Of a stretch of DNA of 64,000 bases, positions 1 to 64,000 are shown in pieces. The DNA comes from Quercus robur. Its lineage: Eukaryota; Streptophyta; Magnoliopsida; Fagales; Fagaceae. The notes beneath the pieces were generated by a model that did no database searches, was not told the DNA's origin, and worked only from the letters and a program-made list of their open reading frames with translations. Numbering within the stretch: the first letter of the stretch is position 1; the number at the start of each line of letters is the position of its first letter. The translations under genes and the position numbers were made by a program. The stretch covers positions 7,376,474-7,440,473 of the forward strand of contig NC_065536.1 of assembly GCF_932294415.1 (NCBI RefSeq), given 5' to 3'.

Positions 1-960
1 ACTCCAACTCCAATTAGAAAATCAACAATTTTCCTGCTTATTTGCAAGTTTGGATTTTTCTTGACTTAAGCTACATTTTAGTTGTTCCTGTCCTTGTTAG
101 AAGAAAGAAACATTAGGAAGGGAGACCACAAAGAATAAAAGAGACGTTGGAAGAGGAGCAAGTTGGAATTTGTTAATTAGCAAGTACTAGTTTACACCTG
201 CAAAATCTGTCTCTTTCTCTATGTCTATATCCCCCCTTCCCACCCACACACACGCATGCACAAAAAGGTATGTCTTAAAAATCTCTCTTTCTCTATGTCT
301 ATATCAAACCCCCCCCCCCCCCCCCCCCCCCCCCACAATACACACGCATGCACAAAAAGGTATGTCTTAAAGCAAAGTTGTAGGGGCACAAAAAATTTGT
401 GCAGCAAGTTTCTTCACCTATATTGCAAGCAAATTTCTAAAAACCATATGCTAACCATACACAAATATTTGAACAATGCATACAATATTAATTATCTAAT
501 CTATTGTCAAGTATCTATGACCGCTAGGCCAAGGAGCAGTTATATATTTTTTTCATCATAAACTCAAATAAATGACAGAAAACCAGATTTTGCTATGAAA
601 ATTTCCCAGCCGGGCTGCTAACAAGCTGAAAACCCTGCCGGAGACAGTTGTATGGACCCAATATATATGACCAGTGCTACATGGATCTATATCCTATACT
701 ACTCCAAATCAATGTAAGAAGGAAAAAGAAATCTAATTTGAAATGGAAATTTTTTAATACAGTTTTTCTTTTTTTCTTTTTAGATTGTATTAATGCCTAA
801 CTGGTGTAAACACCAGATGCAGCCTCCGATTTGGCTGGATGATGGAGACCCACTGCCAGTTGAGCCTAATTGATATTTGTTAGAACTTATTTAATTTAGG
901 GATTTACCTTTATTTGCTTTTAATAAACTATCGCTACTATTAAAACCTTAACTATTAGAA
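1..960. repeat. Duplicated block A, copy 1 (paralogue at about 25.52-26.35 kb)
   Basis: This block matches 25519-26345 in order over most of its length. Shared stretches include the opening (caactccaatta), the segment around 380-420 (gcacaaaaaatttgtgcagc) and the segment at 825-960 (ggctggatgatggag, then gaacttatttaatttaggg). Small indels and substitutions separate the copies. A poly-C run and a repeated segment (about 230-300 versus 340-370) are private to this copy. I see no convincing gene in it; short frames are present in both strands but are not conserved between the two copies. Confidence 0.75.
309..335. repeat. Poly-C homopolymer tract
   Basis: An uninterrupted run of C about 27 bases long lies between two near-identical segments (atctctctttctctatgtct upstream; cacacgcatgcacaaaaagg on both sides). 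The paralogous block near 25.78 kb lacks the long run. The length should be treated as uncertain because homopolymers are prone to assembly error. Confidence 0.8.
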
Positions 961-1511
961 AATGTTGAATTTCTTTATATAATCAATATTCTAGCACCCG
1001 CTCTCATGTGTGGGCTTAGACTCCCCTCAATAAGTGGTACCTAATATGTGGAATTTTTAACTTTTAAAAATGGGAAGTACAATGGAGTCAAGTGAGAAAG
1101 TTACTTTACGTCACTTATGTATCTTGGGGATCCTATTTAAAATTTAAACGCCCCAAGGTTCGGTATTATTATACTTGACTAGACTAATAAAATATTGTTG
1201 GAATTTTTCCAATGGCTTGGTACCGATTCAGGGTAACTCTAAATGCTGATTTATAATTTTTGTTTTGTTTTTATGTTTGTTTTTACCTCCCACTTGGTGC
1301 TGAATCCTAAGTTTGTCTTCTCTTTTTGAGTTTTTGTTCTATTTATTTTCATAAATTTTCTTGACAATATTGTGCTGCATTAACTTTGGTATCAGATCTT
1401 ATTGTTCTGCATCACTAACTAAACTCACCTCAACAAAGCCTTAAGATAAATATTTGTTAGTAGAACAGCCAAACTTTTGAAGAAAACAACTTCAAGCATC
1501 AGGCAAACTTT

Positions 1512-4500
1512 TTAGTTGGAGCTCCAATTTCGACAAAGACAGTGAACCCTAGCAAGTGAAGCCATATAATCATCAGACCTGAAATAAAAAAATGCTATTA
1601 GATTCATCTAAGTGTATGGTTGGATTACTGAGAAATGTTCATATTCTGAATTCAAACCTCTGCCCGTAAGGAGATTGGCATGCAGCAAGTACGTGAAGCT
1701 TGGCCGCATCAGCTTTTTTCTGCACAGATTATAATGCTGAACTGTGGTCAAATATCCACAAAAGTAACTAAGCTTAAGATGAGATCAGAAAGTGACCTTC
1801 CAAGCATTCACCCACAATTAAAAGATAGCATCAGTATAATTTTTGTAAAAAGTTGTCAATAAGCTCATTAGTAATCATGTGCCCTACATGATAACTCAGT
1901 TTACTCTTTTATTGTAATGTCAAGGGGTCATCATAACACCAAGGTTAGAGAGAACGGAAAAATAAATTCCTGTTACCAAATGAAAATGGGATCAATTCCT
2001 TACTCCAAGTTATCACCAAGAATTGCTAATATAAGACTGCAAAAAATGTCCCCAATCTCCTTTCATAATCCCTTTTTTTTTAAATTTTTTTACCACATGA
2101 AAAAATGAGTGCTAGATTAATAATTCCATGGAACCTCAATTTTACCAACTCAGTTCACCCTCATTGATAACTTCCCTTATGGTGACTACCTGACATAACT
2201 GATAAATGAATTAACTTAGGCTACTGAGGGAGGCTGAAGGGATGTAGGTGATAAAAACTACCCCTTTAGTATTTAATAGTAATAGTTACACTACTTGAAA
2301 CAAAGCTCCTTTGTATTTCTTTTCAAGGAGAAAGGAATTCATTCCCACAAGTTTGCAGAACAAACCTGAGGACTTTGTCTACATCCAAACATCCCCCAAA
2401 AAAATGGACCAAATGACATATATATATGATTTTACTTCAATCATCAAGAAAAGTACACACTAATCAGTCAATCTGGCCTTGTTTCCTTTTGATTTCTCTT
2501 TTAAACCAGCAAAGGGGATTTGAAGACATATTTCTCTTGCTATTGAGCATAGAACCAATTTCATTATAGGAAGCCCATCATAAACCCATATTTTTCCCTA
2601 TTAAGCATAGAGACTCAACATCCAACCAGTTGAACCATAATCTCAAATATCAGCTTGAAAACTAGGAACACCCAAGTTATAGTTATATATATATATATAT
2701 ATATATATGTGGGAATACGCAAATTATATTGACCAACTATGCATTCGATATGTCTACGAATATTAATAATTAATTGCCTAACTGAAATACTGAAGCACAA
2801 AATAACGAGAAAGGTTTAAATGCTGAGAACAAACCTCAGATTCATAATAAAGCCCAGCATACAAAGAAGCATAGAAGTACTCATTCCCCTGGCCATTAGA
2901 AAATGCAGCAACAATCTGTGCAGTAAAACCAATATTTGAGTCAGATGAAGTTCTTAGATTATATACAACCATAAAGACCTTAACGGGGTAGGTTTTAAGT
3001 TCCAAACATGCTTAGGTAGACAAAAAGGAAATCAGGAAACAAAAGAGAATCAATAATTTTTAAGTCAAAAGCATTAGATTACACCTTTTCAGGATCCCCA
3101 CCAATTTTCAACAAGTTATAAGCTTCCCGCATAACTGGTCGTGGGTCTATGCCAACCTGCATTCAGTAAGTGATGAAATGGATTTTACTTATCTTTCCAC
3201 AGTTCACACAGTCACATGGAAGTTCTACTACTATAAAATGGACAGAAACATCAAATCCCCTCCAATAAGTCACTTTGTTCCGGCTACCAGGACCTTTACC
3301 TACGGATACCGATTAGGCAGTGAAATTTATTCTTAAATCAGAATGTAGCCTATTCAGCCCTAAAAATAAAATCATAATGTAACCTACTTTACCATGTCAG
3401 GTTATGGATCACCTAATCAATTTTGCACAGATACACACACATTTACATATATTTCAGTGTCTTATGCATAGGGAAATACCCATTGGTTGTTTAGCAGGTG
3501 ATTAAGTCTTCAAAATCAACACATGTAGGCTATGGCCTAATTCAGGTAATCCTATTACATTTCAGTGAAGTCAGTGATGGTGTTCCTTCTTTAACAGTGA
3601 ACATTACCTCAAGAAATCGCTTCCTTGCTTCAATAACTCCATATAATTGAGCTTCACAAAGAAAGCACCATATGGACTCCTCCATGTCATTTGGATTTTG
3701 CGCAACATCTATCCGGAATTGCTCTGCCCCTTCTTCAAACCTATTGAGAAGTGAATAAAAGCAACATGTTTTTTCTTAATTCTAAATTTCTACTTGTTAT
3801 TTCTTTGCCTGAATTTTCTCAACAACCAAACACAGGCACAAAGAAACTAGAACCACTAAAGAATTAGTACCTATCAAGATAGTACAGTGATAATCCCCTT
3901 TGCCAAAGATCTGAAAACAACAATCACCAATTCAATCTAATCCAAATCAACAAACAATACAAATACAAATCCAAATCACAAAAATGCATTATAAAAAAAA
4001 TTCCCTACAACCTACATGCCTTTTGACGAGGGTCCAACTCAATTGCCTTATCGAATTCCGCTACAGAACCAAGAACATCACCCTTAACAATAACAAAACA
4101 TTCCAGATTACACAGACCCAAAATACTTATAAACCAAAAGTACATAAACACAAAGATAGAAACTTTAAGAACTAAAGTGTGTAACTACATGAAGCATAGC
4201 ATTTATATATACCTGCCTAAAGAGCAGCATTCCACGTCTAATGGCAAGTATGGCTTCACGAGCATTGTTACCACCAGTTACGGCGTCCCAGATGCCAGAA
4301 ACAGAAGGTAGGAACAATCTTCTAGACAGTGTTGTTGGTGGTGGAGTTTGGTGGCTGTAAATTCTTGAAGGAATAATGGTGGTGAACAAGTGTGAGTTAG
4401 AGTGGGTTTTGAATGGAGATGAAGGTGAGTGTGTAGAGTGAGTGAAATGTGAATAAGGGGACATGGAAATGGTTGGTTTAAGGATGTGGGTGATGGCCAT
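1512..4500 (-). CDS. Chloroplast-targeted tetratricopeptide-repeat (TPR) protein, 8 exons, 269 aa
   Basis: I read eight exons on the minus strand: 4500-4213, 4082-4016, 3910-3871, 3740-3608, 3156-3085, 2915-2835, 1719-1658 and 1578-1512. Every joint has GT/AG ends and the reading frame is kept; the exons sum to 810 nt. The first 75 or so residues are rich in Ser, Thr, Pro and His with few acidic residues, as in a plastid transit peptide. The next part has the TPR-like stretch VAEFDKAIELDPRQKAYLWQ, followed by RGLSLYYLDRFEEGAEQF and a second helical pair. The C-terminal part (SPYGQRSDDYMASLARVHCL) matches my memory of a conserved plant TPR-like chloroplast family. No enzymatic function is implied; TPR proteins are usually scaffolds. 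The start ATG at 4500 is the only one that adds a transit peptide. Intron 6 (about 1.1 kb) holds a (TA)n run. The gene looks intact. Confidence 0.85.
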
Positions 4501-4907
4501 GGATGAAAGAGAGACAACCTTAAAAATGGGTAACTGAGAAATATAAGATTGGGAGTTGAAACTTGAAACTTGAGCTCAGTGGGAGTGGGACATGGAGACC
4601 AGCAGTTAGGGACATACATTTAAGTGATAAGGCGCCAATGAGAAACAAATCTATGGAATAGAGTAATTAAAACAATTTTGATGATTATATTGATAAATTC
4701 TAACTCTAAAGCCGTTAATCCTTTTATCTAAAAACAAAGTGGGGAAAAAAAAAAAAAAAGAACTCATTGGATTTTAGCATCTTTTTTAGAGTGTGTATTT
4801 TTAAATTTGGATGGAATTTCATTGCATTAGAAAAAGAATTTTTAAGTTGCATGCTATTAGTATTTTAATTTTTTTTAAGAAGATATTAGTATTTTAATTG
4901 ATGTTAT
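4501..4907. other. Upstream region of the TPR gene
   Basis: This is the promoter-side sequence of the minus-strand TPR gene. I see no confident TATA box. It contains a poly-A run at 4745-4760 and becomes AT-rich towards the start of the F-box duplication block. Confidence 0.4.
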
Positions 4908-6177
4908 TATGAACTATTGTTTGTATAAAATTTATTTCTTTATAATTATTATAATTTAAGTGCTTACAAAATATGTTCTCAAAAAAAAAAAAAGTGCTTA
5001 CAAAATATTAAAATATGCTACTCATTTTGGGTTATATTCTTAAAATATATTAAAATGTGTGGTATCTATGACATGTCAAGTGTCAACCTAATATAACTTA
5101 TTTATTAAACAAATTGAAATTAGTTATTTATATATCCACCAAACATGAATGTTAAACTTGTTACATGAATCATGTCAAGTCAATTTGTTTAATAAACACA
5201 TTATGTTAAAATTAAGGGGTTTTGACATAATTATTAACAGGTTAGGATTTTTTTTTTTTTTTTAGATGAAAGATAGAAACAAGTTAGGATTGAAGTGGTG
5301 GTAATAGTATAAACATAGCAAACCCAAACCCATAAAGTATAATGGATTTGTTATCTACTTATCAATTGAGGCCCAACAATGATCCCGATCCACCTGGTTG
5401 GTTCAGAATCAATTTTAATACTGCTATGAGGCCCAATAAGATTAACTTTGCTGCTACTTCAAAATCATTTGGGAAAGATCACATATGCTTAGATTAGTGT
5501 GAACACTATTATGGCGATCGATCCTTATCTTTGAAAGTGATTCCTTCTATGTCATTGATCCCATCTTGTACTTCGCAAATTTCTCCACACTAATCTCTAT
5601 CCTCCAAATATTGGTGACATCAATATATATTGCTTCTAAATCCTTTCCCTTAATTTTGTTCTTCCTTTTCACATCTAATAATTAGAATTAATGAATAGTG
5701 TTTGGACTCACTTTTGTACCAACATTTCACAGGGAAGAACAGGAAGAATATTGGATGGAGAGATTAAATGATGTACCATATCCGGATATCCCATCAATTT
5801 GTACATATTAAGACCGCCAGAGACTTTGCTGGGTCAAAGTCTAAGCCATTCCACGTGCTTAATAATTCATTATACTACTAGCATTATAATAATGGATATA
5901 CGTTAAGATATTAATGGCTTCGTGTGGAAAGAAAAACTAACATAGTCCAATAACAGCTAAAGCAATGTGGTCCACGATAAGTTTAATTTTTTTTTTTTTT
6001 AATGGTTTTTCAAGTTTTGACCTCATATATTTAATTATTAAATCAATGGGTAATCTAATATTGATTGATTAGTGGCTACAGGCTACAGCGGAAACCGAAT
6101 TAATGTTTGATATTTGGTCTAATATGGCTGATTGATTAGTGGCTACAGGCTACAGCTAAATTTTGTTTGACACTTAG

Positions 6178-6475
6178 GGTGTGTTTGGATAGAACTTATT
6201 TTGCTGAAACTGAAAATTGAAAACTGAAAACACTGTAGCAAAATAATTTTTAAATGTGTGAATAGTGCTGTGGGACCCATTTTTAATGAAAAAATTGATA
6301 AAAAAATGAAATTTGTGGGTCCATGAACAGTGCATATATACACTGTTCATTGCAGAAAGTCAACATTTGCGGTTACTATTCATTGAATAATAACCGCAAT
6401 ACTCCAAAACGCGTGAAAACCAAAAAAAAAAAGAACAAAACGCAGCTTGAAAACGCAGACTTGGAATCCAAACAC
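6178..6475. mobile_element. hAT-like MITE (family M1) inserted in duplication copy 1
   Basis: The ends are the inverted repeats gtgtttggat and atccaaacac. The 8-bp sequence acacttag flanks it on both sides (6170-6177 and 6476-6483). The duplicated block at about 19795 carries the empty site acatttag followed by the same flank. An 8-bp target duplication with short inverted repeats fits the hAT superfamily. A related element sits at 18601-18925, and a broken one hosts the foldback element near 39.2-42.3 kb. Confidence 0.85.
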
Positions 6476-6586
6476 ACACTTAGAATGTGCTAATCTAGCC
6501 AACACGTTTGAAACTTTTTTTTGTCAATGAATGTATACATCACGTTTGAAACTTGGACCAAAAAGAATATCAACTTGAAGCTTTTG

Positions 6587-6627
<41 letters not shown>

Positions 6628-6773
6628 TATATATATGATATATGCATCATCCAAAAACACACACATAAGTTCAATTAAGAGCAAGAAACCTGAGAAAAGG
6701 ACTTTGCTTTTGATTATCAGCTTTCGCCGGGTGTTGCATATATATATCTTTGCTAGTACCTTCTAAGATTGTT

Positions 6774-8267
6774 ATGTCAAACTCAATGGGAGGATTTATT
6801 GACATGTTGCCAAGAGATTGTGTATCCAAAATTCTTTCTTTCACCTCTCCTGCAGACACATTCAGATCTTCAATGGTGTCATCCATGTTTCATTCTGCGG
6901 CGGAGTCTGATGTTGTTTGGGAGATGTTCTTGCCAACTGATTATATGGATGTTGTGTCAAGGCTGATCACTCCTTTGACATTTACTACGAAGAAGGAGCT
7001 TTTTGTCTGTCTGTGCAATCCTGTTCTCATAGATGTTGGTAGAAAGGTAGGTTTCAAATGATTTCCAAACTCTCCCTTAAACGTTTCTCATGCATATAGT
7101 ATTGACACGTTAGGTAAATAAGTTACTTGATAGAATTAGTTCCCACAAGTATATTCTATTAATTAAATTGATAAAGTATTTTTCTATCGAACAAGTAACT
7201 TAGAATTGAATTCCACGTACACCAAAAATATAAAAAAATCATATCTTGTTCTTATGGTAAAAAAGTCATAGTTATTACGAATTCTTTGATAACAGATAGA
7301 TTAACTTAAAAATTGATTCAACATCACATGGCATAGTTAATTCATTTTTATTTTTTGTTTTATATTCCCAAAAACGCAGAGCTTAAAGTTAGAGAAATCA
7401 TCTGGCAAAATATCATATATGTTGTCAGCAAGAGAACTTTCTATAACATGGAGCAATGATCCAATGCAATGGAGTTGGAAATCAATACCTCAATCAAGGT
7501 TACTTTTTTCATGTTCTTTAAAATCACCTAGAAATTTATAGTATAAGAGTATGATACATATTGTTCTACATGGTAACTTCAATTTTTTCACTATTTATTA
7601 TAGTGACAAATTTTAATCGAAACGTCTTGTCCATTTGGGCCCATAATTGACCCTACTTATATTATGCACTAATTATAATAGAGTATATTGATGGTATGAA
7701 ATTTTTTGTGTTATTAGATTTATTAATTGTTTCATATGATTGGACAAAAAAAAGAGAGGAAAATGAACTAACCAAATCTTTCAACTTTTTCAAATTTTCT
7801 TCCATAGGTTCTCAGAAGTGGCTGAGCTTAGAACAACTTGTTGGTTAGAAATTCATGGCAAAATTAGAACTCAAATTTTATCACCAAACACAAGATATGG
7901 TGCTTATCTTATAATGAAAATTTCTAATCGTGCATATGGGCTCGATTCAATACCGTCTGAAGTGTCAGTTGAGGTGGGCAATGAAGTATGTCATGACATG
8001 ACTTATCTACGTCATGAAGATAGAAAGAAGCAACAAATGGAGTGCATGTTTTATAGGAACCGTACAGAAGTGTTGAGTAAGAGAGTGATAGAGGGCACTG
8101 AAGGAATTTCAAATGAAAGAAAAGATGGATGGATGGAAATTGAGCTGGGAGAATTTTTTAGTGGTGAAGCTAACGAAGAAGTGAAGATGAGTTTGATGGA
8201 GGTTAAGGGTTATCAATTAAAAGGAGGAATCATAATTGAAGGAATTGAAGTAAGGCCTATACATTAA
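6774..8267 (+). CDS. F-box protein with PP2 (phloem protein 2-like) domain, 3 exons, 283 aa
   Basis: The exons are 6774-7046, 7380-7498 and 7808-8267 (852 nt, GT/AG at each joint, frame kept). Residues 11-52 form the F-box (MLPRDCVSKILSFTSPADTF and following), which in known proteins binds SKP1 in an SCF ubiquitin ligase. From about residue 92 the protein follows the PP2-B pattern: a KSGK-like KLEKSSGKISYMLSARELSI, then WSNDPMQWSWKSIP, then TTCWLEIHGKI, and a C-terminal EVKGYQLKGGIIIEGIEVRP. PP2 domains are lectin-like; the target or ligand cannot be read from the sequence. The ATG at 6774 is the first in frame after an upstream non-ATG stretch. An intact paralogue lies at 20079-21794. Length and domain order are normal for Arabidopsis PP2-B-type F-box proteins. 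Confidence 0.9.
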
Positions 8268-8705
8268 TGAAGGAATGTTTGCGTTAAACTGAGGGACAAA
8301 AAGGCAAAAAGAGTACAACAAAGATGATACTAAACAAAAGAAAAAGATAAAGGTGTTTGCTTTTCCCAGTTTATGTGTGTATACTAGATTTGATTGATTC
8401 TTTCATTTGTTTTACGTTTTAAAGTGCAAATGTATAAGGTGAAGGAAGATAGTTGAAAATAAAGGATTTTAATTGTAGAGAATACATAGTACAAGCCACA
8501 CTGTATAAGATCTCTTACTAATTAAATTTCTACGGACTCCATTTTCTCGTGGTCCATTTCCCTTAAAAGGGGTAAGGTATCCCATAGAATTTCTTCCTTA
8601 TTTAAATGTTATATATTTATTTGATTTAGCTAGTTGCTTCAAAAGTTCTATTTCTTTCAAACTTGAATCAAGCATGTGTAAATTTAGTTAAAGGAACCAA
8701 TATTT

Positions 8706-9490
8706 CAAAATGAACTATTTATTTGTACTGTGATATTATGATATATGATTAATTCATTATACAATTTGACTATACTCTAGACCCCGCTAAAAGTGGTTTA
8801 TGTTGACACATAAACTAATTTCTTTTGAGACATATACAGGCTTGCACATAATTTTTTAGTACCTAACATAAACACTAAGTATTTATAGAAATATTTCTTA
8901 GGGTGACCTCAAGATGCTTGCTATACATATAGAAGTTTTGAATGGAGTACCTTATAGATATCATGAAGCCTTAAAAACCATTAGATCATTCTTTTGGGGA
9001 TAATTTTAAGCAAGGCCAACTCTATATGGTAGGCATGTGAGGCAATTGTCTAAGGCACCCAAATGTAAAAAGGTCCCCAAGTATTAACCAATAATAATGA
9101 TATATCTTTACTTGTAAATGTGTTCATTAAGCCTCTATTAGTCAATAGAAAAAAAATTATATAAAAAAATGAAAATGCTAAAGCAAGTACAATTTTTATC
9201 AATCATCTAATAAATGATTTGACAATGAATGTGGTTGGTACCCCTAGATCCTAGCAAATGTTTTGTTTTGTTTTGTTTTTTTTTGGTTTGATTGGTGACA
9301 TGCATATATCACTCTTACAAAAAAAACAAACATAGAAAAATAAATTCTCTACATTTAATGTATAACAAATGACTAGTTTTCTTTATGTTAAAGTATAGAA
9401 CTCATAGTTTTCCACACACAGAAACTAGAAAATCACTCATTATCTCTTTTTCTCTCGACAAAACATAACTGAAATCAGCATATTAAAAAA
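8706..9490. other. AT-rich intergenic sequence between F-box block 1 and the LINE
   Basis: No coding potential seen. It contains short T and A runs and, around 9015-9080, a stretch resembling the end of an unidentified repeat (aggcaattgtctaaggcac). No target duplication could be placed. Confidence 0.4.
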
Positions 9491-9954
9491 AAAAAGAGTA
9501 AAGAGTTGCTTTTCTCTCTCTTGAGAATGTCTTCACTTTAACCAAGCTTTCAATTCAACCAAGCTTTCGACAGCGCCTCTTCACTGCGGCGCTCTACCCC
9601 ATACCCCCCTTTTCCTTTTCCCGATTATTTTAGTCTTCCTTTGTTCCTTTCTATACTCCTATCACCTTCCTTCTATTTATTTCTTACCTATCCCCATACT
9701 TCTTTTACACTGTTTCAACTACCAGGACCCATCTTGTGTGTGGTGGATTGTGGAAATCTAGAAACACATTTTACTTTATACCTTTTGTTTGTACTAAAAA
9801 GTGTAGTTGTTTCAACCTTTTTCTCACCTGCTTCCTTTTGTCCTACATTTCCTTTCTTTTGATTGCGTGTCTCTTTTTTATCTCGTTTCCTTGTTTTTTT
9901 CTCTGTTTGGTATTGTTTGTCTCCTGCTTGTGCTGACCATAGGGGACCACTTTC

Positions 9955-10760
9955 CAGCTAGAGAGTTTGGCTGGACTAAGAGTAGTGGGTCCGAGATTGG
10001 TGTTGGTCCCTTTGTGGAGGAATGTGATGCTTCTTCACAAGAGAGTGAGGGCAGTGAAGTGCCTTTTGCTAGGCATGGCCTTGTTTTGGAAGCTGACGCT
10101 AAAAACCTTCACATGCAAAGAGATTTTTGGAGCCATTGTGCCATTGGGTTCATCTTGGATTATCGAAAATTCTCCATACATCATCTCCAACAAATAATCA
10201 ACTCTGCATGGTGGATTAGAGGGGTGGTTTCAGTTATAGGGCGTGATTCCTTATTCTATCTGATACACTTTGAGGTTTTAGAGGATTTAAACCACTTTTG
10301 CTCAGAGAGGCCTTGGGCGGTGGATGGAGCTTTTCTAGTACTGGAGAAATGGAGGCCAAATCTGGTGCTTAATAGACTACAGTTGAACTTTGTCTCTCTG
10401 TGGGTTTAACTGCATGGTCTTCCCTTAGAATACCAACATCCAAAGTTGGCTAAGTGCATGGGAAAGATTATGGGTATTTTGGTAAAAGTGGACTGGGAGG
10501 ATCAAATACCTAGGAACATTAGATTTATGAGAATCAGAGTTCGAATTGACCCTTGGATGCCACTGATTGCAAGCTTCATGCTCCAAATGGATGATGGTTC
10601 GAGGACCTTGGTACAATGTAGATATGAAAGAGTCTATAAATTGTGTGTCCGATGTGGTTTGATTGGCCATACTAGAAGCCAATGCAGTGAAAGCATGGAT
10701 GAGATAGAGAGGATGCTCATCAGACAACGCAACCGAATCCAACGCGCTCATCAGGTGTAG
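9955..10760 (+). pseudogene. LINE ORF1: DUF4283-like domain plus CCHC zinc knuckle, broken by a stop
   Basis: The stretch from about 10050 (FARHGLVLEADAKNL, then WSHCAIGFILDYRKF and PWAVDGAFLVLEKW) is typical of the DUF4283 RNA-binding region of plant LINE ORF1. The stop codon at about 10407 (TAA where the family has CAA in WVQLHGLP) interrupts it; the frame continues as LHGLPLEYQHPKLAKCMGKI. The knuckle at about 10645-10690 reads CVRCGLIGHTRSQC, a C-x2-C-x4-H-x4-C pattern. I did not find a convincing start codon, because the leader and the N-terminus seem to have lost frame. The region 10770-12000 is the low-complexity linker to ORF2, with no stable frame. Confidence 0.85.
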
Positions 10761-12019
10761 TTTGGATTTGATTCTTTAGAAGCTCACTTCCTTAATGAGC
10801 TTCGAGCTTTTCACAATAGACAGCGTTGATGGACTACCCAAGTCAGGTATGGAAACCTTTAAACCTCTCACCATTCCTACCTTCACAATCCAAACCATCA
10901 TCTTCATCATGCCCCACCTCAATCCAACTCCTTCTCTCATTCTCAGGAGGATGATCAATAGGTGTTTCCTGACCCTAAGACACCCCACATCCCCAATCCC
11001 TCAAGTATTCCCCTTTCCAACCCGTTTCCCCCTACCTTGAACTCTAAAAACGAACATGCATCATTAAATTCTGGCTTTTTTCCCCTATCCTTAGGTACTT
11101 CTATCATCCCCCCCCCCCCCTCCTCTCAATTCCCCTATTTCATTCCTTGCTCAGACTAACACCATGGATCACCCTTCCAACTCCTCACTTGATCAATCCC
11201 CTATTGACCCCACTGACAATGTCCTTAACACTGAGAACACTGCTACCTTTACCATGCAACCTCTTGGGGCCATCCCCTCTGATTCTTCTCTTCATTGGAC
11301 TTGGGTAGCTAATAGAGGACCCTTTATGACAAATGGTGTTTGGCGAGATAACTCCAAGGCTAGTTCTGAAACTGACAATGATGAGACAGTGGTGATGTTC
11401 AACCTTGATAGACTTAATGAAGGACGTCTTGAATGGGTACGTAGGGATGCATAGGGAGGAGGGTAAATTCCTGAAGACCCTGAACCCCTTATTGAGGCTT
11501 TGGTCCAACGGGTGGATAGAGACAGATTTAGATGGAAAGTGGGTGGATCTAGTGATAGGCCTCAAATACACAGACTTCAAACAACTAGCCAAAACCTTGA
11601 TGGGCCTCACTTTTTTGTCTGACCTTTACCCACATCACATTGTTCATAGTCACTCAGTGAACCTGGATACTGGGTTCAACAACATACTACCCTCTGAATC
11701 GGTTGACTTTGGCCAAGGACCTCCTTATTCACCTTCAATTGCTTCGGATCCTGGTACCTCAACAAATTTGCTCTGCGAGGAATGGTTGGATGGGAATCAA
11801 GCTTCCTCCAAGAAGAGAGTCAGATCAGAACTGGGAAGGATTGGAAGGAACATAAGACAAAAACTCTTCTGTGGATTCTTCTCAAAAGAAGGTAATCTTA
11901 GTCCATCACTTGATTCCCCCTGTTACTTTGTTGAAACTTCTGTTTGTTTTACCAATGGAATTACTCCCTCATATCCAAATGGGTGCTGGGAAGCTGACCC
12001 TAAACAACTTCCCCAGCAG

Positions 12020-14564
12020 CCATAAGGATCTTAAGCTAGAATTGCAAAGGTTTGGGCAATCCCTTTACAATTTTTCAATGTCAACAAAAAGCCCGCGACT
12101 ATAAATTTGATTTTATGTTTCTTATGGAAACCAAATTAGTTCAAGGGAAGGGTAGAGATATTTGGCATAGATGTGGTTTCACTGATGGTTGGGAGGTTCC
12201 TAGAGTGGGTCTTAGTGGGGGGCTGCTCCTTGCTTGGATGCCTAGGCAAAGTGTTAGTATTATTTTTGAGTCTACTCACCTTATCCATATCAACTTCTTG
12301 GATAATAAAGGTTTACCTACTTCTATCACTTTTGTTTATGGTCACCCTAAGCTAGCTAGGAGGGCAGAAGTTTGGCATCAGCTATTAGCTTTTAAAACTA
12401 AAGCACACCCCCAATGGATTTGCATTGGGGATTTTAATCAGATCCTAACTAGGGAGGAGAAATTCTCTTTCACACAGGGGAGTATTGCTTGTGCCAATTT
12501 CCTTCAACAAGTTATTTTTGTACCGAACTTATGTAGCTTGTCTGCCTCTGGACAAAGGTACACCTGGATGAACAATAGAGATGATACTAACTTGTTATGG
12601 AAAGATTAGATAGGGCTTTTGCAAGTATTGATTGGCTTAATCAATACCCTTCCTACTCTCTGAGGAATCTGCCTATTGTTCGATCGAATCATGGCCCTAT
12701 TATCCTGGATTTTGATAACCTTACTCCTTTTAGGAAAAGGCCCTTTAGGTTTGAGCATATGTGGACTACTCATCCTTCATGCAAAAACATGGTCCAATAG
12801 GCTTGGCTATTTCAGTCTCATGGGTCTAGAGCTGAACAATTATGGAAAAAACTTCTTAAAGTTAAAAAGATAGCTTTGGCTTGGAATAAGCAGGTGTTTG
12901 GGAAAGTTGAGAGAGTTATTAGACTGAAACAAGACCAATTGCAACAAATTCAAAATTCCATTTCAACAATTGAGGATGTTAGGTTGGAAAGATGTCTTAG
13001 GAATGATTTAGAAGAGCTTCTAAACAGAGAAGAGTTGATGTGGGCCCAGAAGGCAAGATCAAATTGGATTCTCCAAGGGGACAGGAACACTAAGTTCTTT
13101 CAGACTGTGGTTGGACAAAGAAGGGCTCGAAATAGAATCATACAAATCAAGAATGATCTTGGGTGCTTTACTGAAAATTCTAATGAAATTGAGGCCATCT
13201 TCACTAATCACTTTAGGTCTTGCTTTCAGAATTCAATTCAGTTAAGTTTTGATAGCATTGTTAAGGAACTTCAATCCCTCCCTATTCCTTCTCTCTCCCC
13301 TCAACAACTTGCTTCCCTCAACAAACCCATTACTGCTTCAGAGATTGAAGAATCTATTTTTCAAATTGGTGCCCACAAAACTCTTGGGCCTGATGGCATT
13401 CCTGCTTTTTTCTTCCATAAATATTGGGGCACTATCAAAACTGAAGTTATTAGTACTGTCTTAGCCTTCTTTCATTCAGGTTCTTTGTTTAAACCCCTCA
13501 ATCAAACTTTTATTACTCTCATTCCTAAAATACCTTTTCTAGAAGAGGTTTCTCATTTCAGACCTATTAGCCTCTGTAATGTTGTTTACAAAATCATCTA
13601 TAAGGTTTTGGTTAATAGGTTGAAGCCCCTGATGGATAGCATTATCGCCCCTTACCAGAATTCTTTCATTAAAGGGAGAAACATTTCTGATAACATCCTC
13701 ATCTCCCTTGAGATCATTGATACACTAAGAAGGGAAAAAGGGAGGAAGACCAATTTTGGAATGCTCAAGATTGATATGAGCGAAGCTTATGATAGGGTAA
13801 ATTGGACCTTCCTTAAGGCTGTCTTAACAGTAATGAAATTTGAGGACAAGTGGATTAAATGGATCATGGAATGTGTCACTACAGTTAGCTACACAATCCT
13901 TGTCAATGGCAATCTGACTTCTTCCTTTAAACCCTCCCAAGGGTTAAGACAGGGAGACCCTCTTTCACCCTATCTATTCCTTTTCTACGCAAACATCCTT
14001 TCTATCTCCCTATCTCAGGCACAGAACCTTAAGCAGATTCAGGGTGTGAAGGTTGGTAGAAATGGACTCTCCTTTACTCACCTCTTCTTTGCCAACGACT
14101 CACTTCTTTTCTTCAAGAAGGATAACAAGACTATTAAGAACTTGCAACTTATCCTGGATTGGTATTGTTCCATTTCTGGTCAGAAAATAAACCTTGCCAA
14201 ATCAGACTTGTATTGTTCTCCCAATATGCATGTTGAAGATCAGGAAAGCCTTGCTCAAACCCTTCAAGTTAATCTGGTCCAAAATCCAACCAAATACCTT
14301 GGAATGCACTTTAAGCTCAAAGGTAATAGATGCATTGATTTCCAATTTGTGGTGGACAAACTCCAAGCTAAACTCCAAAGTTGGAAGGCAAGATTGCTCT
14401 CCCAAGTTGGCAGAACTACCCTTATTACCTTTGTCCTTCAATCTTTGCCTCTATATACCTTTGCTTGCTTTCAGGTTCCTGATACCATTTGTAACAAAAT
14501 GGATTCTATCATTAGATCCTTCTGGTGGGGCATGAGCAAGGAGAGAGGAAACTGCATCTGCTAA
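12020..14564 (+). pseudogene. LINE ORF2: endonuclease and reverse transcriptase, catalytic Asp changed
   Basis: The endonuclease part (about 12025-12800) shows GLGNP, METKL, GLSGGLLLAW and IGDFNQIL in two frames; frame changes or stops occur near 12600 and 12800. From 12876 to 14564 the frame is open for 562 codons and holds the reverse transcriptase: GPDGIPAFFFHKYW, FRPISLCNVVYKI, KIDMSEAYDRVNW, GLRQGDPLSPYLF and the catalytic box FAND at about 14089. The family has F/YADD there; the first of the two Asp codons is AAC (Asn). This alone should abolish polymerisation. The first catalytic Asp, in KIDMSEAYD, is kept. Confidence 0.9.
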
Positions 14565-16010
14565 ATTGGGATAAGATTTGTAAACCCAAGAAGTTAGGTG
14601 GCTTAGGTTTGAAAAAGTTTAAACAGTTCTAGAAGTTAAACCACCAACCTCAGTCCCTGTTTGCTAGGACTTTTAAAGCAAAGTATCTCCTTAACTGCTC
14701 TATCTAGGATTGCTGTCCCAAACCACACCATTCTTGATTTTGGAAAAATATTATTCATAATGATCACCCAGCTTTAAGGGAAGGGAGATGGTGGATTAGG
14801 AAGGGGTTTGATATTCCTCTAAACCATTCAAGCTAGTTCCATTGTCCTTCTCTATACCTACCTGATCCTAGGTTGCCAACAGGCACAGTTGGTGACCTCA
14901 TTGAACATAACACTTCTTTTTGGAGACTTGGCTTGGTCAAAGCTCTATACCCCCCACAACAAGCAAATGACATTCTCCAAATTCCAATTCCCAAATCTAA
15001 TTCTGCCCAAGATAATTTGAAGTGGAAACATTCTAGCAGTGAAGAATACCAGGTAAGCATTGCCTATGACCTCATTAATAGTGAGACCTGGAACAATTCT
15101 AGATCTAATACGTTGGATCAGGTAATCTGGACCAAGGTTTGGAAAGTGCAGGTTCCTCTCAAAGTCAATACTTTTATTTGGAAGTTGTTGCAGGATTGCA
15201 TCCCTACATTTTGTTGCTTAAGACATAGAGGTATTCCTGTCACTACTTTGTGCCCTCTCTGCAATGAAGAGGATGAGACTCCTACCCATTTATTCCTCCT
15301 TTGTACCTTTTCTAGAGCCTACTGGCATGGCTCCACTCTTGCCATACATGCTTCAGACTTTCATGGTACTTCTATTCAGCAATGGCTAAGCATCATCCTT
15401 AGGAAGCACAACCTCAAGGATGAAGTCTCTATGGAGTACCTGCAAAATCTGTTCACAGTCCTCTGGACCATTTGGAATCATAGGAACAAAGTAATACACG
15501 AAGGATTATCTCCTAATCCGATGCAAGTAGTTCTAACAGCTCAATCTTTATCTTGCAGGTACAAGAGCTCATTCACTGCACAAGAATCTCTCACCAGTCT
15601 CAAACACAGATGTTGAACCCCAATCTGCAGCAGGATCATGACAACTCATCCTAAAGGTTACTGGTTTCAGGAATAAAAGGAAGAATAGATGTGCATATGT
15701 ATATGAAGCTGTTAATCTACAAGGAGCATGTGTGCTTTTTGGTGTCAGCAGTAGTGTATCTAGTACAGCTCTGGGAGTATTGCTTGAAGCTGTGGTGGAA
15801 GCATGTTTCATGGCATCTAATCATGGTCTTCTACAAATTTTGATTCTAGGTGATAGCAGAGGCCTGCTCAAAGCTTTTAATAACAGAGGAACCTCTAGTT
15901 GGCAGGACAACACTAGATTTGCTGATCTTGCTCTTTTGTTTCAAACTGGCTTAGTCTGCAAAATGATCTTAGTCCCCCCCTTTGCTGGGTTAATCCAGCT
16001 CTTTTGTGAC
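14565..16010 (+). pseudogene. LINE ORF2 C-terminus: zf-RVT and RNase H-like region, multiple stops
   Basis: After the frame break at 14564 the sequence still reads as LINE in pieces. Between 14873 and 15616 there is a zf-RVT-like segment (FIWKLLQDCIPTFCCLRHRG, then CPLCNEEDETPTHLFLLC). From 15725 to 15990 it resembles a plant RNase H-like domain (ALGVLLEAVVEACFMASNHG, then LILGDSRGLLKAFN). Stops and frame changes near 14570-14870 and 15610-15720 separate them. Confidence 0.8.
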
Positions 16011-16055
16011 TGTTTGTGGTTGTACTCCCTGTTTGTGGTATCCAAAAAAAAAAAA

Positions 16056-17677
16056 AAGTCTTAAACCCTTTTTTTTTTGCATTTATTCTGGAAATTTTTC
16101 CACTCCCTCAATTTAAAGCATAAAAATAATTTTTTAAGCTTCTTAATTTGTAGCTGTGTTGGACCTTCTTCTCCGTTCCTTTCAATTTTGGCTCCACTTC
16201 TGATTTGTCTTAAAAATATCCCTCTCTCATTTGGCTGTTCTTATAGGTCATGAAAACTAGCTTTACTTTGTATTTATTTTATCCTTGGTAGTGGTAGGAG
16301 GCAGAAAAAAAATCAACGTTTTATTCGGATAAAATAGAGTTATTCAGTGACTCTTGTTTAGCTTAACTTTAACCTTTACACAGATCATATTTATTATTTT
16401 GACTGTCATTCATTATTTTTGGTATAACTCATTCTGTTATTCATAGTGTGGGGTGGTGTAGCATGGGTTTTATGAAAAAAATAATAATTAAAAAATAATA
16501 ATATAGGTGGTCATGTCTACAATTCTCTTTCTTTGCCTTTTTTTATTAGATAGAACTTCACCTCTTCTTAAAAATTAAGAAGAAGATAGGTCTTCAAATA
16601 AAAATTAATATAATAAATTAAAAATTAAATTTGAGAAAAAAATTCAAAAAAATATGTATCTAATTTCTAGTTAATGAATATAATATATTGAAATAAACTA
16701 AGAGAATTTACTATATTATTAATTTTAAAAGAAATGTTAAATGACTTGAATACAAAAATTTAATTAGTATTTTTTCATCTAAATAAGAAAGTATAATAGA
16801 TTTTATATAAAAATTACTATTTAATAGATATTTAAATATATAAAATACCTCAATTTAATTCCCACCTTAGGCCCAAATAAAATACCTGGAGCCATCCTTG
16901 ATTCTAAGCCTAGTCACAGAATTAGTACGACTATTTTCATAAAGACTATCATGCATATGAATTTCATTTGGAATATATACATTTGAAAAATTCAAATTAT
17001 ATGTAAATTTTTTCAAAAGAATTAAAATATAATTTCTAGGCTAATGAATTTTATTGCTATAAAAAGTAATTTATTTTCACTTATATTTTTTATTTAGTTA
17101 GTTGGAATTTTAGTCATTTACTAAGCTGTCAAACTCAACTCATTGGCTCCTTTTTCCATTTCAAATTTTAAAGAGTAGCAAATTTGGGACTTTTGTTATG
17201 GTTGTATTAAATGTTAGACACATTTGTTTAGTAAGTTTTGGAAGATATATTTTAAATTGGAGAACTTTCATGCCAATTAACTATAATTTGCTTTCGATTT
17301 TTATTAGCTTTTGATTTATAGGTGATTGGATAGAATATTTTGGCAATGTCAGCTAGATTGGAGTTGTTGATGAGAATGAGTTTGGTTTACCTCCAATATT
17401 ATTTTAACTGGACATGTGCTTTTGTTTTAAGTATACAATGGCAAGTAGTAGTAGGTTTTAATCTCTACTTTTTATTTAGTTAGTAGATGATGTGACAGTC
17501 TCTTATTAAAACTAAAAGAAATTCTTTTTTAAAAAGTACTAGAGGTAAGCCAAACCCAATAAAAATATCTCTTTAATTTTTTAAAAGACACTAGTAGACA
17601 AAAACACTAACAGACAAAACTACAAATCTATCATAAAAAGCACAGAACTGTCAGAACATCACATGGCATGGGTGTTG
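16056..17677. other. AT-rich intergenic sequence, no gene seen
   Basis: This stretch is very AT-rich, with short A and T runs and no frame with coding character. It lies between the LINE tail and a 233-bp MITE. Confidence 0.5.
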
Positions 17678-17685
17678 TGTTATAC

Positions 17686-17918
17686 GGATTCAGATCAGGT
17701 GCAATACCTAAGTATTGCACCTGATGCAATAGCAATACACGGTTAAGATTGAAAGTTTAAAAAAGAAACATTCAATCTCAACCATTGAATAAAAAAAAGT
17801 TAAAAGGAAGTTGAAAAAGTTAAAATTAAAAACTGAAAGTGGTAAAAATTAATGTGAGTGGGTGTAGTGTAATTGCAACCGGTGCAATACCCTAGGTATT
17901 GCATCAGATCCAAATCCT
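17686..17918. mobile_element. 233-bp MITE with 8-bp target duplication
   Basis: The flanks repeat tgttatac (17678-17685 and 17919-17926). The ends are imperfect inverted repeats (ggattcagatcaggtgcaat on the left; attgcatcagatccaaatcc on the right). Next to each end is a small inner palindrome (gcaatacctaagtattgc and gcaataccctaggtattgc). The 8-bp duplication fits hAT or a short MULE. It has no coding capacity. Confidence 0.8.
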
Positions 17919-18600
17919 TGTTATACAGTTCACATTTGTTAGTCACTAGAGACGATAAGACACCACTTGTTATGAACTATTGTTTGTATAAAATTTATTT
18001 CTTTATAATTATTATAATTTAAGTGCTTACAAAATTTTAAAATATGCTAATCATTTTGAGTTATATTCTTTAAATATATTAAAATGTGTAGTATCTACGT
18101 CAAGTATCAATCTAATATAACTCATTTATTAAACAAATTGAAATGAGTTATTTATATATCCACCAAACATGAATAAAGTTAAGCGTGTTACATGAATTCG
18201 TGTCATGTTAACTTTTTTTTTTTTTTTAAATAACTTGTTTAACAGACATATCATATTAAAATTAAAGGATTTTGACACAATTATTGATAGAAATGGTATC
18301 TAAACATATCAAATCCAAACCCGTAGTCCGTGGAGCATAATAGATTCGATATATGGGCTATCTTCTTATCAATTTAGGCCCAACAATGGTCCCTGTCCAC
18401 CTGGTTGGTTCAAAATTACTTTTAATACCATTGTGAGGCCCAATAAGGTTTACTTTGCTGCCATGTTAAAATAATTTGGAAGAGATGACACATGCTTAGA
18501 TTGGTGTTGACTATTATTAGTATCTTTGGAAGTGATTCCTTCAATTGTCATCGATCCCACCTTGAACTTTGCACTTGCTTCACACTAGTAACTAGTCTAT

Positions 18601-18925
18601 GGGTGTGTTTGGATAGAACTTATTTTGCTGAAACTGAAAACTGAAAACTGAAAAAACTGTAGCAAAATAATTTTTAAATATGTAAATAGTGCTGTGGAAC
18701 CCATTTTTAATGAAAAAATTGATAAAAAATGAAATTTGTGGGTCCGTGAACAGTGCACATGTGCACTGTTCACTGCAGAAAGTCAACATTTGCGGTTACT
18801 GTTCAATGAACAGTAACCACAATACTCCAAAAACGCGTGAAAACCAAAAAAAAAAAAAAAAAAAAAAAAGAACAAAAATGCAGAGTAGAAAACGTGGACG
18901 TGAATAAGTTGAATACAAACACACA
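18601..18925. mobile_element. hAT-like MITE (family M1) inserted in duplication copy 2
   Basis: Same family as 6178-6475: it starts gtgtgtttggatagaactta and ends in caaacacac, with a long A-run near 18846. Copy 1 has the empty site at about 5590-5605 (cacactaatctctatcctcc), so the insertion came after the duplication. The target duplication is imperfect (tctat and actat). Confidence 0.8.
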
Positions 18926-19126
18926 CTATATCCTCCAATATAGGTGACATCAATATTGCTTCTAAATCCATTCTCTTTTGTTCTTCCTTTTCACATCTAA
19001 TACTTAGAATTTATGTATAGTTTAGCCCACACGTTAATTGTTTGGAGTCACTTTTATAATTGTCTTAAGGCTTGAGGTTCTTTCTACCGATTTTTCTCAG
19101 GGAAGAAAAGAATATTGGATGATGTA

Positions 19127-19318
19127 ACAACAGAGACGCGATCACAATTTTTTTCACAATTATGATTACAATTTGTTCATGTGACAAGTTGTGAGTGATA
19201 GAATAAAAGTGATGAGTCCATATAAGTTCACAACTCTATCACTTACAATTTATTATGTATATAAAATTTGTGACAAAATTGTGGCAAAAGTTATACTCTT
19301 GGCATTAGTTTGTACTCT
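19127..19318. mobile_element. About 192-bp insertion in duplication copy 2, probably a MITE
   Basis: Copy 1 reads gatgtaccatat without interruption near 5770. Copy 2 reads gatgta, then about 192 bp, then gtaccatat. The inserted part has inverted motifs (cacaatttttt near 19145; acaaaattgtgg near 19273). A 3-bp duplication (gta) is possible, but the ends are not certain. Confidence 0.55.
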
Positions 19319-19614
19319 GTACCATATTCCATCAAAAAGTAAAACATGTAGCTGCTTATTTTGTAGTTGACCATACGTATTAAACACGCCAGACTTTGCT
19401 TGGTCAAAGTCTAAGCCATTCCACATGCTTAATTGATTTCACTATTATTAATTATAATAATGGATATACGTTAAGACATTGGCTTCATGTGGAAAGAAAA
19501 AGTAACATAGTCCAATAACGAATATTGCAATGTGGTCTAAGACAATTCTTTTTTCGGTTTTTCAACTCTTGACCTCATTTATTTTAATCAACTCAACGCC
19601 TAATCTTTCCCTCC

Positions 19615-19616
<2 letters not shown>

Positions 19617-19655
<39 letters not shown>
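19617..19655. repeat. Poly-A tract
   Basis: An uninterrupted run of about 38-39 A in the upstream region of the second F-box gene, missing from copy 1. The length is assembly-sensitive. Confidence 0.8.
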
Positions 19656-19658
<3 letters not shown>

Positions 19659-20078
19659 TCAACGGCTAATCTAAATATTGCTAATTAGTGATTAGTGACA
19701 CCAATTAAGTTCATGTTAAATACATGGTCTAAAAGTGGCTAATTAGTGATTAATTACCACCACTAAGTTGTGTTAAACACAACTAAGTTATGTTTGACAT
19801 TTAGAATGTGAAAATTATAAATCTAGTAGACACGGCTGAAACTTTTTTTTTTTCAATGAATGTGTACAACACGTTTGAAACTTGGACCAAAAAGAATATC
19901 AACTTGAAGCTTTTGTGAAAATATATATAATAAATGCATCATCCAAAAACACACATAAGCTAGCAAATTTAAGAGCAAGAAACCTGAGACAAGGACATTG
20001 CTTTTGATTCTTAACTTTGGCTGGTTTTGCATATATACATCTTTGCAAGTAGTTTTTAAGATTGTTATCTCAAACTCA

Positions 20079-20739
20079 ATGGGAGGATTAATTGACATGT
20101 TGCCAGGAGATTGTGTATCCAAAATTCTATCTTTCACCTCTCCAACAGACGCATACAGATCTTCAATGGTGTCATCCATGTTTCATTCTGCAGCGGAGTC
20201 CGATGTTGTTTGGGAGATGTTCTTGCCAACTGATTATAAGGATGTTGTGTCAAGGCTGATCGCTCCTTTGACATTTACTACGAAGAAGGAGCTTTTTGTC
20301 TGTCTTTGCAATCTTGCTCTCATAGATGGTGGTAGAAAGGTAGGTTTAAAATGATATGCAAACTCACCTTTAAACATTTCTCACACATTAAATATTGACA
20401 CGTTAGGTAAATAAGTTTTATTTTATTTTATTTTTTTTTGAGAATGAGGTAAATAAGTTACTTGATAGAATTAGTTCTCATGAGTATATTCTATTAATTA
20501 AACTCTATTGACGTTTCTAAAAAAAAAAAAAAACCTATCGATAAAAAATAATATCTTGTTCTTGTGGTAAAAAAGTCATAATTATTACAAATTATTTGAT
20601 TTAAAAAAAAAGATTAATATATATATATAGCAAACTTATAATCTATTTTATAATTAATTATTATGAATTATTCCAAAAATATGTTTGAAATAACTTATTG
20701 GTTAATTAGCTTATTTATTGAATCTAATTTTAAGTTAAC

Positions 20740-20795
<56 letters not shown>

Positions 20796-21794
20796 GTTGA
20801 CATAAAAATAGATTCAACATCACATGACATAATTAATTTTTATTTTTTGTTTTATATTCCCAATAACGCAGAGCTTCAAGTTAGAGAAATTATCTGGCAA
20901 AATATCATATATGCTGTCAGCAAGAGAACTTTCCATAACATGGGGCAATGATCCAATGCAATGGAGCTGGAAATCAATACCTCAATCAAGGTTACTTTTC
21001 TCATGTTCTTTAAAATTGCCTACCATTTGATAGTATAAGTGTATGATATATATCGTTCTATGGCTATGGTAACAACAATTTTTTTTCTTTACTTATTAAA
21101 GTGACAAATTTCAATTGAAACATCTTATGGTTCACATGTGCCCAAAACAGTAAATGTGCCCGTGACTAACACTACTTATATTATGCCCAATTTATATATA
21201 ATAGAGTACATCGATAGTATGAATTTTTTTGTGTCATCATTAGACTTATTAATTGTTTTATATGGTTAGACAAAGAAAAAGAGAGGAAAATGAACTAACC
21301 AAAGCTTTCAACTTTTCCAAATTTTCTTCCATAGGTTCTCAGAAGTTGCTAAGCTTAGAACAACAAGTTGGTTAGAAATTCGTGGCAAAATCAATACTCA
21401 AATTTTATCATCAAACACAAGATATGGTGCTTATCTTATAATGAAAATTTCTAATCGTGCATATGGGCTCGATTCAATACCGTCTGAAGTGTCAATTGAG
21501 GTGGGCAACAAAGTATGTAATGGCATGGCTTATCTACGTCATGAAGATGGAATGCAGCAACAAATGGAGTACATGTTTTATAGGAACCGCATAGAAGTGT
21601 TGAGAAAGAGAGTGATAGAGGGCACTCAACGAACCTTAAATGAAAGAGAGGATGGGTGGTTGGAAATTGAGTTGGGAGAATTTTTTAGTGGTGAAGCTAA
21701 CGAAGAGGTGAAGATGAGTTTGATGGAGGTTAAGGGTTATCAATTAAAAGGAGGACTCGTCATTGAAGGAATTGAAGTAAGGCCTAGACATTAA
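20079..21794 (+). CDS. F-box protein with PP2-like domain, second copy, 3 exons, 279 aa
   Basis: The exons are 20079-20339, 20872-20990 and 21335-21794 (840 nt, GT/AG joints at the same positions as copy 1). The ATG used by copy 1 is ATC here (20067-20069), so translation most likely starts at the next in-frame ATG, removing four residues ahead of the F-box; the F-box itself is kept (MLPGDCVSKILSFTSPTDAY). The PP2 part is full length with about two dozen substitutions by eye. Examples are HGKI to RGKI, and differences in the charged stretch before the C-terminus. No stop or frameshift was seen. As with copy 1, the likely role is substrate recruitment to an SCF ubiquitin ligase, with a lectin-like PP2 domain. 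Confidence 0.87.
20745..20796. repeat. Compound (TA)n(GA)n microsatellite in intron 1
   Basis: A TA run followed directly by a GA run inside intron 1 of the second F-box gene. It is missing from copy 1, so it arose after the duplication. Confidence 0.85.
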
Positions 21795-22379
21795 TGAAGG
21801 AATGTATGCGTTAAACTGAGAGACAAAAAGAGTACAGGAAAGATGATACTAAACAAAAGAAAAAAAAATAAAGGTTTTTGCTTTTCCCAATTTATGTGTG
21901 TATACTAGATTTGATTGATTCTTTCATTTGTTTTATGTTTTAAAGTGCAAATTTATATAAGGTGAAGGAAGATAGTAGGAAATAAAGGATTTTAATGGTA
22001 GAAATTACATAGTACAAGCCACATTGTATAAGGTCTCTTACTAATTAAATTTCCACTCCCCTTGACGTTGTATTAGCTTCTGGTCCATTTCCCTTAAAAG
22101 GGATATGGTATCTCATAGAATTTCTTCCTTATTTAAATGTTATAGATTTATTTGATTTAATTGGTTACTTCAAAAGTGTCTATTTCTTTCAAACTTGAAT
22201 CAAGATGTGTAAATTTAGCGAAAGGAACCAATAAAAACTTGTCATGTGTTTTTTTTTTTCAATTTTAAATTTTGGTTATTTTATAAGGAAAGTTATATAA
22301 ATACATGACAAGTTGTGATTGGTGAAATATAAAATAAAACACAAAAAATAGTACAAAAGATTTGTATTCTAAGCAAGCA

Positions 22380-23133
22380 CTCTATTTTAAATAAGCGTGC
22401 AAATATTATTGATGAGGAACAAGGTACAACAAGCCACCAAGAGGGTTTGATCATACTAGAAGACTGAAATTAACATATTTACCAGCACCAACTAACACCG
22501 AAGGATAATAAATACCAAACATCAATCCACACACACCAAATACTAAACCAGCACATAATCTTAAGAGTTACATTTACGTAGTAGGCTTATTATGTAATAG
22601 TACTTCTTAGGGAGGCCGTACAAATATACGGTCCAAAAGATTTGACGACGCTTACTAAACTTCCACTCCCATTGTTGACCATATATTAGTTTATGGGATC
22701 TATTGTCGAGGAAGGAAGATAGATCCCCCAACTGTTCTTACAATTCTTTGGCAAAGTAGGACGACCAAGAGAACAATTAAGTAGGACCCATTCTAGATTC
22801 CAATAATCTGTTATGTTGGCACAGAAGCGTATCTCGAACAAGTTAGATATCTTCAATCATAAATAGAAATTACAAGAAGTTAGGAACAAAGTCTCTCTAT
22901 AAATAAAAAAAAAGATGTATACAACTTTTACTTTTCTGGGCAAGCATTGGAAACGGGTCAAGTTGCTGCACCATATCAACAGTGAGTGCCAAGTAGTCAT
23001 TTTGACTTCGGAAGAAGCAAGAGCCATGCTTGTTATATTCAGTTTCCCAAAACCCTTGATTGTTATTTACGCTCGTTGTTAGGTTGAGCCAGTATAAATT
23101 CAAAGCTCGCACGAGCCATGGGTCTTGTAGTAG
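22380..23133 (-). pseudogene. T2 ribonuclease pseudogene 1 (exon 2, partial exon 3, 3' flank)
   Basis: Exon 2 (about 23133-22929, minus) follows an AG acceptor and is open. It reads LLQDPWLVRALNLYWLNLTT and then GFWETEYNKHGSCFFRSQND, containing the family's second active-site motif (E-x2-KHGSC). The donor after it has changed relative to the intact gene. A shortened exon 3 is visible at about 22845-22690 (LFEIRFCANITDYW, then VLLNCSLGRPTLP). No exon 1 with signal peptide or the HGLW motif was found upstream, so the copy cannot make a working enzyme. The 22380-22680 part is the 3' flank shared with other family members. Confidence 0.8.
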
Positions 23134-23889
23134 CTGGAAAAAAATGCGCAATATTAAAAAGATATTAATAAAAGTTTAAAACCTAACCTAATGTAAAACC
23201 CCATTTTTGCTCTTGCTAATACCAACTTGCTCAGGCGAACTCTAGGATGAGCAATAAAACTATGATGTATTGGGTTTGAGTAGTCATACATGCATTTACT
23301 CCCTTGGGGTTATTGAACTGGGAGAATTTAACAACCTCTTGAATTACCTAACGTGTATTTGGGGAAAACTCCTTGCCGAGGGCCTATGCGACAAAGTCCT
23401 AGTGCCAATAAAAAAAAACAAAAAAAAAACGAACTTGCCAAATCATAATATTACGAAGTGTTGAATAGAGGTTACCACACACACAATTAAATCGCATGAA
23501 TCCAAAAAAAAATCAGTAAAACCCAAACCCACGTCGTTCTCCTAAAGAACAGCAGAGCCGGGAAGCCGCCAGAAACCCACACCAGTCTTTTAGCGAAAGG
23601 CCATGCAACTTTTCAATTTTCAGTTCTCACGAGTTTCACACTTTCACTTGGACTTGGGAGTGTCACGTGAGTGTAGACAAATAACACAGCCTTCTTCAGC
23701 AGGGGCTACAAAAGAGAAAAAAAAAAAAGCATAGTCTTCTGCCTTCAATCTCACAGACATGCATGTAACATTGAGTTGTCATTATCAGGTGGCGGGGCGG
23801 CTAGGTTATATACTGAACACCAAAACACCATGATAGTATAGTATGACATTGTTTGTAACATAGAGTTGAATCACAACTCACAGCAACCA

Positions 23890-24410
23890 TACAGAACCAA
23901 ACCAAACCTAACCAAATTGATGTCCGTTGGGGCAACCATTTATCGTTCCATATGTCAAGATTCTGCCCATTCCCGACCTGCCACCAATGACCTTGCCGAA
24001 CAATTGACTAAGCTGCTAAAATACTCTTCAAAGCATACGAAGGGTGGTTACCCAGTTCAGTTGAAAGATAGTCCCCGTTAGGAAAATATCGTGCCTTGAA
24101 GACCTTGTGAACTAAAGAATTGGTATTCGTTTGGAACCACCAACCTTACTTGGCCAAAAGAGGAAGATTGAATGCCTTTATATCCTTGAAAACCCAATCC
24201 TCTTTCATCTTTAGATAAACACATTTTTTCCCAACTTAGATAAACCATTTTATTTTTTTCATTAGCTTGACCCCATCAAAAATTGCGAATCATACTTGTC
24301 ATCTCATCACACAGGGTGTTGGGAAGCTTGAAAACGCTTACAGTATAAGTCGGAACAACCTGAGTAATAGTTTTGATTAATATCTCTTTACCAGCATTAT
24401 ATAGCAATTT
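23890..24410 (-). pseudogene. Fragment of a LINE ORF2 C-terminus
   Basis: Read on the minus strand, the segment gives AGKEILIKTITQVVPTYTVS near 24400, then KDERGLGFQGYKAFNLPLLA, KVFKARYFPNGDYL, LGNHPSYALKSILAA and GHWWQVGNGQNLDIWNDKWL. This is the usual order after the reverse transcriptase in plant L1 ORF2. Stops are present and both ends are truncated. It sits between T2 RNase remnants. Confidence 0.8.
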
Positions 24411-24529
24411 TTCTTTTCAACCTAACAGTTTATTAAAAAAAAAAGTAAAAAATGATGAAATTTTAAGATTAATAAAAATGGGGAATTAAATTTTCAAATA
24501 TTGACAGTTTTCACACCCACACAATAATA

Positions 24530-24604
24530 ATCCCTAGTGACTAGACTGAAATTAACCAACGGATGAAAACTACCAAACTTCCACACACCAAATACGTACT
24601 AAAC

Positions 24605-24640
<36 letters not shown>

Positions 24641-24660
24641 TAAGAGTGACAGCTTATTTT
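24530..24660 (-). pseudogene. Remnant of the T2 RNase 3' flank
   Basis: The text gactgaaattaaccaacgga and caaacttccacacaccaaat matches the 3' flanking sequence of the RNase copies at about 22465 and about 27565. A (TA)n run replaces part of it (24609-24640). No exon remains. Confidence 0.55.
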
Positions 24661-25518
24661 TGTATATATTTTTAAGAGCTATTTGTGACCTTTTATTTCA
24701 GCTTATTATTATTATTATTATTTATTCAACATTTCAATATTTCAGCTCATTAGTTTTCTTTGTTAGCTAACTTGTTACTTTATTGTTATTTGAACGTAGT
24801 GGTTGATTTAATGGAAAAAACTTCATGTTGCACTCACATTAAAATAATTTTCAATGTATTTTTGCAGTGTTTGTATGACACATTATATATGTGCACTAGT
24901 TTTTTTCCCTTTAACTTTATACAAACTTTAAAACAGTATCTTTTAGTATTGGAACAGAGGTATAATCCTCAAAATGATGCTTTAAGCCCAATTAAGAAAT
25001 TAAGAAAACAGGATGCGGCATATCAAAGAACATGACAAGCCACAGTTCCACACTCAGTTTTTCTGTCAAAGTTCAAACTGCCCATGTAGAGTTCGACTCA
25101 GTGTTTTATTAACATAAATCCAAAGTTTCAAGTGTAAGTTGTTGCCCATAACCATTATTATATAGAAAATGAAAAGACTCCAGTTCCATGCTTGTTGATG
25201 CTGCATCCGGAAGCAAATAATAATTTGGTAAAGAAGAGAGACCTATTAATTAAAGATCTAAATTTGTACTCAAATTAAGAATGGCAAACTGCTAGGTTCA
25301 AGCATTTGGATCTGCTTCCATATTAATAATGTGGATTTTTTGAGTTGAGGCAAAAAACTAGAGTATTCAGCTAGTTTTACAGTTTGTATCTCTGGTTTTT
25401 AGTCTTTGAAGTTGAGTTATAACATTATTCTCTAGTCTATGAACCATGTTAAATTAAGAATGAATATATAGCAGCAGTACAATGATAGCCAGTAACCATA
25501 CTGAAAAGATATGTAAAC
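24661..25518. other. AT-rich intergenic sequence, no gene seen
   Basis: A single 91-codon frame at 24760-25035 has no recognisable domain and AT-driven composition. I do not call it a gene. Confidence 0.4.
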
Positions 25519-26345
25519 ACAACTCCAATTACAATATCAACAATTTTCCAGCATAATTGCAGTTTAGATTTTCCCTGACTTGGCCTACAATTTAGCTGTT
25601 CCTGTACTTGTTAGAAGAAAAACACTAGGAAGGAAGATTGCAAAATATAAAAGTGACGTTGGATTTGGAAGATGAGCAAATTGGCTTTACATTTGATTAC
25701 AGATGAGTGTGGCATATAACAATTGCACTGTCCAAACAAAATCTCTCTTTCTGTGTCTCTCTCCACCCCACTCCCTCCCCCAACACACACACAAAGGTAA
25801 TGTCTAAAAGCAAAGTTGTGGGGGCACAAAAAATTTGTGCAGCGAGTTTCTTCACCTACATTGCAAAGGAAAAATATTCCACAAACCATATGGTAAACCG
25901 TACGTACATCGGTACATGACTTGATGACTATTGGAACAGTGAATTTGATTACTGCAATTAGGAAGATAATGTAAAATCTGAAGTGTCTGTAACAACTAGG
26001 CCAAGGAAAGGTTATATTTTTGTTACATCATAAAGGCAAATAAGAGACAGAAAACAAGATGCCATTGCCCACAAGATGACAATTCTGCTGGAAGCCACTT
26101 GAATGGATACTGCTACTGCTACATGGAAATGAAAATGTCCAAATCTATGTAAGAAGGCAAAAGATATCTAATTTGAAATGGAAATGTGTAAATGCAGTTT
26201 TTCTTTTTAGATTGTCTTAATGCAGACTCTGATTACATGGCTGGATGATGGAGGCCCACTGTTAATACGTTGAGCCTAATTGATAGTATTAGTTAGAACT
26301 TATTTAATTTAGGGATTTAATTTTATTTTCTTTTAATAAACTATC
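25519..26345. repeat. Duplicated block A, copy 2
   Basis: Collinear with 1-960 over most of its length. Here the segment atgtctaaaagcaaagttg opens a short frame that is closed by TAA in copy 1, so the frame is not conserved and is probably not coding. Confidence 0.75.
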
Positions 26346-26539
26346 ACTACCCCAAAAATTTAGCTATACTTATCCAAACATCTATTGCTTAATTTGGTGT
26401 GCAAAGATGATAAACGGAATCTATTACAGCCCCCACAGGAGTATAGTAGCTAATTAGCAAATAAACTTAAATAACGATTCGTGCTTTAATAATGATTTCT
26501 TGATTATCAACGTGTATATATATATATATATATTGGTGA

Positions 26540-26722
26540 TTTTGTCATTTTTTTAGACTAATTTAATACTTAACACAAATTAGGACTTTGAAGGGTTTCC
26601 GTTCTCCAATATGTCCTAAAATTTTTGGTGATTTTGTCATTTTTTTAGACTAATTTAATACTTAACACAAATTAGGACTTTGAAGGGTTTCCTAAGGTTC
26701 TCCAATATGTCCTAAAATTTCT
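26540..26722. repeat. Tandem duplication, unit about 91 bp
   Basis: Two successive units share tttggtgattttgtcatttt, then actaatttaatacttaacac, and end with ttctccaatatgtcctaaaa. A third, diverged unit is at about 28985-29072, directly before the PIF element. This suggests that 26.54-28.05 kb and 28.98-30.80 kb are two copies of a larger block. Confidence 0.8.
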
Positions 26723-26739
26723 TTTAAAGTTCTTGTATA

Positions 26740-27295
26740 TGATAGTCCCGAACATATCTTCGTCCATAGAGAAAATAGTGGACGAGAGTAACTCCAAGAT
26801 TCATCCAACTGGTAATAACCGACATGCGAGGACGAGTTCATCCACCCTCAATTATTGATGAAGCGTTACAAAACAATGATGAACCTCCATACCGTTGGAG
26901 AAATATCTCACCATTAACACCCTACAGAGGTGTTACTAAAACGGGAATGAAGCCACAATTAAGGTAGCACCAAACAGCTAGGAAGAAACACCTATATATA
27001 TAAGCCAACTGATAAGGCCTGACAAAAGGTACACACAAAAAACAAACTCTAGTCCACACACTAATATTCTAATATTTCTCATTTGAGCAAGTCTAACTTT
27101 AGCATTGGAGGCTTTGTGGCAGGCACCACACCAATGACCCACATTTCTCCCTTTCGCCATCAATTTTCTCAAGATCAGGTTGCCTGTGGACAACTCCACT
27201 TAGTTGGATGATCATCTTGATTGACGATTCGAGCATCATCCTGTGGACGACTCCACTCTAGACGATCATCTTGACTGACGATTCGAGCATCATTA
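26740..27295. mobile_element. Probable solo LTR of a Ty3/gypsy (Tat-like) element
   Basis: The sequence gcattggaggctttgtggca followed by ggcaccacaccaatgaccc resembles the LTR of the Tat element at 60.1 kb (gagcctttggccggcaccac). It is bracketed by gtata (26735-26739 and 27296-27300). Near the 3' end a unit of about 60 bp is repeated (ctgtgga.aactccac, then gacgattcgagcatcat). The end ..catcatta is not the usual CA, so the exact right boundary is uncertain. The parallel block at 30.3 kb has no such insertion. Confidence 0.6.
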
Positions 27296-27429
27296 GTATA
27301 TAAACTAGTGAATCAGTGAAAATTTCTTTGAGACACATTTTTTTCTATTTCTTGGGGAAATGGAGGCTTCCTTTCTTTGTCAAAAATAAAATTAACCCCC
27401 ACAACATGCAAGAAATTAAATCATTATTT

Positions 27430-28050
27430 TTTTATTAAATAGTCAAATGTTATTGATACGAAACAAAGTACAAAGGACACCAACTTAAAAAGGATCAAGA
27501 GGGGGGATCCTCTACAAACAGTGCTTAACTATATCAAACAACAGCAAACCACAAGACTGAAATTACAGAACCAGCACCAACTAACCCACAGATAATAACT
27601 GCCAAACTTTCTCACACCAAATACAAAACCAGCACATCTTAATTATAACAGCATTAGACAGCAGGCCGCATATACTATACACGGTCCAATAGCCCTCATG
27701 ATTTGTCTAGTGGTGCAAGTGTTAGCGTTATGAGGGACAATGCCTTTTGCAAAAAAAGGGAAGTCCAATTTTAGCTATCTTCAACCGTAAATCGAAATTA
27801 CAAAAAGTTAGAAACAGAGTCTCGATATAAAATAAAAATATATACAACCTTTTCGTGTAAGCATTCGAATCGGATTAATTCGAAAATTCTTCACTATCGT
27901 GATAGTGCGCTTGAAGTAGCTATTTTGACTTGGGGAGACGCAAGAGCCATGATCACTTTCCCAAAACCCTTCATTATTTTTTGTGCTTGCTAGGTCCAGC
28001 CAATTCTCACATTCAAATACACCAAAAAAGTATACACCCTGCCATTCACA
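27430..28050 (-). pseudogene. T2 ribonuclease pseudogene 2 (damaged exon 2, scrap of exon 3)
   Basis: Exon 2 ends at 27849 with a normal donor. It reads NWLDLASTKNNEGFWESDHG followed by SCVSPSQNSYFKRT. Compared with the intact gene, the E-x2-K of the second active-site motif is shortened by three residues (FWES-DHGSC), so the catalytic Glu/Lys pair is lost. Part of exon 3 survives at about 27755-27686 (GIVPHNANTCTTRQIMRAI). No exon 1 was seen. The 27430-27660 part matches the 3' flank of other RNase copies. Confidence 0.75.
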
Positions 28051-29072
28051 TGTAGGTAAGAAATAGTATCTCATGTGCTAGGTATATGAAACTATTGTCT
28101 CGCGAATAAGTGGGTTCTACACAGGCGCATGAGACTATTAATGTCTCACTAATAAGTGAGTCCCACACAACGTGCATAAACTATTTTTCCATGTAGGTAG
28201 AGCTAGTGTTGTACTTGTAGTTGTATGAGGGTTAAGAAGAGTTTTTTTTTTTTTTTTTGGGGGGGGGTGGTGGGGATAATCAGGCTAAAAAAGAAGTGTT
28301 TTGTTTATACTTTAGATCTGCAAAACATCATCATGGATATAGTGTCACAACATTTTTACAACACATTTATTTTCAATTGTGGTTGGTCACAATTTCATAT
28401 TTTATTATTTTATTTTTACTTATGAAAAATGGACACCTCAATAATTGCGAAAATATTGTAAAATTTGTTGTTTCAGTATAACAATATATATGCGGGTTCT
28501 TATGAATATTTAAAAGAAAAAAAAAAGTACAAACGGAAGACTGAAAAAAAAAGAAAAAAAAGAAAAAGAAAAAAAAGAAAAAAAAAGGGCACTGTAGCAA
28601 TAGTGTCACTTGAACAAACCAAAGTGGCACTGTAGCAACTGTTCAAAACTTGAAAAAAAAAAATCAATAAACCAAATGTGTACTGTAGGGGCATTGCCAC
28701 TTTTTATATAGCTAATAGAAGTTCTTTCTTTCCTTTTGTGCACATGCCTAGAACTTGATTTTTTTTTTTTTTTTTTTGTTATTGAATCTCTTTTAGAGAA
28801 AAATCATTGATATTTACTGAGACCTTGAACACTTATAAGTTACTATTTTGGGGGCACTGGATCGTTATCACGAGCTTAACTCAAAATTTTGGGTGGCATG
28901 CAAGAGTAAGTGATTGAGACTTGTTTTAGAGAGTTAAAATTGAGTTCTTACATGAGAGGGCATAAATTAGGTTCTCTATAAGAATATTTTGGGCGATTTC
29001 CCCATTTTTTTAAGACTAAATTAATACTTAACACAAATTAGGATTTTTTTTAAGAGTTCCATAAGGTTCTCC
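28051..29072. other. Intergenic, A/T homopolymer-rich, no gene seen
   Basis: Contains a T run followed by a G run (28241-28268), poly-purine stretches near 28510-28590 and a T run at 28760-28778. Short frames here are low-complexity. Confidence 0.4.
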
Positions 29073-29075
29073 TAA

Positions 29076-30253
29076 TGGCCTGTTTGGAAGTTAAAAAAAG
29101 GAGGGGGAGTAGAGTAAAGGGAGGGAGAGTAATTCAATTACCTTATTTGGAAGTTTTTTAAGGAAGGAGGGGGAGGGGTTTGGAAGGGTTTTAACTACCT
29201 CTAACTTCTTATTTTTAATTCCCCAAAATTGGAGAGATTTGGAGGGAGAGTAGAGTAGATAATTTATTGACCAAATGAATTCTCTAATTTACTCTTCTAA
29301 ATTAACAAAATTACAAACCAATTATATAAATAATCTTTGTTTGTTTCCTGAGAAAATTAAACACTAACGTAATGATTTGTTTGGTTGCCAAGAAAATGAT
29401 TAAAGATACAGTAAAATTCAAATTATCTCTTCCCTAACTGAGTCCAGATTCAAATAACCGCACACATCGAGATAAAATTTCAGAGCTCATAATCAAATTA
29501 ATTCATTCAGTGAAAACTCAAATTATTCAAAATTTTGAAAGAAGAGGAGGTACTCGAGTAATGAAGGAAAGAGGAGACGACGGTGGATGAGGCGGAGGAG
29601 AAGAGCATCAACGAGGTGTGAAGGCAGGTGCTCTAAACTCTGCCTCTGTACGCCATTTCTCCACGCTCTCTCGGTTCTCGCACGCCGCTACAATGCCCAT
29701 CAGAATTGATGGATCGTAGTGCTTGAACACGTTAGGGAAATGAAGGCGGCAAACTCGGTCAGGGAAATGAAGCCGTCGTGGTCGGAGTCAAGCTTGTCCA
29801 TGACACAGTGGAGCTCGTCCTCGTCAGAGAAGGAGGAGCCGAGGGAGCTGAAGACGGTGCCAAGCTTCCTATATGAAGCTTCTGGAAAATTTTCCATTAA
29901 TAAAGAAAATTTATTTTTATTATAATTTTTTTTTGAGGTAATAAAAATTATTTTATAATAGTTAGTAGTAGTTTTATACTTTTATTAGTGGTACTTGATG
30001 GAATGAGAATATTGATTAAATAATTATTTAATTTAACAAATTAATATCAATGTTACAAGTTCATTTTCAAATAAGGGTAAATTTGTCTTTTTGAATCATT
30101 TCCTCTTATTTCCATTTTAATTTTTAAGACATCCAAACAAGAAGAAGAGCTAATTACTCATTTCCCCCTTTCTAATTTTAAAAACATCCAAACAAGGGGA
30201 AGAATAACCATTATCCTCTACTCTCCTCCCTCCCTGAACTTCCAAACAGGCCA
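29076..30253. mobile_element. PIF/Harbinger-type element carrying an EF-hand gene fragment
   Basis: The termini are tggcctgtttggaag at the left and cttccaaacaggcca at the right, a perfect 15-bp inverted repeat. The flanks are TAA on both sides (29073-29075 and 30254-30256). The 3-bp TAA target and GGCCTGTTTGG ends are typical of PIF/Harbinger (Tourist-like) elements. Length 1178 bp, no transposase. The duplicated flank near 26.69 kb lacks the element. The inner part holds a calmodulin-like coding fragment. Confidence 0.88.
29591..29897 (-). pseudogene. Captured calmodulin-like (EF-hand) gene fragment inside the PIF element
   Basis: On the minus strand from about 29880 the frame reads YRKLGTVFSSLGSSFSDEDE, then LHCVMDKLDSDHDGFISLTE and FAAF. 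DSDHDGFISLTE is a full EF-hand calcium loop (D-x-D-x-D-G-x-I-x3-E, with Asp, Asp, Asp and Glu in place). The frame then shifts and further coding-like text appears (VFKHYDPSILMGIVAACENR). The element has neither a start for the parent gene nor the other EF-hands. The GC content is higher than in the rest of the element, as expected of captured exon sequence. Confidence 0.8.
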
Positions 30254-30344
30254 TAAGTGTCGATTTCTCTAAAGTTTGTATCTACCGTTTTCCTATATAA
30301 TTTAGTAAATGTAGCTCTAGGGGCATAAAGGCTTTTGATTAAAA

Positions 30345-30375
<31 letters not shown>

Positions 30376-30399
30376 TTATAGAGACTTCCTTTTAATTTT

Positions 30400-30795
30400 T
30401 CTAGTGAATTTCAGAACTCTTTTTATTTTTAATCCCTTTAAGGATCTACGAATTTATTCATGATTGAGACACGTGTTCTATTTCTCGAGGGAAACCGAGG
30501 CTTTCTTGGTTTCTCCCCAGCTATGTCAATGGTAAATAAGCTCAACCCCACAGCATAGCTATGTCAACGGCAAAATAAGGTTAACCCCACAGCATTCCAG
30601 GAATTAAAGATTTTAAAAAAATTAATAATGAAAAACTCAAGGCAAATATTATTGATGAGAAGCAAATCAAAAGTACGAAAAGAGTACAACCAGAGACACC
30701 AACAAATTAAACAAAGGAGCAAGAGGACTGATGTTGCAGAATGACATTGGCCACTGCACGACCAAGTACGAACAATCATAAGCCACTGTTTTGCC
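30400..30795 (-). pseudogene. T2 ribonuclease pseudogene 3 (3' flank and exon 1 core only)
   Basis: At about 30790-30735 on the minus strand the text reads YDCSYLVVQWPMSFCNISP, matching the exon 1 core of the family (FYLVFRWPKSFC in the intact gene). The HGLW motif, exon 2 and exon 3 are missing. The 30640-30720 part matches the common 3' flank. It lies just downstream of the intact gene. Confidence 0.7.
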
Positions 30796-30947
30796 TTCGG
30801 TTACAGATACATTATTCATAATAAGAAGACACCAACAATTAAACAAAGGAGCAAGAGGACTGCATCAACTAACAGCAATAACTTCCAAATTTCCACTGGC
30901 ATTGTTGACCTTATACTAGTTTAGGGTCCATGCCGAGGACGATGTGG

Positions 30948-32119
30948 CTAAGGAAGTTTGATTTTGACCTTCCCATACCCACACTTAATATTGTTTGGCG
31001 TTAACTTACTATCACTGCAATTATACAGAAATTTGGATTTGTCGAAACAGAAGTATATCCGGAACAATCGATTACTTCCATTTCTTTGGTAGCATTCCAG
31101 CTTCGGGATGAATCCAGTGGCTTTAATAATCTTTTGTTGGAGATCCTTATACAAATGAGATGTACCAGGGCAAATGCCTGTTTCGAAAAAGGGATTGAAA
31201 AATCCAAGTTAGCTTTCTTCAATGATAAAAATTACAAAAAGTTATGGATAAAGTCTCTATATAATATAAAACTATAGTATACTAACCTTCACTTTCAAGC
31301 TTTGGAGTCAGCCCTGGAATTTGATCCACCATCCAAGCAGTTGATTCGAAATACTGCTCTTGTGTTGGGAAGAAGCAAGAGCCATGCTTTTCAAATTCCT
31401 GTTTCCAATAGTTATAATTTGGTTTATTTATTATTAGGTTCGGCCAAAAATCATTCAACTTGTGCACGAGATGTCCATCTTCGTAGTGTTCCAGCTGCAC
31501 ACAAAAAAAAGGACAATATTAATAAAGGCTAAACCACGTAAATAATAATAACAAAAATGACTTTTATATGTTTACGTTGTAGATGCATAAAAAGTAATAT
31601 ATTTATAAAAAGTGTACAATATTTACTACTTTTTGTAAATATATACCACATTAATTATTTTTTGTGTTTCTATAATCTAAAGAAGAATTTCTCTAACAAA
31701 TTACAAAATAATGAATGTATGAAGATAACAAAAACATGCATGATTGTTGAAATGATTTGACAAACATATTATACCTTTGGAAAGTTAAAGGGAGCAGTAT
31801 TTTTAGCTCCTTTGCAATCAATGAGTCCACCACTAGTATTTTGCGGCCATAGACCGTGCACAATGAATCGGTCAGGTATCTGCGGCCAACATGAAACTGT
31901 GCCGCTGGTGCAGAATGATTTTGGCCACCGAAAGACCAAGTAAAAATAATCAAAATGCTTCAATTTGCTGTTGATTACAGTTTCAGCATTCATATTTTCT
32001 TTATAAGGCAGCTGAGTATTGTTGTATATAATACTCTCAGTTTGATAAGCCCTGCCATGGCTGTGGACCGCCCACATCACCAAAACCAAAAAAAAAACAT
32101 GAAACACTGTCATTTTCAT
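30948..32119 (-). CDS. T2-family ribonuclease, secreted, S-RNase-like, 3 exons, 260 aa
   Basis: The exons are 32119-31775, 31494-31287 and 31177-30948 (783 nt, GT/AG at both introns, frame kept, TAG stop). The first 22 or so residues form a signal peptide (MKMTVFHVFFLVLVMWAVHS), so the enzyme enters the secretory route. The first active-site motif is FIVHGLWPQ (catalytic His). The second is WKQEFEKHGSC (Glu, Lys, His). The Cys pattern of the T2 fold is present (FCTSG, SCWPQ, DCKG, HGSC, GICPG, ECYQ, FCFD, NCSD, KCGYG). The reaction of this family is endonucleolytic RNA cleavage through a 2',3'-cyclic phosphate. By my count the mature part has 28 Lys/Arg and 21 Asp/Glu, so it is basic; this and the low intron number fit the class III (S-RNase) lineage better than acidic S-like RNases. 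Function in self-incompatibility is not shown. Six broken relatives surround it. Confidence 0.88.
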
Positions 32120-32163
32120 GCTTTCTAAAACGACACTAGACCACAAAACCCTGCGAGTTCAAC

Positions 32164-32189
32164 CATGCATGCATATGTGGGTTTATATA
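32164..32189 (-). promoter_or_regulatory. TATA box and RY (CATGCATG) element of the T2 RNase gene
   Basis: Read on the minus strand: ctatataaaccc (TATA at 32189-32182), then catatgcatgcatgg, with CATGCATG at 32171-32164, then the ATG at 32119. The pseudogene at 52.4 kb keeps the same layout (tatataaatta, then atgcatgcat) and the one at 58.6 kb keeps a TATA-like run. This spacing, 60-70 bp upstream of the ATG, places the RY palindrome at or just after the expected transcription start. Confidence 0.65.
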
Positions 32190-33152
32190 GAAATTTGAAG
32201 AACGTTAATTTGGTTACGTTTTTGCCCTTTTCATTTATAATAGATTGTATATTCACCGGCCCTTTAATTATCTCTAATATATGTGTGTGTATATATATCA
32301 ATATATGTCAATATGTGTATGCAGTGGCAACTTCAGGAATTTTTCTTAGAGTGTTCCTGAGTGGGCTTGCCCTGTTACAATTTTTTCTTTTTTAGATTTT
32401 AGTTCAAATTTATTTTTTTTTAGCTTTTTTTTTTTTTGCTTGAAAGCAATGTTATGAATACCATTTTGGACCCTATTTCGGTTTGTTTTGTGGAATGGAA
32501 TATTTTGGTACCAATCTATTTCAATGTACCGTTTCAGAGTGTTTCGAGGTTTCTAAAAAAAATTAAAAATAATATATATTTATATTTTCTTATACAACAT
32601 AAAATTATTGATCCAAATAAGTAATCCTCAAATAAAACAAATCATTTAGTTTTTCTTTTTTGACACTCAAATCATTTTGTTATTACATAACAATTACTAT
32701 TTTAGAATATTAAAACATAAATATGTAATTAAATAATGAAAAACAACAACTAAAAATAGTACAATAAAAGTGTATATATGTATATCAAGTATCAACCCAC
32801 TGCAAAACTGCTTAACATTGTTTTTTTATTTATTTATTTTTTTTGTCTTTTATAATGTGTATTCACTTACTTTTTAAGGGACCACATACCACAACCCCAA
32901 TTCAATGCCACGGCCCCATCCACCCCCACACTAAGAGACAAGAACCGATCAGCAATTTCAACAAAATTACATATTTTTATATTTATATACACTTACACAA
33001 ACAGTAAAAAGTTAATCAATTTATATTGTCAAAAAGTAGACAGACAGTAAAAAGCTAAGCAATTTATATGGTCAAAAAAAGACAAAAGCAGAAAAGTTAA
33101 GCAATTTATATTGTCAAAATATAAGTCTAAACACACAAGTTAGACACTCAGA

Positions 33153-33156
<4 letters not shown>

Positions 33157-33233
<77 letters not shown>
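33157..33233. repeat. (GA)n microsatellite
   Basis: About 37-38 uninterrupted GA units, inside the L12-carrying hAT element just upstream of the captured coding fragment. It could derive from the 5' leader of the captured gene. Confidence 0.9.
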
Positions 33234-33239
<6 letters not shown>

Positions 33240-33306
33240 CCGGAAAAGGAAAGAGAACTGAAATACCGTCGCCGATCTCACTTATGCCGTTGTTGATCTT
33301 CATGTA

Positions 33307-33568
33307 ATGATCAAGCTAACGGTCCAGAACTGTCAGGCCAAGGTGTCCGTGGTGCCCTCCGCCGCCGCACTAGTCATCAAGGCGCTGAAGGAGTCGGAGC
33401 GCGACTAGAAGAAGACGAAGAACATCAAGCACAATGATAACATCTCGCTCGACGATGTCATCGAGATCGCTAAGGTGATGAAGCCTAGGTCTATGGCGAA
33501 GGATTTTTTATTTTTTTTTGATAAGTATGGCGAAGGATCTTAGTGGACTGTGAAGGAGATTCTAGAGC
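33307..33568 (+). pseudogene. 60S ribosomal protein L12 (uL11) fragment, captured and broken
   Basis: The frame from 33310 reads [20 protein letters not shown], then [12 protein letters not shown], a TAG stop, then [20 protein letters not shown] and [12 protein letters not shown]. This is the C-terminal RNA-binding part of eukaryotic RPL12, roughly residues 65-130 of about 166. The N-terminal half is missing. After AKD there is a 34-36-bp insertion consisting of T-rich sequence and a second copy of tatggcgaaggat, then the frame resumes with LSG/VKEIL. The in-frame stop, the missing start and the insertion make it non-functional as a ribosomal protein. The GC content is clearly above that of the host element. 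Confidence 0.88.
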
Positions 33569-33599
33569 TTAGGGTTTGCTTTAGCCTTTATTGGGGTTT

Positions 33600-33641
<42 letters not shown>

Positions 33642-33992
33642 CGAGAATCCGTGGGTTTGCTACTGTTGGGCTTGCCGTAGGCTTGATGTTGGTTGGGTTT
33701 GCCATCCGTTTTTTTTTTTTAGAATCTGTGGGCTTGCCGTTTGATCTGTTACAATTTTTTTTTTTAGATTTTAGTTCAAAAATATTTTTTTTTGGGCTTT
33801 TTATTTTCCCTTGAAAGTAAAACAAATAATTTTTTATTTTTTAATTGGAGAGTGTTCCTAATTTTTTTTTTTTTTTTTTTTAAGGATGAACAAATAAAAA
33901 AAATTAATTATTATATATAATTTTTTTTTTTCCAGATCAAGGTGTTCCTGGGTACACCTTGACCATAAAGTAGCGTCGCCACTGTGTGTATG

Positions 33993-34863
33993 GTTTTAGT
34001 TTCTCATGCATACAATAATATGTAAAGTACACATTAATTTTATGTAGACTTTCAACTCCCAAAATACAATCATGCTGTACATTATATTAAGAACACATCA
34101 TAGCGAATTAAACGTCCCCATAAGGTACTTGTTTTTGGGGCGTTTAATCGTTGTCACATGCTTAACTCAAACTTTTGGATTTGGGGCATGATAGTCCGAG
34201 TGATCTATCTATTAATTGTAAATCATTGATTTAGGGAAAAAAAACATAGAATATAATTCTTAATTTTATTATTTTTATACTTTTTTTTTTTAATTTTCAG
34301 AAGTTTCTAGAATAAGGCTTGTTCTATATATATAATTTGATAGTTGAGTTGGAGAGTTTTTAACTTTAGATGTCTGTATTGGAAATAACAAAAGTGTAGT
34401 TTTGTTACAAAGCTCTTGACTATTAATTTGATATTTTATATTATGAAAAACATATCAACAATAAATGAGAAAAAAAAAACTAAAAAATATGCTAGGATTG
34501 ATTAGAAGCCTAGCTTTTTATTTAGCATCCACTTGGTTTAGAGAATAGAAAGTACAGAGTGATTAAAAGTGCATTGATTTTTTTTTTTTTTTTTGAGTAC
34601 TATTGATTTTTTCTTATTTGTATTTGGTAGAGGGGATGAAAATATAAAAGAATAGAAAAAGTTATTTGAATAAATGTACTAAAAAAAAAAAAGTCATTTC
34701 AAACTATGTGAACTGTAAACGACCCTTAATGCACAACATTTGTATGAGAAAAATTTTGTTGAGGACAAAGCAATTACTAATCAATAATCACCGTATTGAG
34801 ATTCAATATATAAAATATCTTCGGCTAAATAGTGAAGAATTATCAAGGACACCACATATATAA

Positions 34864-34907
<44 letters not shown>

Positions 34908-36540
34908 GAACTACGAGTAAGATAATAATGTAATAGGAAGTCAAATTAAAAGGTAATAATAACATTTTCACATGTTTAAGAACATATGATATGCCCTGTG
35001 TAGAACCGTACCATACGATGACTTTTTATTTTCAAATTACAAATAGTTAAGAGGTTAGTATCTTTTAAAATTTTAAGCAAATACTTGTATCTAGGTTAAA
35101 ATCCTTCCCCTCTCAACTATAGATGTTTATTTTAAGAAAAATGGTAAATTACATATTTAATCTCTATGTTTTACACCATATTTAAATTTGGTCCTTACCT
35201 TTCAATTGTGTTAATTCAGTTCTTAACCTTCTGGGAACAGCTTATTTAGCTAAAACTGAAATTTTTTATACTGAAAGTACTGTAGATAATGCTAAAAGTT
35301 AACTGAAATAGTACAGTGTGACCCATAAAGAATATTAAAAAGTGCAATAGAACCTATAAATAATAGCAGAAATAAGGTAAATAGTAAAAAAAACTGCTCA
35401 ATATAAGCTTATCCTAAACACAACATAAATTGACACAATTAAAAGGTTACACACCAAATTAAAATATAATATTAAGGATATGGACTAAATACATAATTTA
35501 CCCTAAGAAAAAAAAATTGACATAAAAATACTTGGTTAATAATTATCAATAATAATTTTCGCGTGCGAATAAAACCACCAAATTTTTTAGACTTTTCAAT
35601 TTTACAACAATGAATGAAACCACCAAATTTCTAAGCGAGATAATCACATATGTATGCATGTACATTTCAACTGCCACCAAATGAGATTTAATCTAATTCA
35701 CATTGAAATTAAAGATGTACAGTTTTGAGTTGACACCCTCCATGTTTGTGGCTTCGTGCCAAATAATCGAATCAAGTTAATCCAATCGCTGTCATCAAAA
35801 AAAAAAAAAAGGTTAATCCAATCGCCATATCGTTCATAGTAAAACTAAAAACTACCAAAAAAAAAAAAAAAAAACACTAAAAATCTGAACTTCCTTGTCT
35901 GTAGTGTGTGACGCAAGGAAGTATGTCACTGCAAGTAATTTCGATCAGCTTATAATAGAATTAATACAGCTTACTAATCACTTTATTAATTGAAAATTAG
36001 ATTAAAAAAAATCTAAATAGACAAACTTAATCAGTAGATTTAAACAAATCTCTTTCATGGTGTCAATGTAAAAAATCTTTTTCTTCTATAAAAAAAAAAA
36101 AGAAAAAGAAAAAAAAGAAGTTCATAAATCTTGCATTTGCGACCATAGTTTTGGCTTCTTCTCTTCGTAATATCTCTCATCTTGTATGAGTCACACTTGA
36201 TCGAGCAAATTGTGTTTTGTGGCTTGCTCACTTCCTCTCTTTTCTTAAAAGTCATAATTTGATGGATATTGGCAATGGAATAAAATTGATGCACATCAGA
36301 ATGTGAGATAGTGTTAAATATCAAAATACTAACAAGTTTTCATATCAATTGATGTAAGACGAGAAGCGTGAAAGAGTTAGATCTCGTTCTAGCTTAACAA
36401 AATCCTTAAATTCACAAGATGTTCTTCAAATCTATAACGAAAACTTTGGAATCTACCAAAAAAAGAGAAAAAACTCTCTAAAATTTTATGAATGAAATTT
36501 TGAACTTAATTTTGGTTTTACATATTGCAGGCATATCTTT
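33993..36540. other. AT-rich intergenic region, with one probable MITE and a TA repeat
   Basis: No gene seen. A (TA)n run lies at 34870-34905. At about 35235-35415 there is a short element-like unit with partly inverted ends (aacagcttatttagct and aagcttatcctaaac) and text like the M1 MITE family (ctaaaactgaaa near the left end). Its ends are not certain. The frame at 36055-36324 is AT-driven. Confidence 0.45.
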
Positions 36541-36544
36541 GAGG

Positions 36545-37375
36545 AGTGGTGGGCCCTAAAAAGAACTAATAAGAATTTACAACATTACTCTAATAATATA
36601 AGCCGATCAAATATGGAATACAAATAAAAAATAACAACTATTTTTTGTGAAGAAAATGGAAGCCGCTTTTTAAATTTTATTTTGTTGAGAAACAATTAAG
36701 GAAATGAAGTTACTTAAGTGCTTCAAAGAGAACAATTCAATATGTATTAAACCTACCCAACAAACAAGCCAATGCACTCTCACTCACACACTCATTCACT
36801 CACTCACACACACACCACTCTCAAACAAACAAGCCAATGCTTCTCTCAGGGAAAAATAAAAGTCAGTACAAAGAAATGAGCTGGTGTTTTTATGCTTTTA
36901 GATTTTTTTTGAACAATTTTAAAATTTTGCGAGGGCTTAATCTGTATTGAATTTTTTTTTTTTTTTTTAAAATCTTAGGGGTGTTTGGTACACCCACTCA
37001 AAAAAAAAAAAAAACACATGTTTTTAAATAATATTATACATATTTCCACGCACTTTTTCGCCCACACGTATTCTCACACATGTTTTCAAACAACAAAACA
37101 TATGATTTTAAGTCCATGTATCAAATACTCTCTTAAGATCAGAAACAACAAATTTCGCCCAAACGTATTCTCACACATGTTTTCAAACAACAAAACATAT
37201 AATTTGAAGTCCATGTATCAAATACCCCCTTAAGGTCAGAAACAACAAATAATTTTAAATATCAAATATTATTTTGTTACTACCATTAATGAAGATTTTG
37301 AAAGGCTAGGAGGGTCATGGCTCCAACATAGCTTCACCAGTGCAAAACACCATGATTCCACAAGCCTAGTTAGTA
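36545..37375. repeat. Duplicated block B, copy 1 (paralogue at 58.84-59.37 kb)
   Basis: Shares ctctaataatataagcc, then acaactattttttgtgaag, and finally ccacaagcctagttagtaa with 58840-59375 in the same order. This copy carries an extra insertion (about 36977-37236) that is missing from the other. Confidence 0.8.
36977..37236. mobile_element. MITE-like insertion with an internal tandem duplication of its 3' end
   Basis: Starts ggggtgtttggtacac and ends gtatcaaataccccctta, so the termini are imperfect inverted repeats. The paralogous block at 59.2 kb continues without it. A unit of about 98 bp (cgcccacacgtattctcaca ... tatcaaatac...ttaag.tcagaaacaacaaa) occurs twice, at about 37060 and about 37157. 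The repeated unit includes flanking host sequence, so the duplication happened after insertion. Confidence 0.65.
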
Positions 37376-39200
37376 AATATGCGTATCTTGTACATGTAAT
37401 TCACTTTTAAGATACACTAGGTGAGCCGATCATGATTAATATCCGATTGGCATTTTGAGGACCAATTCAAATTGTGACCATGAACAAGAAGTGACAAGGA
37501 ATGGATGGCAAAGGCAGCGATGCTCATATTGACAACGAAGTAGTTCTAAATCTTGGCGCATATGAATTTGCAATTACCTTTCATCAATTCGGTCATTCTT
37601 TAATAGCTCTGTGACTCCTCGTGGTGGTGAGGTGATAGAATGTGTATTTCAATTGGTATATAGTTGGGTGTGGATGAACTTTGCTTTCCAAATTGGTTGG
37701 AGGAAAAGTACGGTCCTTATAATTAATTAGTCATTATTACGTGACTCTGCAATCCGTATATATCATCATTTTTCTAACTACCCACTCTCTCTCACAAGTC
37801 TCAAGTCTCAACCACACCAATTAATGACGGCTCAACAAATTGCGAGACCATCGCATTAAACGCTCATAGACCCACAAAAATATGGGTCTTGAAAGTTCAA
37901 ATCTATACCAGGATCCTCTGGCACAGACCAAGACTTAACACTGGTCAGACACAGTATTATTGGAGGGAGTGGGACCCTATGAGATCTGATGGATTTTACT
38001 AATGTGAACCTATGATCATTATCTGATGGATTTTTAAGAGCACAATTAATTTTTATTTTTGAAAAAAAGCTTTCTCGAAAATTGAAAAAAAAATTGACTA
38101 TTTGTAATTTTCAAAAAAATATTTTTAAAAATAAAAAACTTAATATGTAGTTTTGGGACATACATTAACCGGATCTTCGTCTGATTAGCTCCATAGAAAC
38201 GGTTGTTCCTTAAACTTTTGAAGAACTCAATAAGGACCTCAAATTTCTTGTGTTATTGTGTCACGTGTGTGATAGTGGATTTAGGTAAAGGAGCTGTTCT
38301 TTCTTGATAATCCACTAATATTATGTGATCTACAAAATGCTTGTACACTATACTCATATTTCTTTCTTGGCCTTTATGGGTTTATTCCCTCCACTAATAT
38401 TGAATTTTATGGTATATATATATTTTTTTCTATATATATATATATGAGTAAATTATAAAAAACTCTCTGTAATTTGAGAAAATACCAAACACATTTAAAA
38501 GTTAAAAAAATTGAGCAATTTGTTCCTTGGTTACTAACACCGTTTGTGCACCATTTATTAAATTTTTTTTTTCCCTTTTCTTCTTCTCTCCCTTCACGAC
38601 AGAAAATTTCTTTTCTCTGTCTCAACCTCCAACAACACACTAGCAAAAATCACAAAAAAAAAAAATCCCTTTCAAACTAATAGAAACCCAAAAAAAAAAA
38701 AAAGAGCAAAAATCCAAGCCAAACAACTCACCTAAATCTCTCTGTAAATTCCCAATGAAATCTTTTAAAAATCCCAACAGAAACCCCAAAAAACTAGCAA
38801 AAATCTCAGCCAAACGACATAGAAAATCAAACCCCGACTATCATCAACCTCATAAGAGAAAACAGAAAAAACACACCATATCACAAGATCGGCTTCATCG
38901 TCGATCTTCATAGTCTCCTGACACTACCCAAATCCGAAATCCAAAGGCCAGCCACAATCCACGACGCTGCCACAAAAAGGATGAGAGAGTCTGTTGAAGG
39001 CAAGATCCAGATCAAAGCACCGCCACCATCACCATGTGGGTTCCGATCTGACAAAACTCCGATAAACGGCGTTGATGGCGTCGAACCTGCGGTGGAATCG
39101 GGAAGTCCTTTGTGTGGTGGTATTGCCGGTGACCAAACTCATGGGTTTCACCGGTTAGAGAGAGCTCTAAGAGAGAACTCAGAAGAGCGTTTAAGAGAGG
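37376..39200. other. Intergenic; gene-like GC-rich stretch at 38880-39200 not identified
   Basis: Most of this is AT-rich. From about 38880 the composition changes to exon-like, with an 87-codon frame at 38981-39244 (VEGKIQIKAPPPSPCGFRSD and following) that runs into the MITE host of the foldback element. I recognise no domain. It may be the 5' part of a dead gene or the internal part of an unrecognised element. Confidence 0.4.
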
Positions 39201-39257
39201 TTGATCCAAACCCACGTTTGCGTTTTTTTTTCTCCTTTTTATAAAGACCAGCGCTGG

Positions 39258-42156
39258 TAGGGATGGCCATGGGTAGGGTATGGGTAGGGTATACCCATAC
39301 CCAACCCAATTAATTTATCCATAGATATCCAATTACCTTACCCAATTAGTATCCATACCCAATTGTTACCTAGTTTGTTTACCCATGGATATCCATACCC
39401 TATCCAAACCCAATTTTTATAAAATCACCAAATATGCTCAAAAATCACTAAAAAGACCAAAATATTCTCAAAATCTCTAAAATGAGCCAAATACCCATGA
39501 AACCTCTAAAATGGCCAAAATACTCCTGATTCTCTAAAATCACCAATTATGCTCAAAAACCACTAAAATGACCAAAATATCTCAAAATCTCTAAAATGAG
39601 CAAAATACCCATTAAATCTCTAAAATGACCAATATACCCCCAAAATTACCAAATATGCTCAAAAACTACTTAAAATTACCAAAATACCCCCTAAATCTAA
39701 AAAAATGACAAAATACCCCCGAAACCTAAAAAATGACTAAATACCCACGAAACCTAAAAATGTCCAAAATACCCCCGAAACCCAAAAATTATCAAAAATA
39801 CCCCCTAAACCTAAAAAATGACCGAAATACCCCCGAAACCTAAAATTTGACTGAAATAGCCCAGAAACTTAAAAATTACCAAAATACCCCCGAAACCTAA
39901 AAAATGACCGAAATAACTCCTAAACCTAAAAAATGACTGAAATATCCCCGAAACCTAAAAACTTACTAAAACACCGCTGAAACTTGAAAATTACCAAAAT
40001 ACCCTTGAAACCTAAAAATTGACCGAAATACTCCGTAAACCTGAAAAATGACCAAAATACCCCCGAAATCTATAAAATGACAAAAATGCCCCTAAAACCT
40101 ATAAAATGTCTAAAATACCCTCAAACCTATAAAATGACCAAAATAAGCCCTAAACTTGTAAAATGATCAAATATGCCCAAAACCTCTAAAATGACCAAAA
40201 ATAACCCCAAACCTCTAAAATTACCAAAAATACCCCGAAACCTATAAATCGACCAAAATAGCCCTAAACCTCTAAAACAACCAAATACCCCCAGAAAATA
40301 TCTAAAATGACCAAAACACCCTTGAAAACTTTAAAGTGACTAAAGTACCCCTTAACCTATAAATGACCAAAATACATTTGTAACCTTTTAAATTACGAAA
40401 ATAGAGGTTTGGGGTATTTTGGATGTTTCAAGGGTATTTTTGTCAAGATTAAAGGTTTTAAGAATATTTCAGTCATTTTTTAGGTTTTGAGGGAATTATG
40501 GTAATTTTTTTTGTTTCGGGGTTATTTTGGTCATTTTTTTAGATTCTAAGGGCATTTCAGTCATTTTTTAGATTACGGGGGAATTTTTTTTTCATTTTTT
40601 AGGTTTTAGGGGTATTTCGGTAATTTTTATATTTTGGGGCTATTTTGTTAATTTTATAGATTTCGGAGGTATTTTGGTAATTTCAAGGTTTCAGGGGTAA
40701 TTTTTTATGTTTCAGGGGTATTTTGGTCATTTTTTAGGTTTTGGGGGTATTTTGGTTATTCTTTAAGCTTTGGGGGTATTTCAGTTATTTTTTAGGTTTT
40801 GGGATCTTTTGGTCATTTTTTAGGTTTCGAAGTTATTTCAGTCATTTTTTAGGGTTGGGTGTATTTTTATCATCTTATAGGTTTTAGGGGCATTTTTGTC
40901 ATTTTATAGGTTTCGGGGTATTTTGGTAATTTTATAGGTCTCAAGAGTATTTCGGTCATTTTTTAGATTTAGGGGGGTATTTCAGTAATTTTTTTTATGT
41001 TTCGAGGGTATTTGGTCATTTTTTAGGTTTTGAGGGTATTTTGGTAATTTTTAGGTTTCGGGGGGTATTTTGGTCATTTTTTAGGTTTCAGTGGCCTTTC
41101 AGTCATTTTTTAGGTTTAGGGGTTATTTTGGTAATTTTTAGTTTCGGGGGTATTTTGGTCATTTTTAGGTTTCGTGGGTGTTTCAATCATTTTTTTTAAT
41201 GTTTCGGGGGTTTTTTGCTAATTTTTAAGTTTCGGAGGTATTTCGGTCATTTTTTAGGTTTAGAGAGTATTTCGGTAATTTTTTATATTTTGAGGGTATT
41301 TCGGTCATTTTTTAGGTTTAGAGGGTATTTTGGTAATTTTTAGGTTTCAGTGGTCTTTTGGTCATTTTTTAGGTTTATGGGGTATTTTTTGGTAATTTTT
41401 AGTTTTCGGGGGTATTTTGGTCATATTTTAGGTTTTGGGGGTGTTTCGGTCATTTTTTTTTATGTTTCGGGGATATTTTGGTCATTTTTTAGGTTTGGAG
41501 TGCATTTCGGCAATTTTAGAGGATTTTATGAATAATTTGGTCATTTTTTTTGCTAATTTTTAAGTTTCGGAGGTATTTCGGTCATTTTTTAGGTTTAGAG
41601 AGTATTTCGGTAATTTTTTATATTTTGAGGGTATTTCAGTCATTTTTTAGGTTTAGAGGGTATTTTGGTAATTTTTAGGTTTCAGTGGTCTTTTGGTCAT
41701 TTTTTAGGTTTATGGGGTATTTTGGTAATTTTTAGTTTTCGGGGGTATTTTGGTCATATTTTAGGTTTTGGGGGTGTTTCGGTCATTTTTTTTATGTTTC
41801 GGAGATATTTTGGTCATTTTTTAGGTTTGGAGTGCATTTCGGCAATTTTAGAGGATTTTATGAATAATTTGGTCATTTTCAAGTTTTAGGGGCAATTTGG
41901 TAATTTTGATTATTGGTTAATTGGGTGGGTTGAGGTTTACCCATAATAATTTGGTTGAGTTTGGTTTGAGTTAGATCTAATTAGTTAAATGGGTAATAAT
42001 GGGTAAATGGATAATATCCAAACCCTACCCAAAATATTTGGATAATATCTAAACCCTACCCAATTACCTTCTACCCATTAAGAACTGGGTATTACCCAGA
42101 ATAATTGGATCGGGTAGGGTTGGATATCCATTACCTAATGGGTATGGCCATCCCTA
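39258..42156. mobile_element. 2.9-kb hAT-type foldback element made of inverted arrays of degenerate short repeats
   Basis: The termini are tagggatggccat and atggccatcccta, a perfect 13-bp inverted repeat. The 8-bp agcgctgg flanks both sides (39250-39257 and 42157-42164). Both features fit hAT. Within about 150 bp of each end are stacked copies of acccata/tggatatcca-type motifs. The core has two arms. From about 39410 to 40395 a unit of about 20 bp recurs (cctaaaaaatgaccgaaata with cccccgaaa). From about 40400 to 41890 its reverse complement recurs (tattttggtcattttttagg with tttcggggg). The switch is sharp, near 40395. No transposase is present. Frames seen here are produced by the repeat and are not genes. 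Confidence 0.88.
41217..41886. repeat. About 335-bp direct tandem duplication in the right arm
   Basis: The segment starting gctaatttttaagtttcgg at 41217 starts again at 41552 and both run on to gaggattttatgaataattt with only a few differences. It makes the right arm longer than the left and is younger than the arm itself. Confidence 0.85.
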
Positions 42157-42329
42157 AGCGCTGGTATACTGTTCATGAGACATGACATGAACAGTATATC
42201 AAAAATATAAAAAAATAATAATAATGAATAGTAATTTTTTACACATTTAAAAATTATTTTATTACAGTATTTTCAATTTTCAGTTTTCAGTTTCAGTAAA
42301 AATAAATTATATTCAAACGGACTCTGAGC

Positions 42330-44610
42330 ATATTTGTAATGAGTGAATAATTTAGTTTCAAAATTTATTGTCTAATTGCTTCATATATGTTTTTGTAAAA
42401 TTCTTGCATTTATTTTTGCCTTGGGAAGTACAAAATATGTGATTGTAAATCTTTGGGTCTAAGTTGTAGTAATGCGCTTCAAGTTGCAAAACACAAACAA
42501 AAATATGCTTTTCAATTGTTAACAAAAAGAGAGCTTGATAAGATTTCTTATTCTGGTGTACAAGGACGAAGTTGCCAAGTTTAAGCTAGTTTTGCAATTT
42601 GTTGATGTGCAATCTTATGACATTGGTAGAAGGGAATGGAGGTTGTTGAGTGCTAAGTGATGAGAGTTACTTTCTGCGCTGCATAGTTGTCCAAGGTTGT
42701 TGGTTTCCAATGGCTGATTTGTTCAATTGTCTAAGATCATTTGTGACCTTGAGAAGTAAATGATTATACATGTAAATCTTTGATTGTAATATTATTCTAG
42801 AGAAATCTAATTGAATTATAGTAAGCAATCATTTTCTATAAGAATGATGTGTTTTTTCTCTCAATTGTCGCTCCCTTTGTCTCTATTAACTGTTTGCCCC
42901 AATAAATATTTGGTCTTAGCCAAGTGATCTCTTAGTCACTGTTTTGTTAAGGGATCTTAGTTTTCTTTATACTTTTTAAAGAAGTAATAAAAGTTGGGAG
43001 ATTTCTTTGTACATGGTTTATGAGAAATATGATACGAAAGTTTGCAACAATTGTAAAATTAACAAGCAATCATGCAACTTACTTGAATTACTAGCTAGTT
43101 TCAACACTAAAAGGAGTTGGTTTTAACACAAAAGAAATTAGGATTGCAACACAAAAGGTTTTATACCAGCAATTACAACATTTAAATTTGAAAAATAAGG
43201 AATCACAACCACTAAAATGAAGGAAAGAAAATAGCTAATAACTGACACACTAGGACTTAAAAACAAGAGACTCAATAAACACAACTGGTTAAATTGACCT
43301 AATTGAATTAGAAAACGACTCCACCTACATGGTAGACATCACACTAAACTGACTTCCATAACTCTCAGAATGGTTCATAACATGCAACAATAGAACAACT
43401 ATATAACACCAAAATGATAACAAGGGTCTATACAAAAGGAGCTCAAATCTTGTGTTTTGAATGGTTCACAAAAGTTAATAAACTAATCAAACATTATTTA
43501 TTCCATGTGGCTGAATATAAATCAACATTGCAAGCAATTGATAAGCATTCTATGAGAATCTACCCAACACTATAAGCTAGCTAAAGCTTATTAAACCCAA
43601 TCTAAACTAATATTAAAATACATGGGACTTAAACTTCATCTTCATCTCCTTATCAAAGTGGATGTGTTTAACTTGATCCCTATCAATGTCTCTCCAAAAA
43701 TGTTGCATAATTTGGTCTTGCATGCTTGCCGTGACAAACATGTAACACATCTGATAGATAACATATACAAGAGCATCATTGTTTCTTTCTTCTTCAGCAA
43801 ACCCAACAGAATAGAAGAATCGCATGCCTGCACTACCAAAAAAAATTTATTATTACAAAGAATGAACCAAAATCTGAAAATTCCAAGTAAGCTTGCAAAC
43901 TTTAGTTGCATCTAAAAGAAAAAATCTTTAAATTGCAGAGATGAAAACGAGCAATTCTTTCAAGGTTTAACATTTTAATTTATACTATGCAAACATCCTA
44001 AAACCGTTTCAAGTTGCATTTTTCAAACACCATTTATGCAAAATTATCAAACATATGTAAATAATAATTTTTTTTATAAAAAAAGTTATGCTCTTACATA
44101 AACCTCATTCATGCCAAAGCTTGATATAGTATATTTTCTTTTTCCCCTTCTAAACAATACCACCACAAATGACATCACAACACCCATCCATGAAAATTGC
44201 CAAGCAAATAAGTGTTTTCACAAAATAATGTTTGAAAACTCAACAATCCAAATTCAAATAAAACAAATGTACAAAGCTAGTAATCATTGCTGCATTTTAT
44301 CAAACAGATGGAGTTCATAAGAAATGAACACAAGTTGAAAAATCAATAGGACATAAATTCCTATATACCCCATACAAAAATCATTCAAGTTACATCATTC
44401 CATCAAAGACTAACCATAATCATCAAAGAGATCAACATGGATATCAAAGGAATCAAAAGAAAAAAAAAATCATCAAGAACACGTATGGCAGAAAATTTTA
44501 GGGGCCAAAAAAATCTGGCAATTTCAAGAAATCAATTTGATTCAGTGACTAAGTCTTTCAATTTGATCTTCCATTTGTAATTCTACACAGATTCAGTGAA
44601 GTATTACAAT
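42330..44610. other. Intergenic, no gene I can support
   Basis: AT-rich with scattered short frames. The minus-strand frame at 43825-43613 (FFYSVGFAEEERNNDALVYV and following) is preceded by an AG acceptor-like site and has a somewhat protein-like composition, but I recognise no domain and no partner exon. I leave it uncalled. Confidence 0.4.
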
Positions 44611-44613
44611 CAA

Positions 44614-44868
44614 ATTCATGAAAATACATAATTACACGATTCAGGTGGTGAAAAAAAAAAACTGAGAATAGAGAAGTGTTGAGGGCCATTTATGGAAGCC
44701 CAGGCAGAAAGAAAGCCCAGTAATGACGGCAACAAATTCATGAAAATTCATGAAAATACATAATTACACGATTCAGGTGGTGAAAAAAAAAAAAAACTGA
44801 GAATAGAGAAGTGTTGAGGGCCATTTATGGAAGCCCAGGCAGAAAGAAAGCCCAGTAATGACGGCAAC
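44614..44868. repeat. Tandem duplication covering the 5' junction of the solo LTR
   Basis: Two units, each containing atacataattacacgattca, then ggtggtgaaaa and A-run, actgagaatagagaag, and then the first 60 or so bases of the LTR (tgttgagggccatttatgga to gacggcaaca). The second unit continues into the whole LTR. Confidence 0.85.
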
Positions 44869-46666
44869 AAAGAATTGACAAAATAGATAGCAAAAACCCA
44901 TTAGGCCCAAGCGGCAGGAATAATGGATCACAGGCCCAATAAATAAATAAATGGGTCTTGAAGAGGCAAGTGGGCTCAAAGAAGCCAGGAAAGAAAGAAA
45001 TAGCATCCCATGGGCAGTGTACGAGGTAGAAAAGTGAGAAAGGGCCGCCGTAGGCCCAAGGCAATGCAAACTAAGAAAGTAAGGGGTTTATGGCAGGCCC
45101 ATGAACCCCAAAAATAAGAATAAGGTTATTGGGTCAGGGAAGCTCAATGAAGTTAGTAAAAAGCCCATAGGAGTGTGGAATTAGCAAACGGGCTGAGAAA
45201 ACCCAAAGAAAGCAATTGGGCCGAGGAAGCCCAAAGAAAGCAATCGAGCCGTGGATGCCCAAAGGGACATAGGAGCCCATAAGTAAAAGCAAAACAGTGC
45301 CCATAACAGGCCACTGAGAAAAGGGATAAACGGCTGGCCCAAAAGAGGTCCAGCAGGATTAAGTTATTGCGGCAGGAATAACAGTCCAACGTTGCAAGAA
45401 ATAAAGAAAATCAAGAGTGGACCGAAGAAATGTAAGGCCCATCATCAGACAAAGCCCAGCTCTTGAATGAAGTGGGAAACCAAAGAAAAGCCCACATAAA
45501 AGGTCAGAAAACACGGACGGAGAGCCTCCAGATTACGGCAGACGCATGAGCAGCAGGCAGACTCTTGGACATATCTGAAAGGGAAGCACGCGCAAGGCTC
45601 AGGCACCACCAACCTGTACCCAACCAATATAGGACATGGTGGAGCCATGGGCCAGAGGTAAGAGGCAAGCCCTTTTGGGAGGTACGTCCTGCTGGGATGA
45701 CAAACCACCCAAAAGAGGCAAGTTTGAGGGGGAACTGCTGGTACATGCCTTGAGAGTAGAGAGAGAAAGCATTTATACCGTGGCAGGAAGAAGTGTTACG
45801 GTATACAGAGGAACGAAACAAACCTGCCTCTGTCTGGCAAGAGTGGATGTCGCACAGACTTGGTGGTCGGCAAGTACGCCAAGACCAGACAAAGGCAGTT
45901 AAGGGGCAAAACAGTAAAACATTGGTCACGACAGGCACTATAAAATGGCCCTTGTCGTGCCCTGAAAAAGGGATCGAAAAACAGAGCATTTTACGGAGTA
46001 GAAAGAAAAACAGAGTAAAAAGAAGAGAAAAAAGATAAGAAAGAAAACAGAGAAGAAAAGAGAGAAAATTAAGGAAGAAAGAGAGGAAATACAGTAGGCA
46101 TGCACCGGTAGATCGGTTTCCCTCTCTCCCCCTTCAAATCTTGCTTTCTTCCAAAACGTAAACAAGGACTCGTTCTTTTTGGGCAATAACCATTCAGGTT
46201 CGACTCCCTCAAAGCTATTAATCCTCACGACAGAATCCTTTTTCCTGGGAGATTATTTACATTGAGAAGAGACGTTCTCCCCTCTTTGGCTTTATTTCGG
46301 CAGACTAAGCTTAAAACTTGATTTATGCCCATTTGATTAGCTCGTATTATTTTATTCACTTTCTTGTGATTGACATTATCATGACTGTAATCATGCTTTA
46401 TAAGTAGGATTACATAGCCATTTATTTAAATAGTCAGAATACTCTGTTTTGGTTATTATTATTATATCTGCCTGCCGTAACTCGTCTGCAACAGTTCTGC
46501 TTGCTGTAAGTTTACTTCTGACAGACAAGGTATAAGTTTGTGCACAAACCGGCCCAAGTTGAGTTACAATTGGACCGGCCCCAACTCCCTTACTCAGAAA
46601 TATTCGGGCCCATCACCGCAGGAGGCAGCCCAGCCCAACACACAATACACAAAAAATGCCCCTACA
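44812..46666. mobile_element. Solo LTR, 1855 bp, with 5-bp target duplication
   Basis: Begins tgttgagggcc and ends tgcccctaca, an imperfect inverted end pair in the TG..CA style. The 5-bp agaag is on both sides (44807-44811 and 46667-46671). The body is rich in aagccca motifs and has a TATA-like box at 45939-45946 followed by a purine-rich leader. No gag-pol sequence is attached. This is the expected product of LTR-LTR recombination. Length and composition suggest a Ty3/gypsy family; the lineage is not determined. Confidence 0.85.
45939..45946 (+). promoter_or_regulatory. TATA box of the solo LTR
   Basis: The text ggcactataaaatggccc followed about 30 bp later by a purine-rich stretch fits a U3/R boundary. 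If functional it would drive transcription rightwards out of the LTR. Confidence 0.55.
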
Positions 46667-46671
46667 AGAAG

Positions 46672-46958
46672 AGAAATAGAGACAATAAAAAAAACTTGTA
46701 TTTAGGTAACAAAAAGTAAAATTTGAAATATCTTGGAAAAAAAAATTACTTACAAGTTTAGAGGAAGAAGAAAACAAAGATTCACAAAACCCATGAAACG
46801 GTTGAAGGTTCGCTTCGTCAACTAGAAAAAGAGGAGAGTCAAAGCAAAGATGAAGGTGGGCATGCAGATGTGGTTTGGGTAAGAAGTAGAAACTGAGGGT
46901 GGCGATGGCGGTGGCGGTGGTGGTGACAGCAGAGGGAGGAGGACTGGAGAAGTGAGAG

Positions 46959-47004
<46 letters not shown>

Positions 47005-48590
47005 GTATCAGAGAGGTTGTTTTTGAAATAATGAGATGCGGCTTGTTAGGGATTTTCCTCACCTTCACACAGATTGATGAGCTGGCACTTCACAAGAGCC
47101 ATTGGATGCTTTCAACGATTGAGATTTGTACTATTAGAAATACTAATGAATGTTCTTAGGCATTGGTTAATAATTTATTTAAAGAAAATTTTTATGAAAA
47201 AAAAAAAAAAAACAATGAATGTTTTGATAGCTTTTTCATTTCTCACAAAAGTGGTGTCAAAACTTTTTTAAAATAGATTGTTAACCATTACCCTAAGGGC
47301 ATTCGTTAGTATGACCATTTTTTCAAATACCTCTTTTTTATGGTAAAAAAAAAAAAATTTATGACAATATTGATTTAATTATTTGTTGTGAGTTTTAAAG
47401 AAATAATTGAGAGTTTTACATAACTGTATGCAAATGAATTGAAAGATGAATAGTTGGGGCATTCTGTAATTAGTAAAGATTTTTAGATATCACATTATAA
47501 AGTATATGCCAAAATAATCTGATTATAGTAAAGTTAAAAACATATGTTTACAATTGTAGACTTGTGTGAAGTGTGAAAGAGTGAAGTCAAAGTATTAAAG
47601 AAATTAGCATAAATTATGAATGCTTAGACCAATTTTTTAATAATACATGTCCAAAATAAACAGTTTTTTAACAATAAATTATGATATTTTCTAGAGTAAA
47701 CAAGCCCAATTTCATGTAAATTCTCAAATTGAAATAAAGTGCCAACCACAATTAATAATAGATTATAAAACTAATTTTTAAGATTGTAAATTTCTTATAT
47801 GTTTTTATTCTTTGTCAAATGAGTTATCCAATAAGTCATTTATAATTTTCTTTTTAATTTTTTGAGATGTTGATATATATTGTGTAGAAATAAAATTTGT
47901 GTATTTTTTTTTTACTTATCTTTGTGCTATTTTGATTTGATTAGCAATGTTGGGATTTGTATAATTTTAAAATTATTGAACAAGTATTAATTTTTTTTAG
48001 CTAAGTTCATAATTGATTTGAGTGGTGATTTAAAGTAATGCATTTTATATCATCAAGTAATTTATTGCGTGACTTTCCAAATGAGAAATACATGTTTAAA
48101 AAAAAAAAAAATCATGTGAAAAAACGAGCAACCTTTTGACCCGTTTTTTACCCCCTTAAAATGACCCGTTTTGACCCATAACCCAATTGACCCGACTTGT
48201 CCGTTTGCCTTGTCTACCAAAAATTATAGTGGGATTCAAATCATGCTCGAAATTATTGTGAGGAACAAGAGAGCTGCCAATGCTTCCCACTGTAATTTAT
48301 GGCGATAAGGGCTCTCTAACAGCTTGGTTAGGAACCAGACGTAACCTTTTTTGTTTTTGTTTTTAACTCCTTTTTTGCCCAAAGTTGTAAAACCCTACCT
48401 ATTGCTTTGCTCAAAAAACTTTAGCTATCTTTGAGCAACTTTAACCCATCATCAAACTAATTACACTAACCATGATTTCAGAAGATTATACTCTTCCAGT
48501 CTCCCTTAAATTGTTAAATAATGATATACTTACCTTAAAATTTGTTTAATAGATGTAACAAGCAATTATCATTTGCATTTGCATCAAGTG
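46672..48590. other. Intergenic, no gene seen
   Basis: Contains a GGTGGCGGT-rich stretch (46895-46935), a 36-base T run (46963-46998) and, near 48130-48200, repeated tgacccgtttt/gaccca motifs of a kind common in plant transposable elements. No stable frame. Confidence 0.4.
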
Positions 48591-48592
48591 TG

Positions 48593-48900
48593 CCCAATGC
48601 TAATTTTTTCGCATTTAACACACAAAATACCAAAAAACCATACTTTATGTGATGTGTCAAATTCCAATTTTTAGAAGGGTATTGTAGCATGTTGTAAACA
48701 AAATTTATTTATTTTTTTAATACAAGATAGTGAAGAGAGAAAGGTTTCAGGTTTAGAGGAATTAAATGATTTTTTGTTAGTTATTTATTTTATTTTAATG
48801 TGTTATAATGTTAAAATACAACATTTTTGTACGGTGTATTGTCAAATGCTATATTAAAGTAGCAAAAGTAGGTTTTTGTGTGTTATATTAGCATTTGGCA
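48593..48900. mobile_element. Probable MITE, about 300 bp
   Basis: Left text gcccaatgctaattttttcgcatttaacac and right text gtgtgttatattagcatttggc are inverted relative to each other with a few mismatches. A target duplication could not be fixed. Confidence 0.6.
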
Positions 48901-49209
48901 TAATATAGCTGATGCTAGTACTCTAATAATTTTTAGAGATTATTCTATTTTTAAAAATATTTTTACATTTTTATTAACATTTTTCTTAACCAGGATTAAT
49001 CGTAATTTTTAAAACAACTATAGTTTTAACTGTACTTTAGTGCAAACCCAAATTTCAAGTAGGACCGTAGGACCATGCATGAAAAGAGCCAGCTTGTTTA
49101 TAAAATATATAAGATTATTCCGATTCTTAATTTGAGGCTAGGTTTGTATAGTGCTTGTTTTCAAAGATCTGAATCAATCCAATTTGAAGTTTTGAGTACT
49201 CTTTTAGAG

Positions 49210-49687
49210 GGGCAAAAATAGCTCATTACCATCAATTTTGGAAATAATTTGCCCAGAAACACTGTTTCTAAACTATATAGCAATGTACCACTTTTTCGGG
49301 TACTCGAGCTTGGTGAGCTCGAGTACCATGTTTTTTTAATCAACTGTTGCCCCATATTCAAGGAGCCCTATAGTGGCGTTTTTAAGCCCTATAGTGACGT
49401 TTTCGGGCCCAAAAACGCCACTATAGAGACCCTTGAACCTGTTATGGGGACTTATAAAAAATTTTTTGCAGGAAAACGCCGCTATAGGGCCCGAAAACGT
49501 CACTATAGGGCTTAAAAACGCCACTATAGGGCTTCTTGAATATGGGGCGACAGTGGATTAAAAAAACATGGTACTCGAGCTCACCAAGCTCGAGTACCCG
49601 AAAAAGTGGTACATTGCTATCTAGTTCAGAAACAGTGTTTCTGGACAAATTATTTCCAAAATTGATGATAATGGGCCATTTTTGCCC
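49210..49687. mobile_element. 478-bp snap-back (palindromic) element
   Basis: Two arms of about 220 bp pair almost perfectly from gggcaaaaatagctcatta at the left to taatgggccatttttgccc at the right. The flanks are ttttagag on both sides (49202-49209 and 49688-49695). The arms include ggtactcgagcttggtgagc and the repeated motif ccctatagtggcgtttt. The central loop is short (around 49425-49475). The long terminal repeats and 8- to 9-bp target duplication suit a Mutator-like or foldback element; the class is an inference. Confidence 0.85.
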
Positions 49688-49695
49688 TTTTAGAG

Positions 49696-50740
49696 GACCT
49701 TGGATGGGCCCAAGTACCCATAAGGGCCACAGCCATATACTGGCACTACATGGCCTGGTGTTCAATGCGAGATAGGCCCAAACCCACGGGTCTTTCATGT
49801 AACTAAGATCCACATTGGCCCTAAGTTGTAAAAAACCCTATCTTTATTTTTTTTCTTCTTCTTTCTTCTTCTTCTTCTTTCTTTTTTTCCATTTTTTTTT
49901 AAAAACCTATCTTTATGTTTTGTAACATCTCCGGCTGCACTTTCTCCAACTATTTTTTTTGCTTTCTTTCCTTAATTTAGCTCTTATATGATTATATCCA
50001 ATCTAACCCTATCTGGAGAAATTCTCATGATGAGCATTTGAAGTAATGATATTATTACTTGCTTATATGTGTTTAAATTGAATATCATATTATATTTCAC
50101 ATAGCAATTGCATGTATATATGTGTGTGTTTATAATCTTCATTTTTATTTCTTTAAAATAAATTAAGTATTAATCCAATAATTGAACAGATGAACCATAT
50201 ATCATACCACTTCTTTAAAGGTTCAGTTTTGATAACTATAGGACTCACCAAAAGCCTTATGGCTTAATAGCATCGCTTAATCTTATTTTTAAAGAAAATC
50301 AGAGTTCTAAGCTCTCTTCACCCATTGTTTTATAATAGAAAAATACTGAACTTAAGTAAAAGATTAATGTAGTCAAAGGGATACCAATTTGGGGTAATCT
50401 AGTTTGCTCAGCCAGCTTCATTTTTCTTTTCTAGAAGAAATGATCTATTTGGAATATTAAATGATGTTAGATGTTAAGTAATTAGATTGAGAATTAAGGG
50501 AAACAGGGTAGATTATTTAGGTGTTTTTATTTGGGCTTGTAGCTTGAACATGGCCTCTCATGGGGATGCGGATTTCGCAAGTGCTCCAAAGCCCACCTTT
50601 GTAAATTCCTCCTCTTGGACCCACGTGTAAGCTCTAAAAAGGCCCTCATTTGCCTCCCGACTATAGTCTTTCAAAACTCCCATTAATTTTATATGGGCTT
50701 GGACTAAATAAAATAAAATACCAAACATCCACAGACACAT
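49696..50740. other. Intergenic, no gene seen
   Basis: A pyrimidine-rich tract lies near 49845-49895. The minus-strand frame at 50740-50558 has no recognisable domain. Confidence 0.4.
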
Positions 50741-50741
50741 C

Positions 50742-51066
50742 TTATGCTCTATTTATTTTGATACAAAAATTTATGTAAAAATTTTTTTTCATGTTTTTTA
50801 GTGTTTAGTAGCATAAAAAAAAAGTTGAGTTAAAGGAAAATTATATTTGGTCAACATAAAAAGTATGACTTATTTTTAGATATTTTTTTCTACTAATTAA
50901 AAAAAAAAAACAATTTTATCTCATAATAAGCTAAATAAGGAAAGTTAGAAGATTGTTTTTCAACTTAGTTAAAGTTGCTACCAAACATTGAAAAATGAGA
51001 TTATTTTATAAAAAATGCTTAGAAAATAACTCATTTTCTATAAAATATTACCGCTGAAATAAACAG
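50742..51066. mobile_element. Probable MITE, about 325 bp
   Basis: The ends gctctatttattttgat and gctgaaataaacagagc are inverted repeats with a few mismatches. The interior is AT-rich with no frame. The target duplication is unclear. Confidence 0.55.
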
Positions 51067-51119
51067 AGCGTGAAAGAGTAAGAGTACTAGGCATAGTATA
51101 TAATAGTAATTCTTTGAGA

Positions 51120-52394
51120 GGCCAATAAACGTACGGTCCAAATCCTTTGACAGTTCTTTACTAAATTTCCACCCTCTAACTTTAGAGCCTTTGCATCATC
51201 TTGTGAAAAAAAATTTGTCTATTTTAGTGTAAGAACCTACTTTATCTATTTTAAATATTCACTTTTTAAAACACTTCACATCAAATTATTTATTTTATAT
51301 TACATTTTATTAAAATATAAAATTTTCTTGATTTTTTTAATTGTTTTTATTTCTTCATACACAACGACCACTATCTACTCTCTTCTTTCATTTTAGCAAA
51401 TTTGTAAGTTTACACAATTACACACGGTTATTGATGTAGGTCATTTTTAGGCAAAACAATATAAATTCTACACATTTTTCTATCATACATAAACTGATAT
51501 AAATGCTCTTATATTATTAGTTTAAGGTCCATGTCAAGGACGTGAGGGTCGAGGAAGATTGACCAACATATACTAGTACCCACTTTTTTTATTATTTATT
51601 TGATAAGTTACATAAGGTAACTTAAATAGATAAAACTCTGTGTATTACCAAGAACTTAATGAGATTATTATCATAGGCATAACATATTGTTGAAGCGTTG
51701 TTACTCAAACTTCTCAACTCTTACCGATGTTAATTACTACCAAGCCACATTCCGATGTACCAATACCCATGTGCCAAATAATCGAAAGTGAAATAATTAC
51801 TGCAATTAAACTGGACGCCGTTTTTCTGGGCAAAGAAGCGTATCTCGTACAATTGGTCAGTGTTGCTGGCTTTATTGCATTGCTGTCTCGACCATAGCTC
51901 AGTGGCATGAAAAATGGCCCTCATGATTTCTCCAGTCTTGTAAGTGTTACCAGCGACAAAGCCTATTCCAAACTAGGGAAGTCCAAGTTAGCTATATATC
52001 TTCAATCATTAAAAAAGAAAAAAAAAAAGAAGAAGTTACAAACAAAGTCTATAATCTATATCTATCTATATTCTATATACAATAATACAATGTAAAAATA
52101 TATACAACCTTTCAGTTGAAGCTTTTGAGTCAGATCTCCAAGATTCTGCATCGTACAAACAGTGGAAAGGAAGTAACCATATTGACTTTGGAAGACGCAA
52201 GAGCCATGCACAAAAAAAGAACAAATAAACGCCAAACTATATAAATATATATACATAATAGTGAATGATGATAGCAATAATATGCATAATTTGTTGAATC
52301 TGAGACTCGTATATAGTACTCTCACTTTCAGTCCTCCTAAGGCCGAGACAACCACGACCACCAAAACCAACATGAAAACATAAAACACTTCCAT
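51120..52394 (-). pseudogene. T2 ribonuclease pseudogene 4 (internal deletions)
   Basis: The start ATG (52394) and a signal peptide (MEVFYVFMLVLVVVVVSALG) are kept, with the upstream TATA layout of the intact gene. After about 30 residues exon 1 breaks off and intron 1-like sequence follows, so the HGLWPQ motif is deleted. Exon 2 resumes only at HGSCVFQSQYGYFLSTV, losing the Glu/Lys of the second motif. Exon 3 is recognisable at about 51960-51735 (GFVAGNTYKTGEIMRAIFHA, then DQLYEIRFFAQKNGVQFNCS). Neither catalytic His motif is complete, so no activity is expected. It lies directly left of a Ty1/copia element. Confidence 0.8.
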
Positions 52395-52911
52395 TTTTTT
52401 TGTCACCCTACGCCAGACCTCGAAAACCCTACGAGTTCCACAATGCATGCATCTGTGGGGTTAATTTATATAGAGACCATGAAAACGTTTGGTGTTTATT
52501 TTTTTTGCCCTAAAATATTTATTATTATAGATTGTACGTTTATATTTTGGATCCGGATATTGGGTGTGTTTAATAAATAAATCATTTAAGGAAAGTAAAA
52601 TATGCCCTAATTAAATGACCTTAGGGTTTTTGTTAACAAAACCAAACAAAAACTGAACTTCCGTGAAATTAAAAACGCATTTATATATCTAGATAAGTAT
52701 CGGTAATTCGATATGATATGTCATATGTGAGAAGTGATAACTAGAATATCGTGTTATATAATATATATTAATTATTGGTTTTTTTGTAATTAACCTTTCA
52801 ATAACTTGCCTAGGATGATAGCTGTGTTTTCGTTGAATATATGAAGTCAAACATGAGCATAAGAAAATGTGATTTTTCCTTTGATAATACATGTAAGTAA
52901 TGGACCATTGG

Positions 52912-53066
52912 TGTTAGAAAAACTGAATGATTGTATTGTATTTCTCAAGTAACAGAATATACATGAGTGTCTTTTATATAGAAGGCAAAGTGTGTAGTAT
53001 AGTAAGTGTGCTATACAAGTAAACAAGGTGAGCCTAAAGCCCAACATACCCTAATACACGTTAACA
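52912..53066 (-). repeat. 3' LTR of the Ty1/copia element
   Basis: 155 bp, TGTTAG to TTAACA as written on the plus strand. The polypurine tract follows at 53067-53075. Confidence 0.9.
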
Positions 53067-53069
53067 GCC

Positions 53070-56000
53070 CCCCTCAAACTCAAGATGAATGTGAGACCAA
53101 CTTAAGGTTGTCAACCAAATTACGAAGACATCCCTTAGGATGTGACTTGGTGAAGATATCTGCAAGTTGATCTTTAGAGGAGATTGAGATCAGCTTGAGA
53201 GCACCATGGACAAGATGATAACGGATAAAATGACAATCGATCTCGATGTGTTTAGTTCGTTCATGGAAGACATCATTGTGAGTAATATGAATGACACTCT
53301 AGTTGTCACAATAAAGAGGAGTGGCAGAGGATGTGGACACACCTAAGTCTTTGAGAAGCCATCGAAATCAAAGGAGCTCAGATGTGGTATTAGTAAGGGC
53401 ACGATATTCTGCTTCAGTACTAGAGAGGGTCACATGAGTTTGTTTCTTGCTTCGCCAAGAGATCAATGAAGAACCAAGAAAAAAGCAATAACCAGTGGTG
53501 GACCTACGATCAGTGGGATCTCCTGCTGAATCAGCATCAGAAAATGCACGGAGAATAATAGGAGACTGAGTAGAGTAGAAAAAGCCATAGAAGAGAGTGT
53601 CCATTAGGTATTGAAGAATGCGTAGAACAGCAGCATAGTAGTCGATCGTGGAACAGAAAAATACTGGCTCACCTGGTGAACAACATAGGAAATGTCTGGA
53701 CGAGTGATAGTGAGATAAACTAGGCTGCCAACCAAGCGTCTGTAAAGAGAGGGATTAGACAATGGTTTTCCTCCTATGGGAGTCAGATGCGCATTAAGTT
53801 CAACTGGAGTGTCAACAGTCTTGCTATCAGTGAGTCCAGCTTGAGACAATAGCTCAGAGGCATACTTGGCTTGAGTAATATAAAGTCCATCTGTAGAATG
53901 AGTGATTTCAAGACTCAAGAAGTAGTTGAGATATCCAAGATCTTTCATCTCAAATTACTGACTAAGAAAATCCTTGAGTTATTGAATGCCAATAAGGTCA
54001 TCACCAGTTATGATCATATCATCCACATATAGGAGAAGTAAAATAGTGCCTTTGTCAGTGCGACGAAAAAATAAGGTAGAATCATAATGACTGGTCATGT
54101 AACCCAAGCGAGAGATGGTATAGCTGAATTTGGCAAACCAAACTCGTGGAGCTTGTTTAAGGCCATAAAGTGCACGTCGAAGGTGATCAACAGAGAGACC
54201 AGGAGGAGGTTGTATGTAAACTTCTTCACTTAAATCTCCATTAAAGAATGCATTTTTGACATCCATCTAAAAAAGGTCACATTTACTGGCAGCAGCAACA
54301 ACTAAGAGGGCACGAACAGATGAGATACGAGCAACCGGAGCAAAAGTCTCTTCATAATCTATCCCATACTCCTGTGTAAAACATTTTGCAACAAGACGAG
54401 TTTTGTAGCGCTCAATGGACCCATTAGAGCGAGTCTTAATGTTGTAAATTCACTTACAACCAACCACAAATTTCCTAGGGGGGATAGTCACCAAGTCTCA
54501 AGTATGGTTTTTAGAGAATGCATCAAACTCCTCTTTCATTGCAATCTGCCATAAAGGGTCAGTGGAAGCCTCACGATAGGTGTGAGGCTCATGCAGTGTA
54601 GCAAGGGCAGTGTAACAATGATAGTCAAGTAAATGTGCAGGAATGGATCTTATCCGAGTTGAGTGATAAGGTGGAATGTCTTGTGCATGATCTTCAGGCG
54701 GAGCAGGAGCAGGGGACCCAAGCTCAGGGTTAGGTAGCTCGTCTTCAACCTGTTCATCTTCCACTTGTTCATTAAAGGGTGAACTAGGAAAGGGATCAAG
54801 GATATCCGATGGTTGGACAGAGAAGTCTACAAGAGAATTAGGTGCAACTACAGGAGGATCAGGAGCAGCTACAGAAGGAATATGTGCCTCATCTGGAAAA
54901 AAATCTAAAATAGAGGAGGAAGATAGGGAGGCACGGAAGTGAGAGAGCTCGACAAAGAGTCGATGTTCCCAAAAGATAACATTGCGGGAAATACGAAGAC
55001 GATGAGAGACAGGATCATAACACCGATACCCCTTTTGAGTTTCGCCATAGCCAAGAAAACAACAAAGCCTTGATCGAGACTCAAGTTTGTTATGTTCATG
55101 TGGCTGAAGAAGAACAAAACAAGCAAAACCGAAGGAGCGAAGGTGGTGATAGTCTGAAGGTGACCCAAAAAGACGCTCATATGGAGTTTGATTTTGGATA
55201 ACAGGACTCGGAATGCCATTAATAGTATGAATAGCATGAAGAGCAGCTTCGCCCTAAAAAGGAGCAGGAACTTTGGTAGAGAGAAGAAGAGCACGAACAG
55301 TGTCATGAATATGACGAAGTTTTCGTTCGGCTCTACCATTTTGCTGAGAGATACCTGGAAGAGTTAGTTAATGAACAGTGCCATAGGAATGCAAAATAGT
55401 TTGGAAAGCATACTGAGTGTATTCAAGAGCATTATCAGATCGAAAAATTTTGATGCGTTTGGAAAACTGAGTTTCAACCATTTTTGCAAAATTAAAATAT
55501 ACTTGAAATAATTCAAAACGATATTTCATATTAAAAATCCAGTTATAGCGAAAGTAATCATCAACAAAGATAACAAAATATCGAGACCCACCAATACTAA
55601 AGACAGAGGAAGGCCCCCAAACATCAGAATGAATAAGGTCAAAGATATCAGTGGATATTGATTCACTAGTATTGAAAGGCAAAACTGGTTGTTTTCCTAA
55701 TTGGCTCGAAACACAATCAAAATTTTCGATAGACACTGAACCTAACAAACCTCTAGAAACCAATTGTTGTACCCGAGAGGAAGATGCGTGACCAAGTCGA
55801 GCATGCCAAAGAGTAAGGGAAGGATTTGAGGAAACTATAGCAGCTGCAGCAACAAAAACAGGAGCAACAAGTGGAAGATGAAAGTTGTCCATGGGAAACA
55901 TATGCCCAACTCTAGGACCAGTCCCAAGCTCCTGTCCTGTCCTCGAATTTTGCACAATACACCCAAAATAATCAAATATAATGCAATAACCTAACTCAAC

Positions 56001-56549
56001 TAATTGTCCCACAGAAAATAAATTGTAAGAAAGGTCAAGAACATTAAAGACCCCAGGAACTGAAAGGTTGGAGGTCGAAACAAAACCTATATTATGACCA
56101 GACATTGTGGAACCATTTGTTGTGCGAATATTAAGAGGGTGTGGTGCAAGTTTGAGTTCAGAAAATAAGGACGAGTGAGGTGTCATGTGATTGCAACAAG
56201 CGGAATCCATAAGCCAAGAGGAAGGAGACATACCAGATAAAACTGAGAGAGAAGAGGAATAAGATGCATTACCAACCATACGAATGACATTGACGATGAT
56301 GTTTTTAAGGTCATCTGTGGACATGGTGAAAGTGTGTTTTGAAGACTTAGACTGTGTAGAGGCGGGAGCCATTGGTTGGACACTCTCAGTGTTAGCAACA
56401 GTAGCAGCAGAAATTGAAATAGCTGATTTGTTGCGATGATAGCAAGTCTCAATATTGTGGCCAAAATATTTGCAAAAATTGCAAAAACGTTTGCTGGATT
56501 CTCGACGACGATTATTGCAACAAGAAGAAGACCTGTCCTTATTCTTCAT
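53070..56549 (-). pseudogene. Copia polyprotein, frameshifted, gag capsid part missing
   Basis: Reading from 56549 downwards: zinc knuckle CNFCKYFGHNIETC; protease-like WLMDSACCNHMTP, where the family has D-S-G at the active site and this copy has D-S-A; GAG-pre-integrase LWHARLGHASSSRVQQL with one knuckle Cys changed (DCVSSQLGK); integrase core DLIHSDVWGPSSVF and IFRSDNALEY. A stop follows near 55366. The frame then changes to one whose readable part lies at about 55340-54780, then 54764-54498 and 54266-53979, with reverse transcriptase ([26 protein letters not shown] intact). RNase H is at 53604-53200 (AFSDADSAGDPTDRRSTTGY). Between the primer-binding site and 56549 (about 700 bp) I find no capsid domain. 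The element cannot be autonomous. Confidence 0.88.
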
Positions 56550-57279
56550 TTAGAAGCAAAATATGCAAAAATGGACTGCAAAAATGAAATTTACGCGAAA
56601 AACTGGGTAAGGAGCACCTGGACTGCAAAAAGTCAAATCTGAGAAAAAGTCAACGGTCAAACTCAAAGTCAACGGACAACTATTATGATGACGTCAGCAA
56701 GATGACATAAGTTGAAGACGTCAGCTAGGGCTGACGTGGTAGTGATGATGTCAGTAGGTGACTAGCCTCATGTGGAGCGCGTGAGGCGCGTGATTCAATC
56801 CTCGCCAGAGATTTGGTTAGTGCGTGGGGAGTCCGATGAGGTCGATTCTTCTCCGGTGATGTCAATCGGAGAAAGAAGATTCCGATGACGGCAGCGGTGA
56901 GTTGATCGGAACAAAATTGATGGCGCGTGAGGTGCATGAAAAAGCTACCAAATCTTTGACCGGTGCGTGGCAGCACGTGGATGGTCAAATGATGATGATT
57001 TCGGCAGCTTTGTGTAGATCGGTTGAAAATCTACTCGGTGATATGTCTTATGTCTTAATCGGAGATCCGATGTGGAAGATCCAACGGAGGCAGTGATCTT
57101 GGTGGCGGTGATCAAGCTTCTGGCGGTGAAGATTCAACCTTGGCACCTCTGACGGTGGTGGCGCAGTCAGGAGAGGGCACGGAAAAGGTTTACTGACCGA
57201 TGAAGTCGAGGCAGCAAAAAATATCAACAAAGACAGGACTACAAGACACAAGAAAGTTAGAGCAATGACTCTGATACCA

Positions 57280-57433
57280 TGTTAGAAATACTGAATGATT
57301 GTATTGTATTTCTCAAGTAACAGAATATACATGAGTGCCTTTTATATAGAAGGCAAAGTGTGTAGTACAGTAAGTGTGCTATACAAGTAAACAAGGTGGG
57401 CCTAAAACCCACATATCCTAATACACGTTAACA
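57280..57433 (-). repeat. 5' LTR of the Ty1/copia element
   Basis: 154 bp, aligned with 52912-53066 with about 8 differences including a one-base indel. The tRNA-Met primer-binding site abuts it at 57268-57279. Confidence 0.9.
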
Positions 57434-57539
57434 GGTTAATCCCATAGAAGGTTAGAAATAGAAAGTATAGCATTTTTCTTTTGCTGAAATGTGAATGGAA
57501 AAGGTTTTTTTTTTTTTTTTTTTTTTTTTGCCTTTCAAT

Positions 57540-58639
57540 AAGAAAATATTTTTGATCAAGTGCAACAAGACACCATCAAACAAAGAAGCAAGAGGGATGA
57601 TGCTCTAGTTCATGGTCCATTTTCCTGTACTTGAGAGGAGGACCGGCAGAGACTGGCTAGGATACTATGGCAAAGGAAATGAGATCAGACTATTCCCAAT
57701 CTGTTTTGGACAGTCCTTATAAAGTTTTCGACAATTCTTCAGTTTGGATGCAGTTTTGTTAACACAGGTATATCTAGGTGGGGTCGTCTTTCTTTCCAGC
57801 CGCCATACGGTTCGCCTTAAAGCCTTAAAGACGGACAAGGAACAATTGGACGGTTCCATCCTTGGCCTTATTGCATTGCAACGTCGGCTTTACTTTAATG
57901 GCACCAAGATTAGCGTTTTTGATATCTGAAATCAAGTATGACATACCAAGGAGAATGCCTGTTCCAAAAAGAGTAAGAGAAATTCCAAGTTAGTTTTCTT
58001 CAATCATAAATAATAGTAAAAACTTAGGAATAAAGTCTCTGTCTATATAAATATATCGAACCTGCATTTAAAAGCATAGTAGTCACATTTCCAATTTTAG
58101 AATCCATGACCAACTTAAGAGTTGATGAGAAGTATTTGTCTTGATCATTTGGAATGGCGAGATGCAAGTGGCATGCTTATCATATTCATGTCTCCAAAAA
58201 ATTTTGTTTTGATTTGTCCGAACAGGTTCGGCCAGAATTTTGTCATATCGAGTTTTGTATTAGGATTTATCTGCAAATATATATCCTAACTATATCTATA
58301 AATAAAGAATGATGATAACAATAACATGCATGAATATTTTTGGATCTGAGAAACGTATAATACTTTTGAAATATTAAAGGTCTTTCCAACGCAGTTAACA
58401 GATCGACCATTCTTCAGCTGAACCCGTAGGCTGCGCACAGTAAAATATAGGGGGATAGAAGGACATGGAGTTGTGGTCACACTGCAGAATGACGCTGGCC
58501 ACTGTTGGACTAAGAAAAATTCATCCTAAGGCTTCGTCCTGAATGTCTTGATGGGTGGAGCATGGTGCTCACGAGCTCTCCCATGGCTGTGGACAACCCC
58601 AAAAACCAAAACCAACAAGAAAACATAGAATACTTTCAT
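57540..58639 (-). pseudogene. T2 ribonuclease pseudogene 5 (premature stop, catalytic motif lost)
   Basis: The start ATG at 58639 opens a signal peptide (MKVFYVFLLVLVFGVVHSHG). A TAG stop follows about 37 codons in. Reading on, EFFLVQQWPASFC is kept, but the first active-site motif, which should be HGLW, reads FTVRSLRVQ, so the catalytic His is gone. Exon 2 (about 58270-58060) starts INPNTKLDMTKFWPNLF, shifts frame and continues NQNKIFWRHEYDKHATC, a nearly normal second motif with Ala for Gly. Exon 3 (about 57960-57800) reads GMSYLISDIKNANLGAIKVK and then LQCNKAKDGTVQLFLV before stops. The 3' flank (57540-57650) is that of the family. Confidence 0.82.
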
Positions 58640-58839
58640 TTTTGTCACTCTACACCAGACCACACATGTACAGCCCCTATATATACCAGTCAAAAACTTT
58701 TGGTGCCGTTTGCCCTTACATTTTTTTTATAAATTGTATGGTTTAGTTACCATGTGTACCAACACAATAATGTGCGGAGGAGGCTAATTCAGCTTTGACT
58801 GAAAAAAATATATATTATTCATTATAATATTTTTTACTA

Positions 58840-59375
58840 GTGATGGGCCCAAAAAAGAACAGATAATAAGAATTTGCAACAATACTCTAATAATATAAGC
58901 CAATCAATAAGATCAAATTTGGAATACAAATAAAATATAACAACTATTTTTTGTGAAGTAAATGTAGTTGCTTTTTTTTTTTTTTTTTGGTTGAGAAACA
59001 AGTAAATGAAGTTAGTTAAGTGCTTCTAAGAGAACAATTCAATATGTATTAACCTACCCAATAAACAAGCCAATCCCACTCTCAGGGAAAAATAAAGGTC
59101 AGTACAAAGAAATGAGCTGGTGTTTTACTTTTTTTAGATATTTCTGAACAATTTTAAAAATTTGAGAGGGCTTAATCTAAATAGAATTTTTTCTAAAAAT
59201 CTTAAGAGAAACAGCAAGTAATTTTAAATTTCAAATATTATTTTGTTACTACCATTAATGGAGATTTTGAAAAGCTAGGGGGGCATTGCCCCCGTGGCCC
59301 CAATGTAGCTTCACCACTATAGAACACCATGATTCCACAAGCCTAGTTAGTAAATATGCGTATCTTACACATCTG
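58840..59375. repeat. Duplicated block B, copy 2
   Basis: Collinear with 36545-37375 but without the MITE-like insertion there. The match ends at about 59375, shortly after gtagtaaatatgcgtatct-type text. Confidence 0.8.
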
Positions 59376-59733
59376 TCCATGGCAGTGTCCTTCGCTTCAT
59401 GTTTCTGGTCTATCGTTGGGCGTTCGCCACCGAAGTCTTGCTTGAAGCTACCGCATTCAACCATGGTTATTGGAAATTAGAGATTGGGATTTGCGTGTGA
59501 GAGAGAGAGAGAGAGATTGGGACTTGTGTGTGTGAGTCTGTGAATGAATTGGAGAGATAGAGAGGCAAGGGAAGCTAAGAAAGTGAAAGGTATTAGGATT
59601 TAGTTTTAGATTGTTGTGTTACTGGGTATTGTGTTTGGGAGCTATGAAAGTTAAAGAATAAGAAATTAAGAATTAAAAAAAAAATCATTTTCTTTATAAA
59701 TAATTAAAGAATATCATAGCGGACTATATACTA
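59376..59733. other. Short gene-like leader with GA repeat, not identified
   Basis: On the minus strand an ATG at 59464 opens a frame (MVECGSFKQDFGGERPTIDQ and following) preceded by a tctctctc tract, similar to a plant 5' exon. I see no downstream exon and the gypsy LTR begins nearby, so it may be a broken gene end. A (GA)n run lies at 59501-59515. Confidence 0.35.
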
Positions 59734-60233
59734 TGTAACACGGATGAAGATGATAAAATATTGGGCCTGATGGGCTTACCTTAATGGGCCTGACGGATTG
59801 GGTCTCTTGGGCCTGTGTGAAGATGGTCCCAGCTTTGAAGGCCCATCACTGACTGACACAGTAAGGGCCCATGATCCGAAACGTCCATAGCCCAGAAAAA
59901 CCCTAAGATCCGGAAGTGGGAATCCTTGCTCACCACGCCTAGAAGAATTGGGAGTAGAGTCCCACATTGAAAAGATGTGGAAACCAAAAAGGAAAAGTCA
60001 ACCCTCTATCACTATAAAAGGTCTAATACCCACAGAAATCGAGGTACGCTTTAATTGACCATCTCTAACGCTCAAAGTAAAACAGAAGAATTCTAACTTG
60101 ACCGTCGGAGAGCCTTTGGCCGGCACCACACCGGTGCTCTCTGAAGGACTTCCGTCGATTGTTTTTGTCGCGCAGGTTCGCTTCGAGTCGCGAGTACGGT
60201 GTGACCCATTGGTGACAATTTTCGACGTCATCA
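59734..60233 (+). repeat. 5' LTR of the Ty3/gypsy element (approximate)
   Basis: About 500 bp from tgtaacacggatgaag to gacgtcatca, just before the primer-binding region. It contains ggcctgatgggc motifs, a TATA-like ctataaaagg at 60012-60021 and ggccggcaccacaccggtg. The left edge is inferred from the TG start only; the 3' LTR is outside the window. Confidence 0.65.
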
Positions 60234-60295
60234 GTTGGCGCCGTCTGTGGGGAACTCGACCGGGTACGGTAACATTTCCTAGACAAAAGAGTTAC

Positions 60296-63200
60296 ATGGT
60301 ACTCACACGCTCGATGGCAACCACAAATGACGTCCAAGAAGAAGCCCCTACGACTGCCCTTGAGAGACAGGTCAAGACACTCGCCGCAGCCGTGGAGCGC
60401 CTCACCAAACAAAACCACGACCTGATAGAGCAGCTGAATCAAAAGAGTGCGGCGGTGAATAGCCAAGGAGAAGATCAAGAAGGGAACAGTGAGGAAAGGA
60501 GAAATAATGACGGACCACAGGAGAGTAACGCCCCGAGCAAACAAGTGCGACGGGACGCTAGCATCCCTTCAGTGACGGATACAGCTCCACAACCCATCAT
60601 CGCGGAGATGCAGGTGATGAAGGAACAGATGGAAGTACTGATGAACGTTCTCAAGGGGCGAGTGTCCAGTGATCTTGACGACCTTGTCAACCGGACTGAC
60701 TCGCCATTTACGGCGTCCGTCAATTCCTTCCCCCTGCCGAGTAAGTTCCGCATGCCGAGTATGGACAGTTATGACGGAATCAAGGACCCTCTCGATCACC
60801 TAGAGACCTTCAAGACCCTGATGCACCTTCAGGGAGTGGCAGACGCAATTATGTGTAGGGCATTCCCTACAACCCTGAAGGGCGCAGCAAGGATTTGGTT
60901 CAGCCGGCTAACACCAAACTCCATCAGCACCTTCAAGGAGCTGAGCGCTCAGTTCACTACGCACTTCATCGGAGGACATCGGTATAAGAAATCCACAGCT
61001 TGTTTAATGAATATCAAGCAGAGAGAGGAGGAGACGTTACGGGCCTACATATCACGCTTCAATAAAGAAGCGCTCTCGATCGACGAAGCCGACGACAAGA
61101 TATTGGTGGCAGCGTTCACGAACGGGCTGAAGGGGGGTAAGTTTTTGTTCTCCCTATACAAAAATGACCCAAAGACCATGTCAGAGGTGCTTTACAGGGC
61201 CACCAAGTATATGAACGCTGAAGACGCACTGTTAGCCCGAGAAGACAGACCCAAGAAAAGAGACAGACAAGAGGACCCCCGACAGGACCAGGGGCGGAAG
61301 AGAGGACGGATGGGAGATCGGAGGGAGGAGAGACGTCCAAAACCAATGGGCGGAAGGTTCACAAGTTTCACTCCGTTGACCACCCCGATAGACCAAGTCC
61401 TAATGCAGATTAAGGACGAAGGATCCCTGACGTTTTCGGGAAAGCTGAAGAGTGATCCCAACAAAAGGTCCAGAGACAAATATTGCCGCTTCCACCGTGA
61501 CCATGGTCACGACACGGCCGACTGCTATGATTTGAAGCAACAAATCGAAACCCTTATCCGACAAGGGAAATTGAAGAAGTTCGTCAGTAAGGAGAGAACG
61601 GATCAACCCCCACAAGAACAACACCCCCGTCGAGAAAACGAGCGACCAAAGCCCCCATTGGGGGACATAAGGATGATAATTGGAGGAACAGGTGCGGCCG
61701 GATCGTCAAAAAAGGCTCGCAAAACATACCTTCGGATGGTACAGAATGTCCAGTTGGCGGGTACAGTGCCAAAGATGGCAAGAAGGGAAGGCCCCATTAT
61801 CGGGTTCTCGGAAGAGGATGCAAGACGCCTACACCATCCACACGACGATGCCCTCGTCGTTACCTTGCGGGCAGGCGACTACAACATCCACCGAGTGTTG
61901 GTCGACAACGGTAGTTCGGCCGACATCTTGTATTATCCGGCGTTCCAACAAATGAGGATTGATAGGGAGCTGCTAATACCGACAAACGCCCCGCTCGTTG
62001 GTTTCGGAGGGAGTAGAATATTCCCTTTGGGCGCAGTCACGTTATCGGTGACAGTAGGAGATTACCCACAACAAATCACCAAGGACGTAACATTCTTGGT
62101 GGTCGATTGCTCGTCAGCCTACAATGCTATTATTGGACGACCCACGCTCAACTCGTGGAAGGCGGCAACATCAACTTACCACCTGATGATCAAGTTCCCA
62201 ACAGAGTATGGGGTAGGAGAGCTACGCGGAAGTCAAATTGCCGCACGAGAATGCTACGTAGCTATGATGGAGGTGGAAGACCAGATCCAGGCCTTGAACA
62301 TAGAAGAACACCGAACGACGGCAGAACCTACAGAGAAGCTAGAGGAGATAACTCTCGACAGTTCCAATCCAGACCGAACCACCAGGATCGGAACGCTTGC
62401 CAAACCCGCAATCCGTCAAGAGATCGTAGCTTTCTTGAGAAGCAATAAGGATGTGTTCGCCTGGAGCCATGACGATATGCCAGGAATCGATCCCTCGGTC
62501 ATGGTACATAAGTTGAATGTGTTGCCCTCGTTTCCACCCGTCCGACAAAAGAAGAGAGTATTCACCCCGGAACGAGACCAAGCAATAGCGGAAGAGGTCC
62601 GCAAACTCCAAGAGGCAAGCTTCATCAGGGAAGTCTACTACCCCGATTGGCTGGCGAATGTGGTAATGGTGAAGAAAACGAGTGGCAAATGGCGGATGTG
62701 TGTGGACTTCACCGATCTTAACAAAGCATGCCCCAAAGATAGCTATCCCCTTCCAAGGGTCGACACCCTAGTAGACTCGACGGCTCAACACCAATTGCTA
62801 AGCTTCATGGATGCTTTCTCAGGTTATAACCAGATCCGCATGCACGAGGACGATCAGGAGAAGACTTCGTTTGTAACCAGTCAAGGACTCTTCTGTTACA
62901 AAGTAATGTCATTCGGTCTGAAGAATGCAGGGGCAACATACCAGAGACTAATGAACAAGATGTTCGCACAGCAAATCGGGAGGAATGTCCAAGTCTATGT
63001 CGACGACATGCTGGTGAAGAGCCGGAAGGAGGAAGACCACTTGGAAGATCTCAAGGAAACATTCGGTACACTTCGATCCTACAACATGAAACTCAATCCG
63101 GGAAAGTGCGCATTCGGTGTAACGGCAGGCAAATTCCTAGGATTCATGGTATCTCAAAGGGGGATTGAAGCTAACCCGGACAAAATCCGAGCCATAATGG

Positions 63201-64000
63201 AGATGGCCCCCCCGAGAAACGTGAAGGAAGTACAGAGCCTTAACGGCAAGGTAGCGGCATTGAATAGATTCGTGTCGAGAGCGACGGACAAGTGTTTACC
63301 CTTCTTTCGAACATTGAAAAAGTCATTCGAGTGGACGGACGAGTGTCAGCGAGCCTTCGAGGAGTTAAAAACCTATCTATCTTCACCACCTCTACTAAGC
63401 CCCTCGCAACCAGGTGAAGAGCTCTTCCTCTATTTGGCTGTCTCCACGGTGGCCGTCAGCGCAGCCTTAATCAGAGAGGAGGACAGGGCACAGAAGCCCG
63501 TGTACTACGCTAGCCGGGCACTCCGCGGTGCCAAGGAAAGATACCAACCTATGGAGAAACTCGCTTTTGCGTTGGTCACGGCGGCTCGCAAGCTCAAGCC
63601 CTACTTTCAAGCCCATACCGTGAACGTAATGACCGACAAGCCCTTGCGAAGGGCACTAAGTAATCCTGAGGCCGCAGGTCGACTGACGCTGTGGGCAATA
63701 GAATTGAGTGAGTTTGACATCAAGTACCGTCCACGTGTGGCCATTAAAGGACAAGCTGTAGCCGACTTCATAGCAGAGTTTACGCATGGCGCGGACAAGG
63801 GGGCAGAAGAACCCCCCCAGTGGAACATCTACACCGACGGATCATCCAATAAGCGAGTCGGAGGAGCCGGCATAATATTGCTGTCACCTGAAGGAGACAA
63901 GATTGAATGTATGGTCCGTCTCGACTTCCCCATTACCAACAACGAAGCAGAATACGAAGCGGTGGCAGCAGGACTCGACCTAGCCAAAGCCGCCGGAGCT
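60296..64000 (+). CDS. Gag-pol polyprotein of the Tat-lineage gypsy element (3' truncated at window edge)
   Basis: A single frame without stop runs from the ATG at 60296 (or 60314) to the last base, 1235 codons. Domains by approximate residue: coiled-coil-like N-terminus 15-50; retrotransposon gag 150-300 (FRMPSMDSYDGIKDPLDHLE, then AARIWFSRL); Cys/His knuckle near 396 (YCRFHRDHGHDTADC); aspartic protease near 536 (VLVDNGSSADILYY); reverse transcriptase 760-960 with FMDAFSGYNQIRM and YVDDML at about 900; RNase H 1040-1165 (VYYASRALRGAKERY, MTDKPLRR); second RNase H from about 1176 (IYTDGSSNKRVGGAGIILL, NNEAEYEA). All visible catalytic residues are in place. The protease motif is D-N-G instead of the more common D-T/S-G. 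Gag and pol being in one frame, with no decay seen, suggests a young copy. Confidence 0.9.
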   Translation, partial: MVLTRSMATTNDVQEEAPTTALERQVKTLAAAVERLTKQNHDLIEQLNQKSAAVNSQGEDQEGNSEERRNNDGPQESNAPSKQVRRDASIPSVTDTAPQPIIAEMQVMKEQMEVLMNVLKGRVSSDLDDLVNRTDSPFTASVNSFPLPSKFRMPSMDSYDGIKDPLDHLETFKTLMHLQGVADAIMCRAFPTTLKGAARIWFSRLTPNSISTFKELSAQFTTHFIGGHRYKKSTACLMNIKQREEETLRAYISRFNKEALSIDEADDKILVAAFTNGLKGGKFLFSLYKNDPKTMSEVLYRATKYMNAEDALLAREDRPKKRDRQEDPRQDQGRKRGRMGDRREERRPKPMGGRFTSFTPLTTPIDQVLMQIKDEGSLTFSGKLKSDPNKRSRDKYCRFHRDHGHDTADCYDLKQQIETLIRQGKLKKFVSKERTDQPPQEQHPRRENERPKPPLGDIRMIIGGTGAAGSSKKARKTYLRMVQNVQLAGTVPKMARREGPIIGFSEEDARRLHHPHDDALVVTLRAGDYNIHRVLVDNGSSADILYYPAFQQMRIDRELLIPTNAPLVGFGGSRIFPLGAVTLSVTVGDYPQQITKDVTFLVVDCSSAYNAIIGRPTLNSWKAATSTYHLMIKFPTEYGVGELRGSQIAARECYVAMMEVEDQIQALNIEEHRTTAEPTEKLEEITLDSSNPDRTTRIGTLAKPAIRQEIVAFLRSNKDVFAWSHDDMPGIDPSVMVHKLNVLPSFPPVRQKKRVFTPERDQAIAEEVRKLQEASFIREVYYPDWLANVVMVKKTSGKWRMCVDFTDLNKACPKDSYPLPRVDTLVDSTAQHQLLSFMDAFSGYNQIRMHEDDQEKTSFVTSQGLFCYKVMSFGLKNAGATYQRLMNKMFAQQIGRNVQVYVDDMLVKSRKEEDHLEDLKETFGTLRSYNMKLNPGKCAFGVTAGKFLGFMVSQRGIEANPDKIRAIMEMAPPRNVKEVQSLNGKVAALNRFVSRATDKCLPFFRTLKKSFEWTDECQRAFEELKTYLSSPPLLSPSQPGEELFLYLAVSTVAVSAALIREEDRAQKPVYYASRALRGAKERYQPMEKLAFALVTAARKLKPYFQAHTVNVMTDKPLRRALSNPEAAGRLTLWAIELSEFDIKYRPRVAIKGQAVADFIAEFTHGADKGAEEPPQWNIYTDGSSNKRVGGAGIILLSPEGDKIECMVRLDFPITNNEAEYEAVAAGLDLAKAAGA

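Follow-up and report, generated by a model that had tools for sequence, protein, structure and literature searches.

A hAT foldback element of Quercus robur with ends and core matched by different families

How did two large, opposed arrays of a short tandem repeat come to lie between the ends of a hAT transposon in an oak? The element that raises this question occupies 2,899 bp (39258–42156) of the window, by which we mean the whole 64,000-nucleotide stretch analysed (Quercus robur, contig NC_065536.1, positions 7,376,474 to 7,440,473). We propose that it is a Ds2-like, non-autonomous hAT copy in which the ends of one family (B) enclose a foldback core matched by a second family (A), and that this combination has multiplied as a unit. 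We put the probability of this reading at roughly 0.83.

Ends and arrays of the window element

The element has perfect 13-bp terminal inverted repeats, with TAGGGATGGCCAT on the plus strand at 39258–39270 and its reverse complement at 42144–42156. It is flanked by identical copies (8/8 bp) of AGCGCTGG at 39250–39257 and 42157–42164, and the plus strand of the window has no further copy of this octamer. The hAT ends and 8-bp target duplication noticed in the preliminary description are thus borne out. The 18-bp end has 63 exact matches, the window's included, in the 786 Mb (42 contigs) that we searched for ends, centres and units; the reversed control has none. Forty of the 62 other sites were fetched and read. 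Target site duplications were perfect at 22 of these loci, as in the window copy, and had one mismatch at 6, two at 1 and three or more at 6; at 5 of the 40, no partner end lay within 6 kb (≤2 substitutions). One locus, L009, has the identical 18-bp left end and matches to zf-BED (E 3e-5), hAT-like_RNase-H (PF14372, 5e-27) and Dimer_Tnp_hAT (PF05699, 2.5e-10); its right end has lost the final few bases. We saw no intact autonomous element among the loci read, and of the 14 listed open reading frames of 120 aa or more in the window, none overlaps 39258–42156.

The 8-bp target site duplication and the short terminal repeats shared with a transposase-bearing relative place the window element in the hAT superfamily, as a non-autonomous member that is probably unable to move by itself. 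It also has the long inverted arms and internal tandem repeats of a foldback and, like Ds2, autonomous-type ends around unrelated filler. Mutator-type foldbacks have a 9-bp target site duplication and Mutator-type ends; the 8-bp duplication, the hAT-type ends and the hAT relative do not fit that class. MITEs are under about 800 bp, with uniform short copies, which the 2,899 bp of the window copy and the 1,967–2,899 bp of the foldback copies do not fit either.

Most of the interior consists of two arrays of one degenerate unit. The left arm (39420–40398, minus strand) holds about 34 degenerate units and is C-rich on the plus strand for about 980 bp; the right arm (40400–41925, plus strand) holds about 52 and is G-rich on the plus strand for about 1,530 bp. 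Motif matches fall 27 times on one strand and then 43 times on the other, without mixing. The orientation changes at about 40395–40401, with no spacer between the arms, and we treat 40395–40434 (plus strand) as the centre. The opposing arrays of about 1.0 and 1.5 kb and the sharp switch near 40395 in the preliminary description therefore stand. Its 20-bp repeat does not: the unit is about 29 bp, since autocorrelation peaks at 29, 57/58, 86/87 and 115 in both arms. Tandem Repeats Finder reports 29 among several periods. The G-rich unit is about TTTGGTCATTTTTTAGGTTTCGGGGGTAT, and a pattern search for it in viral contigs gave no match.

RNA from the element would form a long imperfect hairpin. 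The predicted minimum free energy is –1157 kcal/mol for the plus strand, against –680 to –722 for six dinucleotide shuffles, and –1061 kcal/mol for the minus strand, against –598 to –641 (also six shuffles). The predicted fold of either strand is thus far stronger than that of shuffled sequence, in line with the earlier suggestion of a very long hairpin.

What is the relationship between the two arms? They had been described as independent expansions of one unit, not as a simple inverted copy of each other. A simple mirror copy finds no support, as there is neither a consistent position match in 120-bp windows nor an order in the unit matches. Fully independent arms are not supported either: in each of four elements (the window copy, L041, L036 and L045), none of 200 unit-order shuffles reaches the whole-arm alignment. 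In 14 arm tests with 120-bp windows, matches to the other arm were significantly better than matches elsewhere in the same arm 3 times and worse once, with the remaining 10 tests showing neither; the correlation of match positions across arms was positive in 2 and negative in 1. Permissive pairwise arm identities did not discriminate.

The chances seem to us about even that the arms arose as an inverted duplication of one array that afterwards underwent turnover. Besides the whole-arm alignment, this is favoured by a unit similarity about as high between arms as within them, and by near-equal arms in the older copies L036 (1,008/1,011 bp with fixed trims; 994/950 bp measured by motif) and L045 (794/783 bp with fixed trims). 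Against it, when each unit is paired with its best match in the opposite arm, the order of the pairs is uncorrelated in all four elements, mirror position is inconsistent at the 120-bp scale, and an outer-to-inner gradient of unit types could yield the whole-arm signal. Because the shuffle, unit-order and 120-bp tests disagree, neither independent expansion nor a mirror copy is established.

Copies of the element and the relation of ends to core

Two-armed foldbacks are present at 9 of the 40 other loci with the B end, and L043 additionally shows a left arm only. Seven of the nine are 98.3–99.4% identical to the window copy; L036 is 88.8% and L045 83.7% identical. Each of the seven young copies has its own perfect 8-bp target duplication, L036 has no matching duplication, and that of L045 has one mismatch. 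The near-identity of the seven, together with their separate perfect duplications, points to a recent burst. With the window copy, the young copies form a star-like set of eight that has 3 shared polymorphic columns and 6–12 private changes per copy in seven of the eight (31 in L012). Eight near-identical star-like copies with their own duplications imply that the combined element multiplied as a unit. The 34-base sequence at the switch (40401–40434) has 120 matches in the genome at ≤3 mismatches, 14 of them exact, and a control has none. An exact B end lies within 1.5 kb of 11 of the 100 centres listed from these 120, and these 11 include 8 of the 14 exact centres. The genome-wide search that had been suggested as a check thus found a dispersed family, with 63 exact ends and 120 centres.

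Array length varies even among the young copies. The window copy alone of the eight has a 335-bp tandem duplication in the right arm (41211–41880, plus strand), whose copies at 41211–41545 and 41546–41880 are identical at 343 of 345 aligned bases, with small gaps. Five of the seven others measure 2,562–2,566 bp, L012 carries further blocks, one of about 173 bp and one of about 26 bp, and 28 bp are missing from L015. Block duplication or deletion would account for such later changes in array length. In a separate case, two 1,044-bp B-type elements in one region of contig C2 (L016 and L017) are identical over their length, lie in opposite orientation about 6.4 kb apart and have different target duplications.

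By sequence comparison, the window element is a mosaic, with ends from hAT family B and a core like that of elements with other hAT ends, family A. The left B end spans 39258–39417 (plus strand) and carries subterminal GGGTA/TACCC motifs; the right B end, which includes the terminal repeat, spans 42008–42156 (minus strand). Each of 26 non-foldback B elements with both ends has a longest match to the window element of 149–167 bp, and their interiors form several groups plus singletons. The end alignments cover the left end of all 26 and the right end of part of them.

The core has relatives elsewhere. Seven loci picked by the ATAGGGG variant of the switch (L049–L055) have the same arrays and switch and align at 80–85% identity to most of the stretch between the ends of L041, one of the young copies. 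None has a TAGGGATGGCCAT end at ≤2 mismatches; each has at least one terminus of the TAGGGGTGGCAAA type, exact or a variant judged by eye, and wherever the left end is in reach the left subterminal region differs from that of B. By eye, L050, an A-type locus with both ends read and non-repetitive flanks, has no matching target site duplication, and L055 has ATATATAT on both sides, yet within a TA run. As the core is also found with different hAT ends, it is not tied to TAGGGATGGCCAT.

The change from B-like to A-like sequence can be placed at two junctions. In sampled 50-bp windows, positions 1–170 and 2401–2564 of L041 match B elements better than A loci, and positions 161–290 and 2281–2430 match A loci better than B. 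End windows score 60–96 of 100 against B elements and 29–43 against A loci; core windows beside both ends score 60–84 against A and 30–41 against B. These windows covered the ends and the adjacent core, and the middle of the core is linked to A through the 80–85% alignment. In the window copy, the right junction lies at 42007–42010, where A and B have TGG or ATGG (3–4 bases) in common. The left junction, near 39412–39420, is less sharp, and the L041 window that spans it ties at 40 against A and B. The inner right subterminal stretch (41926–42010, plus strand) matches the TAGGGGTGGCAAA foldback family; because this stretch of the window element is of the A type, we take A to be the core donor. 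In a tree of the cores, from which L045 was left out as its centre was not recognised, a branch with 100/100 support has all 9 B cores on the same side. A single combination event that predates the divergence of L036 would be consistent with this. Because only 3 of the 13 inner branches are well supported and the tree is rooted at the midpoint alone, the direction of the exchange, an A core into B ends, is a probable one.

Could this be one family with fast-evolving ends, in which the A and B types drifted apart after descent from the same foldback ancestor and no exchange occurred? The A and B terminal repeats are related, as TAGGGATGGCCAT and TAGGGGTGGCAAA have 10 of 13 bases in common, and the A and B cores split along a single tree branch. 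However, the B ends of the foldback are close to those of non-foldback B elements and far from the A loci in the end windows given above, and the preference switches at both junctions, which makes divergence alone unlikely. We consider this explanation improbable, and the combination of B ends with an A-matched core remains our preferred reading.

Movement, silencing and wider distribution of the array

For this mosaic, we suggest that B ends took up the core a single time, probably through a template switch while a gap was being repaired, with the TGG/ATGG shared at the right junction providing microhomology for the switch. A B-type transposase would then act in trans on the B ends and move the whole element by cut and paste. 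Read-through transcription would give a long imperfect hairpin, which could in turn attract host silencing.

Is there a trace of such silencing? Private transitions in the eight young copies number 8 at 72 CG sites, 8 at 70 CHG sites and 33 at 699 CHH sites, against 12 at 1,723 A/T sites. Of five non-foldback pairs, three have CG changes that are higher in number and share, or nearly as high, one has a similar small number and one shows no change whatsoever. The excess of transitions at C/G also occurs in non-foldback pairs, so cytosine transitions do not point to hairpin-specific silencing, and we dropped a methylation signature as evidence for it. A related idea is that the host retains the locus as a functional source of hairpin-derived small RNAs. 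Although the predicted fold is much stronger than that of the shuffles, dispersed star-like copies resemble ordinary amplification and the cytosine excess is shared with non-foldback pairs; we regard host retention as very unlikely.

The exact 34-base unit has 37 matches in the genome and its control none. Thirteen are no more than 3 kb from one of the listed centres (100 of 120 listed) and 24 lie farther away, of which three (L056–L058) were read. In these three, the array adjoins a terminus, TAGGGGTGGCAATTTTTATCC or a close variant, in the same polarity, which makes this a third end type. A single arm lies inside each fetched stretch, so that they are known there as one-armed arrays only. 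By eye, array pieces in L056 (1–1930) alternate with an LTR-like block that seems to be present twice, first at the left edge and again at about 840–1760.

The preliminary description had named as the contrary outcome an unrelated satellite that exists without hAT ends. Instead, at least one hAT-type terminus is adjacent to the array at 21 of 21 array loci, some of these termini being variants judged by eye; the count is biased, as it comprises the window copy, 10 loci picked by end, 7 by centre and 3 by unit alone. That the array is a satellite of 29-bp units, invaded or adjoined by chance by hAT ends, is mostly refuted and extremely unlikely: the unit does occur beside two further end types and, in 24 of 37 exact matches, away from listed centres, but all 21 arrays have a hAT-type terminus alongside, dispersed copies with different target site duplications keep an identical centre, arm order and ends, and a 19-mer of the unit is matched nowhere else in the window, while the 221.5 kb of fetched sequence that excludes two-armed B foldbacks contains 7 matches, of which the one-armed L043 accounts for 6.

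One of five copies scanned, L051, suggests that the arms themselves rearrange. Its outermost left arm matches the right arms of other copies and vice versa, and the centre-proximal parts keep their own side. It is the most diverged A copy and has a right-arm stretch matching neither arm. From these matches its centre looks flipped, an arrangement that recombination between the arms would produce by inverting the middle.

Do the arrays also serve transposition? BED domains of the Hermes hAT transposase bind subterminal repeats of the left end, according to the portion of PMC10368747 drawn on here. By analogy, GGGTA/TACCC is a likely counterpart of those repeats: GGGTA is the most end-specific 5-mer, with 457 occurrences in 52 ends, 60.7-fold over interiors. 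The L041 arrays contain it 33 times, compared with a mean of 8.4 and a maximum of 15 in shuffles; the other end 5-mers CTACC, ACCCG and CATAC are absent from these arrays. These counts argue weakly for docking sites in the arrays, because a tandem unit raises any 5-mer and the other end 5-mers are absent, and GGGTA within the 29-bp unit may be there by chance. We can imagine the array as a mobile cassette that three or more related hAT end types of this genome have exchanged. Its unit motif GGGTA/ATACC, which also marks these transposon ends, would offer dozens of extra docking sites for transposase, and the opposed arms would let the centre flip and arm length change; both properties may explain its persistence. 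We think this proposal doubtful.

Known systems and surrounding sequence

Several known systems resemble the oak element; the comparisons draw on portions of the cited papers. Maize Ds2 of the Ac/Ds system (PMC3260210) likewise has autonomous-type ends around unrelated filler and an 8-bp target site duplication. Its ends are about 200 bp and it is mobilised in trans; the B ends are about 150–160 bp and enclose several interiors. Unlike in Ds2 as covered there, the filler in oak would be a foldback core that belongs to a second hAT family, and the mosaic was then amplified into many near-identical copies. Pack-TIR elements (PMC8277862) are similar in that outside sequence is captured between hAT or other ends, for which template switching with microhomology has been proposed. 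The captured pieces in that account are gene-derived (e.g. 5ʹ UTR), whereas here a foldback core is involved.

Among foldbacks, Tetris of Drosophila virilis (PMC4079207) is also non-autonomous, with tandem repeats in inverted arms, target site duplications of 8–10 bp and ends in common with a different short element. The Tetris repeats described there measure about 220 bp, just 3 copies are structurally complete, and no autonomous partner was found. In contrast, the oak element is built of 29-bp units, its centre has 120 matches, and one of its relatives bears transposase domains. The same source notes that most foldbacks seem to be Mutator members, with exceptions. Galileo of Drosophila (PMC4168063) shares long inverted arms and strong length variation among copies; it belongs to the P superfamily, and the portion used here gives direct tandem repeats, of about 140 bp, in one copy from D. 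willistoni. A plant hAT foldback with such arrays did not appear in the open-access titles and abstract openings that we searched, and it may be catalogued as a repeat. One plant genome thus offers recent near-identical hAT copies, older relatives, a transposase relative, the core with other ends and an apparently flipped centre. Hence, this set makes it possible to test directly for exchange of ends, for changes in arm length and for inversion between arms.

The surroundings of the insertion contain further features. To its left there are open frames, none convincing by eye as a gene beside the insertion. A 92-bp tandem repeat in two copies (26533–26720) contains GATTTTGTCATTTTTTTAGA, which resembles the foldback unit; the 19-mer of the unit has no match there at 3 mismatches. 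A Phloem protein 2 domain exon lies at 7818–8264 (PF14299, E 3.1e-38), and the start of a ribonuclease T2 gene, which we take to be S-RNase-like, at 31772–32146 on the minus strand (PF00445, E 1.3e-8). The window also holds a reverse transcriptase fragment that probably derives from a LINE and has open frames to its left and right (12876–14561; PF00078, E 1.7e-33), and a probable copia-type fragment on the minus strand at 55371–56549, with Pol_BBD, gag_pre-integrs and an integrase match below the cut-off. Directly to the right of the insertion, at 42165–42198, a short palindrome with 13-bp arms (TATACTGTTCATG ... CATGAACAGTATA) is visible by eye.
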